Virus record (IMG/VR): IMGVR_UViG_3300023179_000058
Coordinates: 1 to 64,000 of that record
DNA from: a virus
Length of the DNA: 64,000 nt
Reading direction: 5' to 3' (one strand)
This document shows, piece after piece, positions 1-64,000 of this stretch. The notes under the pieces were generated by a model that made no database searches, was not told the origin of the DNA, and was given only the letters and a program-made list of their open reading frames with translations. Numbering within the stretch: the stretch's first letter is position 1; each line of letters begins with the position of its first letter. The translations under genes and the position numbers were made by a program.

Positions 1-216
1 TACGACAATCCAGAGAATGAGCGTAAAGGTCCGGAAGGTAAAGTACCAATGACAAGTCTAATGCCAGGTCACAACGACAAGGCTGCCCGTCTTGCGGCTG
101 TTCAAGCCAAAGGCAAACTTGTTAAAGGTAAAGCACAAAGCGCACCTCAGAAGGAAGACTACGAACTAACTCAAGAGGACTTGGATTTCATCAATTCACT
201 TAACGAGAAGAAATAA
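1..216 (+). CDS. C-terminal end of an unidentified phage protein (partial)
   Basis: The frame is open from the first base to a TAA at 214-216, giving a 71-residue C-terminal fragment that ends in INSLNEKK. It is rich in Lys, Glu and Gln and has no recognisable domain. The next start codon follows after one base, so it belongs to the same operon as the following gene. The function cannot be judged from the fragment. Confidence 0.75.
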   Translation, partial: YDNPENERKGPEGKVPMTSLMPGHNDKAARLAAVQAKGKLVKGKAQSAPQKEDYELTQEDLDFINSLNEKK

Positions 217-217
217 A

Positions 218-1144
218 ATGAAAGACGGATTCACACCACAACAACTCGCAAAGATGCGAGATGAGTACGGAAAGATTAGCACAATCGATCCGTCAGGACC
301 AGCATATAAGCAATTAATTGCCATGCTTGATAAGATGCATGTTGATAATCTTAAAACACTTGCTGGCGCTAAAATTAAATTTGTTTCAGGTCTTGCACAG
401 AATCGTGTGAATCGCGCCGCTATGAAAAAAGAAGAAATAGAACAGACTGACGAAGCATGTTGGGATACTCACAAACAAGAGGGTATGAAAAAGAAAGGCG
501 ACAAGATGGTACCAAATTGTGTACCTAAAACTGAAGCCGCATCACCAGCACAGCAAGCCGCTATTGCAATCGCCATGAAGAAGGCTGGTAAGAAACCTAA
601 AGACATGAAGAATGAAGAACAACATCCAGAAGATGTAAAAACGCCAGCAAATAAACAAGAACCTGAAGGTACAAAGAAGTGGCTTGCAACTACTCTGAAG
701 AAATTGAAGAATAAAGATATTAAAGAAGCAGAAGGCGGCGGTACTTCAATTCGCACTACAGGCGATGCACAAGATGCAGTTAAGAGAGCGCAAGTATTAC
801 TCAAGTCTACTCAATTGCGTTTGAAGCACGAAAAAGAACGCGAAGCAATGGCAAAACAAAAAAATGCTTTGCAAAAAGAAGAAGAAGAAAAGAAAAAGTA
901 TCCAGAGTTTAAATCTGGAGGCGAACCGCTTGCAAAGAAGTTTGAAAAGGCTTTCGCGAAGATGGGTATCAAGACCAACATCAAAATGAAAACAGTTGGT
1001 AATGTATCAATCAACGAAAAAGAAGACAAAAAAGAAATTGGCAAAGAAGCATCCGCAAAGCAGAAAGCAGTTAAAAAAGGCGAGACACTAAGCGGTAAAC
1101 AAGAGCCAATTAAGATTGACCCTGAGATTAGCGATAACAAATAA
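218..1144 (+). CDS. Lys-rich conserved phage protein with a KMVPNCVP motif
   Basis: The product has 308 residues, is very rich in Lys and Glu, and has no membrane segment. Around residues 78-104 it carries an acidic-Cys-Trp segment followed by GMKKKGDKMVPNCVPK. I recognise this motif as recurring in several proteins of marine T4-like phages, where its role is unknown. The C-terminal half is a charged, probably helical or disordered tail. It lies one base after the previous stop and one base before the HAD nucleotidase start. It may be a structural or scaffold-associated protein; I cannot assign a function. Confidence 0.75.
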   Translation: MKDGFTPQQLAKMRDEYGKISTIDPSGPAYKQLIAMLDKMHVDNLKTLAGAKIKFVSGLAQNRVNRAAMKKEEIEQTDEACWDTHKQEGMKKKGDKMVPNCVPKTEAASPAQQAAIAIAMKKAGKKPKDMKNEEQHPEDVKTPANKQEPEGTKKWLATTLKKLKNKDIKEAEGGGTSIRTTGDAQDAVKRAQVLLKSTQLRLKHEKEREAMAKQKNALQKEEEEKKKYPEFKSGGEPLAKKFEKAFAKMGIKTNIKMKTVGNVSINEKEDKKEIGKEASAKQKAVKKGETLSGKQEPIKIDPEISDNK

Positions 1145-1145
1145 A

Positions 1146-1634
1146 ATGTTACCAGAAATTTACTGCGACATGGACCAAGTCCTTGTCAACTTCATGGGAG
1201 GTGCGAACGAAGCACTCAGACAGCAAGGGCTGCCTGACTTTGTTCATGCAGGAAAAGAAGAAAAGTGGGAAGCGATGAAACGAGTGCCTAAGTTTTGGGC
1301 AAACCTACAACCAATGCCTGATGGGCTTGCGTTATGGAGATTCATCAAATCCTACAATCCAGCGATTCTTTCTACACCTTCTAAAAGAATGCCTACATGC
1401 AAGCCAGAAAAGATTGAATGGATACGCAAGCATTTAGGTTCTTCTGTAAAGGAAATTCACCTAGTTCCTAGAGAACAAAAGCAGAATTATGCCCTTACAG
1501 TTGATGGTAAACCAAATCTATTAATCGATGATCATGTAAAAAACATCGATGAATGGGTCGCAAAGGGCGGCATTGGAATTCGACATATAAATACAATGAG
1601 AACGATTTCCGAACTTAGAAAATTAGGATATTAA
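1146..1634 (+). CDS. HAD-superfamily 5'-nucleotidase-like protein
   Basis: The HAD motif I is DMDQVLVNF near residue 8, a second motif is ILSTPSK near residue 77, and LLIDDHVKNI forms the acidic motif near residue 129. This matches small cytosolic 5'(3')-deoxynucleotidases that dephosphorylate (d)NMPs. Motif I has Gln after the second Asp, where the later paralogue at 38801 has Gly. The start at ATG 1146 is preferred over an upstream frame extension because it follows the previous stop directly and opens with the motif I strand. Function is by family resemblance. Confidence 0.8.
   Translation: MLPEIYCDMDQVLVNFMGGANEALRQQGLPDFVHAGKEEKWEAMKRVPKFWANLQPMPDGLALWRFIKSYNPAILSTPSKRMPTCKPEKIEWIRKHLGSSVKEIHLVPREQKQNYALTVDGKPNLLIDDHVKNIDEWVAKGGIGIRHINTMRTISELRKLGY
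1586..1593 (+). promoter_or_regulatory. T4-type late promoter box TATAAATA
   Basis: An exact TATAAATA occurs inside the end of the nucleotidase gene, 55 bases before the virion-type gene at 1648. T4-like late promoters consist essentially of this -10 box read by gp55/gp33. A gp33 homologue is encoded at 57725. Confidence 0.55.
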
Positions 1635-1647
1635 AAGGAGAAAAACC

Positions 1648-2130
1648 ATGGCACTATGGGGAACAAGAGATTCATACGCAATTGCAAATACAATTAGCGT
1701 AAGCAATACTGTAGCAACAACTACAGTTACGGGCACTAATACTGCATTCACAACTCAGATAGATATTGGCGATGCGCTAGTTATCGCCGGTAAGCGCAGA
1801 AAAGTTACTGCAATTTCTGCGGCTAACTCTTTAACTATTGATCCTGCATGGGATGGTGCAAACCAAACTGGTGCAACGATTACTGGTCAAGATGTACCTA
1901 AGTATGTGACTGCCGCAGAAATTTCGTCAAATAACATCATTGGTGTTGACGATACTGAAGCGACACTTGCCGCAAACAAGGCTCGCGGTATCAATACACC
2001 AGGTTGGACTAAATTTGTCACTTATACAGACATGCACGGAAGAACACGCTACAAGACAGAACCACTAGTTGTAATGTCTTCAGCAGTTACATCCGATGCA
2101 CCAGATGATACTATCGCCGCAGATAGTTAA
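1648..2130 (+). CDS. Conserved virion-type protein
   Basis: The protein has 160 residues and opens with MALWGTRDSYA. It is rich in Thr, Ala, Ser and Val, has few charged residues, and resembles beta-rich phage structural proteins found in T4-like marine phages. AAGGAG lies before the ATG, and a TATAAATA late-promoter-like box lies about 55 bases upstream, which fits late expression. The exact place in the virion is unknown. Confidence 0.7.
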   Translation: MALWGTRDSYAIANTISVSNTVATTTVTGTNTAFTTQIDIGDALVIAGKRRKVTAISAANSLTIDPAWDGANQTGATITGQDVPKYVTAAEISSNNIIGVDDTEATLAANKARGINTPGWTKFVTYTDMHGRTRYKTEPLVVMSSAVTSDAPDDTIAADS

Positions 2131-2199
2131 TCTACACATTGGCCTGAGTCCCAGGAGTAGCATTCCCCTTCAATGGGGTTTATAAGATAGGAGAAAAAG

Positions 2200-2760
2200 A
2201 TGGCAGATAAAAAAGTCACGCAACTAACAGCATTAACAGCGCCAGCAAATACAGATTTGTTGTTGATTGTTGATGATCCATCGGGTACGCCAGTATCGAA
2301 GAAGATTGAACTTGGCGACTTGTTTGGTGAGTCAGCACAAACAGTATTCAGCAATATTGATATTAGTGCTAACACTTCCGCATCAAGCGGCACAACAAAG
2401 ATTGGTGGTAACACAGTTATCGTTACGGCACCATCAGGTTCAACATTTACAGCAGGCGTTGTAATTAACGAAGATGGTAGTGCAAGTAATACTCGCATTG
2501 AATCAGATTCACAAATCAATATGTTCTTTGTTGATGCAATGAACAATCGAATCGGCGTTAAGACTAATGCGCCTACCGTTGCATTTGATGTAAACGATAG
2601 CAAGATTCGTATTCGTGGTATTAGTTCTGTTGCTACATCAAATGCGGCCGCAGAGGGTTGGAACACAGGTGAGATTGGTTGGAATTCCAACTACATTTAT
2701 GTTGCGGTTGGTTCTACTGGCGCAAATTCGATCCTGAGGGCAACACTATCCGGCTTCTAA
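2200..2760 (+). CDS. Virion or tail-fibre-like structural protein
   Basis: The 186-residue product starts MADKKVTQLTAL, an opening shared with many phage neck or tail-fibre-associated proteins. It is Thr/Ser/Ala/Gly/Asn-rich with short repeated beta-strand-like segments and no catalytic motif. A GGAG ribosome site precedes the ATG. A small CCCC/GGGG hairpin at 2165-2178 sits between this gene and the one before. Virion location is inferred from composition and context. Confidence 0.65.
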   Translation: MADKKVTQLTALTAPANTDLLLIVDDPSGTPVSKKIELGDLFGESAQTVFSNIDISANTSASSGTTKIGGNTVIVTAPSGSTFTAGVVINEDGSASNTRIESDSQINMFFVDAMNNRIGVKTNAPTVAFDVNDSKIRIRGISSVATSNAAAEGWNTGEIGWNSNYIYVAVGSTGANSILRATLSGF

Positions 2761-2761
2761 A

Positions 2762-3121
2762 ATGATTCACAATGAAGATGAATTTGATGAGTATGCAATT
2801 AACAATTACAGAAATCCTAATTGCATATCCGTACTAGAGTATCTTGAAGACTTGAATAAAATCAAGTACATTAAGAGACTCATTAACAAGTACGCAGAAA
2901 AAGATGAGTTGAGAGAAAGATTGATTTTAAATCATATTATATTTCTCTCAAATGTTTTTGGCGTAGAAGCAACTGTTAATATGCTGAGGTTTAAGATGGG
3001 CGATAAGAACAAACACATTTTAAATAGTTTTTTGATTTTCTTAGGTTATATTACAAACACAGAAGTTTTATATGACGATCAATTACTAAAAGAGATACAA
3101 AAAAGAGTATGGCAAACTTAG
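2762..3121 (+). CDS. Conserved T4-like phage protein of unknown function
   Basis: The product is 119 residues, acidic at the start and largely alpha-helical in pattern, with a hydrophobic helix around residues 57-70 (ILNHIIFLSNVFG) and another near 90-102. I recognise the type from marine T4-like phages, always as a small gene among structural genes. It starts one base after the previous stop and overlaps the next gene by 13 bases. Confidence 0.7.
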   Translation: MIHNEDEFDEYAINNYRNPNCISVLEYLEDLNKIKYIKRLINKYAEKDELRERLILNHIIFLSNVFGVEATVNMLRFKMGDKNKHILNSFLIFLGYITNTEVLYDDQLLKEIQKRVWQT

Positions 3122-3798
3122 TAGATTTATATGTTGTGTATCGAATCTTGCGTAGATTGACGCAACCATTCACCGATTGGGAAGCATACAAACTCGGTGT
3201 GATTGATGCTGAAGGAAACATTCTAAAAAAGAGTGCAGACAGACGTACAATGGAAGAGCAAGATTCTTTGACAACATTTGATGTACTTATGATTAAGTTG
3301 AAGAAATTGCTTGCATTAGTGCCAGGAGGCAAAACAAAATTTGCATCGTATGCGGCCGCACTTTTTTTAATTAAAGAAGGTAAAGATTTAACTGAAGAAA
3401 ATCTTGACGAAAAGTGGGAAGCGTTTATGAACAGCGGTGAATATCTTGTTGAAGATGTAGCCGCTAATTCAGTAAGCGCAGGTGGTGTTGCAGGTATTAC
3501 AGGCGACCCTCCACGCCCACAAAAGTATATGGTGCGTAGATTTGCAAATAGTGATGTTTTTGTAGTTGATACAGAGCGTTATCTAAAAGCAAGACTAGGC
3601 AAAAGAAAATATCTCAAGTATGAAAAGTATGTGGGTAATGATGATGTAGGCAATGCGATTCGTGAATACGGTCGCAAATATCCTAAGCGTCCTATCATTC
3701 TTCAAGACGATAAAACTGGTGCAATGATTTTTTTGCGTTATGGCCGTAACGGAATGTTTACTGAAACCCATTCACGAAATGAGGAATCAACATGCTAG
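3109..3798 (+). CDS. Conserved T4-like phage protein
   Basis: The product has 229 residues. Its N-terminal part contains TQPFTDWEAYKLGVIDAEG and a later VPGGKTKFASYAAALFLIKE stretch. Both are hallmark strings of a family widespread in T4-like marine phages, sitting among virion genes. The C-terminal half is basic and ends HSRNEESTC. No enzymatic motif is visible and the function is unknown. It overlaps the gene before by 13 bases and the next small ORF by 7. Confidence 0.75.
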   Translation: MANLVDLYVVYRILRRLTQPFTDWEAYKLGVIDAEGNILKKSADRRTMEEQDSLTTFDVLMIKLKKLLALVPGGKTKFASYAAALFLIKEGKDLTEENLDEKWEAFMNSGEYLVEDVAANSVSAGGVAGITGDPPRPQKYMVRRFANSDVFVVDTERYLKARLGKRKYLKYEKYVGNDDVGNAIREYGRKYPKRPIILQDDKTGAMIFLRYGRNGMFTETHSRNEESTC

Positions 3799-3908
3799 AC
3801 ACATTACTTTGGATTGCAGTTGGCGCATTTATTGGATGGAATTTTCCTCAACCATTTTGGGCGAAAATCATTCAAGAAAAAATTCAAAACGCGCTTGCAA
3901 AAAAATAA
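3792..3908 (+). CDS. Small single-pass membrane protein (38 aa)
   Basis: The 38-codon ORF starts at ATG 3792 with AGGA six bases upstream and encodes MLDTLLWIAVGAFIGW followed by a short basic amphipathic tail. It has one predicted membrane helix. Equivalent tiny proteins occur in T4-like marine phages next to the preceding gene. Overlap with the previous gene suggests translational coupling. Confidence 0.6.
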   Translation: MLDTLLWIAVGAFIGWNFPQPFWAKIIQEKIQNALAKK

Positions 3909-3920
3909 TAGGTAAATAAA

Positions 3921-4346
3921 ATGTTTCTATTCGAATGGTTGCCGATTTGGGTATTTAATGTAGTTCTATTTGCAGGAATTATTGGATTTATAGTTACATA
4001 CCTTTTTGATTTTATACCAATCGTGTATAAAATGCCAATTCAACTTGTATCAGTTTTATTCATTGTATTTGGCACATACATGTTTGGTGCAATTTCAAAC
4101 GAAGAAAGTTGGCAGTTAAAAATAAAAGAATTAGAAATAAAGGTTGCCGAATCAGAAGCAAAGTCAGCAAAAGAAACAGTAAAAATTGTTGAAAAAGTAA
4201 TCACTAAAACTCAAATTGTTCGTCAAAGGGGTGATGAAATTGTTCGTTATGTAGACAAAGAAATTGTAAAATATGATTCTAAATGTGAAATTCCAAAAGA
4301 AATTGTTACAACACTAAATAATGCTGCCGAAGGAATAAACAAATGA
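3921..4346 (+). CDS. Candidate inner-membrane spanin (Rz-like)
   Basis: The protein has 141 residues, with two hydrophobic segments in the first 60 residues and then a long charged coiled-coil-like region (about 65-120). It directly precedes, with a 4-base overlap, a small lipoprotein and then an endolysin. This is the arrangement of Rz/Rz1 spanin pairs, which fuse inner and outer membranes at the end of lysis. Canonical Rz has one N-terminal helix, so the two segments are somewhat unusual. The assignment rests on topology and neighbours. Confidence 0.6.
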   Translation: MFLFEWLPIWVFNVVLFAGIIGFIVTYLFDFIPIVYKMPIQLVSVLFIVFGTYMFGAISNEESWQLKIKELEIKVAESEAKSAKETVKIVEKVITKTQIVRQRGDEIVRYVDKEIVKYDSKCEIPKEIVTTLNNAAEGINK

Positions 4347-4609
4347 AATATCTTTTTATTGTATTTTTACTTGCATTGTTTGGTTGTAGCACTCCAGCAC
4401 CAATTACAAAAAAGTTTCCTGAAGCACCGAAAACATTAATTACATCATGCCCACAATTGAACAAACTTGAAAAGACTGATCCTTTATTGAGCGAAGTAAT
4501 TAAATCTGTGGTTGAAAACTATACACTCTATCATGAGTGTGCTTTGAAAAATGATGCATGGATCGAATGGTACAATACACAAAGAAAAATTTTCGAAGAT
4601 AAGAAGTAA
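4343..4609 (+). CDS. Candidate outer-membrane spanin lipoprotein (Rz1-like)
   Basis: The 88-residue product has an N-terminal signal and a lipobox ending LFGC-ST at residue 15. A short proline-containing periplasmic stretch follows, then a helical C-terminus with two further Cys. Its position between the candidate i-spanin and the endolysin supports an o-spanin role. It overlaps the upstream gene (ATGA) and ends three bases before the endolysin start. Confidence 0.6.
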   Translation: MKYLFIVFLLALFGCSTPAPITKKFPEAPKTLITSCPQLNKLEKTDPLLSEVIKSVVENYTLYHECALKNDAWIEWYNTQRKIFEDKK

Positions 4610-4612
4610 GAT

Positions 4613-5236
4613 ATGATAATAACATTAAAACAATTAGAACAATTATTGCGCGGCAATGACCATATTTCAGAATGGCACAATTCATTGTCAATGTTTCTTC
4701 CTGAATATGAGATTGATACAACAAACAGAATGGCTGCATTTATCGCGCAATGTTCACATGAATCTGGTGAATTCACTACGCTGAAAGAAAATTTAAATTA
4801 TCGTTGGCAATCATTGCGAAAAGTTTTTCCTAAATATTTTTTTAACGATGCAATTGCACAAAAATATGCATCATTGCCCAACAAACAAGAAGCAATCGCA
4901 AATAGAATTTATGCAAATCGTATGGGCAATGGACCAGAAGAATCTGGTGATGGATTTAAATATCGTGGAAGAGGATTGATTCAATTGACTGGATATCAAA
5001 ACTATAAACGATTTGCAGATTCATTAGGAATTACGCCAGAGGAAGCATCCGAATATTTAGAAACTTTCGAAGGTGCAACTGAATCAGCATGTTGGTTTTG
5101 GAGTACAAACAATTTAAATCAATGGGCAGACGCAGGAGATATGATTACTTTAACAAAGCGTATCAATGGTGGCACAAATGGACTTGAAGATCGTATTCAA
5201 CATTATGAACATGCTCTACATGTATTGGAGAATTAA
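4613..5236 (+). CDS. GH19 chitinase-type endolysin
   Basis: The 207-residue product matches glycoside hydrolase family 19 endolysins. AAFIAQCSHESGEF carries the catalytic Glu near residue 50. YRGRGLIQLTGYQNY is the conserved substrate-cleft segment, and a C-terminal TKRINGGTNG loop is present. Such enzymes cut the glycan strand of peptidoglycan at lysis. There is no signal peptide, so export would need a holin. It sits in a lysis cassette with spanin candidates upstream and a two-helix membrane protein downstream. Confidence 0.92.
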   Translation: MIITLKQLEQLLRGNDHISEWHNSLSMFLPEYEIDTTNRMAAFIAQCSHESGEFTTLKENLNYRWQSLRKVFPKYFFNDAIAQKYASLPNKQEAIANRIYANRMGNGPEESGDGFKYRGRGLIQLTGYQNYKRFADSLGITPEEASEYLETFEGATESACWFWSTNNLNQWADAGDMITLTKRINGGTNGLEDRIQHYEHALHVLEN

Positions 5237-5566
5237 ATGCCTCCTCTGCATAGTATGCTACAAGATGGTGACAATGGCTCTTTAAGTAGTAAAAGAGTAG
5301 TTACATTTTTGGCATTTATTTTTTGTAGCATTGCTTTCTTTGCAAATTTGTTTTTTGGCATGGAAGTAAAGGATTATATGTTTGAAGGTATGATGGCCAT
5401 TGCAGTTGCAGGTTTGGGGGTGACTGTAACAGAGAAGTTTGCCAGAAGATCGACATATCAATCTGAAGGATATGAGAATTTTACAGAAACCAAAGAATAC
5501 CGAAATATAAATAAAACAGATACAGGTGGGACAAAATTACCTAAACAATATGATAGAGAATTGTGA
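5237..5566 (+). CDS. Candidate holin (two-helix membrane protein)
   Basis: The 109-residue protein begins immediately after the endolysin stop. It has two predicted membrane helices (about residues 21-41 and 48-66) and a charged C-terminal tail. Size, topology and position fit a holin that releases the endolysin. Holins share little sequence, so this remains an inference. Confidence 0.55.
   Translation: MPPLHSMLQDGDNGSLSSKRVVTFLAFIFCSIAFFANLFFGMEVKDYMFEGMMAIAVAGLGVTVTEKFARRSTYQSEGYENFTETKEYRNINKTDTGGTKLPKQYDREL
5506..5513 (+). promoter_or_regulatory. Possible late promoter box TATAAATA
   Basis: An exact TATAAATA lies near the 3' end of the candidate holin gene, about 110 bases before the coiled-coil membrane protein at 5624. 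It matches the T4 late -10 box. The distance is long, so this is tentative. Confidence 0.35.
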
Positions 5567-5623
5567 TTTGCAATTCTTGTAGTATTGTATTATGCCTTTC
5601 AAGAAAAATAATAAAAAAAAACC

Positions 5624-6058
5624 ATGCTTAATGACGTTACAGAAATCAAGATAGATGTTGAAGTACTTAAAGAAAAAGTAGACAACATTACTCAATTGTG
5701 CAACAAAATGGATTCAGTTATTGATAAACTGATGAATAATAACGACCGTATGGTTAATCAAATCTACGAAGATATGGAAAAAAGAAAACAAGATACTGTA
5801 ACTGACATTAAAGAATTACATTCGCGAATTACTACAGTTGACAGAAACCTATGTGATAAGATAGAATTGACTGAGCGTAGGATCATGGATGAGATTAAGT
5901 CTCTGCGCCATACGATTGATGAACACAATAGGAAAGAAGATGACGATCTGAAAAAAATCTTCCAATGGAAGTGGATGATCGCAGGTGGTGTTGTAGTTTT
6001 AGCATGGATAATTTCAAATGTAAACTTAACGGTGTTGGCTAAACTATTCGGCGGATAA
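5624..6058 (+). CDS. Coiled-coil protein with C-terminal membrane anchor
   Basis: The product is 144 residues with heptad-like repeats across about residues 5-110 and a single C-terminal membrane helix around 118-138. It has no Shine-Dalgarno; a run of nine A precedes the ATG. The topology resembles tail-anchored phage lysis accessory (XhlA-like) proteins, and it follows the lysis cassette. Function is not established. Confidence 0.6.
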   Translation: MLNDVTEIKIDVEVLKEKVDNITQLCNKMDSVIDKLMNNNDRMVNQIYEDMEKRKQDTVTDIKELHSRITTVDRNLCDKIELTERRIMDEIKSLRHTIDEHNRKEDDDLKKIFQWKWMIAGGVVVLAWIISNVNLTVLAKLFGG

Positions 6059-6059
6059 T

Positions 6060-6365
6060 TTGAAAAAATTTATTATAATGTTGGTGATGGCGTTTCCTCT
6101 TTTCGTCATTGCACAAACTATCACTCTTCAAAAATCAGTAACCTGTGGTGATTTTAACGGGGCTACTGAATACCTTAAAACTCAATATGGTGAAGTTCCT
6201 ATCTGGAAAGGTAGAACAAATATTGATACCGAGGTAATCTTCTATCTCAACCCGCAAACTAATAGTTGGACGCTCATTGAAACCAATGGCGAATTAGCAT
6301 GTTCTATTGCGGTAGGAGAAACAATCGAGGCTTTAAACAAAATAAAACACACATTGACTTTCTAA
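6060..6365 (+). CDS. Small secreted protein of unknown function
   Basis: The gene starts at TTG 6060 and encodes 101 residues. A clear signal peptide (MKKF then hydrophobic to about residue 18, AQ cleavage) is followed by a roughly 80-residue domain with two Cys. The TTG start is preferred because later ATGs would destroy the signal peptide. It is periplasmic by prediction. The same type of protein accompanies lysis-region genes in marine T4-like phages. Promoters for the primase overlap its 3' end. Confidence 0.6.
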   Translation: MKKFIIMLVMAFPLFVIAQTITLQKSVTCGDFNGATEYLKTQYGEVPIWKGRTNIDTEVIFYLNPQTNSWTLIETNGELACSIAVGETIEALNKIKHTLTF

Positions 6366-6382
6366 TAGTCATGTGATACAAT
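6354..6382 (+). promoter_or_regulatory. Sigma70-type promoter upstream of primase (P1)
   Basis: TTGACT at 6354-6359 and TACAAT at 6377-6382 are separated by 17 bases. The element overlaps the 3' end of the preceding gene and would give a leader of about 45 bases for the primase gene. Confidence 0.6.
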
Positions 6383-6393
6383 GTTCACTATTA

Positions 6394-6423
6394 TTGACAA
6401 AACTATGTTGTTTTGTCTAGAAT
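6394..6423 (+). promoter_or_regulatory. Second sigma70-type promoter at primase (P2)
   Basis: TTGACA at 6394-6399 and TAGAAT at 6418-6423 have an 18-base spacer. Transcription would begin within a few bases of ATG 6434, giving a nearly leaderless message if this promoter is used. Confidence 0.45.
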
Positions 6424-6433
6424 GAGATACACT

Positions 6434-7462
6434 ATGAGTTTGTGGATTGATCAACAATACATCGGTACAATTTCCGTAAGATTAGATAAGTTTAAGAGAA
6501 AAGGCGACTATCTCTATAACTTCCGTTGCCCTATTTGTGGTGACAGTCAAACCAATCGCAATAAGGCGAGGGGTTATCTTTTCGCGCAGAAAGGCGGCAT
6601 GTTTTATAAATGCCACAACTGTTCCGCAAGTATGTCTCTTGGCACTCTTATCAAAGAGTTAGACCAATCACTCTACAAACAATATTGCCTTGATCGGTAC
6701 AAAGAAGGCGAGACAGGGCGCAAAGCGCACAAAGAACATGGATTCGTTTTCAAGCCAGTAACTTTTCAAACTACGAAAGAAAATAACGCACTTAAAGGTC
6801 TACTTTTGCCAATAAAAAGATTGGCAGAAAAGCATGAGGTGCGTGAATATCTACGGATTCGAAATATTCCTGAACATAGATATGAAGACCTATATTTCGT
6901 AGATGACATTCAGAAATTCAAGCAATTCGCGGATGGCTATGACGATAAAATCGTTGGTAGCGAACCGCGTTTAGTTTTACCTTTCTTTGATTTGAATAAT
7001 GATCTAGTTGGCTTGTCTGGTCGTGCAATTCGTGGCGAGAAGTTACGATATGTAACGATTAGAATTAAAGATGATGCACCTATGATATTTGGGTTGAATA
7101 ATGTAGATAAGTCTAAAACAATCTATGTTACTGAAGGTCCTATCGATAGTTTATTTTTACCTAATGCAATCGCGTCAGGTAATGCGAATCTTAAATCAGT
7201 CGGAGATGTATTCGCAAAAAGTAATTTGGTATTAATCTACGACAATGAACCTAGAAACAAAGAAATTGTTAGAGAAATAAAGTCAGCAATTGATGACGGC
7301 TTTAGCGTCTGCATTTGGCCTAAGGCAATAATCGAAAAAGATATAAATGATATGATAGTAAAGCAGAAATTAAGCGTAGATGAAATTCAATCTATTATAG
7401 ATAAAAATACTTTCGCGGGACCTGAAGCGTTGTTACAATTTAATGTATGGAAGAAATTATGA
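6434..7462 (+). CDS. 61: DNA primase, T4 gp61-like
   Basis: This is a DnaG-type primase that makes RNA primers for lagging-strand synthesis. An N-terminal zinc-binding domain has Cys32/Cys35 (CPICGDS) and Cys60/Cys63 (CHNC). A Toprim domain follows, with the acidic motif VTEGPIDSLFL and the metal-binding LIYDNEPR. Start ATG 6434 is chosen because the product then begins MSLWID, matching the T4 gp61 opening, and because upstream promoter P2 would exclude earlier starts. It heads an early replication and nucleotide-metabolism block and overlaps thyX by 4 bases. Confidence 0.93.
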   Translation: MSLWIDQQYIGTISVRLDKFKRKGDYLYNFRCPICGDSQTNRNKARGYLFAQKGGMFYKCHNCSASMSLGTLIKELDQSLYKQYCLDRYKEGETGRKAHKEHGFVFKPVTFQTTKENNALKGLLLPIKRLAEKHEVREYLRIRNIPEHRYEDLYFVDDIQKFKQFADGYDDKIVGSEPRLVLPFFDLNNDLVGLSGRAIRGEKLRYVTIRIKDDAPMIFGLNNVDKSKTIYVTEGPIDSLFLPNAIASGNANLKSVGDVFAKSNLVLIYDNEPRNKEIVREIKSAIDDGFSVCIWPKAIIEKDINDMIVKQKLSVDEIQSIIDKNTFAGPEALLQFNVWKKL

Positions 7463-8133
7463 AAGTAAAGTTAGTCTCTTATTCACAAATGTCAGAGGAA
7501 TTGAAAAATGATGTTGGGCATTCAATCGATGTACAAGAACTTGTTGCGTATTGTGCAAGGGTATCAAATCCAGCCAGTCAGTCCAGTAATGAAAACTCAG
7601 AACGACTTATTCAATACCTCGCAAGACACAAGCACTGGTCACCATTCGAAATGGTCTCAGTCTGCCTCGAAGTTGAAACCACAAGAGACATTGCAAGACA
7701 ATTCCTGCGACACAGAAGTTTTTCCTTTCAGGAATTTAGCCAACGATACGCCGATCCAACGAAAGATTTGGATTTCGTATGTCGAGAGGCACGCCTTCAG
7801 GACACCGCTAATCGACAAAATAGTATAGAAGTAAACGATGATGCTTTGCAATACAAATGGAAGTTAGCACAAGAAAGAGTGATTGCAGAATGTAAAGCCG
7901 CATATAAATGGGCTATCGATAACGGCATTGCAAAAGAACAAGCAAGATCAGTACTGCCAGAAGGTCTAACTGTATCTAGACTCTATGTAAATGGAACACT
8001 CAGATCGTGGTTACATTACATTGAACTGAGAAGCGGAAATGGAACTCAGAAGGAACACATTGAAATTGCAAAGGCTTGCGCTGAAGTAATTTTAAAAGTA
8101 TTCCCAATGGTTAAAGAATTTGTACAAGAATAA
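7459..8133 (+). CDS. thyX: Flavin-dependent thymidylate synthase ThyX
   Basis: ThyX methylates dUMP to dTMP using FAD, NADPH and methylene-tetrahydrofolate. The signature RHRSFSFQEFSQRY (consensus RHRxxSxNExSxRY) lies at residues 84-97, and the 224-residue length is typical. ATG 7459 is preferred over ATG 7447 because GGAAGAA sits just upstream of it. It overlaps the primase and precedes nrdA, forming a dNTP-supply operon. Confidence 0.95.
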   Translation: MKVKLVSYSQMSEELKNDVGHSIDVQELVAYCARVSNPASQSSNENSERLIQYLARHKHWSPFEMVSVCLEVETTRDIARQFLRHRSFSFQEFSQRYADPTKDLDFVCREARLQDTANRQNSIEVNDDALQYKWKLAQERVIAECKAAYKWAIDNGIAKEQARSVLPEGLTVSRLYVNGTLRSWLHYIELRSGNGTQKEHIEIAKACAEVILKVFPMVKEFVQE

Positions 8134-8146
8134 TAAAAGGAAGAAA

Positions 8147-9934
8147 ATGGAAATTGATTTTTCTAGGGATGCGCTATTTGACGAATTAGGCCTAAAGCGT
8201 TTAAAAGAAAGTTACATGCGCGAGGATGAAGAAAGCCCTCAGGAAAGATTTGCATATGTATCAAAAGCGTTTGGCAGTAATGACAAACATGCACAAAGGT
8301 TATATGAGTATTCGAGTAAGCACTGGCTTTCGTACAGCACACCCATTCTATCGTTTGGGCGTTCAAAGCGTGGTCTACCTATCAGTTGTTTTCTTCCTTA
8401 TTTGGATGATAGCGCAGAAGGCTTAGTTGATACTCTATCAGAAGTTAATTGGCTCTCAATGCTAGGGGGTGGAGTTGGAATCGGTGTTGGAATACGGTCT
8501 GCTGATGATAAGTCTGTTGGTGTTATGCCTCACTTACGCACTTATGATGCGTCAAGTCTCGCATATCGCCAGGGTCGTACTCGCCGTGGTTCTTACGCCG
8601 CTTACCTTGATATTAGCCATCCAGATATTCTTCTTTTTCTTGAAATGAGAAAGCCTACGGGCGATCCAAACATGAGAGCAATGAATCTACATCACGGAAT
8701 TAATATCACAGATGAATTCATGCAGATCATTGAAAAGTGTATGGTCGATTCTAAAGCAGATGACTCATGGCATCTCAGAGACCCGCACAATGGTGACATT
8801 AGAGAAACAGTATCCGCAAGAGAACTGTGGCAACGCATTTTAGAAAATCGCATGATGACTGGTGAACCATACTTGCATTTCATTGATACAAGTAACAGAG
8901 CAATGCCTGAGTTTCAAAAGAAACTTGGTCTGTCAATTCGTCAGAGCAACTTGTGTTCTGAAATTATTTTACCAACAAGCAAAGATCGAACCGCAGTTTG
9001 TTGTTTGTCTTCAGTTAATTTGGAGTACTTTGATGAGTGGAAAAATAATAAACAGTTCCTCCGTGATGTTGCTGAGATGCTCGATAATGTTTTACAATAT
9101 TTTATTGATAACGCACCAACTACCATATCCAGAGCCATTCATTCTGCTAGGTCTGAGCGTTCTATTGGTATTGGAGCCTTAGGCTTTCATGCATACTTGC
9201 AGAAAAATAATGTGCCGTTTGAATCAGCCCTTGCAGTAGGTAGAAACAAACAAATCTTTAAACACATTAGGAGTAAACTAGATGAAGCAAATCTTCAACT
9301 CGGTAGTGAACGTGGTGAAGCACCCGATGCTACGGGTACTGGTCAGCGGTTTAGTCATATGTTGGCTATTGCTCCAAATGCTTCTTCGTCTATCATCATG
9401 GGAAATACTAGCCCTAGTATTGAGCCTTACCGTGCTAACGCATACCGTCAGGACACTTTATCTGGATCATCTTTAAATAAAAATAAATGGTTGAATCGAG
9501 TTATTGAAAAACATTTGGCTGGTGATGGAGAAACAGTATCACAAGATGAGTACAACGAAATTTGGTCAAGCATTATTGCGAACGATGGCTCAGTTCAACA
9601 TCTAACATGGATGGACGATTGGACTAAAGATGTTTTCAAAACATCAATGGAAATTGATCAGCGTTGGATTGTACAACATGCCGCAGATAGACAAGAATAT
9701 ATTGATCAAGCACAATCACTCAATCTATTCTTTAGACCAGATTCAAACATCAAGTATCTACATGCAATTCATTTCATGGCATGGAAGATGGGCTTGAAGA
9801 CTCTTTACTACTGCCGTTCAGAAAAGATTGGTAAAGCAGATAAGATTGCGAAACGAATTGAACGTGATGTAATCAAAGAACTAGATATGAAAGCAATTGT
9901 TGAAGGCGATACATGCCTTGCATGTGAGGGTTAA
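8147..9934 (+). CDS. nrdA: Class I ribonucleotide reductase, alpha (large) subunit
   Basis: NrdA reduces ribonucleoside diphosphates to deoxy forms. Visible hallmarks are the active-site NLCSEI loop near residue 272, the PNASSSIIMGNTSPS substrate loop, the radical-transfer TLYYCRSEK near the C-terminus, and a terminal Cys pair (CLACEG) for re-reduction. At 595 residues it is short and starts directly in the catalytic barrel, so the N-terminal ATP-cone that mediates dATP feedback appears to be absent, as in many phage enzymes. AAGGAAG precedes ATG 8147. Confidence 0.95.
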   Translation: MEIDFSRDALFDELGLKRLKESYMREDEESPQERFAYVSKAFGSNDKHAQRLYEYSSKHWLSYSTPILSFGRSKRGLPISCFLPYLDDSAEGLVDTLSEVNWLSMLGGGVGIGVGIRSADDKSVGVMPHLRTYDASSLAYRQGRTRRGSYAAYLDISHPDILLFLEMRKPTGDPNMRAMNLHHGINITDEFMQIIEKCMVDSKADDSWHLRDPHNGDIRETVSARELWQRILENRMMTGEPYLHFIDTSNRAMPEFQKKLGLSIRQSNLCSEIILPTSKDRTAVCCLSSVNLEYFDEWKNNKQFLRDVAEMLDNVLQYFIDNAPTTISRAIHSARSERSIGIGALGFHAYLQKNNVPFESALAVGRNKQIFKHIRSKLDEANLQLGSERGEAPDATGTGQRFSHMLAIAPNASSSIIMGNTSPSIEPYRANAYRQDTLSGSSLNKNKWLNRVIEKHLAGDGETVSQDEYNEIWSSIIANDGSVQHLTWMDDWTKDVFKTSMEIDQRWIVQHAADRQEYIDQAQSLNLFFRPDSNIKYLHAIHFMAWKMGLKTLYYCRSEKIGKADKIAKRIERDVIKELDMKAIVEGDTCLACEG

Positions 9935-9937
9935 ACT

Positions 9938-10570
9938 ATGGCACACTTAGTAGCAAACACACCAAGAGTTAGATGTTATATTAGAAAAGAATATCTCTAC
10001 AATTTCGAAAAAGGATTTGGTGAATATGTACCTTGCATTTGGGTATCAATCAAATCAATGAGCCGTAGAGCATTTTTCATTGAATCGTATCTACCTGAAT
10101 ATGGCGCATTGTACGATAAACTTCCATTGAGTGCATATGTGTCTCGCACAAACAATGTTACTCCGTCAGAATTTTTGCCATTAGATCATTTGCAAATTTG
10201 GGATTGTTTATCATATGATCTTACCGTGATACAAAAATCATTTCTAATGAATCTAAGCGGTAAGTTTTACGCTAAGAATAAACAATGGTATCAAGGTAAT
10301 TACATGTTTACTGTTGACAATTGTGCATCAGATGAATATCTAGATATGGGTGATGCAGAAAATCCAGAAGATCATAAGTCATATAACTTCATAGAACTTG
10401 ACAATGGTCAGTATGCGGCACAACCAAACAATCGTTGCATATGGCTTGATGCCGCAAGCAACCCAAAAGAATTAAAATTTCCAGACTTTAAAGTTTGCAC
10501 TAAGAAATATATTATAGAACAAAACCCAAAATGGGCAATAGGTGACACCGACACGGTGATGTACGAATGA
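9938..10570 (+). CDS. Conserved protein between nrdA and nrdB, unknown function
   Basis: The 210-residue soluble protein has no motif I recognise. It is rich in Tyr, Asn and Asp, with six Cys spread through the chain. It sits in the RNR operon, three bases after nrdA and overlapping the next gene by four. Location suggests co-expression with dNTP synthesis, nothing more. Confidence 0.7.
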   Translation: MAHLVANTPRVRCYIRKEYLYNFEKGFGEYVPCIWVSIKSMSRRAFFIESYLPEYGALYDKLPLSAYVSRTNNVTPSEFLPLDHLQIWDCLSYDLTVIQKSFLMNLSGKFYAKNKQWYQGNYMFTVDNCASDEYLDMGDAENPEDHKSYNFIELDNGQYAAQPNNRCIWLDAASNPKELKFPDFKVCTKKYIIEQNPKWAIGDTDTVMYE

Positions 10571-10872
10571 ATATCATTGTGGAAATAATTTCAATTACAA
10601 TTGCTTTTTTGCTTTGGTTGCTTTTATTCAGAAACATCAAAGAATCTACTGAAAAATCTAATACATCAACAAACCCTATCGAAGTTTATGTTGAGAAAAT
10701 AGGCGAGTGCTATTATGCTTGGCACAATAAAACTTTTATCTTTCAGACAAAAGACACGAAAGAATTAGTTGCATACATAAAAAACAAATTTCCAAACAAC
10801 ATTATAAAAATTTTATCAGATAAGGAACTCACATGGTTACAGGAAGCAAAAAAGGAATTGAATCTAAAATAA
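10567..10872 (+). CDS. Small membrane-anchored protein in the RNR operon
   Basis: The product is 101 residues, with an N-terminal membrane helix (about residues 3-22) and a small soluble domain of mixed alpha/beta pattern. It overlaps the preceding gene by four bases and nrdB by 40 bases. No family recognised. Confidence 0.6.
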   Translation: MNIIVEIISITIAFLLWLLLFRNIKESTEKSNTSTNPIEVYVEKIGECYYAWHNKTFIFQTKDTKELVAYIKNKFPNNIIKILSDKELTWLQEAKKELNLK

Positions 10873-11837
10873 CAGATGAACGAAATGCGTTCAAGCCATT
10901 CAATTATCCTTGGGCGTATGACGCATGGTTAAAACATGAACAGTCACATTGGTTGCACACAGAAGTGCCAATGCTTGAAGATGTTAAAGATTGGAGAAAC
11001 AAGTTAAGTGAGGATGAGAAAAATTTTTTAACTCACATTTTTAGATTCTTCACGCAAGGTGACATTGATGTTGCTGGTGGTTATGTTCGTAACTACTTGC
11101 CTTACTTTCCACAACCTGAAGTACGCATGATGCTTTGTGGGTTTGCCGCTAGAGAAGCATTGCACATTGCCGCATACTCACACTTGATTGAAACACTAGG
11201 TTTGCCAGAAGCAACTTACAATCAATTTTTAGAGTACCAAGAGATGCGCGATAAACACGACTATGTTCTAAATTTATCTGCCCAAAATACAACTAAAGAA
11301 AATACTGCAACTCATATCGCCGTGTTTAGTGCATTTACTGAAGGTATGCAACTATTCAGTTCTTTTATTATGTTGCTTAACTTTCCCCGTATGGGTAAGA
11401 TGAAAGGTATGGGACAAATCGTCACCTGGTCTATTGTTGATGAAACACAACATGCTGAGTCAATGATTAAGTTATTTCGCACATACATAGAAGAGAACAA
11501 AGAAATTTGGAATGATGATTTAAAATCAAGAATTTACACCATCGCTGAAAAAATGGTAGAACTTGAGGACAAATTTATCGACCTTGCTTTTGGCATCAAT
11601 TCAATGGAAGGATTAACTTCAGAAGAGGTTAAAAAGTATATTCGTTATATTGCTGATAGGCGATTAATTTCATTAGGGCTAAAAGGCATCTTTAAAGTTA
11701 AAAGAAATTCTCTGCCATGGGTAGAGGAAATGATCAACGCACCTACACATACCAATTTCTTCGAAAACAGAGCAACAGATTATGCAAAAGGCGCACTCTC
11801 TGGCAAATGGGATGATGTGTGGGGTAAAGCCGCCTAA
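10833..11837 (+). CDS. nrdB: Class I ribonucleotide reductase, beta (small) subunit
   Basis: NrdB is the radical-generating partner of NrdA. The ferritin-like helices carry the metal ligands (REALHIAAYSHL with Glu, His and the presumptive radical Tyr, then FTEG and DETQH). The C-terminal FFENRATDYAKGALSG and DDVWG segment is the tail that docks into NrdA. Length is 334 residues. The 40-base overlap with the preceding small gene means the start is inside that frame; TAAGGAACTCAC provides the ribosome site. Confidence 0.95.
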   Translation: MVTGSKKGIESKITDERNAFKPFNYPWAYDAWLKHEQSHWLHTEVPMLEDVKDWRNKLSEDEKNFLTHIFRFFTQGDIDVAGGYVRNYLPYFPQPEVRMMLCGFAAREALHIAAYSHLIETLGLPEATYNQFLEYQEMRDKHDYVLNLSAQNTTKENTATHIAVFSAFTEGMQLFSSFIMLLNFPRMGKMKGMGQIVTWSIVDETQHAESMIKLFRTYIEENKEIWNDDLKSRIYTIAEKMVELEDKFIDLAFGINSMEGLTSEEVKKYIRYIADRRLISLGLKGIFKVKRNSLPWVEEMINAPTHTNFFENRATDYAKGALSGKWDDVWGKAA

Positions 11838-11846
11838 GGAGAGAGG

Positions 11847-12047
11847 ATGACAGGATTTGAATTATTCTGCGAATCGTGTGGCATAGATTCGTATGTTGAA
11901 TCACAAAAGCCACCTAAGTTTTGTCCAGTATGCGGTTCAGAAATGGACGATACAAACATAGCAGAGGAAGAATGGCAAGAAGATGTAGAAAATGAATGGG
12001 ATAGACTTTCAGAGGAATCTCTTAGAGATTTAGATGATTGGAAATGA
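11847..12047 (+). CDS. Zinc-ribbon protein (66 aa)
   Basis: Two Cys pairs, CESCG near residue 8 and CPVCGS near residue 27, form a zinc ribbon, followed by a strongly acidic tail. Such small proteins are common in phages without known function. GGAGAGG precedes the ATG. The stop overlaps the RuvC-like start (ATGA), implying coupling. Confidence 0.65.
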   Translation: MTGFELFCESCGIDSYVESQKPPKFCPVCGSEMDDTNIAEEEWQEDVENEWDRLSEESLRDLDDWK

Positions 12048-12604
12048 TCTATGCCGGCATTGACTACTCAATGACTTCCCCTGCGATTTGTCTATATAAT
12101 GATAGTGTCAGAGAGTTTAAGTTTGATAATTGTGTTTTGCATTACATGACGCAATTGAAGAAGTATGATGTTTCATTCAAAAATGTATACGGTCATTACT
12201 TTGAATATGCGAATGAGATGCAGAGATACGATATAATTTCCAGTTTCTTTATCGATAGGATTTTAGAAACTGGAGAAGAAACGAAAGTCTTCATTGAAGA
12301 CTATTCGATGGGATCGAAAGGTCGTGTGTTTAACATTGCAGAGAATACAGGCATATTGAAATATAGGTTTTGGAGTTTTCAAATTGAATTCAAGACAATA
12401 GCACCCACAGTAATTAAGAAGTTCGCCACAAATAAAGGCAACTCAAATAAAGAACAAATGCAATTGGTCTTCGAACAAGAAAATTCCATTCGACTGAAAG
12501 ACGAATTAAATATGACTGAAAAACAATGGAATCCTTCATCGGATTTAATTGATGCCTACTATATTTGCAAATATGGATATCAGAATGAACATAAAAATGG
12601 ATGA
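12044..12604 (+). CDS. RuvC-like Holliday-junction resolvase
   Basis: The RNase H-fold nuclease opens with AGIDYSMTSPA (first catalytic Asp). It has VFIEDYSMGSKGR (Glu) near residue 85, the APTVIKKFATNKGN helix, and a final acidic SSDLIDAYYICKYG. This is the order seen in phage RuvC-like resolvases that trim branched DNA before packaging, a role T4 gives to endonuclease VII. ATG 12044 overlaps the preceding stop; a TTG at 12038 is a less likely start. Confidence 0.8.
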   Translation: MIYAGIDYSMTSPAICLYNDSVREFKFDNCVLHYMTQLKKYDVSFKNVYGHYFEYANEMQRYDIISSFFIDRILETGEETKVFIEDYSMGSKGRVFNIAENTGILKYRFWSFQIEFKTIAPTVIKKFATNKGNSNKEQMQLVFEQENSIRLKDELNMTEKQWNPSSDLIDAYYICKYGYQNEHKNG

Positions 12605-13208
12605 CGATAACAAAAACCCTTTTGCAAATTTATTTGACGATAAGATTATAAATTGCAAGCCGATTGGAAATCTTATCACAATTTATATCTCAGGTTCAAT
12701 TGAAGCACCAGAGAAATACATTGGATGCATTGATGCAATTCGTAATGCAAATGAGACTGATGTAATTCGAATTCATATCAATTCTCCAGGTGGAGATTTG
12801 TTTACTACAATTCAATTCATTCGTGCTATAGCAGAATCTAGTGCTATGGTAATTTGTTCTGCTGAAGGCGCATGTATGTCTGCCGCAACTATGTTATTCT
12901 TGTCGGGGCAAAGATTTGAAATTTCAGAGCATTGTCTTTTCATGTTTCACAACTATTCAGGTGGCACATTTGGTAAAGGCGGTGAGATGTATGATCAACT
13001 TGTCAACGAACGCAAATGGTCAGAAAACATTATTCGCAAGGTCTATCAGGGCTTCTTGACAGAAACGGAAATTCGTAGTATACTAGACAACAAAGATATA
13101 TGGATGGAAGGTCATGAGGTAATGAAACGCCTTGAATCTAAAATCGATAAAGAATTGAAGCCAACGAAAAAAGCCGCAACTAAGAAGAAAGTTCCCGCTA
13201 AAAAATAG
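12597..13208 (+). CDS. ClpP/SppA-like serine protease
   Basis: The ClpP fold is visible: HINSPGGDLFTTI (oxyanion-hole glycines) near residue 60, GACMSAATMLFLSG with the nucleophilic Ser near residue 91, and CLFMFHNYSGG with the catalytic His. A basic Lys/Ala-rich tail ends the protein. Phage proteins of this type are assumed to be proteases, with unknown substrates. The start is uncertain: ATG 12597 overlaps the upstream stop, but ATG 12585 is possible. Confidence 0.8.
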   Translation: MDDDNKNPFANLFDDKIINCKPIGNLITIYISGSIEAPEKYIGCIDAIRNANETDVIRIHINSPGGDLFTTIQFIRAIAESSAMVICSAEGACMSAATMLFLSGQRFEISEHCLFMFHNYSGGTFGKGGEMYDQLVNERKWSENIIRKVYQGFLTETEIRSILDNKDIWMEGHEVMKRLESKIDKELKPTKKAATKKKVPAKK

Positions 13209-13223
13209 ATAAGGTTTTATATT

Positions 13224-14051
13224 ATGTACCATTTGAAATTCAACTTCTATCACATAGGCGATCAAATCGCTACGACTGCTATACCAGAAAACATTTTCAA
13301 TGTGACTGGTGAGAAGTGCATCATTTCAGATGAACGCATTTGGGCATTCAAACACAATCCGTTTGTTGTCTTCATGAGTGAAGAAGAAGCCAACAAACAT
13401 CCCATGATCAGTCTTATACCAGACTGTCGCATTCCAGAACAAACAAAGCAATATGTTGATGTAATGAAAATGCCTGTAACAAACGGGCAGGCAGAATACA
13501 TGTGCATTCAAATGGGCTTTAACAATGTTCAACTAAGACACTCGCGTTTATACATTTACGAAGATGAACCCATTCAGCCCAATCGTATCGTTGTTCACAC
13601 AACAGGTTCAGACAGACGCAGAGATGGCGAGATAGCAATTCGTACCACATCAGGCGAAGATGATGTTCGCGTTATGTCAGACGAAGTTATTGATTCAATC
13701 AACAGAAACTATTCGAACTATGAAATTATTCAAGTTGGTGGTGATAACGATAAGCCTCTTGGTGGCAATAGCACAAACCTCTGTGGCAAATTGAATTATT
13801 GGGAAGTTGCAAAACTTATCGCAGGTTCAGCAAAATTTGTAGGCGTGAATTCTGGTCCAATGCATATTGCTAATTCATATCCTAGAGTGGAGAAGCGCAT
13901 TGTTCTACAAGAATTTCCAATTGATACATTGATGACATTTAGACCAGGCGACATTCGCAACTGGTTGTTCTCTTGGATTGATCCGACCTGTACATTCTTC
14001 AACAAATTTAATCATGATGTAGGTTATACTTACTCACACAAAAAGATATGA
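13224..14051 (+). CDS. Glycosyltransferase family 9 (heptosyltransferase)-like protein
   Basis: The 275-residue product has an N-terminal HIGDQIATTAIPE loop and a C-terminal FVGVNSGPMHIANSYP segment. The latter is the nucleotide-sugar binding region of GT9/heptosyltransferase-like enzymes that build LPS cores. The preceding strand ends IIQVGG, also typical. It overlaps the following glycosyltransferase gene by four bases. A second GT9-like gene lies at 56144. Substrate unknown. Confidence 0.7.
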   Translation: MYHLKFNFYHIGDQIATTAIPENIFNVTGEKCIISDERIWAFKHNPFVVFMSEEEANKHPMISLIPDCRIPEQTKQYVDVMKMPVTNGQAEYMCIQMGFNNVQLRHSRLYIYEDEPIQPNRIVVHTTGSDRRRDGEIAIRTTSGEDDVRVMSDEVIDSINRNYSNYEIIQVGGDNDKPLGGNSTNLCGKLNYWEVAKLIAGSAKFVGVNSGPMHIANSYPRVEKRIVLQEFPIDTLMTFRPGDIRNWLFSWIDPTCTFFNKFNHDVGYTYSHKKI

Positions 14052-14800
14052 AAAAAATTACTGTTATTATTGTGGGTAACACCCATCAAAAAAGTATGCG
14101 TTTTGCAATTGACAATACGCTAGAAAATACGCCTCATGTTGAAACTGTTTTGCAAGTTGGTAATGTGCCTCTTGGCTATGGTCATCACATTCCATTGCGT
14201 GAAAATTTTACTGTAGATGATTACAATTATTTTATGATTAAGAATCTATGGGCGCATGTTAAGACTGAGTTTGCACTTGTAATTCAATACGATGGCATGG
14301 CGGCTAATAAAGCACAATGGACAGATGATTACTTTAACTACGATTACATTGGTGCACCATGGCCTGATAGATTCACATGGATTGGCGCAGATGAAAAAGT
14401 AGGCAATGGTGGGTTCAGTCTACGCAGTATGAAACTGATTGAATCGTTGCGTGACCCATTTATCAAATTTGAAAATAGTCCTCGATTTAAAAATGAAGAT
14501 GCAGTTATCTCTCAAGGACACTCCGCCTTTCTCAAAAAGAAATATGGTATAAAACACGCGCCAATTGATGTGGCAAATAAATTCTCACATGAGTGGTGCA
14601 ATCCAACTGGTGAAACATTTGGTTTTCATGGTGTATGGAATTTTCCGTTGTTTTTCGATGAATCGGTATGCATGAAATATCTACTTGACATTCCAAAAGA
14701 ACATTGGTATAATGATAAACTACAGATGCTAAAGTCTACCTGTGACAACAAAGGTTACGGTAAACTATGGCAAGAAATTCAAAAGGTATTAAATGCATGA
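14048..14800 (+). CDS. DUF5672-type glycosyltransferase
   Basis: The 250-residue product contains LVIQYDGMAANKAQW, YDYIGAPWPD and VGNGGFSLRSMKL. These are the three signature segments of DUF5672 proteins, putative sugar transferases found in phage and bacterial glycan clusters. The DG pair would act as the DxD-like metal site. It follows the GT9-like gene and precedes a membrane protein. Confidence 0.75.
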   Translation: MKKITVIIVGNTHQKSMRFAIDNTLENTPHVETVLQVGNVPLGYGHHIPLRENFTVDDYNYFMIKNLWAHVKTEFALVIQYDGMAANKAQWTDDYFNYDYIGAPWPDRFTWIGADEKVGNGGFSLRSMKLIESLRDPFIKFENSPRFKNEDAVISQGHSAFLKKKYGIKHAPIDVANKFSHEWCNPTGETFGFHGVWNFPLFFDESVCMKYLLDIPKEHWYNDKLQMLKSTCDNKGYGKLWQEIQKVLNA

Positions 14801-15080
14801 TATATTTACAACTACTCTTCAATGGATAAAAGATGATTGGAAAAGCAACTCATTTCGTTTTTGCATTGAAGTACTGGCTTGGGCAGTTAGCATTGGTTGT
14901 TCGATCACCATGGCTCTTACTGTACCAAACCCGCCATTACTTATTCTTTATCCTTTTTGGATTAGTGGTTGCGCTATGTACGCTTGGGCTGCTTATACTC
15001 GGCAATCATTTGGGATGCTTGCTAACTACTTACTGTTAACCACAATTGATAGTTTTGGACTTATAAGGATGTTAATGTAA
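14793..15080 (+). CDS. Small three-helix membrane protein
   Basis: The 95-residue product has three predicted membrane segments (about 25-42, 46-67 and 72-90) after a short hydrophilic start. It overlaps the glycosyltransferase by eight bases and the next gene by one. No family is assigned. Confidence 0.6.
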   Translation: MHDIFTTTLQWIKDDWKSNSFRFCIEVLAWAVSIGCSITMALTVPNPPLLILYPFWISGCAMYAWAAYTRQSFGMLANYLLLTTIDSFGLIRMLM

Positions 15081-15526
15081 TGGAAAATAAATCATGGGTT
15101 ATTGAACTTGAAACCGATCCCGAAACAGGTGACTTGATTCTCCCTTTGAATGATGCTATACTAGAGGGAACAGGTTGGAAACCTGGAGACACTATCGAAT
15201 GGATCGACAACAAAGATGGAAGTTGGACTATGAAGAAGAAAGAAATGCAATGGGTAATGGTTGAATGCGTTTCGATGTTTCGTCAACGATACATGGTGCA
15301 AGTGCCTGCCGGCAAGGCAGATTGGGCACTAGATACTGTTACATGCGAAGAAGCAAAAGAGTTTTCTCAAGAACACCTTGGTGAAACAATTGTCTCGCAT
15401 CGTGTAGTAACTGAAGATGAAGCGTTGCAAATGTGCAACCAAGACAATCGTTATTGTATCACATGGAGTGATGAGAAAAAGAAAGAGGCATTCTTTACTG
15501 AATGGAAAGAAGATGACGCTACCTGA
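15080..15526 (+). CDS. AbrB-like N-terminal domain protein
   Basis: Residues 12-50 (LPLNDAILEGTGWKPGDTI then EWIDN..GSWTMKK) match the swapped-hairpin AbrB/SpoVT fold, usually a small DNA-binding dimer. The remaining 95 residues are unrecognised. It could be a regulator, but such domains are also found in uncharacterised phage proteins. The start overlaps the upstream stop (TAATG). Confidence 0.6.
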   Translation: MENKSWVIELETDPETGDLILPLNDAILEGTGWKPGDTIEWIDNKDGSWTMKKKEMQWVMVECVSMFRQRYMVQVPAGKADWALDTVTCEEAKEFSQEHLGETIVSHRVVTEDEALQMCNQDNRYCITWSDEKKKEAFFTEWKEDDAT

Positions 15527-15752
15527 TGAACGCTACCGCGCACTCAAGTGTGGTAAGCAATTCTTATATGATTTGATAGACCCTAAGAAAACTCCTAGGG
15601 TTCCTAAAGATGTGCGTAGACAAGCCCTTTGGGTGTTGCGACACTATCCAGATGATTATCATTTTGATGTGATTGCGGAAAAAGTGCCAGAGTGGTTTGA
15701 TAAAAAACCTTTTATGGTAAGATTTGCAGAAGAGAAAAAATCAAATGAGTAA
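15513..15752 (+). CDS. Conserved small protein, BPSL0761-like
   Basis: The 79-residue product reads MTLPDERYRALKCGKQFL, then PRVPKDVRRQALWVLRHYP. I associate this pattern with the BPSL0761 family found in proteobacteria and their phages; its function is unknown. GGAAAGAAG precedes ATG 15513, which is preferred to an upstream in-frame ATG lying inside the AbrB-like gene. Confidence 0.65.
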   Translation: MTLPDERYRALKCGKQFLYDLIDPKKTPRVPKDVRRQALWVLRHYPDDYHFDVIAEKVPEWFDKKPFMVRFAEEKKSNE

Positions 15753-15912
15753 TGATGTGGAATCTAAGATTCTATTCTTCTTGAAAGAATTACTTCACCC
15801 CGAAGGGTTTGGTTATGCGGTGACACAAGAAGTTCGTGATCATGCAAAACAACTTGTGACACTAATAGAAAGCGAAAAATCAAATTACAAACAAAAGGTT
15901 TATAAGGAATGA
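15745..15912 (+). CDS. Hypothetical protein (55 aa)
   Basis: The product is a short, mainly helical protein with no recognisable motif. It overlaps both neighbours slightly (8 bases with the preceding gene, 4 with the next), typical of tightly packed phage operons. ATG 15745 is chosen because earlier starts lie deeper in the upstream gene. Confidence 0.55.
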   Translation: MSNDVESKILFFLKELLHPEGFGYAVTQEVRDHAKQLVTLIESEKSNYKQKVYKE

Positions 15913-16670
15913 AAGTTTATATTGGTCCATATAAAAAATGGTTTGGTCCTTACCAACTGGCTGAGAAACTTTGCTTTTGGGCAAAAAAAGAGAAAGATGA
16001 ATATGGGTTTGATCGTGATCCAGATTGGGTGCATAACTTTGGTGAATGGCTTGCACATGGTAGTGTAGAAAAAGAAGACCCAAAAGCAACTAGAAGTTGG
16101 GACAGAGACCGTCCTAACACATGGCTATATAATCTATTGTTGTGGATTGAATCTAAAAGAAAACGCATTGTGTATGTGAAGATTGATAAGTACGATACTT
16201 GGAACATGGATTCAACTTTGAATCCTATCATTCTGCCTATGCTAAAACAATTGAAAGAAACCAAGCATGGTTCTCAACTTGTTGATGATGAAGATGTGCC
16301 TGAAAAATTTCGTACCACATACGATCCTCATAATTGGGATCAACAAGAACTCTTCCCAGAAAAGAAAGAAGCCGCTGATAGCGCAGTAGATGACCTTGTA
16401 CATCTACGCTGGGATTACATTATGAGTGAAATGATTTGGTCTTTTGAACAACTTGCAACAAATTGGGAAGATCAATTTCATACAGGCAAAACTGACTGGA
16501 TGAGTAAGCCTTGCAAATGGGATGAGAATGGCAAACCAACATTATATCAAATGGTTGATGGTCCTAATCATACAGCAAAGTTTGATGCAGAAGGTTATCA
16601 AGCACATAGCAAACGAATCGATAACGGTTTGCGTTTGTTTGGCAAATATTATAGGGGGCTTTGGGACTAA
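15909..16670 (+). CDS. Conserved marine-phage protein of unknown function
   Basis: The 253-residue product starts MKVYIGPYKKWFGPYQLAE, a characteristic opening of a family common in T4-like marine phages. It is Trp- and Asp-rich and soluble. The middle VKIDKYDTWNMDSTLNPII segment is also conserved in that family. No catalytic motif can be named. It overlaps the upstream gene by four bases. Confidence 0.75.
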   Translation: MKVYIGPYKKWFGPYQLAEKLCFWAKKEKDEYGFDRDPDWVHNFGEWLAHGSVEKEDPKATRSWDRDRPNTWLYNLLLWIESKRKRIVYVKIDKYDTWNMDSTLNPIILPMLKQLKETKHGSQLVDDEDVPEKFRTTYDPHNWDQQELFPEKKEAADSAVDDLVHLRWDYIMSEMIWSFEQLATNWEDQFHTGKTDWMSKPCKWDENGKPTLYQMVDGPNHTAKFDAEGYQAHSKRIDNGLRLFGKYYRGLWD

Positions 16671-16858
16671 TGCATTGCCAAACTTGCCACAAAGAATACG
16701 CACCTTCTTGTGACTTTCAACAAGGCAGGTGCCCTCATCACAAACCTACACTTAATATAAATAGTTTGTTTGATCCCAACATAAGGAGACAGTTATGGAA
16801 ATTATCATTGGAATTATTATTCTTGGTGGTATTGTGTATATTGCCTATAATCACTTGA
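16670..16858 (+). CDS. Possible small zinc-finger protein
   Basis: The ATG at 16670 overlaps the upstream stop (TAATG). The first 30 residues (MHCQTCHKEYAPSCDFQQGR then CPHH) have a CxxC...C...CxHH zinc-binding pattern like short phage zinc-finger proteins. The frame then continues 64 bases into the next, better supported gene, so the C-terminal part may not be real. Confidence 0.45.
   Translation: MHCQTCHKEYAPSCDFQQGRCPHHKPTLNINSLFDPNIRRQLWKLSLELLFLVVLCILPIIT
16756..16763 (+). promoter_or_regulatory. Possible late promoter box TATAAATA
   Basis: An exact TATAAATA lies 31 bases upstream of the membrane-anchored gene at 16795, well placed for a T4-type late promoter. Confidence 0.5.
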
Positions 16859-17088
16859 ACAAAGAAAAAGCAGATGGAACACATCCACTGGACTCTGTTA
16901 CAAAACCGGTAGAAGAAAAGCAACCGGCAGAAGTTTATGAGCCAGTAAAGGTTGTAGAGCCAACACCTGCGCCAGCACCAAAGGCAAACAAAGCGCCTGC
17001 TAAGAAAGAACAGCCTGCGGCAAAAGTCACGAAGACTGTAGCACAGCAAGCGAAAAAAAGACCGCCTGCGAAGAAGCCTACAGCGTAA
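16795..17088 (+). CDS. Membrane-anchored Pro/Ala/Lys-rich protein
   Basis: The 97-residue product has an N-terminal membrane helix (MEIIIGIIILGGIVYIAY) followed by a low-complexity region of Pro, Ala, Lys and Val. TonB- or tail-linker-like flexible domains look similar. AAGGAGACAGTT precedes the ATG and a late promoter box lies upstream. It is probably exposed in the periplasm; function unknown. Confidence 0.65.
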   Translation: MEIIIGIIILGGIVYIAYNHLNKEKADGTHPLDSVTKPVEEKQPAEVYEPVKVVEPTPAPAPKANKAPAKKEQPAAKVTKTVAQQAKKRPPAKKPTA

Positions 17089-17121
17089 GTAATCACTCAC
17101 TTCTTTCTATGTTTACCATAC

Positions 17122-17150
17122 TTGACAACAGATAGGAAATGCGGTATGAT
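17122..17150 (+). promoter_or_regulatory. Sigma70-type promoter
   Basis: TTGACA (17122-17127) and TATGAT (17145-17150) with a 17-base spacer lie 26 bases upstream of the glycine-zipper protein gene at 17176. Confidence 0.7.
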
Positions 17151-17175
17151 ATATACAAATGAAAGGAGAACTTCC

Positions 17176-17796
17176 ATGAAATTCACAGCCTTAGTTGCCG
17201 CTCTACTAGTTGCGACTACCGCTCATGCTGAGGTTAGGTTTTCGAAAGACCCTAAACGAAACGAATCGCGTTCGCTTGATGGGCAAAGTCAAACCTATAC
17301 ACCTAGCCCTCTTTACAATGTTCCAAATCAACTGGTTCGATACGCACCCATTGTCAATATCGAAACCATGTCGAAGTTGGAGACTGGTGTTACACAAAGA
17401 CAAGTTTGTGGTGTAACTACAGTACCTATTCAGAAAAATGTTCCCATTGTAGAAGGTCGATATGTGCATCCAGCAGATGCCGCACTTGGTGCGGTTGTTG
17501 GTGCAGTAATCGGTGCCGGAGTTTCAAATGGTAATGTAGGCGCAACCGTGATAGGTGGAGCAATTGGTGCGGGTGTTGCAACCAATTCTAATCAGAGAGT
17601 AGTTGGTTACTCTACACAAACGGTTGGCTATCAACAACAAAACACTTGCCAAATTATTGAAGAACCTTATAGCCGAAATGTCATCATAGGTTATCTAATA
17701 ACTTACGAAGACAATGGCGAAAAGAAAACTATATCGTCTACCGTTCATCCAGGTACGCATGTGAGGCTTGTAACAACTACAAGAACCGAGATGTAA
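17176..17796 (+). CDS. Secreted glycine-zipper protein
   Basis: The 206-residue product has a signal peptide (cleavage near AHA-EV, residue 19) and a glycine-zipper double helix around residues 105-140 (GAVVGAVIGAG and GATVIGGAIGAGVA). That is the outer-membrane SlyB/17-kDa-antigen type of segment. GAAAGGAG precedes ATG 17176, and its own sigma70 promoter lies just upstream, so it is expressed early. It may alter the host envelope. Confidence 0.75.
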   Translation: MKFTALVAALLVATTAHAEVRFSKDPKRNESRSLDGQSQTYTPSPLYNVPNQLVRYAPIVNIETMSKLETGVTQRQVCGVTTVPIQKNVPIVEGRYVHPADAALGAVVGAVIGAGVSNGNVGATVIGGAIGAGVATNSNQRVVGYSTQTVGYQQQNTCQIIEEPYSRNVIIGYLITYEDNGEKKTISSTVHPGTHVRLVTTTRTEM

Positions 17797-18131
17797 TGTT
17801 TTTCATATACGGCGCACTAAACAGTAAAGCATGTGAGAGAGCAGAATTTTTGTTATATACAATGGGTTATGAATATCGTATGTACCTGTATGGTATGGAC
17901 TATACGCTTAATCAACTTCAAAGATTACAACCAGGAACACAAACTGTTCCACACATTTATCATGGCGCAAAATACATTGGTGGCGTGAAAGAGTTATATG
18001 AATACCTGTACGAAAGTCAAGATAGTGACGGAAGGAGAACCTCCAGACCAACAGAAACTAAAGGCGCTATTAATTTCATTACTCAAAACGAACAAAATAC
18101 AAGTAACGATTCTACAGGGAAAAAACAGTAG
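17796..18131 (+). CDS. Glutaredoxin-like protein with altered active site
   Basis: The first 75 residues follow a glutaredoxin fold: MFFIYGALNSKACERAEFLL, then TVPHIYHGAKYIGG (the cis-Pro and GG elements) and a final helix KELYEYLYE. The usual CxxC is NSKAC, with Ser replacing the first Cys, so normal dithiol chemistry is not possible. The C-terminal 35 residues are hydrophilic and overlap a possible small ORF in another frame. It overlaps the previous stop by one base. Confidence 0.7.
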   Translation: MFFIYGALNSKACERAEFLLYTMGYEYRMYLYGMDYTLNQLQRLQPGTQTVPHIYHGAKYIGGVKELYEYLYESQDSDGRRTSRPTETKGAINFITQNEQNTSNDSTGKKQ

Positions 18132-18189
18132 AACCGAGAGCATTTGGAATATTGAAACTAATTCTTGGACTTATGGACCTACATCATGA
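17998..18189 (+). CDS. Possible small protein overlapping the glutaredoxin-like tail
   Basis: A 63-residue frame (ATG 17998, or GTG 18022 and following) ends in a TGA that overlaps the next ATG (ATGA at 18186), a coupling often seen between real phage genes. The C-terminal part (IQVTILQGKNSRTESIW) looks like a small beta-barrel. It overlaps the glutaredoxin-like gene by 134 bases, so only one of the two ends may be real. Confidence 0.3.
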   Translation: MNTCTKVKIVTEGEPPDQQKLKALLISLLKTNKIQVTILQGKNSRTESIWNIETNSWTYGPTS

Positions 18190-19283
18190 GAAAGATTACA
18201 TCAGAAATTGGTGCTGAACCCATCTACACAAATGTAGAAGGCAGAGGCGAACAGAGTGTTTTGATCGAAGCATTCAATTGGTACAACTACAATTGCAGTA
18301 AGAAAGAAGCAAAAGAGTTTGTACTAGACTATCTGAAATTTGTCGGGCGAAACAAGAATGAGATTCTTGCTGTTCGTTCCGTATCAGAATCTAAAGTTAA
18401 TTTACAATTCGGCTGGCTTGCGCGTATGCTATGTCTTGGTTTTGTTCCTAGCGACAAGACTAAGCAATATGTCGCGAGTAGGTATAAAGAACTTTTGGCT
18501 GAAGCGAACAAAGATTTAAAAACTGTTAAGGTCGTTGTTGAAGATGCACCAAAGGTCAACATTCAAGATCGTATTCGCGAAAAGGCAAGCGAAGAAGCCG
18601 GCGAGATAGAAGGCTTGGTCGATGACTTTACAACTGGTGGTTGTAAGAACTTTATCGATATGAATTCTTACTTTAAGTCTCGCAATCTTTCTTCTGTTGT
18701 GATGAAGAAGATTTGCGATGTATTCATTCAAAGATCAAAAGAGATTGAAGAAGTAATCAACACAACCGATCCCGATTTGAAAGAAGGTTACTCTAATTTT
18801 ACAAAGCCTGAGTTGCGTAGGTTCAAAGAATTCTTGGACTCTATTGTTGTCGCCGCCAATGCTGGTGCAGAGAGTAACAAGCCTGTACGCAAAAAGCGCA
18901 AAGTGAAAGAAAAGCCTGCGGCTGTTCTAGTTTCAAAGATGAACTACTTGGATGCATTCCCTGAGATGGGACTCGTAAGTATCGCGCCAGAAAAGGTAGT
19001 TGGTGCATTGCAATTGTGGGTATACAACACAAAGACAAAAACACTTGGTGTGTACCATGCAGATAATGCAAAAGGTTTGACTGTCAAAGGAAGCACACTA
19101 CAGAATTTCAATGAACAAACTTCCATTGGTAAACGACTACGCAAGCCAGAGGCAACTATCAAAGAGTTGATGGAGGCTGGCAAAGTTAAAATCAAGAAGA
19201 TTCTGCCAGACTTGTCTACCAAGGAAAGCAACTTGACAGGCCGAATCAATTCTGATACAATTATCCTCAGAATAGTAAATTAG
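18186..19283 (+). CDS. Conserved phage protein upstream of RNase H, unknown function
   Basis: The 365-residue product has a helical N-terminal half. A basic linker KKRKVKEK near residue 240 and a mixed C-terminal domain with repeated basic patches follow. Proteins of this kind precede or neighbour RNase H in marine T4-like phages. No enzymatic motif is seen. ATG 18186 overlaps a possible upstream stop; a TTG/ATG at 18165 is an alternative. Confidence 0.65.
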   Translation: MRKITSEIGAEPIYTNVEGRGEQSVLIEAFNWYNYNCSKKEAKEFVLDYLKFVGRNKNEILAVRSVSESKVNLQFGWLARMLCLGFVPSDKTKQYVASRYKELLAEANKDLKTVKVVVEDAPKVNIQDRIREKASEEAGEIEGLVDDFTTGGCKNFIDMNSYFKSRNLSSVVMKKICDVFIQRSKEIEEVINTTDPDLKEGYSNFTKPELRRFKEFLDSIVVAANAGAESNKPVRKKRKVKEKPAAVLVSKMNYLDAFPEMGLVSIAPEKVVGALQLWVYNTKTKTLGVYHADNAKGLTVKGSTLQNFNEQTSIGKRLRKPEATIKELMEAGKVKIKKILPDLSTKESNLTGRINSDTIILRIVN

Positions 19284-19291
19284 GATATAAA

Positions 19292-20158
19292 ATGATTTTG
19301 CTCGACTTAAACCAAGTCATGATTTCCAATCTCATGATGCAACCAGGAATTACTAGCGGCGGCATTAATGAGAATCTAATTCGCCATATGGTACTCAATA
19401 GCATTCGCATGTACAATGTGAAGTTTAAAGATGAGTATGGCGACCTTGTTATCTGTGCCGATGATAAGAAGTATTGGCGCAGAGATTTGTTTCCGTACTA
19501 CAAAGCGGCGCGTAAGAAAGCCAGAGAAGAATCTCCATACGATTGGAATTTAATTTTCGAAACACTCAACCGAGTGCGTGATGAGATTCGCGAAAACTTC
19601 CCATACAAAGTTATTCAGATTGATAAGACTGAAGCCGATGATGTAATCGGTACAATCTGTACAAACTATGGCGTAGAACTAAAGAATTCTCAAAGTGAAA
19701 AGATTCTGATTCTTTCTAGCGATAAGGACTTTATGCAACTGCAAAAGTTTGCCAATGTGGATCAATACAGTCCTATGGCAAAGAAGTTTCTTAAAACATC
19801 AGAACCGGTTAAGTTTCTCAAAGAGCATATCATTAAAGGTGATAGAGGTGATGGCATTCCTAACATCCTGTCTAGCGATGATACATTCATTACAGAGTCC
19901 CGTCAGAAGCCTGTAACTGAGAAAAAACTAAATATATGGGTATCACAGAAGCCAGAAGACTTTTGCGATGCAACAATGATGCGTAATTACCAGCGCAATG
20001 AAAGTCTAATCGACTTGTCAAAAGTGCCAAGTGAATATGCAGATAGAATTTTAACCGCGTATCGTAATCCTACCGCTATAAAAGGTAAAGGCAAGATACT
20101 AAACTATTTCATCAAGAACCGCATGAAACAATTGATGGAACACATACAGGAATTTTAA
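19292..20158 (+). CDS. rnh: RNase H, FEN/T4 Rnh-like 5'-3' exonuclease
   Basis: The 288-residue product matches the 5'-nuclease family that removes RNA primers. Features are an N-terminal LLDLNQVMISN (metal-binding Asp), VICADDKKYWRRDLFPYYKAAR, the EADDVIG acidic motif near residue 113, SSDKDFMQL, and GDRGDGIPNI (helix-hairpin-helix metal site). This order is that of T4 Rnh. It precedes a DUF6433-type gene. AGGATATAAA supplies the ribosome site. Confidence 0.92.
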   Translation: MILLDLNQVMISNLMMQPGITSGGINENLIRHMVLNSIRMYNVKFKDEYGDLVICADDKKYWRRDLFPYYKAARKKAREESPYDWNLIFETLNRVRDEIRENFPYKVIQIDKTEADDVIGTICTNYGVELKNSQSEKILILSSDKDFMQLQKFANVDQYSPMAKKFLKTSEPVKFLKEHIIKGDRGDGIPNILSSDDTFITESRQKPVTEKKLNIWVSQKPEDFCDATMMRNYQRNESLIDLSKVPSEYADRILTAYRNPTAIKGKGKILNYFIKNRMKQLMEHIQEF

Positions 20159-20159
20159 T

Positions 20160-20615
20160 ATGCCGACTGACATTAGTAGAGCAACAATCCCAGAGTTGCT
20201 TAAAATTATAAACGATGTTCCTGCGAAAGATCGCGTGGCACATTTGCGTGAGATTGCCAATTTGAAACCTGAATTGAAAACTGTTCTCACATTTGTATAC
20301 AATAGAGACATTCAATTTGATTTGCCTGAGGGAACACCACCTTACAAGCAACTTGACATTCCAGACAATTGGGGCTATAATAGATTACTTAAAGACTTGA
20401 AAAAGTTTGGGTACTTTGTAAAAGGCGCAAATAATAACCTTACTAAGGTTCGTAAAGAAAAAATTTTTATTGAAATGCTAGAAAGCATTTCTGCTGACGA
20501 AGCCAAACTAGCCATCATGATCAAAGATAAAAAATTGACAGGCTACAAAGGCATCACCCGCAAGGTAGTAGAAGACGCACTACCTGAGTTGTTCGTAGGA
20601 GAATCGCAGGCTTAA
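20160..20615 (+). CDS. DUF6433-like T4-family protein
   Basis: The 151-residue product has the sequence order of a family I associate with DUF6433 in T4-like phages: LKIINDVPAKDRVAHLREI, LPEGTPPYKQ and AIMIKDKKLTGYKGITRKVV. It is probably a helical early protein, function unknown. It begins two bases after rnh. Confidence 0.7.
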   Translation: MPTDISRATIPELLKIINDVPAKDRVAHLREIANLKPELKTVLTFVYNRDIQFDLPEGTPPYKQLDIPDNWGYNRLLKDLKKFGYFVKGANNNLTKVRKEKIFIEMLESISADEAKLAIMIKDKKLTGYKGITRKVVEDALPELFVGESQA

Positions 20616-20616
20616 C

Positions 20617-20823
20617 ATGTCGAAAACGGATAAGAAGATCAAAGGGTTTCGTGAATTTCTAGAAGAAGATGATAGTAATAAACCAAACCCAAAGAAAAGA
20701 CCTTTGAGAGAAAACAAAGGTAAGACACATCAAAAGTTACAGCATAAGTTGCGTAACTTTGATCCGAAGAATCTTTCGGAAGATGACTTTGATGAATTTG
20801 AAGATGATTGGAGTATAAAATGA
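20617..20823 (+). CDS. Small charged protein (68 aa)
   Basis: The product is a hydrophilic protein with a basic middle and an acidic C-terminus (EDDFDEFEDDW). The length is typical for T4-like hypothetical proteins adjacent to the DUF6433 gene. Its stop overlaps the next ATG (ATGA). Confidence 0.6.
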   Translation: MSKTDKKIKGFREFLEEDDSNKPNPKKRPLRENKGKTHQKLQHKLRNFDPKNLSEDDFDEFEDDWSIK

Positions 20824-21020
20824 CTAATGGTTTAGTTGCTTTCGTAGCATTGTTTGTTATATTTTTTGCGATTCTTTCGCCACTTGCATTTATTTGGTCA
20901 TTGAACACTTTGTTCGGACTGAGTATTGCATATGGTTTCTGGGAATGGTTAGCGGCACTAGTGCTAGTATCATTCGCGGCACCAAGAAATATTTCTTCAA
21001 TCAAGTCAAAACAAGACTAG
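20820..21020 (+). CDS. Small two-helix membrane protein (66 aa)
   Basis: Residues 4-27 and 33-54 are hydrophobic, separated by a short turn, and a basic tail follows. The start overlaps the upstream stop. Could be a holin- or antiholin-like or superinfection-exclusion protein; nothing specific is visible. Confidence 0.6.
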   Translation: MTNGLVAFVALFVIFFAILSPLAFIWSLNTLFGLSIAYGFWEWLAALVLVSFAAPRNISSIKSKQD

Positions 21021-21069
21021 AATTTGTATATATAGATACATGACAAATAAAACTTTTAAAGGAAGACTA

Positions 21070-21183
21070 ATGCAGTCCATATCCCTCCATAGTAGAAAAC
21101 TAGATTGCACATATGCGATGCCATTCGTAGGCTCACGCACACCTGCGATTTGGGAAAATAGCCGAGGGGGCTCGGAGGGCTGA
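21070..21183 (+). CDS. Possible micro-protein before the terminator (37 aa)
   Basis: The 37-codon ORF starts MQSISLHSRKLDCTYAM and has a good ribosome site (AAAGGAAG six bases upstream). It ends shortly before a strong intrinsic terminator. Only the ribosome site and position support it. Confidence 0.35.
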   Translation: MQSISLHSRKLDCTYAMPFVGSRTPAIWENSRGGSEG

Positions 21184-21203
21184 TAAGTTGTAAAAAGTCA
21201 ATC

Positions 21204-21248
21204 CAAACAAAAACCCCCTAGACTAAAAAACTAGGGGGTTTTTGTTTG
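21204..21248 (+). terminator. Strong intrinsic terminator
   Basis: An 18-base stem with CCCCCTAG/CTAGGGGG core, flanked by A-rich and T-rich arms that extend the stem, ends in TTTTTGTTTG. It separates the protein-coding block from the tRNA array and, with A-rich 5' arm, should work in both directions. Confidence 0.9.
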
Positions 21249-21249
21249 T

Positions 21250-21299
21250 GTTGTAAAAAAACAACATCACTTGACAAGAGTGGTGAAGTTTGATAGAAT
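21250..21299 (+). promoter_or_regulatory. GTTG box plus sigma70 promoter for the tRNA array
   Basis: The palindrome GTTGTAAAAAAACAAC (21250-21265) is followed after five bases by TTGACA (21271-21276), a 17-base spacer and TAGAAT (21294-21299), nine bases before tRNA-Arg. The same box recurs upstream of most strong promoters at 31-43 kb. Confidence 0.75.
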
Positions 21300-21307
21300 A
21301 GAATTTT

Positions 21308-21383
21308 CCGGCTGTGGTCTAATGGATAAGGCAACGCTCTTCTAAAGCGTCCGATGTGGGTTCGATTCCTGCCAGCCGGGCCA
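21308..21383 (+). tRNA. tRNA-Arg(TCT)
   Basis: The complete cloverleaf has acceptor CCGGCTG/CAGCCGG, anticodon stem ACGCT/AGCGT with loop CTTCTAA, and T-loop TTCGATT. The CCA end is encoded. First gene of the array. Confidence 0.95.
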
Positions 21384-21409
21384 GTTGTAAAAATACAGCA
21401 GAAAAGTGA

Positions 21410-21438
21410 TTGACAAGTCCTTGGACTTAGCGTAGAAT
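21410..21438 (+). promoter_or_regulatory. Second sigma70 promoter in the tRNA array
   Basis: TTGACA (21410-21415) and TAGAAT (21433-21438) are 17 bases apart, immediately before the boxB/boxA-like leader. A degenerate GTTG box (GTTGTAAAAATACAGC) lies at 21384-21399. Confidence 0.75.
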
Positions 21439-21453
21439 TGATTTCTGTTGTGA

Positions 21454-21497
21454 GTGATTCAGATAAGTCTGGATCACAAAAAGTTCTTTAACAATTT
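21454..21497 (+). promoter_or_regulatory. rRNA-type antitermination leader: boxB-like hairpin and boxA
   Basis: A 10-bp hairpin (GTGATTCAGA / TCTGGATCAC, loop TAAG, 21454-21477) is followed by AGTTCTTTAACAATTT (21482-21497). The latter nearly matches the boxA of proteobacterial rRNA leaders (TGCTCTTTAACAATTT). In bacteria boxA recruits NusB/S10 and makes RNA polymerase resist Rho. Position 12 bases before tRNA-Glu mirrors rRNA operons. Confidence 0.75.
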
Positions 21498-21508
21498 GTA
21501 TCAGGTAT

Positions 21509-21584
21509 GCACCTATCGTCTAACGGTTAGGACGGCGCCCTTTCAAGGCGCAAACGGCGGGTTCGATTCCCCCTAGGTGTACCA
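21509..21584 (+). tRNA. tRNA-Glu(TTC)
   Basis: Acceptor GCACCTA/TAGGTGT, anticodon arm GCGCC-CTTTCAA-GGCGC, T-loop TTCGATT, encoded CCA. Its 3' end is also the start of the long terminal helix of the next structured RNA. Confidence 0.95.
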
Positions 21585-21800
21585 TATTAAAACGCATTGG
21601 GTTACCAAGCCAGTAGGTACCTTAGTAGAGAATTATTCCTAGTGACGGCTAGGCTCTGCTAAGACTACATGAAGCCTCCCGAGGGTGCTGGAACAACTTG
21701 GCAAGTAATGTGGTTGATAGACAAGTCCGTGGACGGCACGGTAGGGCAGGTTCAAAACTGTTTCTTCTATCAAACATCCTAATGCGTTTTAATATGGTAC
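21579..21800 (+). ncRNA. Structured spacer RNA R1 closed by a 20-bp perfect helix
   Basis: Bases 21579-21598 pair perfectly with 21781-21800. Inside are TTAGTAGAG/CTCTGCTAA enclosing a CCTAG-tgacgg-CTAGG hairpin, CCAAG/CTTGG, and TTGATAG/CTATCAA enclosing a GTCC/GGAC hairpin. This nested architecture without an ORF indicates a stable RNA of about 220 nt. The 5' arm includes the ACCA end of tRNA-Glu, so folding and tRNA maturation should compete. I do not recognise the family. Confidence 0.7.
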
Positions 21801-21950
21801 CATTTGTTAAGTGTTATCAAGGTATCGTGTATGGACGCATACACTATTCGGGTCAAAGCGGCCGGCGACTGATCCTGATATAACTGCTATCGGCTGTGGC
21901 ACGGAAGCACCGGACGCCTAAATTTAGCGGATAACACTTAACAAATGGTA
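21798..21950 (+). ncRNA. Structured spacer RNA R2 closed by a 21-bp perfect helix
   Basis: Bases 21798-21818 pair perfectly with 21930-21950, two bases before tRNA-Cys. Inside are a GTGTATG-gacg-CATACAC hairpin and weaker helices around 21865-21895. R1 and R2 are back to back and share the TAC at 21798-21800. No ORF or known RNA family is recognised. Confidence 0.65.
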
Positions 21951-21952
21951 AT

Positions 21953-22030
21953 GTGAGGGTGCCAGAGCGGTCGAATGGCGGAGCCTGCAAAACTCTTGTA
22001 TCGTGGGTTCGAATCCCACTCCTCACTCCA
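21953..22030 (+). tRNA. tRNA-Cys(GCA)
   Basis: Acceptor GTGAGGG/TCCTCAC, anticodon loop CTGCAAA, T-arm GTGGG-TTCGAAT-CCCAC, and U73 before the encoded CCA, as expected for tRNA-Cys. The last pair of the anticodon stem is C-A. Confidence 0.88.
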
Positions 22031-22040
22031 GAAGAATATT

Positions 22041-22129
22041 GGGTTCTGCCCCCTACGGCGGACTGTAAATCCGTTGGCATTGTTTTGTAGGGAAGTTGCC
22101 TCGTGGAGCGTTACCATCAGGACCCACCA
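22041..22129 (+). tRNA. tRNA-Tyr(GTA)-like RNA lacking a D-arm
   Basis: Acceptor GGGTTCT/AGGACCC with encoded ACCA, and a good anticodon arm GCGGA-CTGTAAA-TCCGT (anticodon GTA 22065-22067), give a tRNA of 89 nt, the usual class II length. Only ten bases separate the acceptor from the anticodon stem, so no D-arm can form. Instead CCCTAC (22051) can pair with GTAGGG (22087). The T-loop reads AGCGTTA, not TTCRANY. It is the only Tyr candidate in the array. Confidence 0.55.
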
Positions 22130-22251
22130 TAGTCACACCATCAAGGTGTGTCAATCCAGCAAAAAGTGCTGGCGTGTATAGCGGTGCATCAACGATGTAC
22201 TTTCGGTATCCGCGTAAGAGATACGGCTAAAGTTCGTAATGCCAAATATTT
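22130..22251 (+). ncRNA. Hairpin-rich spacer RNA R4
   Basis: The 122-base spacer between the Tyr-like RNA and tRNA-Ala has no ORF. It contains CACACC/GGTGTG (22134-22150), CCAGC/GCTGG (22156-22172), CATC/GATG and an ACTTT...GTATC/GATAC...AAAGT arm. AATGCCAA at 22238-22245 can pair with TTGGCATT at 22074-22081 inside the Tyr-like RNA, so the two may fold together. Confidence 0.45.
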
Positions 22252-22326
22252 GGGGGATTGGTATAATTGGGAACACAGTACCCTTGCAAGGTACAGTTAG
22301 CGGTTCGATTCCGCTATCCTCCACCA
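22252..22326 (+). tRNA. tRNA-Ala(TGC)
   Basis: Acceptor GGGGGAT/ATCCTCC, anticodon arm GTACC-CTTGCAA-GGTAC, T-loop TTCGATT, encoded CCA. The acceptor lacks the usual G3-U70 only if counted strictly; a G-U pair is present at the third position. Confidence 0.92.
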
Positions 22327-22330
22327 AATT

Positions 22331-22406
22331 GCCGCCTTAGTTCAATGGATAAGAATCCGGTGCTACGAACGCTGAGATGGGAGTTCGATTCTCTCAGGCG
22401 GTGCCA
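22331..22406 (+). tRNA. tRNA-Arg(ACG)
   Basis: Acceptor GCCGCCT/AGGCGGT, anticodon loop CTACGAA, T-loop TTCGATT, discriminator G and encoded CCA. A34 would need conversion to inosine by the host. Confidence 0.92.
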
Positions 22407-22415
22407 GCAGATTTT

Positions 22416-22489
22416 GGGGGTATAACTTAGTGGTAAAGTAGTAGGCTTTTAACCTATTAACCAGAGTTCGATTCTCTGTACCCCTACCA
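22416..22489 (+). tRNA. tRNA-Lys(TTT)
   Basis: Acceptor GGGGGTA/TACCCCT, anticodon arm GTAGG-CTTTTAA-CCTAT, T-loop TTCGATT, encoded CCA. Confidence 0.94.
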
Positions 22490-22495
22490 AGTTTA

Positions 22496-22571
22496 GGTTC
22501 TAAAGTGTTCATGGACGCACGTTGGCTTGTCACGCCAAAAGAGTGGGGATCGTTACCCCCTAGAACCGCCA
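22496..22571 (+). tRNA. tRNA-Asp(GTC)
   Basis: Acceptor GGTTCTA/TAGAACC, anticodon arm TTGGC-TTGTCAC-GCCAA, G73, encoded CCA. The T-loop is ATCGTTA instead of TTCRANY, an oddity shared in part with the Tyr-like RNA. Confidence 0.88.
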
Positions 22572-22576
22572 AGTTT

Positions 22577-22652
22577 CGCAGAGTATGGAAGTGGTCATCC
22601 GCTTGGTTTCATAAGCCAAGAACCGCAGGTTCGAATCCTGCCTCTGCAACCA
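22577..22652 (+). tRNA. tRNA-Met(CAT), initiator-like
   Basis: Anticodon loop TTCATAA; T-arm GCAGG-TTCGAAT-CCTGC; encoded CCA. Position 1 is C facing A at position 72, the unpaired end that marks bacterial initiator tRNA. The three consecutive G-C pairs of the initiator anticodon stem are not complete (TTGGT/GCCAA). Confidence 0.85.
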
Positions 22653-22657
22653 ATTTT

Positions 22658-22712
22658 AGGATACTTTCAGCAATCAAATAACTTTACTGGTAATAAAGCA
22701 AAAGCGTATCCT
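22658..22712 (+). ncRNA. Small structured RNA A of a four-member family
   Basis: Terminal stem AGGATAC (22658-22664)/GTATCCT (22706-22712) is followed on the 5' side by TTTCAGCAATC. An inner CTTTA/TAAAG hairpin and an A-rich GCAAAAGC before the 3' strand complete it, then CTGTTATTTTA. The same architecture recurs at 26257, 26499 and 26631. Confidence 0.55.
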
Positions 22713-22722
22713 GTTATTTTAT

Positions 22723-22797
22723 TCCACAGTAGCACAGCGGTAGTGCAGTTGACTGTTAATCAATTGGTCGTAGGTTCGATCCCTGCCTGTGGAGCCA
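22723..22797 (+). tRNA. tRNA-Asn(GTT)
   Basis: Acceptor TCCACAG/CTGTGGA, anticodon arm GTTGA-CTGTTAA-TCAAT, encoded CCA. Its 3' end forms part of the closing helix of spacer RNA R5. Confidence 0.93.
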
Positions 22798-22965
22798 TTC
22801 GTGAGAGTCCGAAAGCGAGGTGCTTGACTAGCGACCTGACTGCCGAGGGAATACCACTCTCTATCGCCATCGATTTTACGGATTAGTCACCGACAGATGG
22901 TTTCAGATAGTAGATACCGCTTATCTAGGTATTAAACGGATATGGCAGTACTCTCACTAATGGCT
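22793..22965 (+). ncRNA. Structured spacer RNA R5 closed by a 16-bp helix
   Basis: Bases 22793-22808 pair with 22950-22965 with one mismatch. ACTGCC/GGCAGT, AATACC/GGTATT and AGATA-ccgct-TATCT helices lie inside. The helix runs from the 3' end of tRNA-Asn to two bases before tRNA-Met, so the whole spacer is one folded unit. No ORF seen. Confidence 0.6.
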
Positions 22966-22967
22966 AA

Positions 22968-23042
22968 GGTGATGTAGCACAATGGTAGTGCATTTCCTTC
23001 ATACGGAAGAGGTTGGGGGCTCGAATCCCTCCATCACCACCA
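22968..23042 (+). tRNA. tRNA-Met(CAT), elongator or Ile2 type
   Basis: Acceptor GGTGATG/CATCACC, anticodon arm TTTCC-TTCATAC-GGAAG, encoded CCA. A normal G1-C72 pair excludes an initiator. It could read AUG, or AUA if the host modifies C34 to lysidine. Confidence 0.88.
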
Positions 23043-23047
23043 GTTTC

Positions 23048-23121
23048 GCCCCATTAGTTAAATGGTAGAACATCGGTTTTGTAATCCGAGAATGGCAGTT
23101 CGATTCTGTCATGGGGCACCA
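23048..23121 (+). tRNA. tRNA-Thr(TGT)
   Basis: Acceptor GCCCCAT/ATGGGGC, anticodon loop TTTGTAA (stem has a terminal U-U), T-loop TTCGATT, encoded CCA. Confidence 0.9.
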
Positions 23122-23127
23122 AGTTTA

Positions 23128-23204
<77 letters not shown>

Positions 23205-23244
23205 AAATCGTTAAAAAATAAATAGTGAAGAAGGAGGTCCGCAA

Positions 23245-23664
23245 ATGGAACTAAATCTTTACGGTAGTCGAATAAAGGCATGTCAAAGAAGGGCATTAAA
23301 CTACTTTGCCAGCCAATTGTTTACTCCGCAAATGATTCCAAATTTGCATGTCCGAATTAGTTATAAAAGTAATATGGGTAATGAATACGGTTGGGTTTAT
23401 GCCGAAGACTATAACATGTCAGGTGAACCGCGACACTTCATTATGGCTATAGCAAAAGATGATGATGTAAACACACAAATTCGTACTATGGCACATGAAA
23501 TGGTTCATGTGCGACAGTTTGTTCGCAAAGAGTTAGATGAAGATTTAACTCGTTGGAAATCTCGAAGAGTAAACACGGACGTTATTCCGTACAGAGAATT
23601 GCCTTGGGAAATAGAAGCATTTCGTTTAGGCGATAAATTATATAAACAATACATGGAGTTGTAA
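23245..23664 (+). CDS. SprT-like zinc metallopeptidase
   Basis: The 139-residue product has MAHEMVHVRQF (HExxH, near residue 83) and a downstream WEIEAF Glu near residue 126, the third zinc ligand. This places it among SprT/metzincin-like small metallopeptidases. Substrate unknown. AAGGAGGT directly upstream is an unusually strong ribosome site. The gene lies between tRNA-Pro and tRNA-Gly. Confidence 0.78.
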   Translation: MELNLYGSRIKACQRRALNYFASQLFTPQMIPNLHVRISYKSNMGNEYGWVYAEDYNMSGEPRHFIMAIAKDDDVNTQIRTMAHEMVHVRQFVRKELDEDLTRWKSRRVNTDVIPYRELPWEIEAFRLGDKLYKQYMEL

Positions 23665-23665
23665 C

Positions 23666-23851
23666 ATGACACAAGAGGCAGGCAAAGGAAGCAAGCCTCG
23701 TCCTTTTAGTGTATCTCATGATGAATGGTCAAATCGATGGGATGCTATTTTTGGTCGAGACTTACTAGAAACGAAAGAGCAACCATCAGAGGTTGATGAT
23801 AAGATAACAAGATACAATGAGGAAACTCAAGAAGTAAAATCGCGGGTATAG
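23666..23851 (+). CDS. Small conserved phage protein overlapping tRNA-Gly
   Basis: The 61-residue product opens MTQEAGKGSKPRPFSVSHDE and continues RWDAIFGRD, a pattern found in a small T4-like phage family of unknown function. Its last ten bases, including the stop, are the first ten bases of tRNA-Gly(TCC), so tRNA processing would remove the stop codon. Confidence 0.7.
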   Translation: MTQEAGKGSKPRPFSVSHDEWSNRWDAIFGRDLLETKEQPSEVDDKITRYNEETQEVKSRV

Positions 23852-23917
23852 TGTTAGCGGTAGCACGGCGGTCTTCCAAACCTCAAGCGAGGAGTTCGAA
23901 TCTCCCTACCCGCTCCA
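23842..23917 (+). tRNA. tRNA-Gly(TCC)
   Basis: Acceptor GCGGGTA/TACCCGC, anticodon loop CTTCCAA, T-arm GGAG-TTCGAAT-CTCC, U73 and encoded CCA. One mismatch is present in the anticodon stem. The 5' end overlaps the preceding gene. Confidence 0.9.
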
Positions 23918-23932
23918 ACAAGGAAACAAATC

Positions 23933-24403
23933 ATGAGAAAAATTAATTTGGAAGAAGTGAAAGCATTCATAGCAGATCAAACTCCTGAAACAAAAGTTTA
24001 TCTTGGATGTGATTCAGAAAGATTCAGAATAGGTGAAGTGTGGTACGCAGACTATATTACCGCAGTTGTAGTTCACATCAATGGCAACAACGGTTGCAAA
24101 TTGTTTGGACAAATAGAACGTGAAAGAGATTATGATCAGAAAGTTGATCGTCCTCGTTTTCGTTTGATGAATGAAGTTTATCGTGCAAGTGACATGTATT
24201 TGAAACTTGCAGATGTATTAGAAGGTCGCCATGTTGAAGTACACTTGGATATTAATCCAGACCAAATGTATGGATCATCTTGCGTAATTCAAGAAGCGAT
24301 AGGTTACATTCGTGGAACATGTAATGTTATACCTCTTGTTAAACCTCATGCATGGGCGGCTACACATGCGGCAGATCGTTTTAAGTATGCAGTTGCGGCA
24401 TAG
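23933..24403 (+). CDS. YkuK/DUF458-like RNase H-fold protein
   Basis: The 156-residue product has VYLGCDSERF (first acidic residue), EVHLDINPD near residue 104, and a C-terminal PHAWAATHAADRFK. The order matches DUF458/YkuK proteins, predicted RNase H-like nucleases. Activity not demonstrated for this family. It lies within the tRNA array. Confidence 0.75.
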   Translation: MRKINLEEVKAFIADQTPETKVYLGCDSERFRIGEVWYADYITAVVVHINGNNGCKLFGQIERERDYDQKVDRPRFRLMNEVYRASDMYLKLADVLEGRHVEVHLDINPDQMYGSSCVIQEAIGYIRGTCNVIPLVKPHAWAATHAADRFKYAVAA

Positions 24404-24409
24404 CCTTAT

Positions 24410-24483
24410 TGGGTTGTGGTCTAATGGTAGGACACCTGACTTTGACTCAGGTAGTTGTGGTTCGAATCCATACAGCCCAGCCA
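24410..24483 (+). tRNA. tRNA-Gln(TTG)
   Basis: Acceptor TGGGTTG/CAGCCCA, anticodon arm CCTGA-CTTTGAC-TCAGG, T-loop TTCGAAT, encoded CCA. The U1-A72 end is typical of tRNA-Gln. Confidence 0.94.
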
Positions 24484-24490
24484 TTTTAAA

Positions 24491-24564
24491 GTCTCGCTGG
24501 TGTAATGGCAACATGCCGGTCTCCAAAACCGTTGATGGGGGTTCGAATCCCTCGCGGGGCGCCA
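24491..24564 (+). tRNA. tRNA-Trp(CCA)
   Basis: Acceptor GTCTCGC/GCGGGGC with two G-U pairs, anticodon loop CTCCAAA, T-loop TTCGAAT, G73 and encoded CCA. Confidence 0.9.
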
Positions 24565-24565
24565 T

Positions 24566-25204
24566 ATGAAAAAACCAAGAATTGCAATATTTGTTAATCA
24601 CCCACAATGCTCTGTTCAAAGCGCACATGGCGTGATTCGTTCATTGTATTTCGATTACGATATAGATTGTATATCAGACAAACATCTTAAAGATAAAACA
24701 CTTGCGAAATATGATATGCTTGTATTTCCTGGTGGGCTTGGTGATAGTGATACTTGGCACGATATAGTAGAGCCATACAAAGATGCAGTAGTGAATCGCA
24801 TTGCAAAAGGCGGTAGATACTTAGGTATTTGTATGGGTGCATATTGGGCAGGGCATCATTATTTCAACATCACAAACATTAAGGCAGAGCAATACATTAC
24901 TCGTCCTAATGCAGATGTAAAAAGAAGTTTCGGTACAGTTGCAAAAGTTCGTTGGTTAGAGTATGATGAGAACATGTATTTTTATGATGGTTGTTCATTG
25001 ATAGGTGATGAAAAAGATTATGATGTAATTGCGCGATACTCAAATGGAGATGCCGCCGCAGTCATACAAAATAATATAGGGCTGATAGGTCCACATCCAG
25101 AGAGTGACATATATTGGTTTGAAAAACCATACATGCAAAAACACTGGCATCACTATCGTCACAATCAATTACTAGTACAGTTCGCTAGAAGATTATTTAA
25201 TTAA
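24566..25204 (+). CDS. BPL_N-type class I glutamine-amidotransferase-like protein
   Basis: The 212-residue product has LVFPGGLGDS near residue 52 and the nucleophile elbow YLGICMGAYWAGHHYF near residue 90, with a late IGPHPESD. This matches the biotin-protein-ligase N-terminal (BPL_N) amidotransferase-like fold rather than a full ligase. Reaction unknown. It begins two bases after tRNA-Trp. Confidence 0.75.
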   Translation: MKKPRIAIFVNHPQCSVQSAHGVIRSLYFDYDIDCISDKHLKDKTLAKYDMLVFPGGLGDSDTWHDIVEPYKDAVVNRIAKGGRYLGICMGAYWAGHHYFNITNIKAEQYITRPNADVKRSFGTVAKVRWLEYDENMYFYDGCSLIGDEKDYDVIARYSNGDAAAVIQNNIGLIGPHPESDIYWFEKPYMQKHWHHYRHNQLLVQFARRLFN

Positions 25205-25279
25205 GCCTTGTTAACTCAGAGGTAGAGTAGCGCCCTTACAAGGCGAATGTCGGCAGTTCGATCCTGTCACAAGGCACCA
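25205..25279 (+). tRNA. tRNA-Val(TAC)
   Basis: Acceptor GCCTTGT/ACAAGGC, anticodon loop CTTACAA, T-loop TTCGATC, encoded CCA. Starts one base after the stop codon of the preceding gene. Confidence 0.92.
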
Positions 25280-25284
25280 TCTAT

Positions 25285-25360
25285 GCAGGGAATAGTGTAA
25301 AGGTTAGCACAAATGTCTGTGAAACATTTAGTCAGGGTTCGATTCCCGTTCACCTGCCCA
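25285..25360 (+). tRNA. tRNA-His(GTG), with mismatched acceptor
   Basis: Anticodon arm AATGT-CTGTGAA-ACATT and an extra 5' G facing C73, the His identity element, are present; CCA is encoded. The acceptor stem has mismatches at the fifth and sixth pairs and the T-stem is only about three pairs, so function is less certain. Confidence 0.75.
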
Positions 25361-25364
25361 ATTC

Positions 25365-25438
25365 GCTCTCATAGTTAAGTGGTATAACGCATCCTTGGTA
25401 AGGATGAATTACAAGTTCAATTCTTGTTGGGAGCACCA
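25365..25438 (+). tRNA. tRNA-Thr(GGT)
   Basis: Acceptor GCTCTCA/TGGGAGC, anticodon arm CATCC-TTGGTAA-GGATG, T-arm ACAAG-TTCAATT-CTTGT, encoded CCA. Confidence 0.92.
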
Positions 25439-25439
25439 T

Positions 25440-25530
25440 GCCTCTATAGTTTAATGGTAAAACAGCGGGCTTATACTCCGTAGCAACAGATAATTGGCTG
25501 ATGTAGGTTCGAATCCTACTAGAGGTACCA
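25440..25530 (+). tRNA. tRNA with anticodon TAT and a long variable arm
   Basis: Acceptor GCCTCTA/TAGAGGT, anticodon arm GCGGG-CTTATAC-TCCGT (anticodon TAT, codon AUA, Ile), T-arm GTAGG-TTCGAAT-CCTAC, encoded CCA. The variable region is 21 bases with a small stem, as in Leu, Ser and Tyr tRNAs. A class II body with an Ile anticodon is unusual. Confidence 0.75.
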
Positions 25531-25532
25531 AC

Positions 25533-25608
25533 GCCGCTTGAGCAAGTGTGGTCATTGCATCGGTTTGAAGCACCGAGGAAGTTGGTTCGATCCCAACAGG
25601 CGGTACCA
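25533..25608 (+). tRNA. tRNA-Phe(GAA)
   Basis: Acceptor GCCGCTT/AGGCGGT, anticodon arm TCGGT-TTGAAGC-ACCGA, T-loop TTCGATC, encoded CCA. Confidence 0.93.
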
Positions 25609-25616
25609 GAATTTAC

Positions 25617-25691
25617 ACCGGATTAACTCAGCGGTAGAGTAATCGCTTGATAAGCGATAAGTCATTGGTTCGATCCCAATATCCGGTACCA
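25617..25691 (+). tRNA. tRNA-Ile(GAT)
   Basis: Acceptor ACCGGAT/ATCCGGT, anticodon arm ATCGC-TTGATAA-GCGAT, T-loop TTCGATC, encoded CCA. Confidence 0.93.
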
Positions 25692-25692
25692 T

Positions 25693-26001
25693 GCCCTCAT
25701 GGACAAATATATTTAATATTTGTCTATAAAATCAAGCCATGGTCTACAATGTGCTATTGACATAGTAAACCACATTAAAGCCATTTCATATGATTGGGTA
25801 CCGCACATGGGTAGATTGAAGTAAAACAGATTAACAAACCCCAAAATCATAAACAATGGAGTTGGAAAAAGAATGATAAATTTTTTTATATTAGACATTA
25901 TTCGTATCCTCAGCGCACGGCTGGCGCGCTCATGCCATATTTATGCTACTTTACTCTTAAAAGGAGAAGTTCTCTCAGTTCGAATCTGAGTGAGGGTACC
26001 A
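25693..26001 (+). pseudogene. tRNA gene interrupted by an insertion of about 270 bases
   Basis: The 5' acceptor strand GCCCTCA (25693-25699, followed by TGG as in Leu tRNAs) and the 3' part (T-arm CTCAG-TTCGAAT-CTGAG, acceptor TGAGGGT, ACCA, 25974-26001) match each other in all seven acceptor pairs. No D-arm or anticodon arm lies between them. The interval holds a 9-bp palindrome (GACAAATAT/ATATTTGTC) and an ORF on the opposite strand. Confidence 0.65.
25713..25898 (-). CDS. Antisense small membrane protein inside the broken tRNA
   Basis: The 61-residue ORF on the minus strand has a GAGGAT ribosome site nine bases before its ATG and a hydrophobic N-terminal helix (residues 5-26). It lies wholly inside the interrupted tRNA. 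Nearly all other genes in this region are on the plus strand, so it probably arrived with the insertion. Confidence 0.45.
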   Translation of the reverse strand: MSNIKKFIILFPTPLFMILGFVNLFYFNLPMCGTQSYEMALMWFTMSIAHCRPWLDFIDKY

Positions 26002-26014
26002 GAAATAAATAATT

Positions 26015-26091
26015 GCCCAGGTGATGGAATTGGTATACATGTTAGTCTTAGAAACTAAATCTTGCGGGTTCGAGTCCCGCCTTGGGCACCA
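26015..26091 (+). tRNA. tRNA-Leu(TAG)
   Basis: Acceptor GCCCAGG/CTTGGGC, anticodon arm TTAGT-CTTAGAA-ACTAA, T-arm GCGGG-TTCGAGT-CCCGC, encoded CCA. Confidence 0.93.
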
Positions 26092-26096
26092 AATAA

Positions 26097-26187
26097 GGAA
26101 GTGTGGCAGAGTCCGGTTTATTGCAACAGTCTTGAAAACTGTCGGCCTCACAAGGGTCCGTGAGTTCAAATCTCACCGCTTCCGCCA
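26097..26187 (+). tRNA. tRNA-Ser(TGA)
   Basis: Acceptor GGAAGTG/CGCTTCC, anticodon arm ACAGT-CTTGAAA-ACTGT, long variable arm, T-loop TTCAAAT, G73, encoded CCA. Confidence 0.93.
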
Positions 26188-26207
26188 ACATTTACCATGA
26201 AAGTGTC

Positions 26208-26236
26208 TTGACATTTTCATAGATACCTGATACAAT
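26208..26236 (+). promoter_or_regulatory. Sigma70 promoter for the RNA D-C-B / Ro-like operon
   Basis: TTGACA (26208-26213), 17-base spacer, TACAAT (26231-26236). Transcription would start near 26243, just before RNA element D. Confidence 0.7.
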
Positions 26237-26256
26237 TGTGATATTGAGTTAGTAAA

Positions 26257-26477
26257 GGGTTGGATTCAGCAATCTTTAACATAAAACGCTAAAGAACTGT
26301 CTTCTACAGGAGGACCACCGCAAGGTGTAATTACGGAGACTAGAGAGTAAACTCGAATTAAATCTGACGCTGGAAAGACAGAAAAATGATGGTAGTCCAT
26401 TTGATTACGGTGGGGTTTTTTCATCCGCAAGGAAGCACCGTGGTTTAAGAACCGATAATATCTTACCCGACCAACCC
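26257..26477 (+). ncRNA. Structured RNA D of the four-member family
   Basis: Terminal stem GGGTTGG (26257-26263)/CCAACCC (26471-26477) is followed by ATTCAGCAATC, as in A, B and C, and the 3' strand is followed by GATTTTA. The roughly 200-base interior has no convincing ORF and contains several hairpin-capable segments. Confidence 0.5.
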
Positions 26478-26498
26478 GATTTTATTATATTATTTATT

Positions 26499-26616
26499 AG
26501 GATAGGTTCAGCAACCCAAAAAAATAGGTTAACGCCTATTTAATACTGACGGCCGAGTTCGCTTGGCGACATGAGTTTCGAGTTCTCATGTAAATCAAAA
26601 AGTAGAAAACTATCCT
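26499..26616 (+). ncRNA. Structured RNA C of the four-member family
   Basis: Terminal stem AGGATAG (26499-26505)/CTATCCT (26610-26616); then GTTCAGCAACC. Three inner hairpins: AATAGG/CCTATT, GCCGAG-ttcg-CTTGGC (UUCG tetraloop), ATGAG/CTCAT. An A-rich strand precedes the 3' stem, then GTTGTTTTA. Very regular folding supports a real RNA. Confidence 0.6.
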
Positions 26617-26630
26617 GTTGTTTTAATTTT

Positions 26631-26688
26631 AGGTTAATTCCCGCAATCAAAGCATACGACTTGTAACCGTAAAAAGCAAACTTAACCT
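26631..26688 (+). ncRNA. Structured RNA B in the leader of the Ro-like gene
   Basis: Terminal stem AGGTTAA (26631-26637)/TTAACCT (26682-26688), then TTCCCGCAATC, a TACG/CGTA hairpin and AAAAAGC. It ends six bases before the AAAGGA ribosome site and 16 bases before the start codon, so it could regulate translation. Confidence 0.55.
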
Positions 26689-26704
26689 GTTGAAAGGAAA
26701 TATC

Positions 26705-28126
26705 ATGACTACTTTTGTAGATGCAGTTGTAAACCAAGAAGCCCGTACCGAGAATGGTATGAAGGCTCGCAAGTCTATCGCCAACGCGGTTGTAGATTTG
26801 TTCTATAACGCTGGCGCAAGCCGCGGTAAGAACATTGTGCCAGCATTCTCTGCCGCAATGGCTGAGAATCGTGACCTTGCATTGCGTGTTGCCGCATGGC
26901 TCCGTGATGCGCGAGGTGGTGCTGGTGAGCGTCAATTGTTCCGCGATATTCTAGTGTACCTAGAAAAGAACGATACTGAAGCCGCAAAGGCTTTACTACG
27001 CAAGGTCCCAGAATTGGGGCGTTGGGATGACCTGTTTGTCTTTAATTCTAAAGACATGAAGAATGAGGCATACACTTTGCTTGGCGATGCATTGCGTTCG
27101 CGTAATGGACTTGCCGCTAAGTGGACACCTCGTCAAGGTCCTATCGCAGTTGAAATCCGTAACTTCTTTGGCATGTCTCCAAAGTTCTATCGTAAGTCCC
27201 TAGTCGAATTGACTAAGGTTGTAGAATCTCAGATGTGTGCTAAAGATTGGGACAACATCAACTTTAGCCATGTGCCTTCTGTTGCATCGGCTCGTTATAA
27301 GAAAGCATTCAATCGCAATACTGAAAAGTATGCGGAGTATGTGCAGTCTCTTGTAAAGGGTGACAATCCAGAAGTGAAGGTAAATGCATCCGTTGCATAT
27401 CCATACGATGTGCTTAAAGGTCGCATCGGACACTATGGCGTTACTTTTGACAAGACCGAATTGGACTTGATTCAAAAGCAATGGGAAGCATTGCCTAACT
27501 ATGTTGGCGATGCAAACATCCTCCCACTGGTTGATGTATCTGGCTCTATGTCTTGTCCAGCAGGAAAGAACACAAAACTTTCTTGCCTTGAAGTAGCAGT
27601 CTCTCTGGGATTGTATCTTGCAGACAAGAACACCGGAAAGTTCAAGGACACCTTCTTGACTTTCTCTAACAAGCCAGAGTTGTTGAATCTGAAAGGTAAC
27701 ATCAACCAAAAGATTGATCAAATGATCAAATCTAAGTGGGAGATGAACACCAACCTACATGCCGCATTCAAGAAAATTCTTGATGTTGCAGTAAAGGGTG
27801 GTGTGCCTCAAGAAGAAATGCCAGCAATGGTATTGATTTTGTCTGATATGCAGTTTGATCAATGCATGACCCATGATGATTCTGCAATTCAGATGATTCA
27901 ACGCAAGTACAAAGATGCAGGTTATGAAATGCCACAAGTGGTATTTTGGAACCTAAACGCATCGTACGGCAACGCGCCAGTCAAATTTGACAAAGGCGGC
28001 ACCGCTCTGGTGTCTGGCTTCTCGCCAGCGATTGTGAAGCCACTCTTGTCGGGAGACATTGATAACTTCACACCAGTATCGATCATGCTGAAAACCATCA
28101 TGGATGATCGCTACAAAGTTCTTTAA
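26705..28126 (+). CDS. Ro60/TROVE-related (DUF2828-type) RNA-binding vWA protein
   Basis: The 473-residue product has a helical-repeat N-terminal region with RDARGGAGERQLFRDIL near residues 67-83, a signature of Ro60-like DUF2828 proteins. A C-terminal von Willebrand A domain has an intact MIDAS: DVSGS (277-281), Thr349 in WEMNT and Asp391 in LSDMQFD. Ro60 family proteins form rings that bind misfolded RNAs and Y RNAs. AAAGGAAA precedes ATG 26705. The gene is preceded by three structured RNA elements and surrounded by tRNAs, which suggests RNA binding or quality control (inference). Confidence 0.8.
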   Translation: MTTFVDAVVNQEARTENGMKARKSIANAVVDLFYNAGASRGKNIVPAFSAAMAENRDLALRVAAWLRDARGGAGERQLFRDILVYLEKNDTEAAKALLRKVPELGRWDDLFVFNSKDMKNEAYTLLGDALRSRNGLAAKWTPRQGPIAVEIRNFFGMSPKFYRKSLVELTKVVESQMCAKDWDNINFSHVPSVASARYKKAFNRNTEKYAEYVQSLVKGDNPEVKVNASVAYPYDVLKGRIGHYGVTFDKTELDLIQKQWEALPNYVGDANILPLVDVSGSMSCPAGKNTKLSCLEVAVSLGLYLADKNTGKFKDTFLTFSNKPELLNLKGNINQKIDQMIKSKWEMNTNLHAAFKKILDVAVKGGVPQEEMPAMVLILSDMQFDQCMTHDDSAIQMIQRKYKDAGYEMPQVVFWNLNASYGNAPVKFDKGGTALVSGFSPAIVKPLLSGDIDNFTPVSIMLKTIMDDRYKVL

Positions 28127-28154
28127 GTAGAACGGTGAGGATTCGAAAGAGTCC

Positions 28155-28223
28155 TCATTTTCAAGCATACTGTGAGTCGGCTTGCTGATAAACTTTAAGT
28201 AGAGATGGTGTGCTTGAAAATGA
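28155..28223 (+). ncRNA. Spacer hairpin R6 with a 16-bp stem
   Basis: Bases 28155-28170 pair with 28208-28223 (one G-U), closing a 37-base loop, three bases before tRNA-Gly(GCC). An overlapping hairpin TGAGGA/TCCTCA followed by TTTT at about 28135-28160 could instead act as a weak terminator of the Ro-like gene. Confidence 0.5.
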
Positions 28224-28226
28224 TAT

Positions 28227-28300
28227 GCGGGTATGATGTAATGGTAACCTGAAACCTTGCCAAGGTTTATTCGCGAGTTCGATTCTCGCTACCCGCTCCA
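28227..28300 (+). tRNA. tRNA-Gly(GCC)
   Basis: Acceptor GCGGGTA/TACCCGC, anticodon arm AAACC-TTGCCAA-GGTTT, T-loop TTCGATT, U73, encoded CCA. Confidence 0.93.
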
Positions 28301-28305
28301 ATCAC

Positions 28306-28394
28306 GGAGAGTTGGCAGAGTGGTAATGCACCGGATTGCTAATCCGCCGTTTACGAAAGTAGGCGCATAGGTTCGAATCCTATACTCTCCGCCA
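28306..28394 (+). tRNA. tRNA-Ser(GCT)
   Basis: Acceptor GGAGAGT/ACTCTCC, anticodon loop TTGCTAA, long variable arm, T-arm ATAGG-TTCGAAT-CCTAT, G73, encoded CCA. Confidence 0.93.
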
Positions 28395-28407
28395 TAAGGA
28401 TAATGAT

Positions 28408-28557
28408 ATGAAAAAAATAAAAGATTGGGCAATCATATTTGCCATGATGATTTTCACGGCATTGCTTATATACACAGGAGACTTTCTAGGTTGTTATCAT
28501 ATGATAACCTTGTCAACATCATGTGACTGGTTCATTGACATTCAAAACAAATTTTAG
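28408..28557 (+). CDS. Small membrane protein between tRNAs (49 aa)
   Basis: ATG 28408 has AAGGAT eight bases upstream. The product has a basic start (MKKIKDW), one membrane helix (about 8-24) and three later residues Cys/His/Cys. The next promoter overlaps its stop codon. Confidence 0.55.
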   Translation: MKKIKDWAIIFAMMIFTALLIYTGDFLGCYHMITLSTSCDWFIDIQNKF

Positions 28558-28563
28558 TATAAT
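28535..28563 (+). promoter_or_regulatory. Sigma70 promoter for tRNA-Leu(TAA)
   Basis: TTGACA (28535-28540), 17 bases, consensus TATAAT (28558-28563), nine bases before tRNA-Leu. Confidence 0.75.
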
Positions 28564-28571
28564 AGTATTTT

Positions 28572-28648
28572 GCGGATGTGATGGAATCGGTATACATATC
28601 AGACTTAAAATCTGAGTTTTGTGGGTTCGAGTCCCACCATCCGTACCA
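28572..28648 (+). tRNA. tRNA-Leu(TAA)
   Basis: Acceptor GCGGATG/CATCCGT, anticodon arm TCAGA-CTTAAAA-TCTGA, T-arm GTGGG-TTCGAGT-CCCAC, encoded CCA. Last gene of the array. Confidence 0.94.
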
Positions 28649-28667
28649 TTTTTTTAAAGGATTAAAA

Positions 28668-29570
28668 ATGAGAATTGCAGTTTGTTCCGATATTCATCTT
28701 GAATTTGGTCCTATAGAATTAAAGAATACTGATAACGCTGATGTACTTGTACTATCTGGCGACATTTGCGTTGCTAAAGATTTGATGGAACGCGATAGTT
28801 ATAATATTCGTGGCGAAAATGATCGTTCAAACAAATACCATGCCTTCTTTGAAAATTGTGGTGCAGAGTTTTCTAATGTCATTTACATCATGGGTAATCA
28901 TGAACACTACAATGGTGACTATGCCATTACGCATCGTGTTCTCAAAGAGCGTCTTGGTTACATCAAGAATCTTCACATTCTAGATAAAGAAACAGTTCGT
29001 ATTGACGAAGTGACTTTCATTGGCGGCACTCTTTGGACTGATATGAACAAAGAAGACCCTATGACTTTGCATGGCATTCGCAGAATGATGAATGACTTCC
29101 GTTGTGTAGACAATAGCAACAATATGGTTTCATACAAAGTGTATGATTATGCGAAACGCGAAGATGGTACCGATGACTATTCGAAAACTACTGGTGTGAC
29201 ATTTAAAGAAAGACCTGCAATGTTCACGCCTGAAGATGCGGTTGTAGATCATAAGGCGATGGTTGAGTTCATTCGTCAAACAATCGCAGAGAATCCTACG
29301 CATAAGTATGTTGTGTGTGGGCATCATGCACCAAGTCGTTCGTCAACTCACCCTCGCTATAAGAAAGATGTTTTGATGAATGGTGGCTATAGTTCTAGTC
29401 TTGATGAGTTTATCATCGACAATCCACGAATCAAACTATGGACTCACGGTCATACTCATGAAGACTTTGACTACATGATTGGTAGCACTCGTATTGTTTG
29501 CAACCCTCGTGGCTATATTAACTACGAAGGACGCGCAGATCATTTTGAATTAAAAACTTTTGAAATTTAA
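28668..29570 (+). CDS. Calcineurin-like metallophosphoesterase
   Basis: The 300-residue product has all five metal-site motifs in order: CSDIHLEFG, LSGDICVAKD, GNHEHY, VCGHHAPS and THGHTHED. This is a dinuclear-metal phosphoesterase; the substrate (nucleotide, RNA end or phosphoprotein) is not given by sequence. ATG 28668 has AAAGGA upstream and lies 20 bases after tRNA-Leu. An earlier in-frame ATG lies inside the tRNA and is rejected. Confidence 0.88.
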   Translation: MRIAVCSDIHLEFGPIELKNTDNADVLVLSGDICVAKDLMERDSYNIRGENDRSNKYHAFFENCGAEFSNVIYIMGNHEHYNGDYAITHRVLKERLGYIKNLHILDKETVRIDEVTFIGGTLWTDMNKEDPMTLHGIRRMMNDFRCVDNSNNMVSYKVYDYAKREDGTDDYSKTTGVTFKERPAMFTPEDAVVDHKAMVEFIRQTIAENPTHKYVVCGHHAPSRSSTHPRYKKDVLMNGGYSSSLDEFIIDNPRIKLWTHGHTHEDFDYMIGSTRIVCNPRGYINYEGRADHFELKTFEI

Positions 29571-29597
29571 GAAGACTGTGTTTTGATGGAGTGATTT

Positions 29598-30008
29598 ATG
29601 GATTGCATGGTAATTGGAGATAGTATTGCAGTAGGCGTTGCAATGTATCGCCCGGAGTGTGTAAGTTATAGCAGAGGTGGTTGGAATTCTTGGCAATGGA
29701 ATAAAGACTATCTTGCACATGCAACAACTAAACCTTACGAAACAATTATCATTAGTCTAGGCGCGAATGATCATGCCGGAGTGAAGACTGAAGCCGAATT
29801 GCGTAAAATGCGTTCGGCTATCAAAGGTAAGCGAGTATTTTGGATTGATCCAGGTCAAGATCGTAAGCCAGTTCCGCACGATGCAATTGTACGCATTGCC
29901 GCAGAGTATGGCGATACAATCTTGCCAAGACCTAAAGATCACATGAGTGCCGATAAGATTCATCCTACTGGCACAGGTTACAAAATTTTAGGTAATCAAA
30001 CCAAATAA
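29598..30008 (+). CDS. SGNH/GDSL-type hydrolase
   Basis: The 136-residue product has block I VIGDSIAVGVA (nucleophile Ser), block III ISLGANDHAG (Asn) and block V DKIHPTGTGY (Asp/His). SGNH enzymes remove acyl or acetyl groups from lipids or sugars. Small size and no signal peptide suggest a cytosolic substrate or a phage surface role. Possibly acts on O-acetylated glycan (inference). Confidence 0.82.
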   Translation: MDCMVIGDSIAVGVAMYRPECVSYSRGGWNSWQWNKDYLAHATTKPYETIIISLGANDHAGVKTEAELRKMRSAIKGKRVFWIDPGQDRKPVPHDAIVRIAAEYGDTILPRPKDHMSADKIHPTGTGYKILGNQTK

Positions 30009-30014
30009 TCTGGT

Positions 30015-30728
30015 TTAATTCCAGTATCTATTATGGTATAAACTTTCCCAATATTTTTTGTTATTGCGATTAACAAAATTTTTAACAAGATATTTGCCCA
30101 TACCTAAGTAGCCCATCTTTTTAAATCTACGGCTATCTTGTCCAAAGTGGTGTCGAATAATCTTAAACTTTCTAGGATTATATTTTTTAGACAAAAAGTA
30201 GTCTTCAGATGTTAATAGATTTTCAGGAAACCCACCATACTCTTCAAACTTATCTTTGCGGGTCAGCATAAATGCACCTACAGCAAATGGGCTAAAGAAT
30301 TTTAGTGTGTGATTGACTATATTAAATGCTGTAAATCCAATCTTGGCTCGTATATCTTTATCGTAACATTTGATGTTTAGTCCAATAAGATGAAGGTTCT
30401 TTGATTCCATTTTGTTAACAGCATCTCTAATAACTGTATCTTTAAAGAATCGAACATCAGCATCAATAAACAGAATATACGGAGTAGTGACTAGTCTTGC
30501 TCCGTTGTTCTTAGCAATAGACACCGGACCACCATCAATAATTTCAACATTCAGTCCAATACTGTTATCCTTAATAACTTGTCTAGTGGAATCGGTTGAA
30601 CAATCAGCAATGATTACTCTAGTGTTGCCTATATTTTGTGAGCGTAGTGAATCTAGTAGATGATGAATATAATTTTCTTCATTCTTACAAGGCACAACAA
30701 TAGTAATTTTATCACACAATTTTATCAT
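30015..30728 (-). CDS. Glycosyltransferase family 2
   Basis: The GT-A fold is clear: ITIVVPCKNEENYI at the N-terminus, VIIADCSTDSTRQV, and the metal-binding DADVRF near residue 93; EDYFLS supplies the later acidic residue. The 237-residue gene overlaps the LpxH-like gene by 17 bases on the minus strand, so the two are probably one transcript acting on host LPS or another envelope glycan. Confidence 0.85.
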   Translation of the reverse strand: MIKLCDKITIVVPCKNEENYIHHLLDSLRSQNIGNTRVIIADCSTDSTRQVIKDNSIGLNVEIIDGGPVSIAKNNGARLVTTPYILFIDADVRFFKDTVIRDAVNKMESKNLHLIGLNIKCYDKDIRAKIGFTAFNIVNHTLKFFSPFAVGAFMLTRKDKFEEYGGFPENLLTSEDYFLSKKYNPRKFKIIRHHFGQDSRRFKKMGYLGMGKYLVKNFVNRNNKKYWESLYHNRYWN

Positions 30729-31476
30729 TGTCTTTTTCCTTGGTCCAAGTTATAATTTCCCATCGGCCGCTATGATGTTCTACAAGTGCTGTACAACTTT
30801 CAACCCAATCGCCATCATTCATATACATAACACCATTAATTTCTTTAATCTCTGCGTGGTGTATGTGTCCGCATATAACTCCATCAAAACCTCGCTTCTT
30901 ACAGTAATTGGCTAAGTTTTCTTCAAACTTGAACATAAAGTCTACTGCCTTTTTAACTCTGTGCTTGAGATATTTACTGAGACTCCAATATCCAAACCCC
31001 ATCTTGTGCCGCAGCCAGTTATACCTACTATTGGCAGAAAGAATAAAGTCATATGCTTTATCTCCTAAGAAGGCTAACCACGGGGCAAGTTTAGTAATGC
31101 CATCAAATAAGTCACCATGTGTAACTAGATAATGCTTACCATCTGCACCTATATGTTCTATTTGATTGTGAATTTCAACAAGACCAAAACTAAAACCATA
31201 TGGTATCATTGGTCTAAGAAACTCATCGTGATTACCGGCTATATAAACAACTCTAGTGCCATGTTTTGCGTGACCTAATATTCTACGCACTACCTTGGTA
31301 TGACTTTGTTTCCATCGCCACTTGTTTTGTTGTATGCGCCATGCATCAATAATATCACCCACTAGATATAGTGTGTCACAACTGTTATGCTTTAAAAAAT
31401 TATTTAACTTATCCGCTTGACTATCTTTCGTGCCTAAATGCACATCACTCAAAAAAATAGAACGATATTTTTTCAT
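30712..31476 (-). CDS. LpxH-like UDP-2,3-diacylglucosamine diphosphatase family protein
   Basis: The metallophosphoesterase has LSDVHLG, VGDIIDAW, IAGNHDEF, VTHGDLFDG and CGHIHHAEI. The order and the 254-residue length match LpxH and its close homologues, which cleave UDP-diacylglucosamine in lipid A synthesis. The WRIQQNKWRWKQ segment is typical for the homologue group found beside glycosyltransferases. It is the first gene of a two-gene minus-strand unit. The exact substrate is uncertain. Confidence 0.8.
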   Translation of the reverse strand: MKKYRSIFLSDVHLGTKDSQADKLNNFLKHNSCDTLYLVGDIIDAWRIQQNKWRWKQSHTKVVRRILGHAKHGTRVVYIAGNHDEFLRPMIPYGFSFGLVEIHNQIEHIGADGKHYLVTHGDLFDGITKLAPWLAFLGDKAYDFILSANSRYNWLRHKMGFGYWSLSKYLKHRVKKAVDFMFKFEENLANYCKKRGFDGVICGHIHHAEIKEINGVMYMNDGDWVESCTALVEHHSGRWEIITWTKEKDNDKIV

Positions 31477-31600
31477 ATAATCCCATTTGTGTTACTCCCC
31501 CTTTTGTTTTGAGGTTTTCCATACATGACAAAAAGGATCAATTTTATACTTATTTAGTCAATATACCATTTCCGTGTTGTTGTTTTTTAGAGACAAAACT

Positions 31601-31658
31601 GTTGTTTTTATGCAACACTAAAAAAAGTTCTTGACTTTTTCCATGAAAGGTGTAGAAT
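31601..31658 (+). promoter_or_regulatory. GTTG box plus sigma70 promoter
   Basis: GTTGTTTTTATGCAAC (31601-31616), 14-base gap, TTGACT (31631-31636), 16-base spacer, TAGAAT (31653-31658). A second, imperfect box (GTTGTTTTTTAGAGACAA) lies just upstream. Confidence 0.7.
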
Positions 31659-31691
31659 AGGTACTGTAGTGAGAAAGAAAGAGAGAAAAAA

Positions 31692-31787
31692 ATGACTTTT
31701 CTGATGATTCTTCTGGTTCTGTTTACGGTGATGATACTGATTGGTTTTGTTGCCGCTTATAGTGGTTCTGTTAAAACTTTGGGATAA
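31692..31787 (+). CDS. 31-residue membrane peptide
   Basis: The ORF MTFLMILLVLFTVMILIGFVA... is a single hydrophobic helix with a short polar end. GAGAGAAAAAA precedes the ATG and a strong promoter lies 34 bases upstream. Its placement as first gene of an early transcript favours a real peptide. Confidence 0.5.
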   Translation: MTFLMILLVLFTVMILIGFVAAYSGSVKTLG

Positions 31788-31792
31788 TTGAT

Positions 31793-32065
31793 ATGCGTAC
31801 AAAGCAACTAATTTCTGGCTTGAATAACAACCAAAAAATCCGTGTGATTTGCGAAGGTGTGATGTTTAACACCACCGTCAAGGATGCCCTTGAAGGCATG
31901 GGAATCTATCACCAACGGGTCGCGGTGTTTTCGGCTCTGAATTCGCTAGGTTGTGACCAGCGCCTGCCTTTGGGTCAACGCCCGACTGGTTTCGGTAGCC
32001 GTATTCGGTCGTACAAGGCTGACGGAACTATTGCCGAGGTTGATGTTCAGGTTGACTTGTTGTAA
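31793..32065 (+). CDS. Early small protein, unknown function (90 aa)
   Basis: The soluble basic product is rich in Gly, Val and Leu, with no motif recognised. Codon use is visibly more GC-rich than in the replication genes, with CGG, GCC and CTG codons. The GTTG box of the next promoter overlaps its stop codon. Confidence 0.65.
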   Translation: MRTKQLISGLNNNQKIRVICEGVMFNTTVKDALEGMGIYHQRVAVFSALNSLGCDQRLPLGQRPTGFGSRIRSYKADGTIAEVDVQVDLL

Positions 32066-32106
32066 AAAAACAACACACTTGACACTTGCCAAGAATCGTG
32101 TATAAT
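32059..32106 (+). promoter_or_regulatory. GTTG box plus sigma70 promoter
   Basis: GTTGTAAAAAAACAAC (32059-32074), 4-base gap, TTGACA (32079-32084), 16 bases, TATAAT (32101-32106). The box spans the stop codon of the upstream gene. Confidence 0.8.
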
Positions 32107-32137
32107 TGATCCTGTAGTGATTGAAACGGAGAGAAAA

Positions 32138-32314
32138 ATGATCGTAGCAGTTACCAAATCCCAACCCTTCGGCAATGAAGTCCTTGCAACCTTTACTTCC
32201 CTTGCCGCCGCTGAAGCGTTTGCCGAGACTATGCTCGGCGATCCTGGAATCAGCCTTGTCGAATGCAAGTTGGTTGTCGGTCCTTTTGGTATGAAAATGT
32301 TGCCTGTTGCGTAA
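32138..32314 (+). CDS. Early small protein (58 aa)
   Basis: The product begins MIVAVTKSQPFGNEVLATF and looks like a compact alpha/beta fold; not recognised. GGAGAG lies upstream of ATG 32138. It is the only gene between two promoters, so it has its own transcript start. Confidence 0.65.
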   Translation: MIVAVTKSQPFGNEVLATFTSLAAAEAFAETMLGDPGISLVECKLVVGPFGMKMLPVA

Positions 32315-32353
32315 AAACAACAGGGTTGACAATTGCCAAGAGTCCTGTATAAT
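32306..32353 (+). promoter_or_regulatory. GTTG box plus sigma70 promoter
   Basis: GTTGCGTAAAAACAAC (32306-32321) over the upstream stop codon, 4-base gap, TTGACA (32326-32331), 16 bases, TATAAT (32348-32353). Confidence 0.8.
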
Positions 32354-32383
32354 AGAATCTGTTGAGTGAGAAAGGAAAACGAA

Positions 32384-32620
32384 ATGGCTAAAGTTGATTA
32401 TGTGAATGTTGAAGATGGTTGCATTGAATTCTACGCCGGACTTGGCAACCTTGTTGTGAAGTCCAATGACCGGTTGGTCCTAGCCCAAGCGGTGATTGAT
32501 GCTGGCGGATTTGCCGATGCGGTCTACGGCTCGTCCTCATGCGATTTTGCTACCGAGTACGGATTCCCTACTCAGTTTGCCTACGATAAACTTTTTAAAG
32601 ATGTTTGTGAATTGGTGTAA
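32384..32620 (+). CDS. Early small protein (78 aa)
   Basis: The acidic soluble product (MAKVDYVNVEDGCIEFYAGL) has no motif recognised. AAAGGAAAACGAA precedes the ATG and a consensus promoter lies 31 bases upstream. Co-transcribed with the following gene. Confidence 0.65.
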   Translation: MAKVDYVNVEDGCIEFYAGLGNLVVKSNDRLVLAQAVIDAGGFADAVYGSSSCDFATEYGFPTQFAYDKLFKDVCELV

Positions 32621-32622
32621 TT

Positions 32623-32805
32623 ATGATGAAAATTGAAACCGCTATCGGTATCCTCGAAAAAGAACGACAATTCTTGGGCTTGGGCTTTTTGGAATTGTTG
32701 CAGGACATTCAAGCCAACGGCAAAATGATTTACTCGGAACGGGTTATGGAAGCCTTTGACCGGTTCATGATTGACGGTCGCCGGATGTTCGCACCTGTTG
32801 CGTAA
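32623..32805 (+). CDS. Early small helical protein (60 aa)
   Basis: The mainly alpha-helical product starts MMKIETAIGILEKERQFL. It ends APVA-stop, within the next GTTG box, just as the gene at 32138 ends LPVA-stop in the same box. That suggests duplication of a gene-end plus promoter module. Confidence 0.6.
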   Translation: MMKIETAIGILEKERQFLGLGFLELLQDIQANGKMIYSERVMEAFDRFMIDGRRMFAPVA

Positions 32806-32854
32806 AAACAACACTTTTGCTGGTGCTTGACAGGACGGCAAAATCCTGTATAAT
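32797..32854 (+). promoter_or_regulatory. GTTG box plus sigma70 promoter
   Basis: GTTGCGTAAAAACAAC (32797-32812), 14-base gap, TTGACA (32827-32832), 16 bases, TATAAT (32849-32854). Confidence 0.8.
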
Positions 32855-32884
32855 AGGTACTGTACTGATTGATGAGGACTTGAT

Positions 32885-33622
32885 ATGAAATTGCTTTCGA
32901 CCGGAAACCCCAAAATTCTCAAGGGCATGGCTCAAGGTTACAATACCTACATTCTGCACCTTGCACCGGCTGATGTAAGCGGTTACGAAACCTGTCCTAA
33001 GCGTACCGCCGGTTGTACTGCCGCTTGCCTGAATACGGCTGGTCGTGGTGGTATGTTCAAGCGTGGCGAAACCACTAATGTGATCCAAGAGGCACGGAAG
33101 CGTAAGACCCGTTTGTTTTTTGAGAACCGCGGCGCCTTTATGCTTCAACTTTACCTTGATATTAAAAAGGCAATCAAGCAATCCGAAAAACTTGGCTTGA
33201 TTCCTGTGTTCCGTTTGAACGGCACTTCGGATATTGCATGGGAAAAGTATGAGGTTCAGGACGGCAAGAACATTTTTCAAATGTTTCCGAATGTGACTTT
33301 TTATGACTACACCAAAATGTTGAATCGTAAAGGTCGCGCCCTGCCGAATTATCACCTGACATTCTCTGCCGCGGACGGCAATGATGCCGATGTTGCAAAG
33401 GCTATTGAACAAGGGTATAATGTTGCTACGGTGTTCGGTATCAAGAAAACCCTGCCAATGCCTGAGACTTACATGGGCTTGCCTGTGTTCAATGGTGATG
33501 ATTCCGACCTGCGTTTCCTTGATCCGAACGGTGTTGTGGTTGGCTTGTACGCAAAAGGCAAGGCTAAGAAGGACACCAGCGGTTTTGTGAAGTTTCCTAC
33601 TATTATGATGAAAGCGGCTTAA
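32885..33622 (+). CDS. Cys-containing phage GP88/DUF7227-like protein
   Basis: The 245-residue product has LSTGNPKILKGMAQGY, then HLAPADVSGYETCP and CTAACLNTAGRGGM near residues 45-58. I associate this signature with a phage family related to GP88/DUF7227. The clustered Cys (38, 44, 48) could bind metal or an Fe-S cluster. A later FRLNGTSDIAWE is also typical. Function unknown. The strong promoter 31 bases upstream suggests early, high expression. Confidence 0.7.
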   Translation: MKLLSTGNPKILKGMAQGYNTYILHLAPADVSGYETCPKRTAGCTAACLNTAGRGGMFKRGETTNVIQEARKRKTRLFFENRGAFMLQLYLDIKKAIKQSEKLGLIPVFRLNGTSDIAWEKYEVQDGKNIFQMFPNVTFYDYTKMLNRKGRALPNYHLTFSAADGNDADVAKAIEQGYNVATVFGIKKTLPMPETYMGLPVFNGDDSDLRFLDPNGVVVGLYAKGKAKKDTSGFVKFPTIMMKAA

Positions 33623-33623
33623 T

Positions 33624-34130
33624 ATGACAACCAAAAATTTAAAATCTATTCCTGGATTCTCTGGTTATAGCGTAGATAAACTTGGAAACATTTATTCATC
33701 CAAGAGAAATAAACAAACAAAACTGAATCCTTATGTTACCATTAATGGGTACAATAAAGTATCATTGGCAAGTGATGCTGGGATAATAAAACACTTTCAG
33801 TTGCACCGATTAATAGCACAATGTTTCATTGAAAATCCTAAAAATTTACCTATCGTTAATCATAAGAATGGTAAGAAAACGGATAACCGAGTTGTAAATT
33901 TAGAGTGGACCGATGCGAAAGGAAATGCAAGGCACTATCAAAAATATTTGAAGCCTAAGACTAAGAAAATTCAAAAAAATATAAAAAAAGAAAATGAAGA
34001 TTATTTTAACAAGCATTATGAAAATATGGCTGATGTTATGGACAAATTAGTGCGTGTCTATGGCGAAGACAATCCACGATTAGTGTGTAAAATATACAAA
34101 GTCATGGCTGGAATAGATGGTAATGAATAG
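33624..34130 (+). CDS. HNH homing endonuclease with NUMOD4 domain
   Basis: The 168-residue product has an N-terminal NUMOD4-like KSIPGFSGYSVDKLGNIYSS segment. The HNH core follows, with HRLIAQCFIENP, VNHKNGKKTDNRVVNLEW (His and Asn). A Lys-rich C-terminal region contacts DNA. It is a free-standing mobile gene, AT-rich compared with its neighbours, sitting between two early genes with no intron visible. Confidence 0.88.
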   Translation: MTTKNLKSIPGFSGYSVDKLGNIYSSKRNKQTKLNPYVTINGYNKVSLASDAGIIKHFQLHRLIAQCFIENPKNLPIVNHKNGKKTDNRVVNLEWTDAKGNARHYQKYLKPKTKKIQKNIKKENEDYFNKHYENMADVMDKLVRVYGEDNPRLVCKIYKVMAGIDGNE

Positions 34131-34383
34131 TCAAGAAATTCAAACCGCAGTCTACGAGTGGGCATGTGGTAAAAACTTTACCGCGCCCTACGGCGTTCTG
34201 ACTGGTGAATACAAGAGCAAGAAAGGTGCCAAGTATCGTGCCGTGACTTTTGGTCGCGCAAGAACTTTGGATGCTACTGTTGAGATTTACAATCGAAACT
34301 TTATAATTCTCAGAACCAGCCGCGATGGTTCCGAAGTGTTCAATGATTATGTTACTTTGATGGCTAGATTGGAGGCATTGTGA
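34123..34383 (+). CDS. Small protein, unknown function (86 aa)
   Basis: The soluble, mixed alpha/beta product (MNSQEIQTAVYEWACGK...) has no recognised motif. ATG 34123 is chosen; ATG 34117 is possible. It overlaps the HNH gene by eight bases. Confidence 0.55.
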   Translation: MNSQEIQTAVYEWACGKNFTAPYGVLTGEYKSKKGAKYRAVTFGRARTLDATVEIYNRNFIILRTSRDGSEVFNDYVTLMARLEAL

Positions 34384-34406
34384 TCCGCAGTAAACGGAAA
34401 AACGAA

Positions 34407-34601
34407 ATGATTGTTATTGACCTGACTGGTCCGCAAGGCAATGCATTTTATTTGATGGGTGTGGTGCTGAAAACTTTTCGGCAATCTGGTGCGCCAGAAC
34501 TAGGCGAAGCCATTGTTGCTGAAATGAAAAAAGGTGACTATGAACACCTAGTAAAAACTTTTGATTTGTATCTTGGTGAACATTTTATTTTGGAGCGTTA
34601 A
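34407..34601 (+). CDS. Small protein, unknown function (64 aa)
   Basis: The product MIVIDLTGPQGNAFYLMG... shows a beta-alpha pattern with acidic and helical segments. A CGGAAAAAC ribosome site precedes ATG 34407, preferred over GTG 34380, which overlaps the previous stop. Confidence 0.55.
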   Translation: MIVIDLTGPQGNAFYLMGVVLKTFRQSGAPELGEAIVAEMKKGDYEHLVKTFDLYLGEHFILER

Positions 34602-34603
34602 AA

Positions 34604-34975
34604 ATGGGAACACGGTCTTTGACTTTTGTGTATGATGGCAATCAACCTGTATTGAATTTGTATCGCCAATTCGATGGCTATCCGTCAGGACACGGAGCCG
34701 AACTTGCTGAATTTTTGAGTGGGTTCGAAGTAGTGAATGGTTATGGCGAAGTGAAGCCTAAACTTGCAAACGGCATGGGTTGCCTTGCCGCGCAGTTGGT
34801 TGCACACTTCAAACAATCTGTTGGTGGATTCTACATTTATCCTGTAACCTCGACCGATTGTTGGCAGGACTATGAGTACCATGTGTACGAAGATAAAGTG
34901 GTTGTGAAAAATCCGACCGAAGTTATCTTTAGCGGAACATGGGAAGACCTTGATGGGTTTTGCAAAGATGAGTAA
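34604..34975 (+). CDS. Conserved phage protein of the MGTRSLTFVYD type
   Basis: The 123-residue product has the hallmark segments MGTRSLTFVYDG and YRQFDGYPSGHGAELAEFL, seen in many unrelated phages and some bacteria. Function unknown; the fold appears to be alpha/beta. It starts two bases after the previous gene. Confidence 0.75.
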   Translation: MGTRSLTFVYDGNQPVLNLYRQFDGYPSGHGAELAEFLSGFEVVNGYGEVKPKLANGMGCLAAQLVAHFKQSVGGFYIYPVTSTDCWQDYEYHVYEDKVVVKNPTEVIFSGTWEDLDGFCKDE

Positions 34976-35008
34976 AGAAAGAGTTTTTGTAGATATGGAG
35001 ATTTAAAA

Positions 35009-35218
35009 GTGAATCAAAAAATTAAAGAACTATCCAAAGAGGCTTACGAAGCCGTGATTGAAAATACTCCGAGTATGCTAGTCACTAGAGAAATGTTTGA
35101 GCAAAAGTTTGCCGACTTAATTCTATCGGAAGTTTTAGCCATTTGCGAAGACTTTGGCGACCAAGGTAAAGACGGACATTATTGTGCTGACGAAATTGCC
35201 AGAACATTTTTGAGGTGA
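35009..35218 (+). CDS. Small helical protein (69 aa)
   Basis: GTG start at 35009, preceded by TGGAGATTTAAAA. The mostly helical product (MNQKIKELSKEAYEAV...) belongs to a type often seen in T4-like phages without known role. Confidence 0.6.
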   Translation: MNQKIKELSKEAYEAVIENTPSMLVTREMFEQKFADLILSEVLAICEDFGDQGKDGHYCADEIARTFLR

Positions 35219-35221
35219 ACT

Positions 35222-35602
35222 GTGGGAACGAATTACTATGTCGCAAAAAATCTTTGCGAATGTTGCAATCGATATGATGAAGAGTACCACATTGGTAAAT
35301 CGTCATATGGTTGGGCGTTTTCTTTTCAAGGCTATCGTATTGAGAGGCTAGTATCTTGGCGCGCATGGAAAGAATTTCTCAAAGACAAAGTGATTATGGA
35401 TGAGTATGGAGAACGAAAAGATTACGATTGGTTTGTCCATATGATTGAAACATACAAAGCGCCTGGTTATGTGCGAGAGGATGGTCATAAAAATCTCCAA
35501 CATAATGAGCAGGGAAAAATTGATAAGCGCCCATGGTTCAATCCTGAATACGATTGGGATGACGAAGATGGTTATGCTTTTTGTTCTAGAGAATTTTCAT
35601 AA
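35222..35602 (+). CDS. Conserved phage protein of the MGTNYYV / CECC type
   Basis: GTG start 35222. The 126-residue product begins MGTNYYVAKNLCECCNRYDE then IGKSSYGWAFSFQGY, a widespread phage family with a CxCC motif that may bind zinc together with a His. Unknown function. Confidence 0.72.
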   Translation: MGTNYYVAKNLCECCNRYDEEYHIGKSSYGWAFSFQGYRIERLVSWRAWKEFLKDKVIMDEYGERKDYDWFVHMIETYKAPGYVREDGHKNLQHNEQGKIDKRPWFNPEYDWDDEDGYAFCSREFS

Positions 35603-35613
35603 AGGAGAAGTGT

Positions 35614-35832
35614 ATGTCTGGTTTTCAAAGTAAGCGAATGATGGCGGCAAGCCGCGAATCCGAATTTTCGGAATTGCCGATTGAGGAATATGCGAGGGCA
35701 TTGTTTGATGCAACCTTAGCCCTTGATGATAGCAATACCCTTACCCCTACGCCGCAACAAAATCTCATTTGGTTGCAAGCCTTGTCGGAAATGTGGGTGC
35801 GCCAGTCTAGGGAAGAAGTAAGTACTCGCTAA
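35614..35832 (+). CDS. Small protein, unknown function (72 aa)
   Basis: Hydrophilic, helical. AAAGGAGAAG precedes the ATG. No motif recognised. It is followed by a GTTG box and promoter. Confidence 0.6.
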   Translation: MSGFQSKRMMAASRESEFSELPIEEYARALFDATLALDDSNTLTPTPQQNLIWLQALSEMWVRQSREEVSTR

Positions 35833-35850
35833 CTTGTTGATTTTGCTAGT

Positions 35851-35910
35851 GTTGTTTTTATGCAACAACCAAAAATAGTGCTTGACAAGTGGTTCGGACT
35901 TTGGTAAGAT
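35851..35910 (+). promoter_or_regulatory. GTTG box plus sigma70 promoter
   Basis: GTTGTTTTTATGCAAC (35851-35866, identical to that at 31601), 15-base gap, TTGACA (35882-35887), 17 bases, TAAGAT (35905-35910). Confidence 0.75.
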
Positions 35911-35938
35911 ATGCTTATGTTGATTGAGAGAGGTTCGA

Positions 35939-36172
35939 ATGTCTAGATTTTTGAGAGAAATGGATGCCCGCCGTGCGCGGTCTACAATGATCCGCGAAGC
36001 CATGCGGGCGTATGAAGATTCCTGCCGCGCCGAGTATGGTTCGCCCTACGCCGCGATGGCTGGTGTGCTAGAGTCCTTACTGACTGGCCTTGCGGCTGAC
36101 CGGTTAGATTCTACTGAAGATGTTGTCCGTACTTTGAAATCCTTGACCAAGACTAAACTGGAGAATGCATAA
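35939..36172 (+). CDS. Small Arg/Ala-rich protein (77 aa)
   Basis: The product MSRFLREMDARRARSTMIR... is helical with a basic first half. GAGAGG precedes ATG 35939. Its stop overlaps the following ATG (TAATG). Not recognised. Confidence 0.6.
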   Translation: MSRFLREMDARRARSTMIREAMRAYEDSCRAEYGSPYAAMAGVLESLLTGLAADRLDSTEDVVRTLKSLTKTKLENA

Positions 36173-36588
36173 TGGCTTACATGTCCCAAGAAAAGAAAGC
36201 AAAAATTTCGGCTCTGTTAAAACCGATCCTTGCAAAATACAAAGTGAAGGGTTCGCTAAGTGTGCGTAACCATTCCTCGATTTGCTTAACCCTAAAGTCT
36301 GGTGAAATTGACTTTATCGGCAATAGCAATAAAGTTTGTGGTAGCAACTTCTATCAAGTCCAGCGTGGGTTCAAACCTAACACCAGCGGCTATGATCAAG
36401 TGAATCCGTATTGGTTTCAAGACCACTACGATGGCAAGGCTAAGGCATTTTTGACCGAAGCCTTTAAGGCTCTGAAAGGTGCGGGCTGGTATGATAATTC
36501 GGATGCAATGACCGATTATTTTGATACCGCGTACTATGTTGATGTGAGTATCGGAAAATGGAACAAACCCTACGAATTGACAAAATAA
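36172..36588 (+). CDS. Conserved phage/plasmid protein, LPD29-like
   Basis: The 138-residue product has MAYMSQEKKAKISALLKPIL, GSLSVRNHSSICLTLKSG and DYFDTAYYVDVSIGKWNKPY. These three segments occur together in a family shared by phages and conjugative plasmids, resembling the LPD29 domain. It may act during establishment in the host; no enzymatic site visible. Confidence 0.72.
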   Translation: MAYMSQEKKAKISALLKPILAKYKVKGSLSVRNHSSICLTLKSGEIDFIGNSNKVCGSNFYQVQRGFKPNTSGYDQVNPYWFQDHYDGKAKAFLTEAFKALKGAGWYDNSDAMTDYFDTAYYVDVSIGKWNKPYELTK

Positions 36589-36701
36589 AGCGCCGCGATT
36601 TTGTAGCCAAGGACCTGCGTACACCGAAGTACCGTATGCGGGTAGTTGGCGACAAGCGTAAGCGTGATCCAAAACACAAATGGAAATTATATGAATCCTG
36701 A
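36558..36701 (+). CDS. Small basic protein (47 aa)
   Basis: The ORF starts at ATG 36558 inside the end of the previous gene (CGGAAA upstream) and encodes MEQTLRIDKIKRRDFVAKDL... with 19 Lys/Arg in 47 residues. The pattern KYRMRVV..KRKR resembles short basic proteins common in phages. Its stop overlaps the next gene. Confidence 0.5.
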   Translation: MEQTLRIDKIKRRDFVAKDLRTPKYRMRVVGDKRKRDPKHKWKLYES

Positions 36702-36996
36702 ACCAATGAGCATCCGTAGATCGGTGGCTGAGGAAATTCTGGACACGATTTACTTTGGGAATCTCGATTCTATCAAAGGCGCCAAAGGGCGCAAGTTTAG
36801 CAAAGTGAACACCGGACAAAAGGACGCATATATGCTCCCGTTCGGTTTCTCGAAGGACTGCTATGGTGCGGTCCTTGTGCATACCCCTAACCGAATTGAG
36901 GTTGTGACAAGGATTCGAGGCACGGAACGGAAAAACAGTTTCCGATCCGCGTATGATACAAAGGTCTTTTTGTGCCGTTCTTTTGTCAATCGGTGA
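36691..36996 (+). CDS. Small protein, unknown function (101 aa)
   Basis: ATG 36691 has GGAAATT upstream. The basic soluble product (MNPEPMSIRRSVAEEILD...) has no motif recognised. Its stop codon is the first base triplet of a 32-bp repeat also present at 43118. Confidence 0.6.
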   Translation: MNPEPMSIRRSVAEEILDTIYFGNLDSIKGAKGRKFSKVNTGQKDAYMLPFGFSKDCYGAVLVHTPNRIEVVTRIRGTERKNSFRSAYDTKVFLCRSFVNR

Positions 36997-37080
36997 CCGG
37001 TTTTCCGGGCTTTTGGGCGGCTTTTGGGACTGGATGCTACTGAGACCCTACCCCCTAGCGGAAAACCGCCCAAAACCGCC
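36994..37080 (+). repeat. Repeated gene-end module, copy 1
   Basis: The first 32 bases (36994-37025) are identical to 43118-43149. Both copies begin exactly at the TGA stop of the upstream gene. They continue with related GC-rich CCCCCTAG and AAACCGCCC segments able to pair with GGGCGG, so they probably form a transcript-end hairpin, and both lead into GTTG boxes. Confidence 0.7.
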
Positions 37081-37089
37081 CTATAAGTT

Positions 37090-37162
37090 GTTGTTTTTAC
37101 ACAACATGTTGCAAAAATACAACAAAAAAGTACTTGACAAGGGTATCCGGCTTTGGTATACT
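37090..37162 (+). promoter_or_regulatory. Two GTTG boxes plus sigma70 promoter
   Basis: GTTGTTTTTACACAAC (37090-37105) and GTTGCAAAAATACAAC (37108-37123) precede TTGACA (37134-37139), 17 bases, TATACT (37157-37162). Confidence 0.78.
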
Positions 37163-37174
37163 GTAAGTATGGTA

Positions 37175-37486
37175 ATGAGAAAGAAACGGTCCGACAGAAA
37201 CCATGTGCTTTACATGGTGACTTGCGAGGATACAGGCGACACCTATATCGGCTTGACGGTCGCGGTAGGTCAAGCGTACCTCAAGTCCGTCAAGGTTCGG
37301 TGGCAAAAACACCTGAGCCGCGCACGGTGCGAAAACAAGGACTGGAACTTTTGTAATGCTTTGCGAGTCCTTGATGATTGTACTTGGACCTACCAAGTGC
37401 TTGAAGTGGTCCGCGGTCGAAAGAATGCACACCAGCGTGAGCGTGAATTGATCCGCGATTATGAACCTAGCCTCAATACATTTTGA
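37175..37486 (+). CDS. GIY-YIG endonuclease
   Basis: The 103-residue product has HVLYMVTCEDTGDTYIGLTV (GIY-YIG as LYM...YIG), VRWQKHLSRAR (catalytic Arg) and a late NAHQRERELI (Glu). It is a single-domain nuclease without a separate DNA-binding domain. The promoter -10 ends only 12 bases before ATG 37175 (or 6 before ATG 37169), so the message has almost no leader. Confidence 0.8.
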   Translation: MRKKRSDRNHVLYMVTCEDTGDTYIGLTVAVGQAYLKSVKVRWQKHLSRARCENKDWNFCNALRVLDDCTWTYQVLEVVRGRKNAHQRERELIRDYEPSLNTF

Positions 37487-37488
37487 CT

Positions 37489-37674
37489 ATGGAAACTAAA
37501 CTTTCGATTGAAGAAATTAATTTGCTTTTTCGTGAAATTGCTGATACAATTTCCGAAGAAAGAATGAATGAGTATGCCGATGAACTTGATATGGAAATGC
37601 TACTTGCAAATCCGCGGTTCTACGGTCCTGATTGTGATGATTGTGATGGTCCTTGGTATTGGGAGGTAAAGTGA
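37489..37674 (+). CDS. Small acidic protein (61 aa)
   Basis: Acidic helical N-terminal half and a C-terminal GPDCDDCDGPWYWE segment with a CxxC pair, possibly metal-binding. Follows the GIY-YIG gene by two bases and overlaps the next ATG. Confidence 0.55.
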   Translation: METKLSIEEINLLFREIADTISEERMNEYADELDMEMLLANPRFYGPDCDDCDGPWYWEVK

Positions 37675-37835
37675 TGAAAGGTTCAATTCGTTTTTTTCTT
37701 GGCTTGCTGATTGTGTTCGGTGCCGTTGGTACCCTTGAAGTGAATCCTGATGCAAGTTTAATCGCGCAGTTAATTCTGGCTGGCGCAGGTTTGATGTTGA
37801 TGAAGTCCGGTTCGGACGCACTAGGAGGTGTATGA
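37674..37835 (+). CDS. Small two-helix membrane protein (53 aa)
   Basis: Basic start, hydrophobic segments at about residues 5-20 and 28-44 with glycine between. GGAGGTAAAG precedes the ATG (TGATG overlap). Unknown role. Confidence 0.55.
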   Translation: MKGSIRFFLGLLIVFGAVGTLEVNPDASLIAQLILAGAGLMLMKSGSDALGGV

Positions 37836-38077
37836 TGTTTATTGCAAAGCCAAATGATATGAATTTTTCAAATTCGCAAGAGTTTGCTGATATGTTTGCG
37901 GCGCAAGCGTATTTGGAAGAAACTACTGGAGTCAACATGCCGATGGACGAATGGATCATCCTCGGTAAGATTCTAGAAGTTGGTGTTGACGGTACTCCGG
38001 CAATGCCAGAGTTTTACCCGAAAATGCGTAAGGGTAATATTGTCATGGAAAGGGTTGACATTGAATCCTTCCTGTGA
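37832..38077 (+). CDS. Small acidic protein (81 aa)
   Basis: GGAGG precedes ATGATG at 37832. The acidic product (MMFIAKPNDMNFSNSQEFA...) is not recognised. The next promoter overlaps its 3' end. Confidence 0.6.
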   Translation: MMFIAKPNDMNFSNSQEFADMFAAQAYLEETTGVNMPMDEWIILGKILEVGVDGTPAMPEFYPKMRKGNIVMERVDIESFL

Positions 38078-38083
38078 TAGAAT
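38055..38083 (+). promoter_or_regulatory. Sigma70 promoter without GTTG box
   Basis: TTGACA (38055-38060), 17 bases, TAGAAT (38078-38083), inside the end of the upstream gene and 49 bases before the winged-helix gene. Confidence 0.7.
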
Positions 38084-38132
38084 GATAATGTTGGTTGGTA
38101 ATTTGTTTTTTTCTTAATTTAGGAGATTGATT

Positions 38133-38618
38133 ATGTCGAAGAATCTGCAATATGTGAAGGTGTTTGAGTTACTTCAAAACGCCAAGGGTCCTGTCAAGGT
38201 TTCTGATGTAAAGGCTTTGGATGGCATTGTGCCGACACGCCTTTCCACTTACCTGTGGGAAATCAAGAAAAACACGGGCTTTGCTGTTAAGTCCAATCGT
38301 GACGGTCGCACCGTTGTGAGTTATGAACTTGTTGGTTCGGGAACTGCTCCCGCCCCAAAGGTAGTACAGGTGACTAAGGTAGCCACCACCAAGACTACGA
38401 CTAAGGCTACCACTAAGGCTACTGCAAAAGCCGCGCCTGCTAAAGTGACGAAGGTCGCTAAGGCAAAGGCTATCGCGAGTGAAATGGAAGACGATGTTCT
38501 TCCGACTGCTAAGATGGTCAAGAATGCCAATGTGTTTGACGCATTGGATGAGATTGATACCACGACCGCTGACTTTGAGGATCGTGAGTATGCATCGCAG
38601 TATGTGAAGGGAATGTAA
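38133..38618 (+). CDS. Winged-helix protein with histone-H1-like basic tail
   Basis: Residues 5-70 form a winged-helix pattern (YVKVFELLQNAKGPVKVSDV, TRLSTYLWEIKKNTGF, YELV). Residues 75-115 are a Thr/Ala/Lys/Val repeat tract (TTKATTKATAKAA type) like eukaryotic or bacterial H1 tails, and the C-terminus is acidic. Such proteins bind DNA non-specifically or regulate transcription. AGGAG precedes ATG 38133 and it has its own promoter. Confidence 0.7.
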   Translation: MSKNLQYVKVFELLQNAKGPVKVSDVKALDGIVPTRLSTYLWEIKKNTGFAVKSNRDGRTVVSYELVGSGTAPAPKVVQVTKVATTKTTTKATTKATAKAAPAKVTKVAKAKAIASEMEDDVLPTAKMVKNANVFDALDEIDTTTADFEDREYASQYVKGM

Positions 38619-38622
38619 AATC

Positions 38623-38799
38623 ATGAACCTGGGACAGGCGAACACCGGTTCGCCTGACCTAATCCCTCTAGTGCTTGAAGCATGGAATCAGGGTTACTCA
38701 GGCGAACAGGTTGTGCTATACATATGCCACAAGACTGGTTGCACTATTGGCGAAGCGAAGGACGCAATTGAGCAAGTTTATTTGACAATGAAGGATTAA
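38623..38799 (+). CDS. Small protein, possible helix-turn-helix (58 aa)
   Basis: The ORF MNLGQANTGSPDLIPLVLEA... contains a helix, GYSGEQVVLYICHKTGCTIGEA, then another helix, an arrangement like a short helix-turn-helix. It lies between the H1-like gene and the HAD gene with no gaps. Confidence 0.55.
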   Translation: MNLGQANTGSPDLIPLVLEAWNQGYSGEQVVLYICHKTGCTIGEAKDAIEQVYLTMKD

Positions 38800-38800
38800 A

Positions 38801-39289
38801 GTGATTAATAAAATCTACCTTGATATGGATGGCGTTCTATGCGACTTTGATAAGCGTTGGCTTAAATTGTTTAATGAAACGCCTAGACAAACCCGCGAAA
38901 GAAAAGAATTTGTTCCTAACTGGGACACTTTCGTTTTGAATGAAAACTTTGTAACATTGGATGATTTTCCTGGCTCAGACGATTTGCTAAAATTCGTTAT
39001 ATCAAAATCTGATACTGTTGATATTGAAATTCTGTCCTCAAGTGGCGGGCAGAAGTACCATAACGAAGTGAGGGATCAAAAGTTGCGATACCTCAAGGCG
39101 CGTGGTTTGCATTTTCCCACTAACATTGTTCCAGGTCGCAAGTTGAAACAAAACTATGCAACACCTGATTCTATTCTTATTGATGACACCGAAGATGTAA
39201 TTGAAGCCTTTAATCGTGCAGGTGGCATCGGTATCTTGCATAAAGACGCGAGTGAAACTCTAACTGTTTTAAAGGAAATTTTTAAGTGA
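38801..39289 (+). CDS. HAD-superfamily 5'-nucleotidase-like protein, second copy
   Basis: GTG start. Motif I DMDGVLCDF near residue 8, motif II ILSSSGG near residue 78, and ILIDDTEDVIEAF near residue 130 match small 5'-deoxynucleotidases. It is similar in order and length to the gene at 1146, with the canonical Gly in motif I. The two are divergent paralogues or independent acquisitions. Confidence 0.8.
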   Translation: MINKIYLDMDGVLCDFDKRWLKLFNETPRQTRERKEFVPNWDTFVLNENFVTLDDFPGSDDLLKFVISKSDTVDIEILSSSGGQKYHNEVRDQKLRYLKARGLHFPTNIVPGRKLKQNYATPDSILIDDTEDVIEAFNRAGGIGILHKDASETLTVLKEIFK

Positions 39290-39516
39290 AAACTTTCAGT
39301 ACATTCGAATCGGTTGATGGTATGAATGGTTGCATGAAACGCCCTATTGTGGTTCATGCGAAACAGATTACCGAAGATTTTCGCGTTGATACACTCGAAG
39401 GTAATTACAAGCAAGGAAAAGCAGGTGATTACTTAATGCGCGGTATCGAAGGCGAACTTTATATTTGTGATAAAGCAATTTTTGAAAAAACTTATGATTG
39501 GGTGCCACATGAGTAA
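39286..39516 (+). CDS. PGDYG-type small protein
   Basis: GTG start overlapping the HAD stop. The 76-residue product includes HAKQITEDF and AGDYLMRGIEGELYICDKAIFEKTY, characteristic of small PGDYG-like domains in phages and bacteria, function unknown. Confidence 0.65.
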   Translation: MKTFSTFESVDGMNGCMKRPIVVHAKQITEDFRVDTLEGNYKQGKAGDYLMRGIEGELYICDKAIFEKTYDWVPHE

Positions 39517-39709
39517 TGGACTAATGATTGATTGGGATACGGCTGATCGTATCACCTTATTGACACTCCAGAATTATCGTGATAACCTACAAGATCATTT
39601 GAACGGCGGCGCTGATGGAAGCCGATGGTTGCATCCAGATGATGAAACGCATAATCGTGCAATGATCCAAGCAATCAATTTTGTAATCAAAGACTTTGGC
39701 GGAGCCTAG
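39509..39709 (+). CDS. Small conserved phage protein (66 aa)
   Basis: The start overlaps the preceding stop. MSNGLMIDWDTADRITLLTL then DETHNRAMIQAINFVI is a pattern of a short helical family common in phages. Start could instead be ATG 39524. Confidence 0.6.
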   Translation: MSNGLMIDWDTADRITLLTLQNYRDNLQDHLNGGADGSRWLHPDDETHNRAMIQAINFVIKDFGGA

Positions 39710-39710
39710 C

Positions 39711-39917
39711 ATGGCTGAGCCAATGACAGAGGAAGACCTAATCTATCGGGCATGGCGTGATAGTGAATCGTATCAAGTGCCAATGACAAGAGAAGGCGAA
39801 GAAAAAGCGCAGGCGCGATTCTATGCATTTCGCAAAGGATGGAACTATGCTAAGTTTCACACTAAGCATAATGATATTTACATGAAGGACTACTACGAAC
39901 ATGGACCAAGACTTTGA
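39711..39917 (+). CDS. Small charged protein (68 aa)
   Basis: GGAGCCTAGC precedes ATG 39711. Charged, with an aromatic middle (FYAFRKGWNYAKFH). No function recognised. Overlaps the next gene by 17 bases. Confidence 0.6.
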   Translation: MAEPMTEEDLIYRAWRDSESYQVPMTREGEEKAQARFYAFRKGWNYAKFHTKHNDIYMKDYYEHGPRL

Positions 39918-40305
39918 ACGATTGAATGATATGCTCAAGGATCATTTCACTCATGTGGAACGAGCCTACTTGGGCACTGGTATTGGATGGTACAATCTCA
40001 TCTATACTTTGACCAATTGCATTGATCGCCGGCTTGAACACCTAAACAAGGATGGTGGCAATCGTAAAGTAGTCATCGCACAAATCAAAGAAAAGTTTGG
40101 TGGTCTTCGGTATTATGCTGACGGTGATGTAGACGAACAAATGGATGGCATGATTGACTTTGCCGAGTCTTTGAGTTATACTATCTGTGAAGAGTGTGGT
40201 CAACCTGGCAAACTTAGAAGCGGCGGTTGGATTCGCACTCTCTGTGATGTGCATGAAGCCAAACGGCAAGAATATTATAAAGGTTTAAATGATGAACGAC
40301 TTTGA
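39901..40305 (+). CDS. Conserved phage protein with C-terminal zinc ribbon
   Basis: The 134-residue product has QIKEKFGGLRYYADG near residue 62 and CEECGQPGKLR...TLCDVHEAK near residues 98-122, the core of a family widespread in phages and bacteria. The CxxC...CxxH forms a zinc site. Function unknown. Confidence 0.75.
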   Translation: MDQDFERLNDMLKDHFTHVERAYLGTGIGWYNLIYTLTNCIDRRLEHLNKDGGNRKVVIAQIKEKFGGLRYYADGDVDEQMDGMIDFAESLSYTICEECGQPGKLRSGGWIRTLCDVHEAKRQEYYKGLNDERL

Positions 40306-40477
40306 AGTACATGAGATTGGATCGTTTACAGAGATTAAATTGTCTCGCGCATTGGCTCGAACGATTGAACAGAATCTTATTCAATTCGGTAATGTGATGC
40401 CGCAAGATGTAATCAATGCATATCACGAATTAAGAAAACATTATCAATGGCAAATTGAACAAGGAGCAATGTCATGA
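40289..40477 (+). CDS. Small protein, unknown function (62 aa)
   Basis: AAAGG precedes ATGATG at 40289. Helical C-terminal half; no motif recognised. Overlaps both neighbours slightly. Confidence 0.55.
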   Translation: MMNDFEVHEIGSFTEIKLSRALARTIEQNLIQFGNVMPQDVINAYHELRKHYQWQIEQGAMS

Positions 40478-40761
40478 GTGTAGCAGAATGGGAAACTAAA
40501 GATAAGAACAAACTCCGTAAGTGGCTTGGTGAACACCTAGCATACGGACCTGTAACTGTTGTCTTTGAAAAGAAAGATGGCACCTTGCGTGAAATGCGTT
40601 GCACATTGAAAGATGTGCCTGAGTACGAACGCAAAACTGAGAGCGAAACGCCTCGCAAGAAAAATGATGAAGTAATGTCCGTGTTTGATATGGACAAAAG
40701 CGAATGGCGTTCTTTTCGTATTGATTCAATTAAAGAAATTAAATTTGATTTAACATCATGA
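40474..40761 (+). CDS. Small SH3-like conserved phage protein
   Basis: The 95-residue product contains GPVTVVFEKKDGTLREMRCTL and VFDMDKSEWRSFRIDSI. This family of small beta-barrel phage proteins recurs many times in marine phages. GGAGCA precedes the ATG. Function unknown. Confidence 0.7.
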   Translation: MSVAEWETKDKNKLRKWLGEHLAYGPVTVVFEKKDGTLREMRCTLKDVPEYERKTESETPRKKNDEVMSVFDMDKSEWRSFRIDSIKEIKFDLTS

Positions 40762-41474
40762 AAAAACTATCTGCACTAGCACTCGCAATCGCATGTGGCG
40801 TAGCAAACGCAAACATTCGTGGCGAAGGAGAACACCGTTTTGGTCCTGAGACTGCCGAGAATGTTGCATGTGCTATTGCAGAAGAAAAAGCGAAAGAGAA
40901 TGCAATTGCAAACTTTGTTGGTGAATTGATTGAGCATCAAACCAACGAAGTGTGCCGAGATACACAATGCACCACACACCGCGCTTACTTTTCAGAAGTA
41001 AGTGGCGAGATTCGTAGAATCATTCGCAAACAGTCTTTTGTCGCACCAGACAACAAGGCATCTGTTTGCATTGTTGAAATTGATGCCGATGTGGTGAAGA
41101 TTGAAAACTCTATTGATCTAAGAGTTAAAGGTAAGAATCAACTACTGAATGGCGAACGATTTGGTCTGCAAATGGTTTCTAATCGAACCGGCAACCTCGC
41201 TATATTTAATATGACTGACGATAAGTATAGATTGATCCATATGATTCGAATCGATAAGCCAAACTCGGAATTCACATTCCCAAATGGCGGCAAGTTTCAA
41301 GCAATTCTACCAAACGGCAAATACCAATCCAATGAATTGCTTGTCTTTTTATTTACTGAGAACGATTTGACATTTGACGATGTTTACAGTAAAATGGAGT
41401 TTGAAAGGTTAGTGAAAGACTTGCCATTCAAAAATAGGAAGTTGATTAGTCATCAAATTAACATTACGAGGTAA
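40758..41474 (+). CDS. Secreted LPP20/FlgT-like envelope protein
   Basis: Signal peptide (MKKLSALALAIACGVANA) and a 220-residue periplasmic domain. The first half (ENVACAIAEEKAKENAIANFVGE) resembles the helix of LPP20/FlgT-like proteins; the second half (LNGERFGLQMVSNRTGNLAIF) resembles DUF4384. It is first of three envelope genes in tandem (then two lipoproteins). Probably an outer-membrane-associated complex (inference). Confidence 0.65.
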   Translation: MKKLSALALAIACGVANANIRGEGEHRFGPETAENVACAIAEEKAKENAIANFVGELIEHQTNEVCRDTQCTTHRAYFSEVSGEIRRIIRKQSFVAPDNKASVCIVEIDADVVKIENSIDLRVKGKNQLLNGERFGLQMVSNRTGNLAIFNMTDDKYRLIHMIRIDKPNSEFTFPNGGKFQAILPNGKYQSNELLVFLFTENDLTFDDVYSKMEFERLVKDLPFKNRKLISHQINITR

Positions 41475-41476
41475 TT

Positions 41477-41617
41477 ATGAAGTATTTGTTTGTTATGATT
41501 TGTGCCGCCATGCTATCTGCATGTGGTACAATTGGTGGTGCAATGCAAGGCGCAGGACAGGATTTGAATGCCGCTGGCACCTATGTTAAAAATGTCGGAA
41601 GGAGTGAGAATCGATGA
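41477..41617 (+). CDS. Entericidin-like small lipoprotein (46 aa)
   Basis: The ORF MKYLFVMICAAMLSAC-GT has a lipobox at Cys16 and a short GAMQGAGQDLN amphipathic tail, exactly the layout of entericidins. GAGG lies seven bases upstream. Stop and the next ATG overlap (ATGA). Confidence 0.7.
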   Translation: MKYLFVMICAAMLSACGTIGGAMQGAGQDLNAAGTYVKNVGRSENR

Positions 41618-42231
41618 ACCAGACGCTATGTTATGTTTTGCTTCCCATTGTAGTTTCGTTGGCGGCATGTAGTTCCGTACCAACAAGCAATGGCGTTACA
41701 GTAAAGAATGAACGGATGTTTACGAATGAAGTAAACTATCCTAGTTGGTATACCGAAGCACCAAAGAAAGACGATAAAGGAATCTATGCCGTTGGCTCTG
41801 AGTATTCGAAAGACTTTCAATTCTCAGTAGACAAGGCTATGCTTTCCGCAAAGCGTGAACTTGCGTCACAGTTTTCGTCATACACTAGTGCAATGATGAA
41901 AGACTTTGCATATGAGTCTGGCATGACTGGCTCTGATGTAGCAAGGGCTGATCTAGAGCGTACAACTAAAATGGTTGTTGCGCGAGTGAACCTTGTTGGC
42001 GTACAGCGCGTAAACATGAAGACTGTGCATGAAGAAAATGGTTATCGTACATTCGTGCGACTGCTATATAACGAAGATGCATCCAATCAAATTCTGCTGA
42101 GTGAGATTCGTAGAAACCAAGCATTGTATGCTAGATTCCGTGCGTCAAAGTCATTCCAAGAACTTGAACGCGAAACTGATAAAATCGATCAACAAAAAGT
42201 AGAAGAGATAAAGGCTCTTACTCAGCAATAA
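41614..42231 (+). CDS. LPP20-family lipoprotein
   Basis: The 205-residue product has a lipobox SLAAC at Cys19. NYPSWYTEAPKKDDKGIYAVG and DKAMLSAKRELASQ are the signature of LPP20/FlgP-like lipoproteins, outer-membrane proteins associated with flagella or surface in bacteria. A coiled C-terminal helix ends the protein. Preceded by an entericidin-like and a FlgT-like gene. Confidence 0.75.
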   Translation: MNQTLCYVLLPIVVSLAACSSVPTSNGVTVKNERMFTNEVNYPSWYTEAPKKDDKGIYAVGSEYSKDFQFSVDKAMLSAKRELASQFSSYTSAMMKDFAYESGMTGSDVARADLERTTKMVVARVNLVGVQRVNMKTVHEENGYRTFVRLLYNEDASNQILLSEIRRNQALYARFRASKSFQELERETDKIDQQKVEEIKALTQQ

Positions 42232-42241
42232 GGAGACTGAC

Positions 42242-42721
42242 ATGCCTAACTGGTGTAATAATTCATTTAATGTCGAAGGCGACAAAGAAGCCATTGATAA
42301 ATTTGAAGCCTTTCTCGAAGGTAATAACGGCAAAGACTGGTTCGATTTTTTTGCGCCAACACCTGCTGAATTGAAAGATGAAGGTTGGTACAATTGGAAT
42401 ATATCCAATTGGGGTTGCAAATGGAATTGCGATGCCCAAGATTGGGTACGAGAAGGAAATAGAATTTCCTTCTGGTTTGATTCTCCATGGGGTCCGCCTG
42501 TTGAACTGTACTACAAAATTGAACATGCTGGTCTGACTGTGCAAGCAGAATACATGGAAGAAGGTATGCGATTTGTTGGTGAGTTTATTGATGGTAGCCA
42601 TGAGACTTACGAATATCAAGATGTAGAAGACTTGGACGATATTCCAGAACATTTGGTCGAGAATTGGAACTTGTACGACCAATTTGAATCTTGGGAAGAT
42701 GAAGACGAGGACGAAGAATGA
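42242..42721 (+). CDS. DUF1281/YubB ferredoxin-like domain protein
   Basis: The 159-residue product opens MPNWCNNSFNVEGDKEAIDKF and has DFFAPTPAEL and NWGCKWNCDAQ, the conserved strings of YubB/DUF1281 proteins known from plasmids and phages. Acidic C-terminus. Function unknown. Confidence 0.75.
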   Translation: MPNWCNNSFNVEGDKEAIDKFEAFLEGNNGKDWFDFFAPTPAELKDEGWYNWNISNWGCKWNCDAQDWVREGNRISFWFDSPWGPPVELYYKIEHAGLTVQAEYMEEGMRFVGEFIDGSHETYEYQDVEDLDDIPEHLVENWNLYDQFESWEDEDEDEE

Positions 42722-42903
42722 GATTCCTTTCTGGCGTTATCATAGGCGTTTTTATTTGTACTGTTGGTTTTGTTGAGGTTGTGAATATTGTATCCAAAGG
42801 TATTCGCATCATTGAACATACTGTACAAGATCAATGGATGCAAGATCGTGGTCGGATTCGTCATCCGCAACCAGTTGAGGTAAACAATGACAAAACAATA
42901 TGA
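42718..42903 (+). CDS. Small membrane protein (61 aa)
   Basis: One N-terminal membrane helix (about residues 4-26) then a hydrophilic tail. Overlaps neighbours at both ends. Not recognised. Confidence 0.55.
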   Translation: MRFLSGVIIGVFICTVGFVEVVNIVSKGIRIIEHTVQDQWMQDRGRIRHPQPVEVNNDKTI

Positions 42904-43120
42904 TGGATTGTCCGAACGCGATATTGAAAATTTGAATTTTCTTGCCAATGCATCCGATGAGGTACTGCGCGATTGGATGTGCAATTTTGCCGACCAAGAC
43001 GATTTGGAATATGCAGGTGAACTGCTGGAAATGCTAAGATACCGCCTCCTTGACTTTGCGGCAGAACGATCCGACCTATCCGAAAGCCGTAAAATTCTCT
43101 CAAAATACGCCGCCGACTGA
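42887..43120 (+). CDS. Small helical acidic protein (77 aa)
   Basis: Leu/Glu/Asp-rich, helical, no motif. Its TGA stop is the start of the second copy of the 32-bp repeat. Confidence 0.6.
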   Translation: MTKQYDGLSERDIENLNFLANASDEVLRDWMCNFADQDDLEYAGELLEMLRYRLLDFAAERSDLSESRKILSKYAAD

Positions 43121-43200
43121 CCGGTTTTCCGGGCTTTTGGGCGGCTTTTTCGGCTTGCTGATAGTCTGACCCTCACCCCCTAGAAAAAACCGCCCTAAAT
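43118..43200 (+). repeat. Repeated gene-end module, copy 2
   Basis: Bases 43118-43149 are identical to 36994-37025 and again start at the upstream stop codon. Similar CCCCCTAG and AAACCGCCC segments follow before the GTTG boxes. Confidence 0.7.
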
Positions 43201-43201
43201 C

Positions 43202-43298
43202 GTTGTTTTTTAGACAACATTTGTTGCTTTTTAGACAACAGTTGGGAAAAAACAACACTTTAAATAGTGCTTGACATGGGTGCCCATTGTGCTATACT
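43202..43298 (+). promoter_or_regulatory. Three GTTG boxes plus sigma70 promoter
   Basis: GTTGTTTTTTAGACAAC (43202-43218), GTTGCTTTTTAGACAAC (43223-43239) and GTTGGGAAAAAACAAC (43241-43256); the last ends 14 bases before TTGACA (43271-43276), 16 bases, TATACT (43293-43298). Confidence 0.8.
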
Positions 43299-43329
43299 AG
43301 AGTCTGAGATTGAGAAAACGGAGATAGAT

Positions 43330-43668
43330 ATGACGATGGAAACTGCTCTCGAAACCCTAAAGAATGACATTGTGGCTGACTACGAAGGTTGGCAGACACT
43401 AAGCGGCAAACCCCGTACCGAAATCCAAGCCCGTATGCTTGACGAATTTATCAATGGCATCCGAATTGACGAAGGTAGCAAGTACATCAAAGTGGTGACT
43501 GGCTCTTCCGTTTGGGGTTTCATTGTGAAGACTGATACCGATAAGAAATTTCGCAAAGGCGATATTCTGAAAGCGGCTGGTTGGGCGGCTCCTGCGCGTA
43601 ACGCGGCTCGCGGTAACATTCTTGACGGTGGCTATACGATTCGTTGGACTGGTCCTCTTTATCTCTAA
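43330..43668 (+). CDS. Early protein, unknown function (112 aa)
   Basis: ATG 43330 follows GGAGATAGAT. Helical first half and a C-terminal SVWGFIVKTDTDKKFRKGDILKAAGW segment, which also occurs in phage/plasmid proteins near LPD29-type genes. The strong promoter suggests early expression. No function. Confidence 0.65.
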   Translation: MTMETALETLKNDIVADYEGWQTLSGKPRTEIQARMLDEFINGIRIDEGSKYIKVVTGSSVWGFIVKTDTDKKFRKGDILKAAGWAAPARNAARGNILDGGYTIRWTGPLYL

Positions 43669-43680
43669 AGGAATTTTCTC

Positions 43681-44019
43681 ATGGTTATGCTTGTCATTCA
43701 AACCCAAGTTTATGAAAACTATGGCGCCCATGATTGGGATGGCACCGGTGTGTGTCCCGATTACTGGAAGGCTAAAGGCGGGCATGAGTACAAAATTAAA
43801 AATGTTCCTCTAAATACAGATTATGAGGAAATTGTATCCATTGCTGGCGTGGAAAAAAGCAATGAATACATCCGTGAGCATATTCTAGGCTGGACCATTG
43901 AGAATGACGATTACCTATCGTGGTTTGAAAAGTCTCAGTTGGAGTATGATGGCAGTATTGTATATCCAGAACCGTCCGTAGAGTATGCGGACCTTATTGA
44001 GGAAGGAACTGTAGCATGA
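43681..44019 (+). CDS. Conserved phage protein (VIQTQVYENYGAHDWDG type)
   Basis: The 112-residue product carries LVIQTQVYENYGAHDWDGTG and CPDYWKAKGGHEY, conserved strings of a family common in phages and plasmids. Possibly a small beta domain; role unknown. Confidence 0.7.
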   Translation: MVMLVIQTQVYENYGAHDWDGTGVCPDYWKAKGGHEYKIKNVPLNTDYEEIVSIAGVEKSNEYIREHILGWTIENDDYLSWFEKSQLEYDGSIVYPEPSVEYADLIEEGTVA

Positions 44020-44111
44020 TTATAGGCGAATTTATTTCAATTTATCCGTTGATGAATCAAATCAATTTATATCTTGAAATCCTTAAAGAACATTTCGTAG
44101 GTGCAAAATGA
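44016..44111 (+). CDS. Micro-protein (31 aa)
   Basis: The ATG overlaps the previous stop (ATGA) and its own stop overlaps the next ATG (ATGA). MIIGEFISIYPLMNQINLYL is partly hydrophobic. Coupling on both sides is the main support. Confidence 0.45.
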   Translation: MIIGEFISIYPLMNQINLYLEILKEHFVGAK

Positions 44112-44266
44112 GTAAGATGGGTGACCTACTAATTGAGATTGAAGAGTTACATGCCATGGGGTTTAATCCAGATGAAATATCTAAAACAACCGGCATGTCG
44201 TTGCGTTTTATTCTTGAGGTACTTGAAAATTTAGAACCTGATTTTTTAAACGAAGAACCATATTAA
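44108..44266 (+). CDS. Small helix-turn-helix-like protein (52 aa)
   Basis: MSKMGDLLIEIEELHAMGFN then PDEISKTTGMSLRFILEVL fits a short helix-turn-helix (resolvase-like) and an acidic tail. Overlaps both neighbours by stop/start. Confidence 0.55.
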   Translation: MSKMGDLLIEIEELHAMGFNPDEISKTTGMSLRFILEVLENLEPDFLNEEPY

Positions 44267-44751
44267 TGTACGAATTTATTTTCAATGACAGATATGATAA
44301 ATCTCTTATACGAATCCTAGACATTATCTGGAAAGACTTGGATGAAGAGGCGGCACAAATGCCGAGCAGAACCAAGCAAGAGATTTTCAACAAAATTTGC
44401 TCCGACTTGAAAGCAAAGACAACCTTTGCTATTCACAAGTCGGATGTTGTTTTTTATGTAGAGCCTGACAGTCCTTGGGTTGCAAGGATTCATATTTTTA
44501 CAGTAGACGAAGGCGTGTTTGGTCGTGAAAGATTGAAAGCCGCGGCTGAATTAACTTCATTTATTTTCCGTAATACTAAATTTGAAAAACTTTATGGGGT
44601 AACTGCCAATAAAAAATTTATTCTTATGGCAAAGTATTCCAAATGGAAGCCAGGACAAGAAGGTATTCTTACAAAGTCTTATAAAACAAAAGATGGACAA
44701 TTGATTGATCAATATTTAATAAGCGTAAATAAATCGGAATTCATGAAATGA
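44266..44751 (+). CDS. GNAT-like acetyltransferase
   Basis: In this 161-residue product the C-terminal part (KFEKLYGVTANKKFILMAKY then WKPGQEGILTKSYKTKDGQLIDQYLI) has the sequence order of GNAT N-acetyltransferases used by phages. The acetyl-CoA-binding loop is weakly conserved. Target unknown. Confidence 0.55.
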   Translation: MYEFIFNDRYDKSLIRILDIIWKDLDEEAAQMPSRTKQEIFNKICSDLKAKTTFAIHKSDVVFYVEPDSPWVARIHIFTVDEGVFGRERLKAAAELTSFIFRNTKFEKLYGVTANKKFILMAKYSKWKPGQEGILTKSYKTKDGQLIDQYLISVNKSEFMK

Positions 44752-44900
44752 AACTATCACTACATGACCGCATGACAAGATACAATTGGTACCACAAAGC
44801 AATCACTCAATTTACCTTGATGGAGTGGTTTGTTTTATTTTCTCTTTTTGGTTATTTAATTTATGTAACATATGAAATCCTATCGGCAATATTATTTTGA
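44748..44900 (+). CDS. Small membrane protein (50 aa)
   Basis: ATG overlaps the preceding stop. Amphipathic N-terminus and one membrane helix (about residues 26-46). Not recognised. Confidence 0.5.
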   Translation: MKLSLHDRMTRYNWYHKAITQFTLMEWFVLFSLFGYLIYVTYEILSAILF

Positions 44901-44928
44901 ACATGCAATGAAACAAATTCGCGTTGCA

Positions 44929-44957
44929 TTGACAATGCTTTGGCATGGTGTTATAAT
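44929..44957 (+). promoter_or_regulatory. Sigma70 promoter without GTTG box
   Basis: TTGACA (44929-44934), 17 bases, TATAAT (44952-44957), upstream of the small membrane gene at 44994. Confidence 0.75.
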
Positions 44958-44993
44958 GAATAAAGGTCATCATAGCACATGGAGGAAAAAATA

Positions 44994-45143
44994 ATGTGGA
45001 CTGTACTCAATTTAGTTTTCTCATGGTGGGCATGGCAGTCTGCATCCAGCGCGTTTGAAAACAAACATGATGGGCTAGGTTGGACAATGATATTTGTAAG
45101 TGCAATAAATTTTGCATCCGCATTGGTAAGCATAGGTCTATAA
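44994..45143 (+). CDS. Small membrane protein (49 aa)
   Basis: GGAGGAAAAAATA precedes ATG 44994. Two hydrophobic stretches (VLNLVFSWWAW and a C-terminal WTMIFVSAINFASALV). A consensus promoter is 37 bases upstream. Stop and the next ATG overlap (TAATG). Confidence 0.6.
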   Translation: MWTVLNLVFSWWAWQSASSAFENKHDGLGWTMIFVSAINFASALVSIGL

Positions 45144-45382
45144 TGGAAGACATTGTTTACCGACTACGCAAAAGAGCAGAAATTCGTAGGCAGATTCCTA
45201 CTCGCAAAAGTGTGCAAGAAGGCGCACCTGATCGTATTGCAGATTTGCTAGAAGAAGCCGCAAGTGAAATTGAACGGCTTCGTTTGCTTTATGCCGCAGA
45301 TATGATGAGCGATAAAAATTATAAAGAAGGTACTTTCGAAGAGCAAGAAAAGTTTAACCGTGAAAGAAACTATCCATTATGA
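45143..45382 (+). CDS. Conserved small phage protein (79 aa)
   Basis: MEDIVYRLRKRAEIRRQI then DRIADLLEEAASEIERLR, a short coiled-coil-type family found in many phages. Function unknown. Confidence 0.65.
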   Translation: MEDIVYRLRKRAEIRRQIPTRKSVQEGAPDRIADLLEEAASEIERLRLLYAADMMSDKNYKEGTFEEQEKFNRERNYPL

Positions 45383-45972
45383 ATATCTTTTATCTAGACC
45401 GTGATCCAAAAACTTGTGCAGAAATGCATTGCGATAAACATGTTGTCAAGATGATTATCGAATATGCACAACTATTGTCAACCGCACACCGTATACTAGA
45501 CGGATATCAAATTATCGAAAAAAGATATGTTGCAGGCTCTTTACCTGCGCGTTGGCGCAATGTAAAAGTTTGGCAACACCCAAATGTATACATGCACAAA
45601 GGCTTAATGAAGGCATCACATATTAATCACCCATCAAACATATGGGTTCGCGAAAGCAAAGAGAATTACATGTGGCTATGTCAGATGTGGCTATGGCTCA
45701 TGAAAGAATATACACATCGTTATGGCAAACATCATGCGTGTGAGAATCGCGTAGAGTATCTAATGGATGCACCTAAAAACATTCCATCAAAAGCATTTAC
45801 TGATCCAACTCCTGCCATGCCTGAGTACTGTAAAGTGCCTATGAATTCGCTTTCCTCATATCACAATTACTATATACAAGAGAAGGTTCGCTTTGCTAAG
45901 TGGACAGCGCGAGAGATGCCTACTTGGTATAAGCAAGGAGTTACAGATGCCAACATACAACTTCCAGCATAA
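45379..45972 (+). CDS. Conserved T4-like phage protein (CDKHVVKM type)
   Basis: The 197-residue product contains AEMHCDKHVVKMIIEYAQLLS, SHINHPSNIWVRESKENY and EYTHRYGKHHACE, rich in His. The family is widespread in phages; weak resemblance to pyrimidine-dimer glycosylase-type proteins exists but I cannot confirm it. His and Cys positions suggest metal binding. Confidence 0.65.
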   Translation: MNIFYLDRDPKTCAEMHCDKHVVKMIIEYAQLLSTAHRILDGYQIIEKRYVAGSLPARWRNVKVWQHPNVYMHKGLMKASHINHPSNIWVRESKENYMWLCQMWLWLMKEYTHRYGKHHACENRVEYLMDAPKNIPSKAFTDPTPAMPEYCKVPMNSLSSYHNYYIQEKVRFAKWTAREMPTWYKQGVTDANIQLPA

Positions 45973-46183
45973 AGAGACTGGTGAGATTATAGAAAAGATG
46001 ATGAAAATTAGTGAGAGGGAAGAGTTCTTAAAAGAACATCCTGAATATGAGAGCGTGATTTTAGCCGCACCAAGTTTAGGTGATCCAGTTCGTTTAGGGG
46101 TCCGTAAACCTGATGCAGGATTTAGAGAGGTTCTGCAAAAGGCAAAAGCGGCTCACCCTAGAGGTAACATCAATACATTTTGA
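45947..46183 (+). CDS. FmdB-like small protein without zinc cysteines
   Basis: MPTYNFQHKETGEIIEKMM resembles the first strands of FmdB-type zinc ribbons, but the Cys pairs are missing. AAGGAG precedes ATG 45947. The C-terminus HPRGNINTF is similar to the ends of two other proteins here (NTINTF at 58682, SLNTF at 37486). Confidence 0.6.
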   Translation: MPTYNFQHKETGEIIEKMMKISEREEFLKEHPEYESVILAAPSLGDPVRLGVRKPDAGFREVLQKAKAAHPRGNINTF

Positions 46184-46218
46184 GAAGGTGCGCCGATTAA
46201 CTACTATAAAGGTAACAC

Positions 46219-46974
46219 ATGGCGCGAAAACCTGTTGCAAACACAGAACCAGAAATTAACTCAAGGCAACTTAAAACTATTAACAACTCACTCAAAGTAA
46301 GATTAGATGATCTAAAAACCTTTCAGCCATTAACAGACAACCAAAAAGCATTTTTCAATGCGTATAAGCGAGGAGACTACTTTATAGCATTACATGGTGT
46401 CGCAGGTACCGGTAAAACTTTCTGCGCTTTGTATAAAGCATTAGAAGAGGTACTTGATAAATCAAACCCATTCAAAAAAATTATTATCGTTCGTTCGGCA
46501 GTACCTTCAAGAGAAATAGGACACTTGCCAGGCGACTTAGATGAGAAGACAGAAATTTATCGTCAGCCATATCGACAAATTTGCGAAACTCTTTTCGCAA
46601 GAAAAGATGCATACGATAGATTAGAAGAGCAAGGCTTTGTGGAATTTATTTCCACATCGTTCATTCGCGGTATGAGTTTTGATGATGCAATTATCTTAGT
46701 TGATGAAATGCAAAATTTAACATATGAGGAAATAGATACAGTTATGACGCGAGTTGGTTATCGTTCCAAAATTATTTGGTGTGGTGATTATCGCCAAACA
46801 GACTTGAATAAGAAGCGTAATGATATGAGCGGTATTCTGAAATTCTTTGACATTGCACATCACATGGCATCATTCACAAGAATTGAATTTACGGTTAATG
46901 ATATTGTTCGTTCCTCACTAGTAAAAGACTACATATTAGCAAAGATTAAATATGAAGACAATATCGAAAAGTGA
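46219..46974 (+). CDS. phoH: PhoH-like P-loop ATPase
   Basis: The 251-residue product has Walker A GVAGTGKT (residues 60-67), Walker B IILVDEMQN near residue 158 and RSAVPSREIGHLPG, the hallmark of PhoH proteins. PhoH is common in marine T4-like phages; it is thought to be an RNA/DNA helicase-like ATPase. Followed by a nuclease gene five bases later. Confidence 0.92.
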   Translation: MARKPVANTEPEINSRQLKTINNSLKVRLDDLKTFQPLTDNQKAFFNAYKRGDYFIALHGVAGTGKTFCALYKALEEVLDKSNPFKKIIIVRSAVPSREIGHLPGDLDEKTEIYRQPYRQICETLFARKDAYDRLEEQGFVEFISTSFIRGMSFDDAIILVDEMQNLTYEEIDTVMTRVGYRSKIIWCGDYRQTDLNKKRNDMSGILKFFDIAHHMASFTRIEFTVNDIVRSSLVKDYILAKIKYEDNIEK

Positions 46975-46979
46975 AATAA

Positions 46980-47642
46980 ATGTTTACCCACAAATTTGTT
47001 GAGTTAGCGCCACTACAGACTACAACTATAGACGGCAAACGACATTATCAAACACCTGATGGATTGGTCTATCCATCAGTTACCACAATCACATCCCTAC
47101 ACGGCAAGGAAGGAATCCTTGAGTGGCGCAAGCGTGTAGGCGAAGAAGAAGCAAATAAAATATCCACTAGAGCCGCATCACGCGGCACTAGGGTACACAA
47201 ACTTTGCGAAGATTATCTTAACAACGAACTATCTTTTACCGGTGCGATGCCTAACAGTATTGCATTGTTCAAACAAATACAACCATTCATTGACAATTAT
47301 GTTGGTGAAGTGTATGGCATTGAATGTCCTCTGTATTCTCATCACCTGCGCGTAGCAGGCAAGAGTGATTGTATTGCACAATTTGATGGTAAAAACGCAG
47401 TTATAGATTTTAAGACAGCAAACAAACCAAAACAAGAACATTGGATTCAAAACTACTTTATGCAATGTGCGGCATACGCCGTAGCGTTTGAAGAGCGAAC
47501 CGGTATATCAATTCCTCGCATTGCGATTGTAGTTGCAGTTGAAGGTGACAGTCCGCAACTTTTTGTAAAGAAGCGTGACGATTATATTGATATGTTTATT
47601 TCTTATAGGAAGCAATACGATGAACAATTACTACTTGGATGA
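46980..47642 (+). CDS. PD-(D/E)XK exonuclease, RecB/Cas4-like
   Basis: The 220-residue product has RGTRVHKLCEDYL (the conserved His), VAGKSDCIAQFDGKNAVIDFKTANK (Asp and DxK motif near residue 125-145) and a Gln-containing YFMQCAAYAVAFE helix, the order of RecB-family nucleases in marine phages. Likely processes DNA ends in recombination or host DNA degradation. Confidence 0.85.
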   Translation: MFTHKFVELAPLQTTTIDGKRHYQTPDGLVYPSVTTITSLHGKEGILEWRKRVGEEEANKISTRAASRGTRVHKLCEDYLNNELSFTGAMPNSIALFKQIQPFIDNYVGEVYGIECPLYSHHLRVAGKSDCIAQFDGKNAVIDFKTANKPKQEHWIQNYFMQCAAYAVAFEERTGISIPRIAIVVAVEGDSPQLFVKKRDDYIDMFISYRKQYDEQLLLG

Positions 47643-47910
47643 AAAACAAAAAGAGATTATGAGCATTGCACAGGAAGAATGTGCAGAAGTTGTTCAAGCA
47701 ATTAGTAAAATTTTTAGATTCGGATTAGATGAATCATTCGAAGGTAAGACTAATCGCGAAAGATTGACAAGTGAACTAGGTGATCTTCAATGCATGATTA
47801 CACTACTTAAACAGTATGAAGTAGTTGATGATTTTAAAGTACATCAAGCCGAACTTGCAAAAAGAACTCGCCTTAGCAAATGGTCTAACATCTTTACTGA
47901 GGTACAGTAA
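47620..47910 (+). CDS. MazG-like nucleotide pyrophosphohydrolase
   Basis: The 96-residue product has EECAEVVQAISKIFRFG and RLTSELGDLQCMI, the metal-binding ExxE...ExxD of all-alpha NTP pyrophosphohydrolases. These remove non-canonical or excess nucleotides. ATG 47620 lies inside the nuclease gene end; an upstream ATG gives a hydrophobic extension with no support. Confidence 0.8.
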   Translation: MNNYYLDEKQKEIMSIAQEECAEVVQAISKIFRFGLDESFEGKTNRERLTSELGDLQCMITLLKQYEVVDDFKVHQAELAKRTRLSKWSNIFTEVQ

Positions 47911-48716
47911 TGATCGTTCTCTACGGGCATGGCTATGTTGCAGATTACATAGCCAAAGAAATGCATAAGCAATCATTTAAGTTTGTTCGCTTAACGCATC
48001 ATGCATTAGTACCTAAAGATGCAAAGTTTATTGTCAATGCCGCAGGCTTTACGGGCAACCCTAATGTAGATGCTTGTGAGGTTTTGCGTGATGAGTGCGT
48101 AGACGGAAACATTCGATGGCCACTTAAACTTGAAAGAATCGCAAGCCAAATTTCTGATATTCCAATTCTACACATTACTAGTGGTTGTGTGTATACTGGC
48201 TATGATAAAGAATGGACAGAAAATGATCCGCCAAACTTTACATTCAACAATGCTTCTTTCTATAGCGCATGTAAAGCATTGGCACAAGAACTACTATCGC
48301 CATATATGAACAAGTCATATTTGTTCCGAATTCGTATGCCATTTGGTCCGCACATTCACCACAAGAATCTATTGACAAAATATGAAAGATATGCTAAACT
48401 TGTAGACTATGAGAACAGCGTAACACAGGTTGAAGATTTAGCAAAATGTGTTTGTCATTTCATCATGATAAAACCAACATATGGAATTTATAATGTTTGT
48501 AATCCTGGCAGTACTAGCACGAAAGAAATTGTTGCAGAAATGGGGCTCCATAAAGAATGGATGACTCATGATGATTTTGCTAAGGCAGTAGTTGCGCCGA
48601 GAAGTAATTGTGTGCTAAATACTAAGAAGTTGGAAAGTGTGTATGCTATGCGGTATGCTGACCAAGCGGTAAGCGAAACAGTACGCACATACTTATCACA
48701 CAATCTTTACTTATGA
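47910..48716 (+). CDS. NAD(P)-dependent sugar epimerase/reductase (RmlD-like)
   Basis: The 268-residue extended SDR has YGHGYVADYI (nucleotide-binding loop), FIVNAAGFTG, ITSGCVYTG and YSACKALAQ (catalytic YxxxK near residue 114). RmlD-type enzymes reduce 4-keto sugars. It is separated from the deoxysugar operon at 52 kb by the tmRNA/iscU locus. Its last codons overlap the 5' end of the tmRNA acceptor piece. Confidence 0.82.
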   Translation: MIVLYGHGYVADYIAKEMHKQSFKFVRLTHHALVPKDAKFIVNAAGFTGNPNVDACEVLRDECVDGNIRWPLKLERIASQISDIPILHITSGCVYTGYDKEWTENDPPNFTFNNASFYSACKALAQELLSPYMNKSYLFRIRMPFGPHIHHKNLLTKYERYAKLVDYENSVTQVEDLAKCVCHFIMIKPTYGIYNVCNPGSTSTKEIVAEMGLHKEWMTHDDFAKAVVAPRSNCVLNTKKLESVYAMRYADQAVSETVRTYLSHNLYL

Positions 48717-48776
48717 CTGTATGAAGCAAAGAGAAAAGTGTTCTGGACGCGGGTTCGACTCCCGCCTGGTCCACCA
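48715..48776 (+). ncRNA. ssrA: tmRNA acceptor piece (permuted ssrA, 3' half)
   Basis: GGACGCGGG-TTCGACT-CCCGC is the conserved tmRNA T-arm, followed by acceptor strand CTGGTCC (48766-48772) and ACCA. CTGGTCC pairs with GGGCCAG at 49182-49188. GACTGT (48715-48720) pairs with ACAGTC (49224-49229) and TGTT with AACA, forming the tmRNA P2 helix. The true 5' end may lie slightly inside the upstream gene. Confidence 0.9.
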
Positions 48777-48793
48777 TAAGGAGATTTGTAAAC

Positions 48794-49180
48794 ATGGCAT
48801 ATTCCGATAAAGTAGTTGACCACTATGAAAACCCAAGAAATGTTGGATCGTTTGACAAGAACGATACTGATGTTGGTACTGGCATGGTTGGTGCTCCTGC
48901 TTGCGGAGATGTTATGAAACTACAGATAAAGGTTAATCATAAGACAGGTATTATTGAGGACGCCCGTTTTAAGACATACGGATGCGGGTCGGCAATCGCA
49001 TCAAGTTCTCTTGTCACAGAATGGGTCAAGGGCAAGACTCTTGACGAGGCGGCAGGTATTAAAAATTCTGAGATTGCAGAAGAACTCGCCCTCCCTCCAG
49101 TCAAAATACACTGTTCAATACTTGCTGAAGATGCGATTAAGTCAGCAGTAGAAGATTACCGAAAGAAAATCTCTTTATGA
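48794..49180 (+). CDS. iscU: IscU-like Fe-S cluster scaffold, nested in the tmRNA gene
   Basis: The 128-residue, full-length IscU has all ligands: Cys37, Asp39, Cys64, His106 and Cys107, with LPPVK (100-104) for chaperone binding. IscU assembles 2Fe-2S clusters with a cysteine desulfurase; no IscS is seen here, so it would use the host enzyme. TAAGGAG lies between the tmRNA CCA and the ATG, and the stop is one base before the tmRNA coding piece. NrdA/B, an RfbH-like dehydrase and possibly other phage proteins could need Fe-S or iron supply. Confidence 0.92.
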   Translation: MAYSDKVVDHYENPRNVGSFDKNDTDVGTGMVGAPACGDVMKLQIKVNHKTGIIEDARFKTYGCGSAIASSSLVTEWVKGKTLDEAAGIKNSEIAEELALPPVKIHCSILAEDAIKSAVEDYRKKISL

Positions 49181-49181
49181 T

Positions 49182-49403
49182 GGGCCAGTCATGGTTTCGA
49201 CAGGGCAAAGAGTAACAGAGTAGACAGTCCGGTAGATGACGACCGTAAATCGCATAAATAAAGTAAACGCAAACGATGAAAAGTTCGCATTGGCAGCCTA
49301 AACGCTGACTAGGGTTTCGGTGAGTTTCCTCGTAACAGAATAACTCACCACTAATTTTGGATAGTTGTAGTCGGCGGCAAAACCCGTTAGGCAGACCTAA
49401 CTT
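49182..49403 (+). ncRNA. ssrA: tmRNA coding piece (permuted ssrA, 5' half)
   Basis: GGGCCAG then CATGGTTTCGACAGGG is the tmRNA 5' domain. The tag frame GCA...TAA at 49269-49301 encodes ANDEKFALAA, preceded by the usual AAATAAAGTAAAC. Downstream helices GGTGAGTT/AACTCACC, GCTGACTA/TAGTCGGC and GTTAGG/CCTAAC fit tmRNA pseudoknots. No T-arm or CCA occurs downstream, so the 3' half is the piece at 48715. Rescues stalled ribosomes. Confidence 0.92.
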
Positions 49404-49466
49404 TGGATTGCTTTATGATAACGAACCGAAATGATTTTTAATTTTTTAACCTCTAAGGGGAATTTT

Positions 49467-49664
49467 ATGAAATATGTTATTGCAACTATCGTATCACTTT
49501 TCGCAACTATTGCTATGGCACAGCCAGCAAAGCAACCTGAACCAACTCCTCCTGCTAAAGTAGCAGAAGCGAAGAAGGAAGCACCTAAGGCAGAGGCTCC
49601 AAAGGCTGAAGCAAAGAAGGCTGATGCTAAGAAAGACGAAAAGAAAGAAACACCTAAGAAGTAA
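49467..49664 (+). CDS. Small periplasmic Lys/Ala/Pro-rich protein
   Basis: ATG 49467 (AAGGGG upstream) gives a signal peptide MKYVIATIVSLFATIAMA and a 47-residue tail of PAKQPEPTPPAKVAEAKKE type repeats. It would be a highly charged periplasmic peptide. A terminator follows. First of three envelope genes after the tmRNA. Confidence 0.65.
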   Translation: MKYVIATIVSLFATIAMAQPAKQPEPTPPAKVAEAKKEAPKAEAPKAEAKKADAKKDEKKETPKK

Positions 49665-49701
49665 TTAAATAAGGGTCTTCCCAATTCCCCCCAAGAATTG
49701 G

Positions 49702-49741
49702 AATCCAATTTTATCACGCAGTAAGATTGGATTTTTTTTTT
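49702..49741 (+). terminator. Intrinsic terminator
   Basis: AATCCAAT (49702-49709) pairs with ATTGGATT (49726-49733), followed by a run of eight T. It ends the tmRNA/iscU/periplasmic-peptide transcript. Confidence 0.75.
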
Positions 49742-49763
49742 GCGTAATCTAAAGGAGACTAGT

Positions 49764-50804
49764 ATGGAGTTCTTAACTCTTGCCTTGTTCAAAGGCATTT
49801 CATACCTCTGGATGTTATTCTTCATTATGATAATTGCGGGACTAGCGAAACAATATGAATTGTTCGCCCCTGCCTATTCCTATGTTAAGAATACATTCAG
49901 GTCCAATAGATTTGTAGTTGCCCTACTGAGTGCAATCGGTGGCGTTCTTCCTATCGAAGGTCGCGTTACTGTGAGCGCAGGTCTTCTTGATACTGTGGCT
50001 CCAAAAGAGTCAGAGAGTAGAAAGAAGTTGGGCATCGTGGACTATCTAGCGACACACCACTATTACATGTGGTCGCCGTTAGAGAAAACCGTGATACTTC
50101 CTATCGCCGCATTTGGCTTAGCCTATAGTGCGTTTATAGGGATGATTGCACCTCTATTGGTGGTGAGTTTGGCGTTCATTACTTTCTATATCTGGACACA
50201 GATTAGGGAAGAAGAAATTCCAATCACACCTGGTCGATTTAAACTGAGTTCGGTCATAAGAAATGTAATGCCAATGGTAGTAGCAATTACTGCTTACGCT
50301 ACAGGTGTCGCTGATCACACTTGGTGTTTTGGCTTACTTGCTTTATATTATGTGTTTATCACACAACAATGGGATCCAAAGAAACTACTTGGTTATATCA
50401 AGTGGGATGTGATTGCAATTGTTGGCTTTGTGATTGTGCTAGGTAACTTCCTCAAATCATACGATAGTGCATTTGTAGCATTCATCAAAGGTAGTATGCT
50501 TGACCCTACTACATTTGTTGGTATGTTGATTATTTCTGTCGTTGGTTTTGTTGCAAGTTTTCTGATGGGTAGTTCTGGTAAGTTTATTGCTCTTGCTGTC
50601 GTTATGGCGCAAGTGTTTGGACCTCAATATTTCTTGTGGTTCTTTGCAATTGACTACGCAGGCTATTTACTCAGCCCAACACACAAATGCGTGATGGTAG
50701 GAAACACCTATTTCGGAACGCCACTCAGCGTGTATTATAAAGCACTTGGTACTTGGGCGCTATTGCTCATTGCTACCGCGGGGCTATTTACATTCATCAT
50801 CTAA
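49764..50804 (+). CDS. Multi-pass inner-membrane protein (DUF401/permease-like)
   Basis: The 346-residue product has about nine predicted membrane segments, with GGVLPIEGRVTVS and GSSGKFIALAVVM motifs in loops, resembling DUF401-type permeases. Substrate unknown; a metabolite or ion carrier is possible. ATG 49764 follows AAGGAGACTAGT. A transporter of this size is uncommon in phages. Confidence 0.6.
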   Translation: MEFLTLALFKGISYLWMLFFIMIIAGLAKQYELFAPAYSYVKNTFRSNRFVVALLSAIGGVLPIEGRVTVSAGLLDTVAPKESESRKKLGIVDYLATHHYYMWSPLEKTVILPIAAFGLAYSAFIGMIAPLLVVSLAFITFYIWTQIREEEIPITPGRFKLSSVIRNVMPMVVAITAYATGVADHTWCFGLLALYYVFITQQWDPKKLLGYIKWDVIAIVGFVIVLGNFLKSYDSAFVAFIKGSMLDPTTFVGMLIISVVGFVASFLMGSSGKFIALAVVMAQVFGPQYFLWFFAIDYAGYLLSPTHKCVMVGNTYFGTPLSVYYKALGTWALLLIATAGLFTFII

Positions 50805-50810
50805 CATAAC

Positions 50811-50830
50811 CTAGGGGCAGAGACCCCTAG
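50811..50830 (+). terminator. Weak hairpin between membrane-protein genes
   Basis: CTAGGGG/CCCCTAG with a 6-base loop and only ATT after it. It could attenuate or stabilise transcript ends rather than terminate. Confidence 0.35.
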
Positions 50831-50846
50831 ATTGGGAGGAAAACTT

Positions 50847-51716
50847 ATGATAAAACAAATGCTATCATTAGCAGTTGCTTTTGCATTTTTTTCTGGCAAT
50901 GCAATCGCACAAAATAAATTAAGTACGCCGGAATCTGAAGTAAGAAAAGAGGAAGAAGCAAAAACATTACCCGCGGTAATTGTAAGTGCTAAAATTCCAA
51001 ATCAGTTTGATACTGTCGGTGAGTATAATCAGCCAGTCTGGACTACTACTCGAATGTTTCCCACTACAAGAGCATATGTGATGACACCGCCAGGTGCCGT
51101 TAAATATGAAAAGTGGTTTGACTTTAGAGATAGAAAAAATGGTCCAACTCAAATTCGTATGCGTGATGAGTTGGCATTCGGTTTGGGAAACAGATTGGAA
51201 TTAGATTTGTATAACCATACCGTGTATGATGGTCCATCTGAAGACAAGACATTTGCTTGGAGAGGATTCAGTTGGGAGATTCGATATGCGTTAGCAGATT
51301 GGGGAAAGATTCCTGGAAACCCTACATTATATTTTGAACATAAATTGATTAATGGGGTTCAAGGTATCGAGCCAAAACTTTTGTTATCTGACAGAATTGG
51401 AAACACCGACTGGATTTGGGCAACTAATTTCATCTATGAAGCAAACTTAGCGAAAACTAAAGCCGCACAAGAACGCGAATATGCAGTTACCGCAAGTCTA
51501 GGTAAAATTATAAGCAACAATTTGACGGTGGGTGCATCTGCACATTACAGATACCATAACTATGAAGACAATATTAAAGAACTTTATATTGGTCCGAATA
51601 TCAATTATCGTGTCGGTAAGAATGCAAGATTCAGTCTAGAATATATGCCTCTAGTTTCAAAAGAAGGCAAATATGATAGTAGAAGTTTCTTTATCTTTGC
51701 ATGGGACCTTCAGTAG
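50847..51716 (+). CDS. Outer-membrane beta-barrel-like protein
   Basis: The 289-residue product has a signal peptide (to AIAQ, about residue 20) and alternating hydrophobic/aromatic strands with Tyr/Trp-rich turns. It ends in a C-terminal strand RSFFIFAWDLQ, suggesting a small outer-membrane barrel. GGGAGG precedes ATG 50847. It may form a pair with the membrane protein upstream. Not typical for T4-like phages. Confidence 0.6.
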   Translation: MIKQMLSLAVAFAFFSGNAIAQNKLSTPESEVRKEEEAKTLPAVIVSAKIPNQFDTVGEYNQPVWTTTRMFPTTRAYVMTPPGAVKYEKWFDFRDRKNGPTQIRMRDELAFGLGNRLELDLYNHTVYDGPSEDKTFAWRGFSWEIRYALADWGKIPGNPTLYFEHKLINGVQGIEPKLLLSDRIGNTDWIWATNFIYEANLAKTKAAQEREYAVTASLGKIISNNLTVGASAHYRYHNYEDNIKELYIGPNINYRVGKNARFSLEYMPLVSKEGKYDSRSFFIFAWDLQ

Positions 51717-51787
51717 ATATATAATAGAGAGTTTCCGGAACTCTTCAAAACCGGATTTTATTAACACACACAAAAAGGAGACACACT

Positions 51788-52000
51788 ATGTCTAAAACAC
51801 CTTATGAAATTCGTCTTGAACTTTTGAAAATGGCGCAGGATCAATTGAACCAACGCTACTATCAGAAAGCGGACCATGTTCGACACAACTCATCCATTAA
51901 AAATGAGCAGGTACCTCTAGCAGAGATTCCTGAATTTCCAACGACAAAAGAAATTTTGCTCGAAGCGGATGTGCTAAAGACCTTTATTGATAAGCAGTAA
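51788..52000 (+). CDS. Small conserved T4-like phage protein (70 aa)
   Basis: MSKTPYEIRLELLKMAQDQL is a characteristic opening of a short helical family in T4-like phages, unknown function. AAAGGAGACACACT precedes the ATG. Confidence 0.65.
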   Translation: MSKTPYEIRLELLKMAQDQLNQRYYQKADHVRHNSSIKNEQVPLAEIPEFPTTKEILLEADVLKTFIDKQ

Positions 52001-52001
52001 A

Positions 52002-52038
52002 GATTAGAGTTTTGCCAGTTGGACTCTAATCAACTGGC
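52002..52038 (+). promoter_or_regulatory. Mutually exclusive hairpins in the methyltransferase leader
   Basis: GATTAGAGT/ACTCTAATC and GCCAGTTG/CAACTGGC interleave, so only one can form at a time (a simple pseudoknot is excluded as there are no bases left to bridge). The element lies between the gene at 51788 and ATG 52059 and might be a terminator/antiterminator or a translational switch. Confidence 0.4.
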
Positions 52039-52058
52039 ACTTAATTAAAGGATACATC

Positions 52059-52643
52059 ATGAGTAAAGAAACAGGAAAATCAACCTTACGAAGATTCCAC
52101 GACATTCGTTTTTCTACACGCTACTTTGTTGGTGATGGCATTGACATTGGTGCAGGTGACGATCCCCTATCAGACTATTCTGAATTCTTTCCATCAATTA
52201 AATCATTGCGTCCTTGGGACATGCCAGATGGTGATGCACAATATATGCATGGCGTAAAAGATGACACCTATGACTTTGTTCATTCGAGTCATTGCTTAGA
52301 ACATGTGCGCGATCCACAAGTCACGCTTGGTAATTGGATTCGCATTTGCAAACCAGGTGGCTATCTTGTTATTGTTGTACCCGATGAAGACTTGTATGAA
52401 CAAGGAGTTTTTCCATCAACATTTAATGGCGCACACTTGTGGACATATACCATTAAAAAGAATGCATCATGGTGTGACAGATCGGTAAATGTGTTCGACT
52501 TATTATCTAATTTTGTTGACAAAGTGCATGTACATAAAGTAGAATTACTAGATGCTACATTTCGCTACAACAAACCTAGATTTGATCAGACAGATAAATC
52601 TTTTGGCGATTGTGCTATAGAAATTATTCTGAAAAAGGTGTAA
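52059..52643 (+). CDS. Class I SAM-dependent methyltransferase
   Basis: The 194-residue product has GDGIDIGAGDDPL (SAM-binding GxGxG-like), an acidic second loop, DFVHSSHCLEHVRDP (motif IV region) and KPGGYLVIVVPDED, as in sugar or small-molecule methyltransferases. First gene of a glycan operon that continues to 56.9 kb. Confidence 0.82.
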   Translation: MSKETGKSTLRRFHDIRFSTRYFVGDGIDIGAGDDPLSDYSEFFPSIKSLRPWDMPDGDAQYMHGVKDDTYDFVHSSHCLEHVRDPQVTLGNWIRICKPGGYLVIVVPDEDLYEQGVFPSTFNGAHLWTYTIKKNASWCDRSVNVFDLLSNFVDKVHVHKVELLDATFRYNKPRFDQTDKSFGDCAIEIILKKV

Positions 52644-52644
52644 T

Positions 52645-53295
52645 ATGAAATTTGCTCTTCAATGTTCATATGATGCAGGCTATGCAGTTCTTGGCGATTT
52701 GACATGGTATAAAAATAAAGTCAAGTATTGTGAGAAACATGGATACACGCCTGCACTACACATTTATACTAAACCTTTGCTTCCTCATAGTTACATGAAG
52801 ATGTTTCATGTGAGAGAACTTTTCAAAGAAAATAAACACGATTGGATATGGGTTACTGGTTGTGATTCTATGATCACAAACATGACTGTAAAATTAGAAG
52901 ATATTGCCGATGAAAACTATCATCTAATTATTGCTACAGATGTTAATGGGCTGAACGCTGATAGTTTTTTGATTCGCAATTCTGAAGAAGGTAGATACTA
53001 CATTGATTATATTATTAGTGGAGTTGATACTTACAGAAACCATCATTGGGCTGAACAGCAAGCCATGATGGACTGCCAAGATAAATTTAAAGACATTACT
53101 AAATTTGTTCCTCAGAGAACATTTAACTCTTATAACTATGATTTTTATCCTCATTGTGCCAAGCCAAATTTAGATAAGTTAGGAACAGATGGTAATTGGC
53201 AACATGGAGATTTTCTAATTCACTGGCCTGGACAAACTTTGGAGCGAAGACTCCAGCATTTTGAACGATATTCACAAAGCGTAATTTATGATTGA
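52645..53295 (+). CDS. GT34-like glycosyltransferase
   Basis: The 216-residue product has HDWIWVTGCDSMITN (DxD-like DS) near residue 72, NADSFLIRNSEEG near residue 103 and HWAEQQAMMD, resembling the galactosyltransferase GMA12/MNN10 family. It starts one base after the methyltransferase and overlaps the next gene by eight bases. Confidence 0.7.
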   Translation: MKFALQCSYDAGYAVLGDLTWYKNKVKYCEKHGYTPALHIYTKPLLPHSYMKMFHVRELFKENKHDWIWVTGCDSMITNMTVKLEDIADENYHLIIATDVNGLNADSFLIRNSEEGRYYIDYIISGVDTYRNHHWAEQQAMMDCQDKFKDITKFVPQRTFNSYNYDFYPHCAKPNLDKLGTDGNWQHGDFLIHWPGQTLERRLQHFERYSQSVIYD

Positions 53296-54616
53296 TAAAG
53301 AAAAAATTCTGACAGATATTGCACACTATATCTGGCAACAGAAAGAACAGAAGACTTGGACTCCAGGAAAAGACTTTGTAAACTATGCAGGTCCATTCTT
53401 TGATGAGCATGAAATTATCGTAGCAGTTCGCACACTACTAGATGGTTGGCTTGTTATGGGTGATGATTGTGCAAGATTCGAAAGAAAGTTTCCGCGCGAG
53501 TTTGGTAAAGAGTGCGGCATTCTAACAAACTCTGGTTCTAGTTCTAATCTTTTAATGATGGCTTCGCTTACATCAAAGCGCGGACACAATCTACCTAAAG
53601 GCACAAAGGTACTAGTTCCTATCGCAGGATTTCCTACGACACTCAATCCAACACTACAAGTAGGGTTCGAACCAGTCTTTGTTGACATTGAAATTGATAC
53701 ATTGAATCTAGACTTAGATCAGGTTGTTGATATTCTAGATTCTGATCCAGACATTCGCGTAATTACATTCGCGCATGTACTAGGCAATCCTCCAAACATG
53801 GATTGTCTCATGGACATTGTGAAGCACTACAATCTTATTCTATTAGAAGATTGCTGTGACGCACTCGGATCAACATACGATGGTAAGCCTCTTGGTTCAT
53901 TTGGTGAAATGGCATCATGTTCATTCTATCCCGCACATCACATGACAATGGGTGAGGGTGGCTTTGTCGCATGTAACACTAACGAACAAGAAGTTATTCT
54001 CCGTTCATTCAGAGAATGGGGACGCGGTTGCTATTGCGTAGGACCGAAAGCAAACAAACTCAAGTGCGGTACTTGTAAAGAACGATTCAAAGAATGGATA
54101 CCTGAACTACCAGGAGAAATTTTTGATCACAAGTATGTCTATGATGAAATTGGATACAATCTAAAGCCTATTGAACTGCAAGGTTCAATAGGAATGATTC
54201 AATTAGATAAACTAGAACAGATTCATGAATTGCGTAGACGCAACTATAAAATGCTTTTTGACATTTACGCCAAGTACGAAGAATTTTTTAGTCTACCAAG
54301 AGCAACACATAAGTCAGACCCATCATGGTTTGCTTTTCCTCTAACGATTCGTAAAAATGCGCCATTTACGCGAAGTGAAATTGTTGACTATCTTGAAGAC
54401 AATTTGATTCAAACACGCCCATACTTCGCTGGCAACATCATGCTTCAGCCTGCGTATAGTCATCTTATGAATCCCGCAGACGCTAGAGATTATTTCCCGG
54501 TCGCAACATATGCAATGACGCATACATACTTTCACGGAACTAGTCCAGTGATTACGCCACAGCAGATTCAATATATCGGTGATGTGGTAGATAACTTTAT
54601 AAAAAGCAAGGTATGA
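53288..54616 (+). CDS. RfbH/DdhC-like 3-dehydrase, PLP (or PMP) and Fe-S dependent
   Basis: The 442-residue DegT/DnrJ-fold enzyme. The catalytic-Lys position is His (SFYPAHHMTMGEGG, His218), as in CDP-6-deoxy-D-xylo-4-hexulose 3-dehydrase (E1/RfbH). Its Fe-S cysteines fit C-X57-C-X-C-X9-C (Cys190, 248, 250, 260) versus C-X57-C-X-C-X7-C in E1. E1 begins 3,6-dideoxyhexose synthesis. DCCDALGSTYDGK also matches. With the 4,6-dehydratase at 55197 this forms a dideoxysugar pathway. Confidence 0.82.
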   Translation: MIDKEKILTDIAHYIWQQKEQKTWTPGKDFVNYAGPFFDEHEIIVAVRTLLDGWLVMGDDCARFERKFPREFGKECGILTNSGSSSNLLMMASLTSKRGHNLPKGTKVLVPIAGFPTTLNPTLQVGFEPVFVDIEIDTLNLDLDQVVDILDSDPDIRVITFAHVLGNPPNMDCLMDIVKHYNLILLEDCCDALGSTYDGKPLGSFGEMASCSFYPAHHMTMGEGGFVACNTNEQEVILRSFREWGRGCYCVGPKANKLKCGTCKERFKEWIPELPGEIFDHKYVYDEIGYNLKPIELQGSIGMIQLDKLEQIHELRRRNYKMLFDIYAKYEEFFSLPRATHKSDPSWFAFPLTIRKNAPFTRSEIVDYLEDNLIQTRPYFAGNIMLQPAYSHLMNPADARDYFPVATYAMTHTYFHGTSPVITPQQIQYIGDVVDNFIKSKV

Positions 54617-55200
54617 AAAAAGTTGTTCTATTCGGTGCAAGTGGAGATATAGGCAAAGAAATTCAAAAGGCATTCGAAGGTAATGTTGTTATAACACCAT
54701 CGCGCAAAGAAGTTGACTTTTTGGATAAAGATTGCTATAATAAAGTATCGAATCTTTTAACGAAAGAACAACCAGATATAGTGATTAATTCTGTAGGCTG
54801 GTTTGGTGACAACTACGATACCCATTACAATATAATGGATGTAAATTTTGGAAGTAATTGGGCAATCGTAAGACACTATATGTTGAACCCGTCAGAGAAA
54901 CCTGTAAAGATTTGTATGATAGGTTCAATATGCTATAGCGAAGGTAAAGATAAGTACATTGTCTATGCCGCAAGCAAAATGGCAATGTATAGTCTTTGGC
55001 AGGGTGCATCAAAGTATTTTAAAGATACGAATGTGAACATTGATTTAATCAATCCTCAGAGAACGAAAACAAGAATGACGATGAAGAGAATTGATGAGAA
55101 TCTACAATATCACGAAACCGAAGAAGTAGCAGAAGTAGTTTATGATTTTGTCATGAACAAAAAAGGAAATAATTCAATAGATACAGAGTTTAAAATATGA
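54613..55200 (+). CDS. Short-chain dehydrogenase/reductase
   Basis: The 195-residue SDR has GASGDIGKEI, a weak NSVGWFG in place of NAG, GSI and YAASKMAMYSL (YxxxK). It may reduce an intermediate of the deoxysugar pathway. Overlaps both neighbours by four bases. Confidence 0.78.
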   Translation: MKKVVLFGASGDIGKEIQKAFEGNVVITPSRKEVDFLDKDCYNKVSNLLTKEQPDIVINSVGWFGDNYDTHYNIMDVNFGSNWAIVRHYMLNPSEKPVKICMIGSICYSEGKDKYIVYAASKMAMYSLWQGASKYFKDTNVNIDLINPQRTKTRMTMKRIDENLQYHETEEVAEVVYDFVMNKKGNNSIDTEFKI

Positions 55201-56150
55201 AAACAACAAAAGTCGTGTATGTAACAGGTTGCTTAGGATTCATTGGATACTATGTCGCAAAGCGTTGCCTTCAAGAAGGTTACTATGTCATTGGTGTTGA
55301 TAAGATTACCTATGCGGCAAATGAAAAATTGGTAGATGAACTTTTCAAAATCGTACCAAACAAATTTAGATTTGTTCATTCAGACATTAACGATTTGGAA
55401 AGACTAACGGACTGTGACTATGTAATCAACTGCGCCGCAGAATCTCATGTTGATAATAGCATCATGTCATCGGAAGTTTTCTTGCGTTCTAATATCAATG
55501 GCGTTCACAAACTGTTACAACTGATTCAACAAAAGAGTTTGTATAACATGCCAACGCTATTGCACTTCAGTACCGATGAAGTATATGGTGACATTGAAGA
55601 AGGCGCACACATTGAGACCGATTTACTTAAACCTAGCAATCCATATTCTGCATCTAAGGCTGCCGCAGATATGTTGATCCTCGCGTGGGCGCGAACATTC
55701 AAAGTACCTTATGTCATTGTGCGCCCAACAAACAACTATGGCATTGGTCAATACGCAGAAAAACTCATACCGAAGAGTTGCAAGCATTTGATGCTAGGTA
55801 AAAAAATCGATGTGCATGATCGTGGTATGCCATATCGAACATGGCTACATGCATCAGACACAGCCGAAGCAGTTTTGACAATCATTAGGGCTGGAGTTAA
55901 AGACGAAATTTATAATATCAACGGAAATTATGAGTGTCAGAACATTGATGTGATTAAAAAAATTATTCGTTGGATGAATTCAGACTTTGATTATGAAAAG
56001 TATCTCACATACTTTATGCGACCTGGACATGATGTGCGTTATGCACTGGACGATACGAAACTCAAAGCACTTGGTTGGCAACCAAAAGCAGTCTTTGATG
56101 ATGAATTGAAAAAAATTATTGAACATTCGAAAAAACATTTCATATGGTAA
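55197..56150 (+). CDS. NDP-sugar 4,6-dehydratase (RmlB/RfbG-like)
   Basis: The 317-residue extended SDR has TGCLGFIGYYVAK, NCAAESHVDNSI, FSTDEVYGDIEE (the catalytic Thr-Asp-Glu) and YSASKAAADML (YxxxK). Dehydratases of this type make the 4-keto-6-deoxy sugar that an RfbH-like enzyme would use. Whether the sugar is CDP- or dTDP-linked cannot be told. Confidence 0.85.
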   Translation: MKTTKVVYVTGCLGFIGYYVAKRCLQEGYYVIGVDKITYAANEKLVDELFKIVPNKFRFVHSDINDLERLTDCDYVINCAAESHVDNSIMSSEVFLRSNINGVHKLLQLIQQKSLYNMPTLLHFSTDEVYGDIEEGAHIETDLLKPSNPYSASKAAADMLILAWARTFKVPYVIVRPTNNYGIGQYAEKLIPKSCKHLMLGKKIDVHDRGMPYRTWLHASDTAEAVLTIIRAGVKDEIYNINGNYECQNIDVIKKIIRWMNSDFDYEKYLTYFMRPGHDVRYALDDTKLKALGWQPKAVFDDELKKIIEHSKKHFIW

Positions 56151-56872
56151 ACACCTTTCTTCATTCTGGTAAGTTAGGCGACATTATTTGGTCATTACCT
56201 GCCGTCAAACATCTAGGTGGCGGCATTCTATATCTTAGAACTGATCAAATTGATCCTGGTCCTAATGAAGTACTCTTGACAAAAGAAGGCGCAGAGAGTA
56301 TAATAACATTATTGAAGACTCAGGAGTACATTCATGATGTAAAAATCTACAATGGAGAAGAAATTACGCACAATTTAGACTTGTTTCGCAGATATATTTT
56401 TGCCGTACCTGAGATTACCATCGCAGAAAGCGTATTTTTAGCGTTAGGTATTAGGGGTAATCATGAGGAAGAACTAGATCAAACTTGGATTACGGTAGAA
56501 AAAGATGCGCGAGTGCTAAATAAAATAGTTATCTCACGGACCGAAAGGTACCAAGCAGGTAATAATCAGGTAAATCCTTTTTATCTGAAACTAAAAGAAC
56601 GCAATATTTCGAAGCACGGAATATTCGTAGGTTCTTTAAACGAGTATGAGAAATTTGAAGAAGTATATCGTACTGGGATAGAATATTATCCCACACCTAC
56701 GATTCTTGATTTGGCTAAAGTCATATCAGCATCAAAATTTTATGTTGGAAATGAAAACTTAGCCAATGCTTTAAATGAGAGCATGAAGAAAACTTCATTT
56801 CTAGAAAGTAATAAAAATCCTATAGGGCAATTCTTTTGCTATTTTAAACGACCGGATTTGTTTCTCATATAG
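56144..56872 (+). CDS. GT9-like glycosyltransferase, second copy
   Basis: MVNTFLHSGKLGDIIWSLPA is the N-terminal loop of GT9-like enzymes; later ISASKFYVGNENLANALNES is the nucleotide-sugar segment. The 242-residue product ends the glycan operon. Divergent from the gene at 13224. Confidence 0.65.
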   Translation: MVNTFLHSGKLGDIIWSLPAVKHLGGGILYLRTDQIDPGPNEVLLTKEGAESIITLLKTQEYIHDVKIYNGEEITHNLDLFRRYIFAVPEITIAESVFLALGIRGNHEEELDQTWITVEKDARVLNKIVISRTERYQAGNNQVNPFYLKLKERNISKHGIFVGSLNEYEKFEEVYRTGIEYYPTPTILDLAKVISASKFYVGNENLANALNESMKKTSFLESNKNPIGQFFCYFKRPDLFLI

Positions 56873-56902
56873 TTGTGTTAAATTAAAACAGAAGGAGGAG
56901 AT

Positions 56903-57469
56903 ATGAAAGCCTTAGCCTATAAGGTCCAAGTATTGTTTCTCATATGTTTGACAATAATGACAACTCATCATTACTATAAAATAAGTCAAACAACAACGCC
57001 TAGTTTGGACCTGAAAATTTCTCAGTTCACCAAAGAGGCGAAAAGAGAGATTTATTGTCTAGCGGAAAATATCTATTTTGAAGCAGGGCATGAACCAACA
57101 GAGGGCAAATATGCGGTTGCGTTTGTTACTCAAAACAGAGTTGAGAAAGGTTTTGCCGATACCATTTGCGGTGTGGTGAAACAAAAGATCAACGGGGTAT
57201 GCCAATTTTCATGGTGGTGTGAAGATAAGCCTCATTTCATTTCAACCAATAATCTATTGACAAAAGACTATAATCCAGTGTATAATGAAGCATTAAGATT
57301 AGCAATTGATTTTTATACCAACCATGACATTCTAAAGGACCCGACAAACGGTGCGTTATTCTATCATGCAGACTATGTTAACCCGAATTGGACTTTTGCT
57401 AAAAAAGAAGTTACCATCGGTAGACACATCTTCTACAACTACAAAAGGAAGCCGAATGAAAGAATCTAA
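56903..57469 (+). CDS. SleB-like cell-wall hydrolase (Hydrolase_2)
   Basis: The 188-residue product has an N-terminal membrane anchor (about residues 8-20) and LAENIYFEAGHEPTEGKYAVA (catalytic Glu), NRVEKGFADTICGVV and CQFSWWCED. These are conserved segments of SleB-type lytic transglycosylase-like enzymes. The signal anchor would place it in the periplasm. AAGGAGGAGAT precedes the ATG. Confidence 0.85.
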   Translation: MKALAYKVQVLFLICLTIMTTHHYYKISQTTTPSLDLKISQFTKEAKREIYCLAENIYFEAGHEPTEGKYAVAFVTQNRVEKGFADTICGVVKQKINGVCQFSWWCEDKPHFISTNNLLTKDYNPVYNEALRLAIDFYTNHDILKDPTNGALFYHADYVNPNWTFAKKEVTIGRHIFYNYKRKPNERI

Positions 57470-57728
57470 TACTTCAAACAATGGGCTATACATTGCGCTA
57501 TGCGTTATGGTAGCCACAGCATGTGCGACATTATTCTTTATGTTTTTCGCAGAGAAAGAATTTATGTCAAAAAACATTGAACGCGCAATTGAAAAAGGAA
57601 TTGATCCTATTGCTGTACGCTGTTCATATGCCGATGCAAGTGACAGAGTTTGTCTTGCGTATTCAATTACGCACGGAACAGTTGACGCACCTGGTGCCCC
57701 TAAAATTCCTGTCCAAATTAAAAAATGA
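57456..57728 (+). CDS. Small membrane protein (90 aa)
   Basis: ATG 57456 (AGGAAG upstream). One membrane helix (about residues 9-29), then a periplasmic tail with two Cys. Overlaps the hydrolase by 14 bases. Sits before gp33; not recognised. Confidence 0.6.
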   Translation: MKESNTSNNGLYIALCVMVATACATLFFMFFAEKEFMSKNIERAIEKGIDPIAVRCSYADASDRVCLAYSITHGTVDAPGAPKIPVQIKK

Positions 57729-57961
57729 ATGGTAAATTAAACATCTTGACTCCAAAAGAATTTGAGAATAAAATCAAAGAACTTATGAAGTCCAAATCGC
57801 CTATCACTATGATTGATGCTGTTCTATTATATTGTGAACAGAACAATTTGGAAGTAGAAACCGCGGCTTCACTCATCTCAAGTAAGATGAAGAATGTGAT
57901 GGAGAGTGAAGCCATCAAAGGTAAAATGATTACACCCAAAACTGCAAAACTACCGATATGA
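57725..57961 (+). CDS. 33: Late-transcription coactivator gp33-like
   Basis: The 78-residue product contains TMIDAVLLYCEQNNLEVETA and ends PKTAKLPI, the pattern of gp33 in T4-like marine phages. gp33 links RNA polymerase to the sliding clamp at late promoters (TATAAATA, seen at 1586, 5506, 16756). It precedes gp59 and gp32 as in T4. The identification rests on length, order and short motifs. Confidence 0.72.
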   Translation: MNGKLNILTPKEFENKIKELMKSKSPITMIDAVLLYCEQNNLEVETAASLISSKMKNVMESEAIKGKMITPKTAKLPI

Positions 57962-58557
57962 GAATGGAAGCATTTGACGCATACAAGATTTATACCGCGT
58001 TGAAGAATCATTTCGTGCTTGACAATTACGATTATTTCAAGTACAATAAGAAGATCAAGGTAAGCCATGACGCTTTCCTTAATAGGCGTGACAAAATATT
58101 TTTTGCAAAACTAGGTAATCGAAAGGATGCATACCTAGAAGACTTTTTGGTATCTAACTTTTTGTTTGACACAAAGACATGGGTAGGTGAACTACTCTCA
58201 GATCAAGCAGAAGAGCGATACAAAGATTGGAAGAGAAAACAAGAATCGTTATCTTATAGTTTTAAAAATGAGATTGCTTTTCTTGAAGACCTTACACCCG
58301 ATGAATTTAATCAGTTATTTGAAAGCATAGACGGAGACCATCCAAAAATTATTCGTATGTATCTAAGAAAAGAAATTAGTATTGAAACACTTTCTATTCT
58401 TGATTCTATATTGAAGTTTATGCACAAGACTGATCAAAGAATTGATGACCCAATCTACAAAGAGGTAAGTAAATTATGCAAAAAGTACCAGCCCTTCTTA
58501 AAGTACGACCTTTCGAACATGAAAAGGATATTAAAGCAGGCGGTAACGCAGGGGTAA
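57958..58557 (+). CDS. 59: DNA helicase loader gp59
   Basis: The 199-residue, basic and helical product begins MRMEAFDAYKIYTALKNHF, as gp59 does. gp59 loads the replicative helicase onto gp32-coated forked DNA. ATG 57958 overlaps gp33. Order gp33-gp59-gp32 matches T4. Confidence 0.85.
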   Translation: MRMEAFDAYKIYTALKNHFVLDNYDYFKYNKKIKVSHDAFLNRRDKIFFAKLGNRKDAYLEDFLVSNFLFDTKTWVGELLSDQAEERYKDWKRKQESLSYSFKNEIAFLEDLTPDEFNQLFESIDGDHPKIIRMYLRKEISIETLSILDSILKFMHKTDQRIDDPIYKEVSKLCKKYQPFLKYDLSNMKRILKQAVTQG

Positions 58558-58682
58558 AGGTGAGGCAGAAGTCCCAAATTTGTGTTCTTCTCCAGCCAAA
58601 AAAGAATCTTGAACAACTATATACTACTGTAGTTGAGCATGATATAAGTGGACAAGCAAATAATACAATCAATACATTTTAA
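58476..58682 (+). CDS. Small protein overlapping gp59 (68 aa)
   Basis: The 68-residue ORF begins inside gp59 (82-base overlap; GAGGT upstream) and ends just before gp32 with NTINTF. Basic N-terminal half. Comparable overlapping ORFs exist in some marine T4-like phages. It could also be a chance frame. Confidence 0.5.
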   Translation: MQKVPALLKVRPFEHEKDIKAGGNAGVKVRQKSQICVLLQPKKNLEQLYTTVVEHDISGQANNTINTF

Positions 58683-58697
58683 TACAAAGGAAATACG

Positions 58698-59603
58698 ATG
58701 GCAAATACATTCGCAGAACTCCGTAAATCTCGCGCAAAAGATTTGGAGAAGTTGACAGAGCAAGTCAGCAAACTAAACGACAAGTCCGGTGAAAAGAAGT
58801 CCTACGAGGACACCCGTTTCTGGAAACCAGTTGTCGATAAAGCAGGTAATGGAATGGCAATCATTCGCTTTCTACCTGCGGCCGAAGGTGAAGACATGCC
58901 TTGGGTTCAATTGTTCTCCCACTCATTTCAAGGACCTACTGGTCAATGGTACATTGAGAACTCCCTAACTACCCTTAACAAGAAAGACCCTGTGTCTGAA
59001 TACAATACCATGTTGTGGAACTCTGGTATTGAAGCAGACAAAGAAACTGCGCGTAAGCAAAAGCGCAAACTTCAATACATTGCTAATGTGTATGTTGTCA
59101 AGGACCCATCTAATTCTGACAATGAAGGTAAGGTTTTCTTGTTCAAGTTCGGCAAGAAGATTTTCGATAAGTTGAACGATTTGATGAATCCTGAATTTGA
59201 AGATGAAACACCTGTGAATCCATTTGATCTATGGGAAGGTGCTAACTTCAAGTTGAAGATTCGCAAAGTAGAAGGCTATCAAAATTATGATAAGTCTGAG
59301 TTTGAATCACCTGCGGCTCTCTCTGAAGATGATGAAGAACTTGAAAGAATTTGGAAAGCACAACACAAACTTTCTGAATTCATTACTGAGGGCAACTTCA
59401 AATCTTATGACGAATTGAAGACAAAACTTAACAAAGTTTTGAATCTAGAAGATGATGTAGTTACTGAAAAACCTTCTGCGCCTGTAACCAAGAAGGCTGA
59501 GAAGCCTGCTGAAGTTAAGAAGGCAAAAACTGTAGAAGATAGCCCACCTTGGGATGACGAAGATGGTGATCTGAGTTATTTCGAAAAGTTGGCTGAAGAC
59601 TGA
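58698..59603 (+). CDS. 32: Single-stranded DNA-binding protein gp32
   Basis: The 301-residue product has the basic N-terminal cooperativity domain, the OB-fold core with FSHSFQGPTGQWYIE and KRKLQYIANVYVVKDP, GKVFLFKFGKKIFDKL, and an acidic C-terminal tail (SPPWDDEDGDLSYFEKLAED) that binds partner proteins. In the position of the T4 zinc finger (His/Cys3) there are no Cys; the segment reads ENSLTTLNKKDPVSEY, so the protein is zinc-free, as in marine relatives. AAAGGAAATACG precedes the ATG. Confidence 0.95.
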   Translation: MANTFAELRKSRAKDLEKLTEQVSKLNDKSGEKKSYEDTRFWKPVVDKAGNGMAIIRFLPAAEGEDMPWVQLFSHSFQGPTGQWYIENSLTTLNKKDPVSEYNTMLWNSGIEADKETARKQKRKLQYIANVYVVKDPSNSDNEGKVFLFKFGKKIFDKLNDLMNPEFEDETPVNPFDLWEGANFKLKIRKVEGYQNYDKSEFESPAALSEDDEELERIWKAQHKLSEFITEGNFKSYDELKTKLNKVLNLEDDVVTEKPSAPVTKKAEKPAEVKKAKTVEDSPPWDDEDGDLSYFEKLAED

Positions 59604-59632
59604 TTCATTATTTTTCTCCACGGTGCAGTTTT

Positions 59633-59658
59633 AGCCCCTCGAAAGAGGGGCTTTTTTT
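59633..59658. terminator. Bidirectional intrinsic terminator
   Basis: AGCCCCTC-GAAA-GAGGGGCT followed by seven T; A-rich bases on the other side are limited. It separates gp32 from the convergent large minus-strand gene. Confidence 0.85.
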
Positions 59659-62600
59659 ATCTCATTGCAAGTGTGTATGCTCTTAATGAAGTGCGTTCAG
59701 TATTGCGTAGAATTGGATGGAAGTCTCTTACTTTATCATCTTGCATGACGAATGTTGTAATTGGTGATGAAACTTGTCGTACTGAATTATCTACAACGGT
59801 GTTTACATTTGTTCCTGCACCAGTTCCCATTGAACCATTAATTAGTTGACCTTGTTCATTCAAGAATTGTTGAGAGCCAGCACCTAATGTGGCTGTAGGA
59901 ATTACACCTCCAACAGGTACGGAAGAAAGTGTACCGGAGATGTACTCAAGACTTCCTGCGGCTGTGTTTAGTGTATTACTAAAATCACCAGCAAATGCAC
60001 CAGCACCAATAGATCCGGCCGCGGCCGCCAACGAACCTGTGAGTGCGGCGCCTTCTGCCATCAACTCTTCTCTAGTTTTCTTTTTATTCTGAACCTTACT
60101 TAATTCAACGAATTGTTGTGCGCCCTCATAGAACATTGGACCCGCTTGAATCAATTTGGCATAAATTGCTCTTGATTCGTCTGTTGCCAATCCAGTAGAC
60201 TTAACAAAGTTATCCACAAAGTCGCGATATGCAATTCTACTTTCTTCAACAGTACCTTTGAATTCTGGAATGTCAAAGTTTTCAAGACCAGGAATATTAA
60301 GTTTAGTCTTAATTTCGGTTTCAATGGCCTCAAATTGTTTTTTCTTTTGATTCAAACTGTATGTCAGTTGTTCTTGTTGCGTATAGAAGAGTTTGTAATA
60401 ATCGCCAACAAACTTATTGAAATTGTCTTGCTGTTCTTGAAGGTCTTTACCTCCGAATATTGTCATAATGTCATATTTCAAGTCGGCAAGTGCAAGACCA
60501 GTTTTACCTTCAACTGTTTTAGCAAGATCGTCTGCGGTGTATTTCAACATCTCAAACGCATTATTCATGAAGACTGTAGATTCTACAAGTCTACTGAAAG
60601 TGGTAGTTATACTTTCTAACGCATCGCCAACTTTGATTTGATAATTTACAATGTCTGCATATGCAGTTTTAATCATCTCATCGCTGAAGCCAAGAATGCT
60701 TTCTTGCAGTCTCTTTGCTTGATCTGCTTGTGAAAGCCCCATCAAGTTTATTTCAATTGCTTTTGTAAAACCAGTAATCGCTTCAGGATCAATACCTAGA
60801 ATGTTTGCGCCTTCACGAACACCAGTAAATACTTGATTGACAGCACCTTGCATGTACTTAACAAGTTCTGGATCGGCTGCCTTTTCATTTCGACCGCTAC
60901 GATCACCTCTAAACTTACCGCCTTCTTGTCTCCAGTTTTCGTATTCACGAATGTCTGTTCCGCTACCTTCAGCAAGTGTTCCTGTGATACCAGCAGACTG
61001 AGTTTTCTTAGGACCCATACCAAAAAGTGAGTCAACAACACCACCAAGTATACCACCAACAAAACCGCCGATACCAGGAAGAATAAAGTTACCTATCATT
61101 GCGCCAATAGTTGAAGAACCTACGCCTTGAATAAGTTGTTTGTCTCCAGCAATTGCACTACCAATAAATGAACCAGCCATACCTCCTGCAAGGCCTTCTA
61201 GTGCAGTTCCGGCTATTGCACCAGAACTCATTCCGGTAGGAACAGCCATACCAGCCTCACCATATGCGGCGGCTAATTGTGCGGAGGTCATGCCTGAAGA
61301 CATTCCTGAACCAAAGTTTGCAATAGTTTGTGATCCGAGTGTGCTACCCAAACTCTGAATCATTCCACCTGCACTTGCAAGCAAACTTCCTGTTGCGAGT
61401 GCATTATAGATTTGATATCCAGCAAGTAAGGTGTTTAGCAAACCGCCAGGTGTTCTGATATTTGCATTTTTCAATGCATATAGGTTGAATAAAGTTCCCC
61501 CAAAGCCAATGCCTCCAGAACCACCTTTAAGGATGTCCATGCCACCTTCGAGGCCTTTGCCTGCTATAATGTTTTTACCAAACGCATTTAAAGCGACTGT
61601 TGCTGGTCCAAAGCCTAGTCCAAGTTTTTGTGCGGCATACATTGTACCAAAATCAACAAGAGCATTGCCCATTGAAAATCCGCCGCCCGCAGGTGTGCCT
61701 TGACCAGTTACACCTGGTATAGTTCCTCCTGCACCAACAGCACTAGGCGCAGAAGGCTTAAAGATTCCTGAGATTGCATCACCAATTGATTTAGTGCCTG
61801 AGAATACATCCATAACTGCGGAACCAACGCTCTTCACGCCTTCCCAAATACTTCCTAGAGTTCCAAGGAAGCCTCCGCCACCTCCGCCTGCCATACTGCC
61901 CATCATATTCATCTGTGCAGAACGAGCCTGCATCTGTGCGATTTGTGCTTGAGATTGTACTGAGTATTGAGTAATGTTAGCCATGCCTTGTAGATGATTG
62001 CCTAAGACTTGACTCATGCCTTGATTGTGATAATCGCCAGCCATTACCATACCATCGCGTATCTGTAATGCGCCTTGTTCCATGTAGCGGCCTTGAGCAT
62101 CTACACCTAGTTTCATCTGGCGTTCTACATTACGCTGATATTCTTCGTAACCACCAGCGCCACCGAATAGTGGGCTGAATGGCTGACCAATCATGAGAGC
62201 CATTTGCTGACTGAAGTTTTGAATGCCTTGTTCATATCCAAAGAGGCTTCGCATACCTGTTGGAATGCCTGTCATAGCATAGATTAAGTCTTCAGTCACC
62301 ATTTTCTTATTCTGGCTAACTGCGGCTTTTGCTTGCGCTACTTGTGCGCCTTTCTGACCAAGAAGTTGTTCTAACTGATCAACTTGTTTAATTAGATTGA
62401 TCTTATCTTGAGTTGGTCTTCCTGTAATAGGATTCATCGCATTCAAGCGATCCACAAGAGTTACTTGTGAAGACAGTTTATCAAACTCTACTTTTGTCTT
62501 ATCGTAATCCGCTTTGAGTACATCGTACTGTTTTCTAACTGATGCACCTTGTGCGTAGTTATTAATAGCACGATTGAAACCTTGTGCGGCATTTGGACCA

Positions 62601-64000
62601 AACATAGGTCCAAGAACTTGATTGACAAACTGATCGGTGTAACTTGCGGCTAACTTCGAGAAGATATTGCCGTAAACAGGACCCATGTCTTTGCCAAGAA
62701 TCTTTGTGGCAAAGTTTTGGAATGAGTTTTGATACAATTGATCGATTGCACCAAACGCACTATTTTGTTGTCCCATGACACCAAAACCTTGCGGTCCACC
62801 CATTGCTTTATAAAGGCTACGACTAACATCACTTTGAATTTGCCCCAAGAATTGCATCTCAAGGCTCTTACGCTGTTGATCATATTGATTGTTTAATTTT
62901 TGAATACCTGTTGCAATCTGTTGTTGATAAACAAGATTCTGAGACTCCATCTCATTTGATGCGGCATTCAGATTAATTAATCTACTATCGGCATCTTGTC
63001 CAGTATACGCGGTTGTTGTTGCTCTTCTAGATTCAATGCCGTCAATTACACCTTGTTCGAGCAATGTGCGATTGCGAATATAAGTTTGTTCTGGTCCACT
63101 AATTGTTCCGTTAAATCCGCCACCAAAATTACCTTGACCGAATGTGCCGCCAGCGGCTTGCATGATAGGACCAGTATCATAGAAACCACCGCGTGTGCCA
63201 CCGCCATACTGACCTGGCATACCTACAGTCATTAATGAAGGTGGTCCAAATCCGAATGATGATCCACCGGCTCCAGGTTGTACTCCAGAGTAATAATTAG
63301 ATGCGGCTGGTCCGCCCTCTTGGCGAATCATCGCCGCTTGCAATTGAGGAATTAAATGTGGCGGGATTCTGTCATTAGGTCCAATACCCAATGAACGAGA
63401 CATGTTTGCAACATACGCGCCAGTATCGTTATTATCACCAGGCGGCGCATATTTACTAATGAATTGATCAAGCGTCATTCCTCTGGATTGTGTATCCAGT
63501 TGAAGTTGCTTTTGCATCGCCAACATGCCCATCTCTGGTGTTGGGAATTGTGCGAACGATCCTTCCGGACCAGGAATTGCACCCTCTAATACGCCGCCAG
63601 GACCTGCGTAGCGTGAATAGTATCTTAGGTTACCTGGATTGTTATTGCGTACAGATATAGGCTCATTATTTGAAACATTATTTGGTGTGTAAGTAGGAGA
63701 CTGGCTAGGCAATGTTGCTGGTGCCGCTGGCGCAGGCGCTACAGGCGCAGGTGCGGGACTAGTTAATCCTCTAGTCTCTCTTTTTCTTTCAGCCGCACTA
63801 TCTCTATCTCTTCTTTGTTTATCTGAAACAATTGCATCGCGGTCTCTTACATAATTTTCATCTGTTGGAGTGAAAATTGATTTTGTAAAACCTTCTTTAG
63901 CCATTCTAGCGGCTTCTTTTGTCATTCCGCTTTGATATGGTTCATACTTTGTTTCTTGAATCTGAATGCTCTTACCAAACTCTGCTACTTTCTTTGCTAC
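59657..64000 (-). CDS. Very large virion-type protein with lysozyme-like segment (partial)
   Basis: The frame stays open to the right window edge, so the N-terminus is missing; at least 1447 residues are present, and ATG 63925 need not be the start. Near residues 90-200 a SVRNNNPGNLRYYSRYAGP and MTLDQFISKYAPPGDN segment resembles lytic-transglycosylase-like virion domains. The middle is Gln-rich coiled coil. Residues about 670-1000 are Gly-rich with hydrophobic zippers (GAMIGNFILPGIGGFVGGIL) typical of tape-measure or internal DNA-injection proteins. Possibly a tail or internal virion protein that crosses the cell envelope. Confidence 0.75.
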   Translation of the reverse strand, partial: VAKKVAEFGKSIQIQETKYEPYQSGMTKEAARMAKEGFTKSIFTPTDENYVRDRDAIVSDKQRRDRDSAAERKRETRGLTSPAPAPVAPAPAAPATLPSQSPTYTPNNVSNNEPISVRNNNPGNLRYYSRYAGPGGVLEGAIPGPEGSFAQFPTPEMGMLAMQKQLQLDTQSRGMTLDQFISKYAPPGDNNDTGAYVANMSRSLGIGPNDRIPPHLIPQLQAAMIRQEGGPAASNYYSGVQPGAGGSSFGFGPPSLMTVGMPGQYGGGTRGGFYDTGPIMQAAGGTFGQGNFGGGFNGTISGPEQTYIRNRTLLEQGVIDGIESRRATTTAYTGQDADSRLINLNAASNEMESQNLVYQQQIATGIQKLNNQYDQQRKSLEMQFLGQIQSDVSRSLYKAMGGPQGFGVMGQQNSAFGAIDQLYQNSFQNFATKILGKDMGPVYGNIFSKLAASYTDQFVNQVLGPMFGPNAAQGFNRAINNYAQGASVRKQYDVLKADYDKTKVEFDKLSSQVTLVDRLNAMNPITGRPTQDKINLIKQVDQLEQLLGQKGAQVAQAKAAVSQNKKMVTEDLIYAMTGIPTGMRSLFGYEQGIQNFSQQMALMIGQPFSPLFGGAGGYEEYQRNVERQMKLGVDAQGRYMEQGALQIRDGMVMAGDYHNQGMSQVLGNHLQGMANITQYSVQSQAQIAQMQARSAQMNMMGSMAGGGGGGFLGTLGSIWEGVKSVGSAVMDVFSGTKSIGDAISGIFKPSAPSAVGAGGTIPGVTGQGTPAGGGFSMGNALVDFGTMYAAQKLGLGFGPATVALNAFGKNIIAGKGLEGGMDILKGGSGGIGFGGTLFNLYALKNANIRTPGGLLNTLLAGYQIYNALATGSLLASAGGMIQSLGSTLGSQTIANFGSGMSSGMTSAQLAAAYGEAGMAVPTGMSSGAIAGTALEGLAGGMAGSFIGSAIAGDKQLIQGVGSSTIGAMIGNFILPGIGGFVGGILGGVVDSLFGMGPKKTQSAGITGTLAEGSGTDIREYENWRQEGGKFRGDRSGRNEKAADPELVKYMQGAVNQVFTGVREGANILGIDPEAITGFTKAIEINLMGLSQADQAKRLQESILGFSDEMIKTAYADIVNYQIKVGDALESITTTFSRLVESTVFMNNAFEMLKYTADDLAKTVEGKTGLALADLKYDIMTIFGGKDLQEQQDNFNKFVGDYYKLFYTQQEQLTYSLNQKKKQFEAIETEIKTKLNIPGLENFDIPEFKGTVEESRIAYRDFVDNFVKSTGLATDESRAIYAKLIQAGPMFYEGAQQFVELSKVQNKKKTREELMAEGAALTGSLAAAAGSIGAGAFAGDFSNTLNTAAGSLEYISGTLSSVPVGGVIPTATLGAGSQQFLNEQGQLINGSMGTGAGTNVNTVVDNSVRQVSSPITTFVMQDDKVRDFHPILRNTERTSLRAYTLAMR

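Follow-up and report, generated by a model that had tools for sequence, protein, structure and literature searches.

The purpose of phage tRNA arrays and of the stable RNAs within them is a long-standing question, on which the locus described here bears: what is encoded between the tRNA-Glu and tRNA-Cys genes of an uncultured lake phage, and how would it be parted from the tRNAs? The window, the 64,000-base stretch of DNA that was analysed, is part of the 89,765-base IMG/VR virus record IMGVR_UViG_3300023179_000058, with T4-type genes and 26 tRNAs. The original prediction held that the spacer behind tRNA-Glu, here called R1, is an RNA closed by a perfect 20-bp helix that captures the tRNA 3' end, and that this helix resembles the processing stems of rRNA precursors, so that a stable RNA could be released while the tRNA end matures. 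The features of the tRNA-Glu/R1 segment, and the tRNA that follows, are:

21509..21584, + strand: tRNA-Glu(UUC) with encoded CCA (tRNA prediction)
21579..21601, + strand: 5' arm of the R1 closing helix; it begins with bases 71-76 of tRNA-Glu, six bases of which the last three are CCA
21602..21777, + strand: R1 core (folding, conservation and covariation in relatives)
21605-21608/21698-21701, 21610-21613/21688-21691 and 21617-21625/21659-21668, + strand: R1 core helices
21639-21642/21649-21652 and 21727-21731/21737-21741, + strand: further R1 core helices
21714-21720/21767-21773, + strand: R1 core helix TTGATAG/CTATCAA
21778..21800, + strand: R1 closing helix, 3' arm; TGGTAC at its end, opposite the tRNA CCA
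21953..22030, + strand: tRNA-Cys (tRNA prediction); an RNase P cut at its 5' end would set the 3' side of the neighbouring spacer, R2

The inverted repeat is present as predicted, with arms of 23 nt (21579-21601 and 21778-21800) separated by 176 nt; the 20 outer pairs are perfect, and a G.U and two G-C pairs continue the helix. The ACCA in the 5' arm is that of tRNA-Glu, positions 73-76, and every nested helix that had been listed appears in the minimum-energy fold of R1 (-86.9 kcal/mol, z = -6.3), which none of 200 shuffles equalled. When tRNA-Glu, R1 and R2 were folded together the cloverleaf was retained, the R1 helix began exactly at tRNA base 73 with the CCA paired, and the R2 helix lay directly 3' of the R1 helix (z = -7.9). 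As folded, tRNA-Glu, R1, R2 and tRNA-Cys abut in the transcript with almost zero free nucleotides. Within the window, a CCA-capturing helix was found at only two of the 26 tRNAs, tRNA-Glu (R1) and tRNA-Asn (R3, below), the other 24 being without one.

Relatives were taken from IMG/VR by way of two proteins and by way of RNA motifs; counts derived from motifs are lower bounds, and collection by pattern favours the motif searched for, not covariation outside it. At least 82 distinct homologs of R1 with a long closing helix were found. Across 35 representatives 96.4% of cells pair, a cell being a sequence and not an evolutionary event, and 29 of 49 pairs have changed on both sides; slid controls gave 5-11 such pairs and 27-39% pairing, and none of 500 shuffles reached the observed values. 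The core is multi-helix and keeps many invariant bases. R1 is a real structured RNA, with pairing conserved far beyond chance. Among the matches listed, 70 of the 82 homologs overlap a tRNA 3' end (Glu 62, Ile 4, Gln 4). R1 is also found elsewhere: before tRNA-Glu in L257, and, in L168, L198, L171, L180 and L165, at the head of the operon behind a promoter-like stretch, a hairpin and a boxA, a first-gene position that it also takes, with a degenerate boxA-like site, in L207 and L231. The loci without a preceding tRNA have a stem of their own, CACTATATG.../...CATATAGTG, in which nothing is tRNA-derived. Because R1 also occurs without a preceding tRNA, tRNA maturation is not the sole reason for it.

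The adjoining spacer, R2 (21798-21950), has the same general design, as does a third behind tRNA-Asn:

21798..21818, + strand: R2 closing helix, 5' arm (inverted repeat, fold, covariation)
21819..21929, + strand: R2 core, with a GACG-loop hairpin (21827-21833/21838-21844) and a helix (21850-21855/21870-21875)
21861-21864/21891-21894 and 21898-21900/21916-21918, + strand: R2 core, continued, a pseudoknot and a helix
21930..21950, + strand: R2 closing helix, 3' arm; ends two bases 5' of tRNA-Cys
22794..22964, + strand: R3, third CCA-capturing structured spacer, behind tRNA-Asn; arms 22794-22808/22950-22964

The R2 arms (21798-21818/21930-21950) form 21 perfect pairs, and at least 102 distinct IMG/VR homologs have the long closing helix. 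In 43 representatives pairing is 95.6%, with 32 of 40 pairs changed on both sides, and the pseudoknot itself covaries by GCCG/CGGC, GCGA/TCGC and GCAT/ATGC swaps. R2 is thus a second family of structured RNA like R1. Among the matches listed, 43 of the 102 homologs overlap a tRNA 3' end (Glu 33, Leu 7, Gly 2, Asp 1). Homologs of R3 were found in L102, L103 and L105. In two relatives the core has been lost from an intact stem behind tRNA-Glu, that of R1 in L096 and that of R2 in L045. Since the stem persists there without a core, and the R1 core persists elsewhere without a tRNA, the stem is useful without the core and the core without the tRNA.

Other elements were seen in the window and its relatives. 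A further structured RNA, R5 (L089, about 5065-5184; also L093, L006, L113 and L058), is closed by TTAGATTAGTTGACG/CGTCAACTAATCTAA and follows R1 or tRNA-Glu in relatives without R2 there. In the window, 22041-22129 is likely a tRNA-Tyr(GUA) that ARAGORN missed, with an apparent non-canonical T loop AGCGTTA, and 22496-22571 is a tRNA-Asp that the Rfam tRNA model does not pick up, with an apparent non-canonical T loop ATCGTTA. The spacer before tRNA-Ala (22130-22251) is 94-97% identical in close relatives, is present in more distant ones too, and is possibly another RNA. The spacer between tRNA-Met and tRNA-Asn (22653-22722), AGGATAC-TTTCAGCAA..hairpin..GCGTATCCTGTTATTTTA, is kept in dozens of related loci and gave a weak, sub-threshold Rfam match to Dictyostelium class I RNA (E = 0.003). 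A phage-encoded permuted tmRNA lies at 48682-49392 (RF04321, 127 bits; tag ANDEKFALAA), and permuted tmRNAs are also present in related contigs.

Upstream of tRNA-Glu the sequence resembles the leader of an rRNA operon:

21271-21299, + strand: further sigma-70-like promoter, before tRNA-Arg
21410..21438, + strand: sigma-70-like promoter TTGACA-17-TAGAAT, before tRNA-Glu (11/12 consensus matches)
21454..21477, + strand: boxB-like hairpin GTGATTCAGA-TAAG-TCTGGATCAC (fold)
21483..21493, + strand: boxA GTTCTTTAACA, which fits the gammaproteobacterial consensus GYTCTTTAANA (PMC5725501) at every position

Promoter-like sites as a class were not enriched over shuffles. In several relatives a hairpin stands at the equivalent place upstream of boxA, and 41 of 127 boxA-like sites in relatives lie at most 100 nt upstream of a tRNA, where roughly 6 would be expected by area on our own estimate. 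Judged by sequence, then, R1 has a boxA leader upstream, and in both R1 and R2 a long conserved helix closes a structured RNA. These likenesses suggest that the phages build their tRNA transcripts on the plan of the rRNA operon, in which an antitermination leader is joined with a long processing helix. In rRNA precursors, 30S formation requires leader-trailer helices of more than 17 bp, boxA has been proposed as the anchor of the leader, and an RNase III site lies within the leader-trailer helix (PMC10250234). E. coli RNase III also contributes to the maturation of T4 tRNAs (PMC4810235). The comparison with rRNA precursor stems is strengthened by the covarying helix, its rRNA-helix-like length, the promoter-boxB-boxA leader and the retention of the stem in L096 and L045. 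As a device for tRNA maturation the stem is not the whole story, given the copies of R1 that have a stem of their own and no tRNA before them, and the 24 of 26 tRNAs in the window that have no stem.

RNase P cuts only at tRNA 5' ends, and a non-tRNA RNA behind a tRNA therefore needs another cut. No RNase III gene was found in the 31 contigs searched, so that for these phages the RNase III of the host would have to make it. Our main reading, to which we give a probability of roughly 55%, is that R1 is a self-standing ncRNA gene in an rRNA-operon-like tRNA operon, whose stem separates it from tRNA-Glu and frees a stable RNA. The order of processing that we infer is as follows. The promoter, boxB and boxA would start an antiterminated transcript. 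The long stem, running from base 73 and including the CCA, would provide the extra cut, host RNase III cleaving both of its strands; since the stem is fused to the CCA, only a short trailer would then remain on the tRNA and the RNA would be freed, and exonucleases would then trim the tRNA-Glu 3' end. R1 would come free as a compact molecule, about 180-220 nt long. A paired CCA would presumably be a poor substrate for RNase P and for the synthetase, so that release of the tRNA would wait on cutting of the stem. Free R1 might then act in trans as a stable RNA, perhaps likeliest on or with the translation machinery; that role is a low-confidence guess, made because R1 would be co-produced with tRNAs. 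A GGUUACC in R1 was considered as a possible partner for a 16S stretch and was dropped, a match of 7 nt being at chance level. That none of those contigs encodes an RNase III counts against the processing scheme, and so do two further points: most tRNAs mature without such a stem, and a general processing device does not predict the bias, described next, towards three kinds of tRNA.

Helices that include the CCA are widespread in the relatives. A scan of related contigs that covered 3779 distinct tRNA contexts found 288 such helices at a score of at least 12; with the downstream sequence shuffled the number was 8. The base opposite N73 shifts along with it (U73 faces A in 8/11, A73 faces U in 175/198). 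The helices are nearly absent if the next tRNA is within 15 nt; where the gap measures 61-400 nt, 244 of 1097 contexts have one. A common stereotyped stem, CCA-TATAAAAACACATT ... AGTGTGTTTCTATA-TGG, is shared by about 133 of the 288, and the R1 stem behind tRNA-Glu is a close variant of it. The stereotyped stems not belonging to R1 or R2 have a mismatch at the fifth pair past the CCA in 61 of 107 (most commonly A.C) and a G.U wobble at the thirteenth pair after the CCA in 72 of 107. The exact stem, enclosing a cargo of 30-60 bases, occurs in at least 120 stretches, and 111 distinct exact-stem elements carry 63 unrelated clusters of cargo in one exact 34-base stem. Folded alone, the short cargos exceed shuffles in stability by little (mean z -0.5), too little for us to claim them as structured RNAs. 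Several of the hypervariable cargos in related phages have T-arm-like hairpins, and one such hairpin, CCGGGTTCGAATCCCGG, lies within RNA C of T4 (rnaC, L385 1409-1547).

The tRNAs that bear these hairpins are far from a random sample. Contexts with a hairpin numbered 125 of 200 for Glu(UUC), 50 of 135 for Gln(UUG), 44 of 137 for Lys(UUU) and 11 of 124 for Phe, with some on Leu too, and none was found among 337 Met, 155 Cys, 148 Pro, 131 Val, 127 Trp and 116 His contexts. The Glu(UUC)/Gln(UUG)/Lys(UUU) bias has an odds ratio of about 25. When the loci were limited to those retrieved by protein and each distinct tRNA sequence was counted once, Glu, Gln and Lys gave 52/136 and the others 25/1036 (Fisher p 1.5e-34, a value that overstates independence because the sequences are related); with spacer length matched in those loci the figures were 47/77 and 20/304. 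Array position was rejected as the cause, the bias being independent of it. Glu, Lys and Gln tRNAs often have a weak end pair, G1.U72 or U1.U72; as a cause this too was ruled out, since tRNA-Val has the weak pair and never the hairpin, and within Glu the pair does not separate genes with a hairpin from genes without. tRNA-Glu, -Gln and -Lys normally share a thiolated wobble uridine. The link of these hairpins to Glu, Gln and Lys is strong.

A plain processing model predicts neither the isotype bias nor the hypervariable cargo, and both lend weight to a different account, in which the stem caps tRNA-Glu, -Gln and -Lys, the hidden CCA keeping part of each uncharged and the cargo being secondary; in its variants the capped tRNAs are decoys for host anticodon nucleases or a reserve released late. 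This account explains the bias better than the processing model does: it takes in the zero counts for Met, Cys, Pro and Val, the persistence of the bias in protein-only loci, at matched spacer length and regardless of array position, and the many unrelated cargos in one stem. We nevertheless consider it doubtful. In R1 and R2 the strong conservation of the core means that the cargo matters; arrays generally have few genes per isotype, which are needed working in translation; the related sequences are not independent events, and Phe and Leu carry some hairpins; and the modification and nuclease links are general background. Slightly more credible, though still tentative, is a view in which an isotype-specific 3' hairpin system of uncultured phages hides the CCA of tRNA-Glu, -Gln and -Lys with an invariant stem and a cargo that is either hypervariable or an ncRNA, R1 and R2 being the largest conserved cargos. 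If true, such hairpins would time the usability of these tRNAs or shield them against host tRNA-cutting defences.

R1 might instead act only in cis, as a pause, attenuator or terminator that is never a free RNA, a role that its place inside an operon and its stable fold would allow. We think this unlikely: no U-run follows the stem, no terminator-like site was called there on the + strand, R1 occupies several positions in operons, and its multi-helix core has many invariant bases. Behind several tRNAs an identical stem sequence flanks cargo of unrelated kinds, and the tRNA-Glu/R2 interval lacks R1 in L087 and contains it in the window. Both facts would also fit a mobile element, a cassette bounded by terminal inverted repeats that inserts downstream of tRNA genes and whose repeats have no role as RNA. 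Here the improbability is greater, as the CCA half of one arm is the tRNA's own, orientation and junction are fixed relative to the tRNA, and the R1 and R2 arms diverge by compensatory change, that is, they covary as RNA pairs. Least probable is that the Ro60-like protein whose gene lies in this array (26690-28126) uses R1 and R2 as Y-RNA-like scaffolds, an idea suggested by that protein and by the paired ends of Y RNAs: Rfam Y RNA models gave no match, and the DUF7788 family was present in only 1 of 26 contigs (95-355 kb, selected by R1- or R2-motif match), its absence from the other 25 largely ruling out such a partnership as a general role. The protein matches DUF2828/DUF7788, a family found in 668 isolated phage records, some labelled RNA-binding protein, and has what we take to be a HEAT-like plus vWA layout resembling Ro60.

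We return to the reading of R1 as a self-standing ncRNA gene, and ask how R1 and R2 compare with RNAs already described. With Rfam 15, neither was matched in the window or in nine related loci at gathering or relaxed thresholds; the search detected one GOLLD in the R2-bearing contig L369, and thus works. A blastn search of 50,697 phage records with three queries, by which distant relatives would be missed, gave no match, nor did R1 and R2 models in the stretches fetched from T4, S13, DLP_6, nt-1 and BUCT-ZZ01. Exact motif scans of GTDB representative genomes, which would miss variants, did not find R1 or R2, and no description of them was found in the literature searched, whose coverage was incomplete. 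R1 and R2 are therefore previously uncatalogued families, absent from Rfam and, within these searches, from cultured phages; they are sizeable families of structured RNA, common in the tRNA arrays of environmental phages. The stereotyped CCA stem was likewise missing from the fetched T4, S13, nt-1, DLP_6 and BUCT-ZZ01 stretches, where only two weaker pairings were seen.

The nearest parallel by position is with RNA C and RNA D of T4 (species 1 and 2), stable small RNAs that, like R1, stand directly behind a tRNA (tRNA-Arg) in a T4-type array. The likeness is one of position: RNA C and RNA D lack a long closing stem and do not capture a CCA, and kinship was rejected because the R1 and R2 models both fail on the T4 stretch L385. 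GOLLD and ROOL, like R1 and R2, are structured phage RNAs often found near tRNA islands (PMC12286853), but they are much larger, differ in sequence and fold, and their Rfam models match neither R1 nor R2. The Y RNAs of bacteria and phages (YrlA, Ro60 partners) share with R1 the paired ends of an ncRNA, and a Ro60-like gene lies nearby in the window; R1 and R2 differ in having no Rfam match to them and in occurring mostly without the Ro60-like family. The leader-trailer helices of pre-16S and pre-23S rRNA resemble R1 in having a long helix (>17 bp), an upstream boxB-boxA and co-transcribed tRNAs (PMC10250234), whereas the R1 stem encloses a short non-ribosomal RNA and incorporates the tRNA's own CCA.

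Follow-up and report, generated by a model that had tools for sequence, protein, structure and literature searches.

Organisation of the R2 locus

The window analysed here, a stretch of 64,000 nucleotides, is part of an 89,765-base virus record that carries 26 tRNA genes at 21.3–28.7 kb. Within this array, all on the plus strand, tRNA-Glu (21509–21584) and tRNA-Cys (21953–22030), both called by ARAGORN, flank two RNAs with long helices, R1 (21579–21800) and R2 (21798–21950). A predicted sigma-70-type promoter on the same strand (TTGACA-17-TAGAAT, 21410–21438; 11 of 12 matches in a consensus scan) precedes the series tRNA-Glu–R1–R2–tRNA-Cys, and no intrinsic terminator, that is, a short G+C-rich hairpin followed by a T run, was found within 21798–21950. 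The arms of the R1 helix lie at 21579–21601 and 21778–21800, and the GTACCA at the 3′ end of tRNA-Glu forms the first part of its 5′ arm.

R2 is a unit of about 150 nt. As proposed in a preliminary description of this DNA, it is enclosed by a perfect 21-bp helix, P1, in which TACCATTTGTTAAGTGTTATC (21798–21818) pairs with GATAACACTTAACAAATGGTA (21930–21950) at 100% of positions. The helix starts where that of R1 ends, the two overlapping by 3 nt, and finishes two bases before tRNA-Cys. The same description gave R1 and R2 stems of equal length, which holds only approximately: the count is right for the 21 pairs of R2, but R1 has 23 pairs, one of them G-U. The 111 nt that separate the P1 arms contain, from 5′ to 3′, a conserved single-stranded segment, AAGGTATC (21819–21826; alignments A3 and A4); the P2 hairpin GTGTATG-GACG-CATACAC (21827–21844), the inner hairpin described earlier, whose arms (21827–21833 and 21838–21844) and GACG loop are evident in the sequence and recur in the predicted fold; the P3 hairpin GGGTCA...TGATCC (21850–21875); the conserved strand CTGATATAACTGC (21875–21887), partly fixed by our search pattern; and the P4 hairpin (21898–21918; GGC/GCC with an inner CGG/CCG). 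The predicted fold has an energy of −61.3 kcal/mol versus −41.1 ± 4.2 for dinucleotide shuffles, 4.8 standard deviations more stable, with none of 200 shuffles equally good.

Other RNA-like elements were seen in the window. At 22039–22132 lies a tRNA-Tyr-like stretch (CGGACTGTAAATCCG, CCACCA end) that lacks a normal T arm and received no ARAGORN call. A short spacer RNA at 22653–22722, with AGGATAC...GTATCCT around TTTCAGCAATCAAATAACTTTACT, is conserved in dozens of loci in both sets of tRNA arrays examined below. A permuted two-piece tmRNA with the tag ANDEKFALAA, located at 48682–49392, may hint at the host group.

R2 belongs to a covarying RNA family

A search for the exact 21-nt arm of R2 returned no matches, because the stem sequence varies. 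We therefore searched IMG/VR with a pattern built from the inner motif alone, GGTAYCGYNNNNGGACGCNNNNRCTAN{22,48}CTGANAYAACYG, which contains no P1 base. At least 119 stretches of uncultivated phage DNA matched, from records of up to 345 kb. Among the matches listed, a closing helix of 17–27 bp was present in 78 of 80 distinct copies, the two exceptions sitting near contig ends and probably being cut off, and a tRNA gene lay within 3 kb in 77 of the 80. By blastn R2 was found in none of 50,697 records of phage isolates, and the exact core pattern, a strict one that divergent copies could escape, found none in a one-per-species set of bacterial and archaeal genomes. Nor did any Rfam 15 family, including GOLLD, ROOL, YrlA and tmRNA, match at or above its gathering score over 21798–21950, so that assignment to a known RNA family was rejected.

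For an alignment of 58 copies RNAalifold predicted 38 pairs, of which 35 showed double-sided changes. In a cleaner set of 51 copies, 97.0% of cells pair, as against 71.6% after shuffling and at most 42% in slid controls; the covariation score is 0.662 versus 0.202 (shuffled) and at most 0.134 (slid), and 34 of 39 pairs are altered on both sides. The individual hairpins follow suit: P2 (alignment helix 2) is 99.4% paired, both of its arms covary and 5 of its 7 pairs have both-side changes; P3 (alignment helix 3) is 98% paired, with such changes in 5 of 6 pairs; and P4 (alignment helix 6) is 100% paired, with changes in all three modelled pairs. The preliminary description had staked its reading on whether compensatory changes maintain the stem in related phages; they are abundant, with 19 of 19 modelled closing-helix pairs changed double-sidedly. 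The bases named in the search pattern, among them GGTAYC in the AAGGTATC region, are invariant by construction, but the search cannot account for the covariation, since the pattern leaves out P1, P3, P4 and the greater part of the P2 arms.

The copies thus share a P2–P3–P4 core with conserved GGTAYCG...GGACGC...CTGANAYAAC and a closing helix of about 20 bp backed by compensatory change. P1 also keeps some primary sequence, an AG at columns 14–15 of alignment A4 being nearly invariant. The resulting covariance model matches the R2 unit with 163 bits, the window sequence itself being among the training sequences. R2 is apparently the type of a widespread, undescribed phage RNA family.

Closing-helix length is fixed and counts in the tRNA end

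To profile P1 we fixed its register from the core side. Pairing is 97–100% at most of bp 1–19, about 80% at bp 20–21 and about one third at bp 22. The helix accepts G-U pairs at its two ends and almost none between bp 7 and 17, and within bp 1–20 departures to G-U outnumber those to A-C by about 4 to 1. The usual minimal substrate of bacterial RNase III is 20–22 bp, two helical turns; P1 has this length and is free of helix-breaking mismatches in its middle.

Helices of this type are common in tRNA arrays. In two array sets, spacers of 60–420 nt contain a helix of 15 bp or longer in 64 of 373 and 104 of 448 cases, whereas the shuffled spacers contain one in 0 of 746 and 0 of 896 (pooled, 168/821 versus 0/1,642). 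Together with the shuffled folds of R2, this bears out the earlier claim that its helix is not due to chance. Helix lengths peak at 19–22 bp in the two sets, and the helices mostly end 0–7 nt ahead of the following tRNA.

The length is held at about 20 bp by counting in the tRNA. Helices that abut a tRNA have on average 16.0 bp outside it and gain another 4–5 bp with the tRNA's own (N)ACCA end, whereas in detached helices the spacer itself gives 21.6 bp in R2 and 19.4 bp in other cores. The outside length differs between abutting and detached helices with p = 6e-10 for R2 and 7e-10 for other cores, while the total length differs little, being about 20 versus 21.6 bp for R2 (p = 0.01) and 19.7 versus 19.4 bp for other cores (p = 0.43); all these p values are optimistic, as related sequences are not independent, and the counts cover helices no shorter than 15 bp. 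ACCA is part of the mature tRNA, so the pairs that it forms can exist only before processing; this is our main argument for P1 working in the precursor. The helix length of about 20 bp is thus gauged on the precursor before its processing, which suggests that P1 is a processing helix. The outer ACCA pairs might also be a by-product of end-to-end gene packing.

A model for R2 processing and its alternatives

On balance we lean towards the view that R2 is a structured noncoding RNA excised from a tRNA precursor by way of the length-measured P1, and that its core then acts in trans. R2, with a P1 of 20–21 bp around P2, P3 and P4, would be transcribed along with the phage tRNAs and excised from their precursor, where P1 would serve as the processing helix and, wherever the RNA abuts a tRNA, would count the upstream 3′ ACCA within its roughly 20 bp. 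Cleavage would most likely be by RNase III, separating R2 from the RNAs on either side and shortening the stem on the core; the enzyme would have to come from the host, since neither this record nor 22 R2-bearing records yielded an RNase III gene. RNase P would free the next tRNA, and by cutting at the 5′ end of tRNA-Cys it would leave R2 with a 2-nt tail. Judging by its strong conservation, the released core would most likely have a trans-acting role during infection. The AG conserved in P1 counts against a pure double-stranded RNA substrate, which would not need it.

A less likely reading, though one that deserves weight, is that P1 is never cut and persists on the mature RNA as a terminal clamp against exonucleases, the ends being made by RNase P and the tRNA 3′-end enzymes. 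Many stable RNAs have closed terminal helices, and the spacer helices do start and stop almost exactly at tRNA ends, as a clamp made in this way would. A clamp, however, does not need a fixed length, and its outer 4–5 bp would be lost from the mature RNA together with the tRNA ACCA that they use, yet the total stays at about 20 bp. We consider it improbable that the helix mainly serves the upstream tRNA, masking its ACCA and timing or protecting the 3′ maturation of tRNA-Glu, with the core secondary. That tRNA-Glu is the usual upstream neighbour and that ACCA is paired in most helices abutting a tRNA would fit such a role, but 34 of 59 distinct R2 arm pairs have no tRNA directly upstream, and the core of R2 shows high conservation and covariation.

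Apparently exchangeable cores at a fixed slot

The first-round relatives were 80 loci fetched by an open reading frame (ORF) inside the tRNA array, 26690–28126. In their arrays many spacers are enclosed by long helices that differ in sequence, and a handful of the spacers hold the R2 inner motif. In the relatives L011, L050, L212, L213, L214 and L217 the closing helices of R1 measure 22–23 bp. In the window and in L213 the slot 3′ of R1 is occupied by R2, so that the tandem R1–R2 placement described earlier recurs in another phage contig; in the other five loci it is occupied by a different core, class A. The slot after tRNA-Glu holds R2 in 27 cases, class A in 7, R1 in 5 and other cores in 14. 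R2 and class A often have the outer arm TACCATTTGTTT in common, while their cores and inner arms differ. These observations suggest that cores are swapped at a fixed slot, and the same type of helix, about 20 bp long, around many unrelated spacer cores supports the repeated architectural role that had been attributed to R1 and R2.

Such exchange, and the outer arm common to R2 and class A, would also be expected if the P1 arms were the inverted repeats of a mobile DNA cassette and not an RNA helix. We regard this as very unlikely, for the departures in P1 favour G-U over A-C, P2–P4 covary as RNA and the fixed helix length includes tRNA bases.

Among phage isolates, Synechococcus phage BUCT-ZZ01, whose host is Synechococcus elongatus PCC 7942, has two tandem helices of this kind at L091:1641–1872, Aeromonas phage AhP_Mru1 has one long spacer helix and Vibrio phage Thalassa one shorter; the spacer-helix test found none in KVP40, T4, S13 and DLP6. 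At about 180.9–182.0 kb, KVP40 (L092) has leader-trailer helices of 19–21 bp around tRNA-like RNAs with long insertions. These RNAs are annotated as pseudo-tRNAs, and three of the insertions carry a hairpin with a CTGAYAAG loop. TTTCAGCAAACAATTACT, which resembles the TTTCAGCAATCAAATAACTTTACT of the short spacer RNA at 22653–22722, is present in KVP40 spacers. A further class of long-helix spacers, with a T-arm mimic (e.g. CACAGGTTCGAAACTGTG), was seen at L066:2936–3115, L078:1760–1929, L085:5799–5990 and L090:6555–6741.

Candidate protein partners

The ORF at 26690–28126 carries Pfam DUF7788 and DUF2828, and 668 phage records contain relatives. In a Foldseek search its predicted structure, with a mean pLDDT of 74.5, retrieved the entries 9kop (TROVE domain), 9l5y (Ro60 of Thermus phage phiLo) and 2nvo (Rsr), with E values of 2.6e-7 to 2.6e-6. 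The presence of this Ro60-like ORF in the array, the use of the protein to fetch the first-round loci and a nearby GTCCGAAAGC...GCTTGACTAGC motif raised the idea that R2 is a Y-RNA-like partner of the protein. The motif, reminiscent of the Ro60 site of Y RNAs, lies in a structured-looking spacer at 22798–22967 with the ends GTGAGAGT/ACTCTCAC and is not conserved in relatives.

In Y RNAs and YrlA, as in R2, the two ends form a closing helix, but R2 has no YrlA match above the cut-off and does not co-occur with Ro60-like proteins: such a protein is found in 1 of 30 R2-bearing records and Pfam TROVE in 0 of 22, and the R2 covariance model, which finds R2 in the window, detected it in 0 of 15 large records bearing the Ro60-like protein, a set with no positive control inside. 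A Y-RNA-like partnership is thus scarcely credible, and R2 as a required Ro60 partner was rejected, although R2 could bind the Ro60-like protein in vitro. We likewise discarded a PF04308 RNase H-like protein as partner, which is not specific to R2 (16 of 22 R2-positive versus 12 of 15 R2-negative records).

Comparison with known RNAs

The species 1 and species 2 RNAs of T4 (rnaC and rnaD; 139 and 119 nt by annotation) are stable RNAs at the end of the phage tRNA array, for which we know of no function. They have their tRNA-array location and kind in common with R2, but the fold differs: their predicted folds lack a closing helix of about 20 bp and neither matches the R2 covariance model, so that homology was rejected. 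GOLLD and ROOL are structured phage RNAs near tRNA islands with no known function (PMC12286853). They are ornate and about 660–800 nt long, as against about 150 nt for R2, and R2 has no Rfam match either at the gathering score or with an E value of 5 or less.

P1 itself recalls the leader-trailer helices of bacterial rRNA precursors, the RNase III stalks, in which a long perfect helix likewise brackets a stable RNA within a polycistronic precursor. Unlike the stalks, P1 brackets small phage RNAs between tRNAs and takes in a tRNA 3′ end, and cleavage in its case is something that we infer. The T4 RNAs and GOLLD/ROOL are the nearest kinds to R2, which adds to them a length-measured helix that borrows the tRNA end.

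Phage tRNA arrays are usually read just for their tRNAs, yet RNAs bracketed by long helices fill about a fifth of the 60–420-nt spacers in the two array sets. A fixed helix length that includes the tRNA CCA end makes a clear prediction on precursor processing, and the R2 covariance model offers a handle on hosts, transcripts and targets. We tentatively suggest, as a possibility that goes well beyond R2 itself, that the tRNA operons of large phages may be a cassette deck, in which unrelated small RNAs, their cores swappable at a fixed slot, would share an ACCA-counting excision helix of about 20 bp, be released by one processing step and act on the host.
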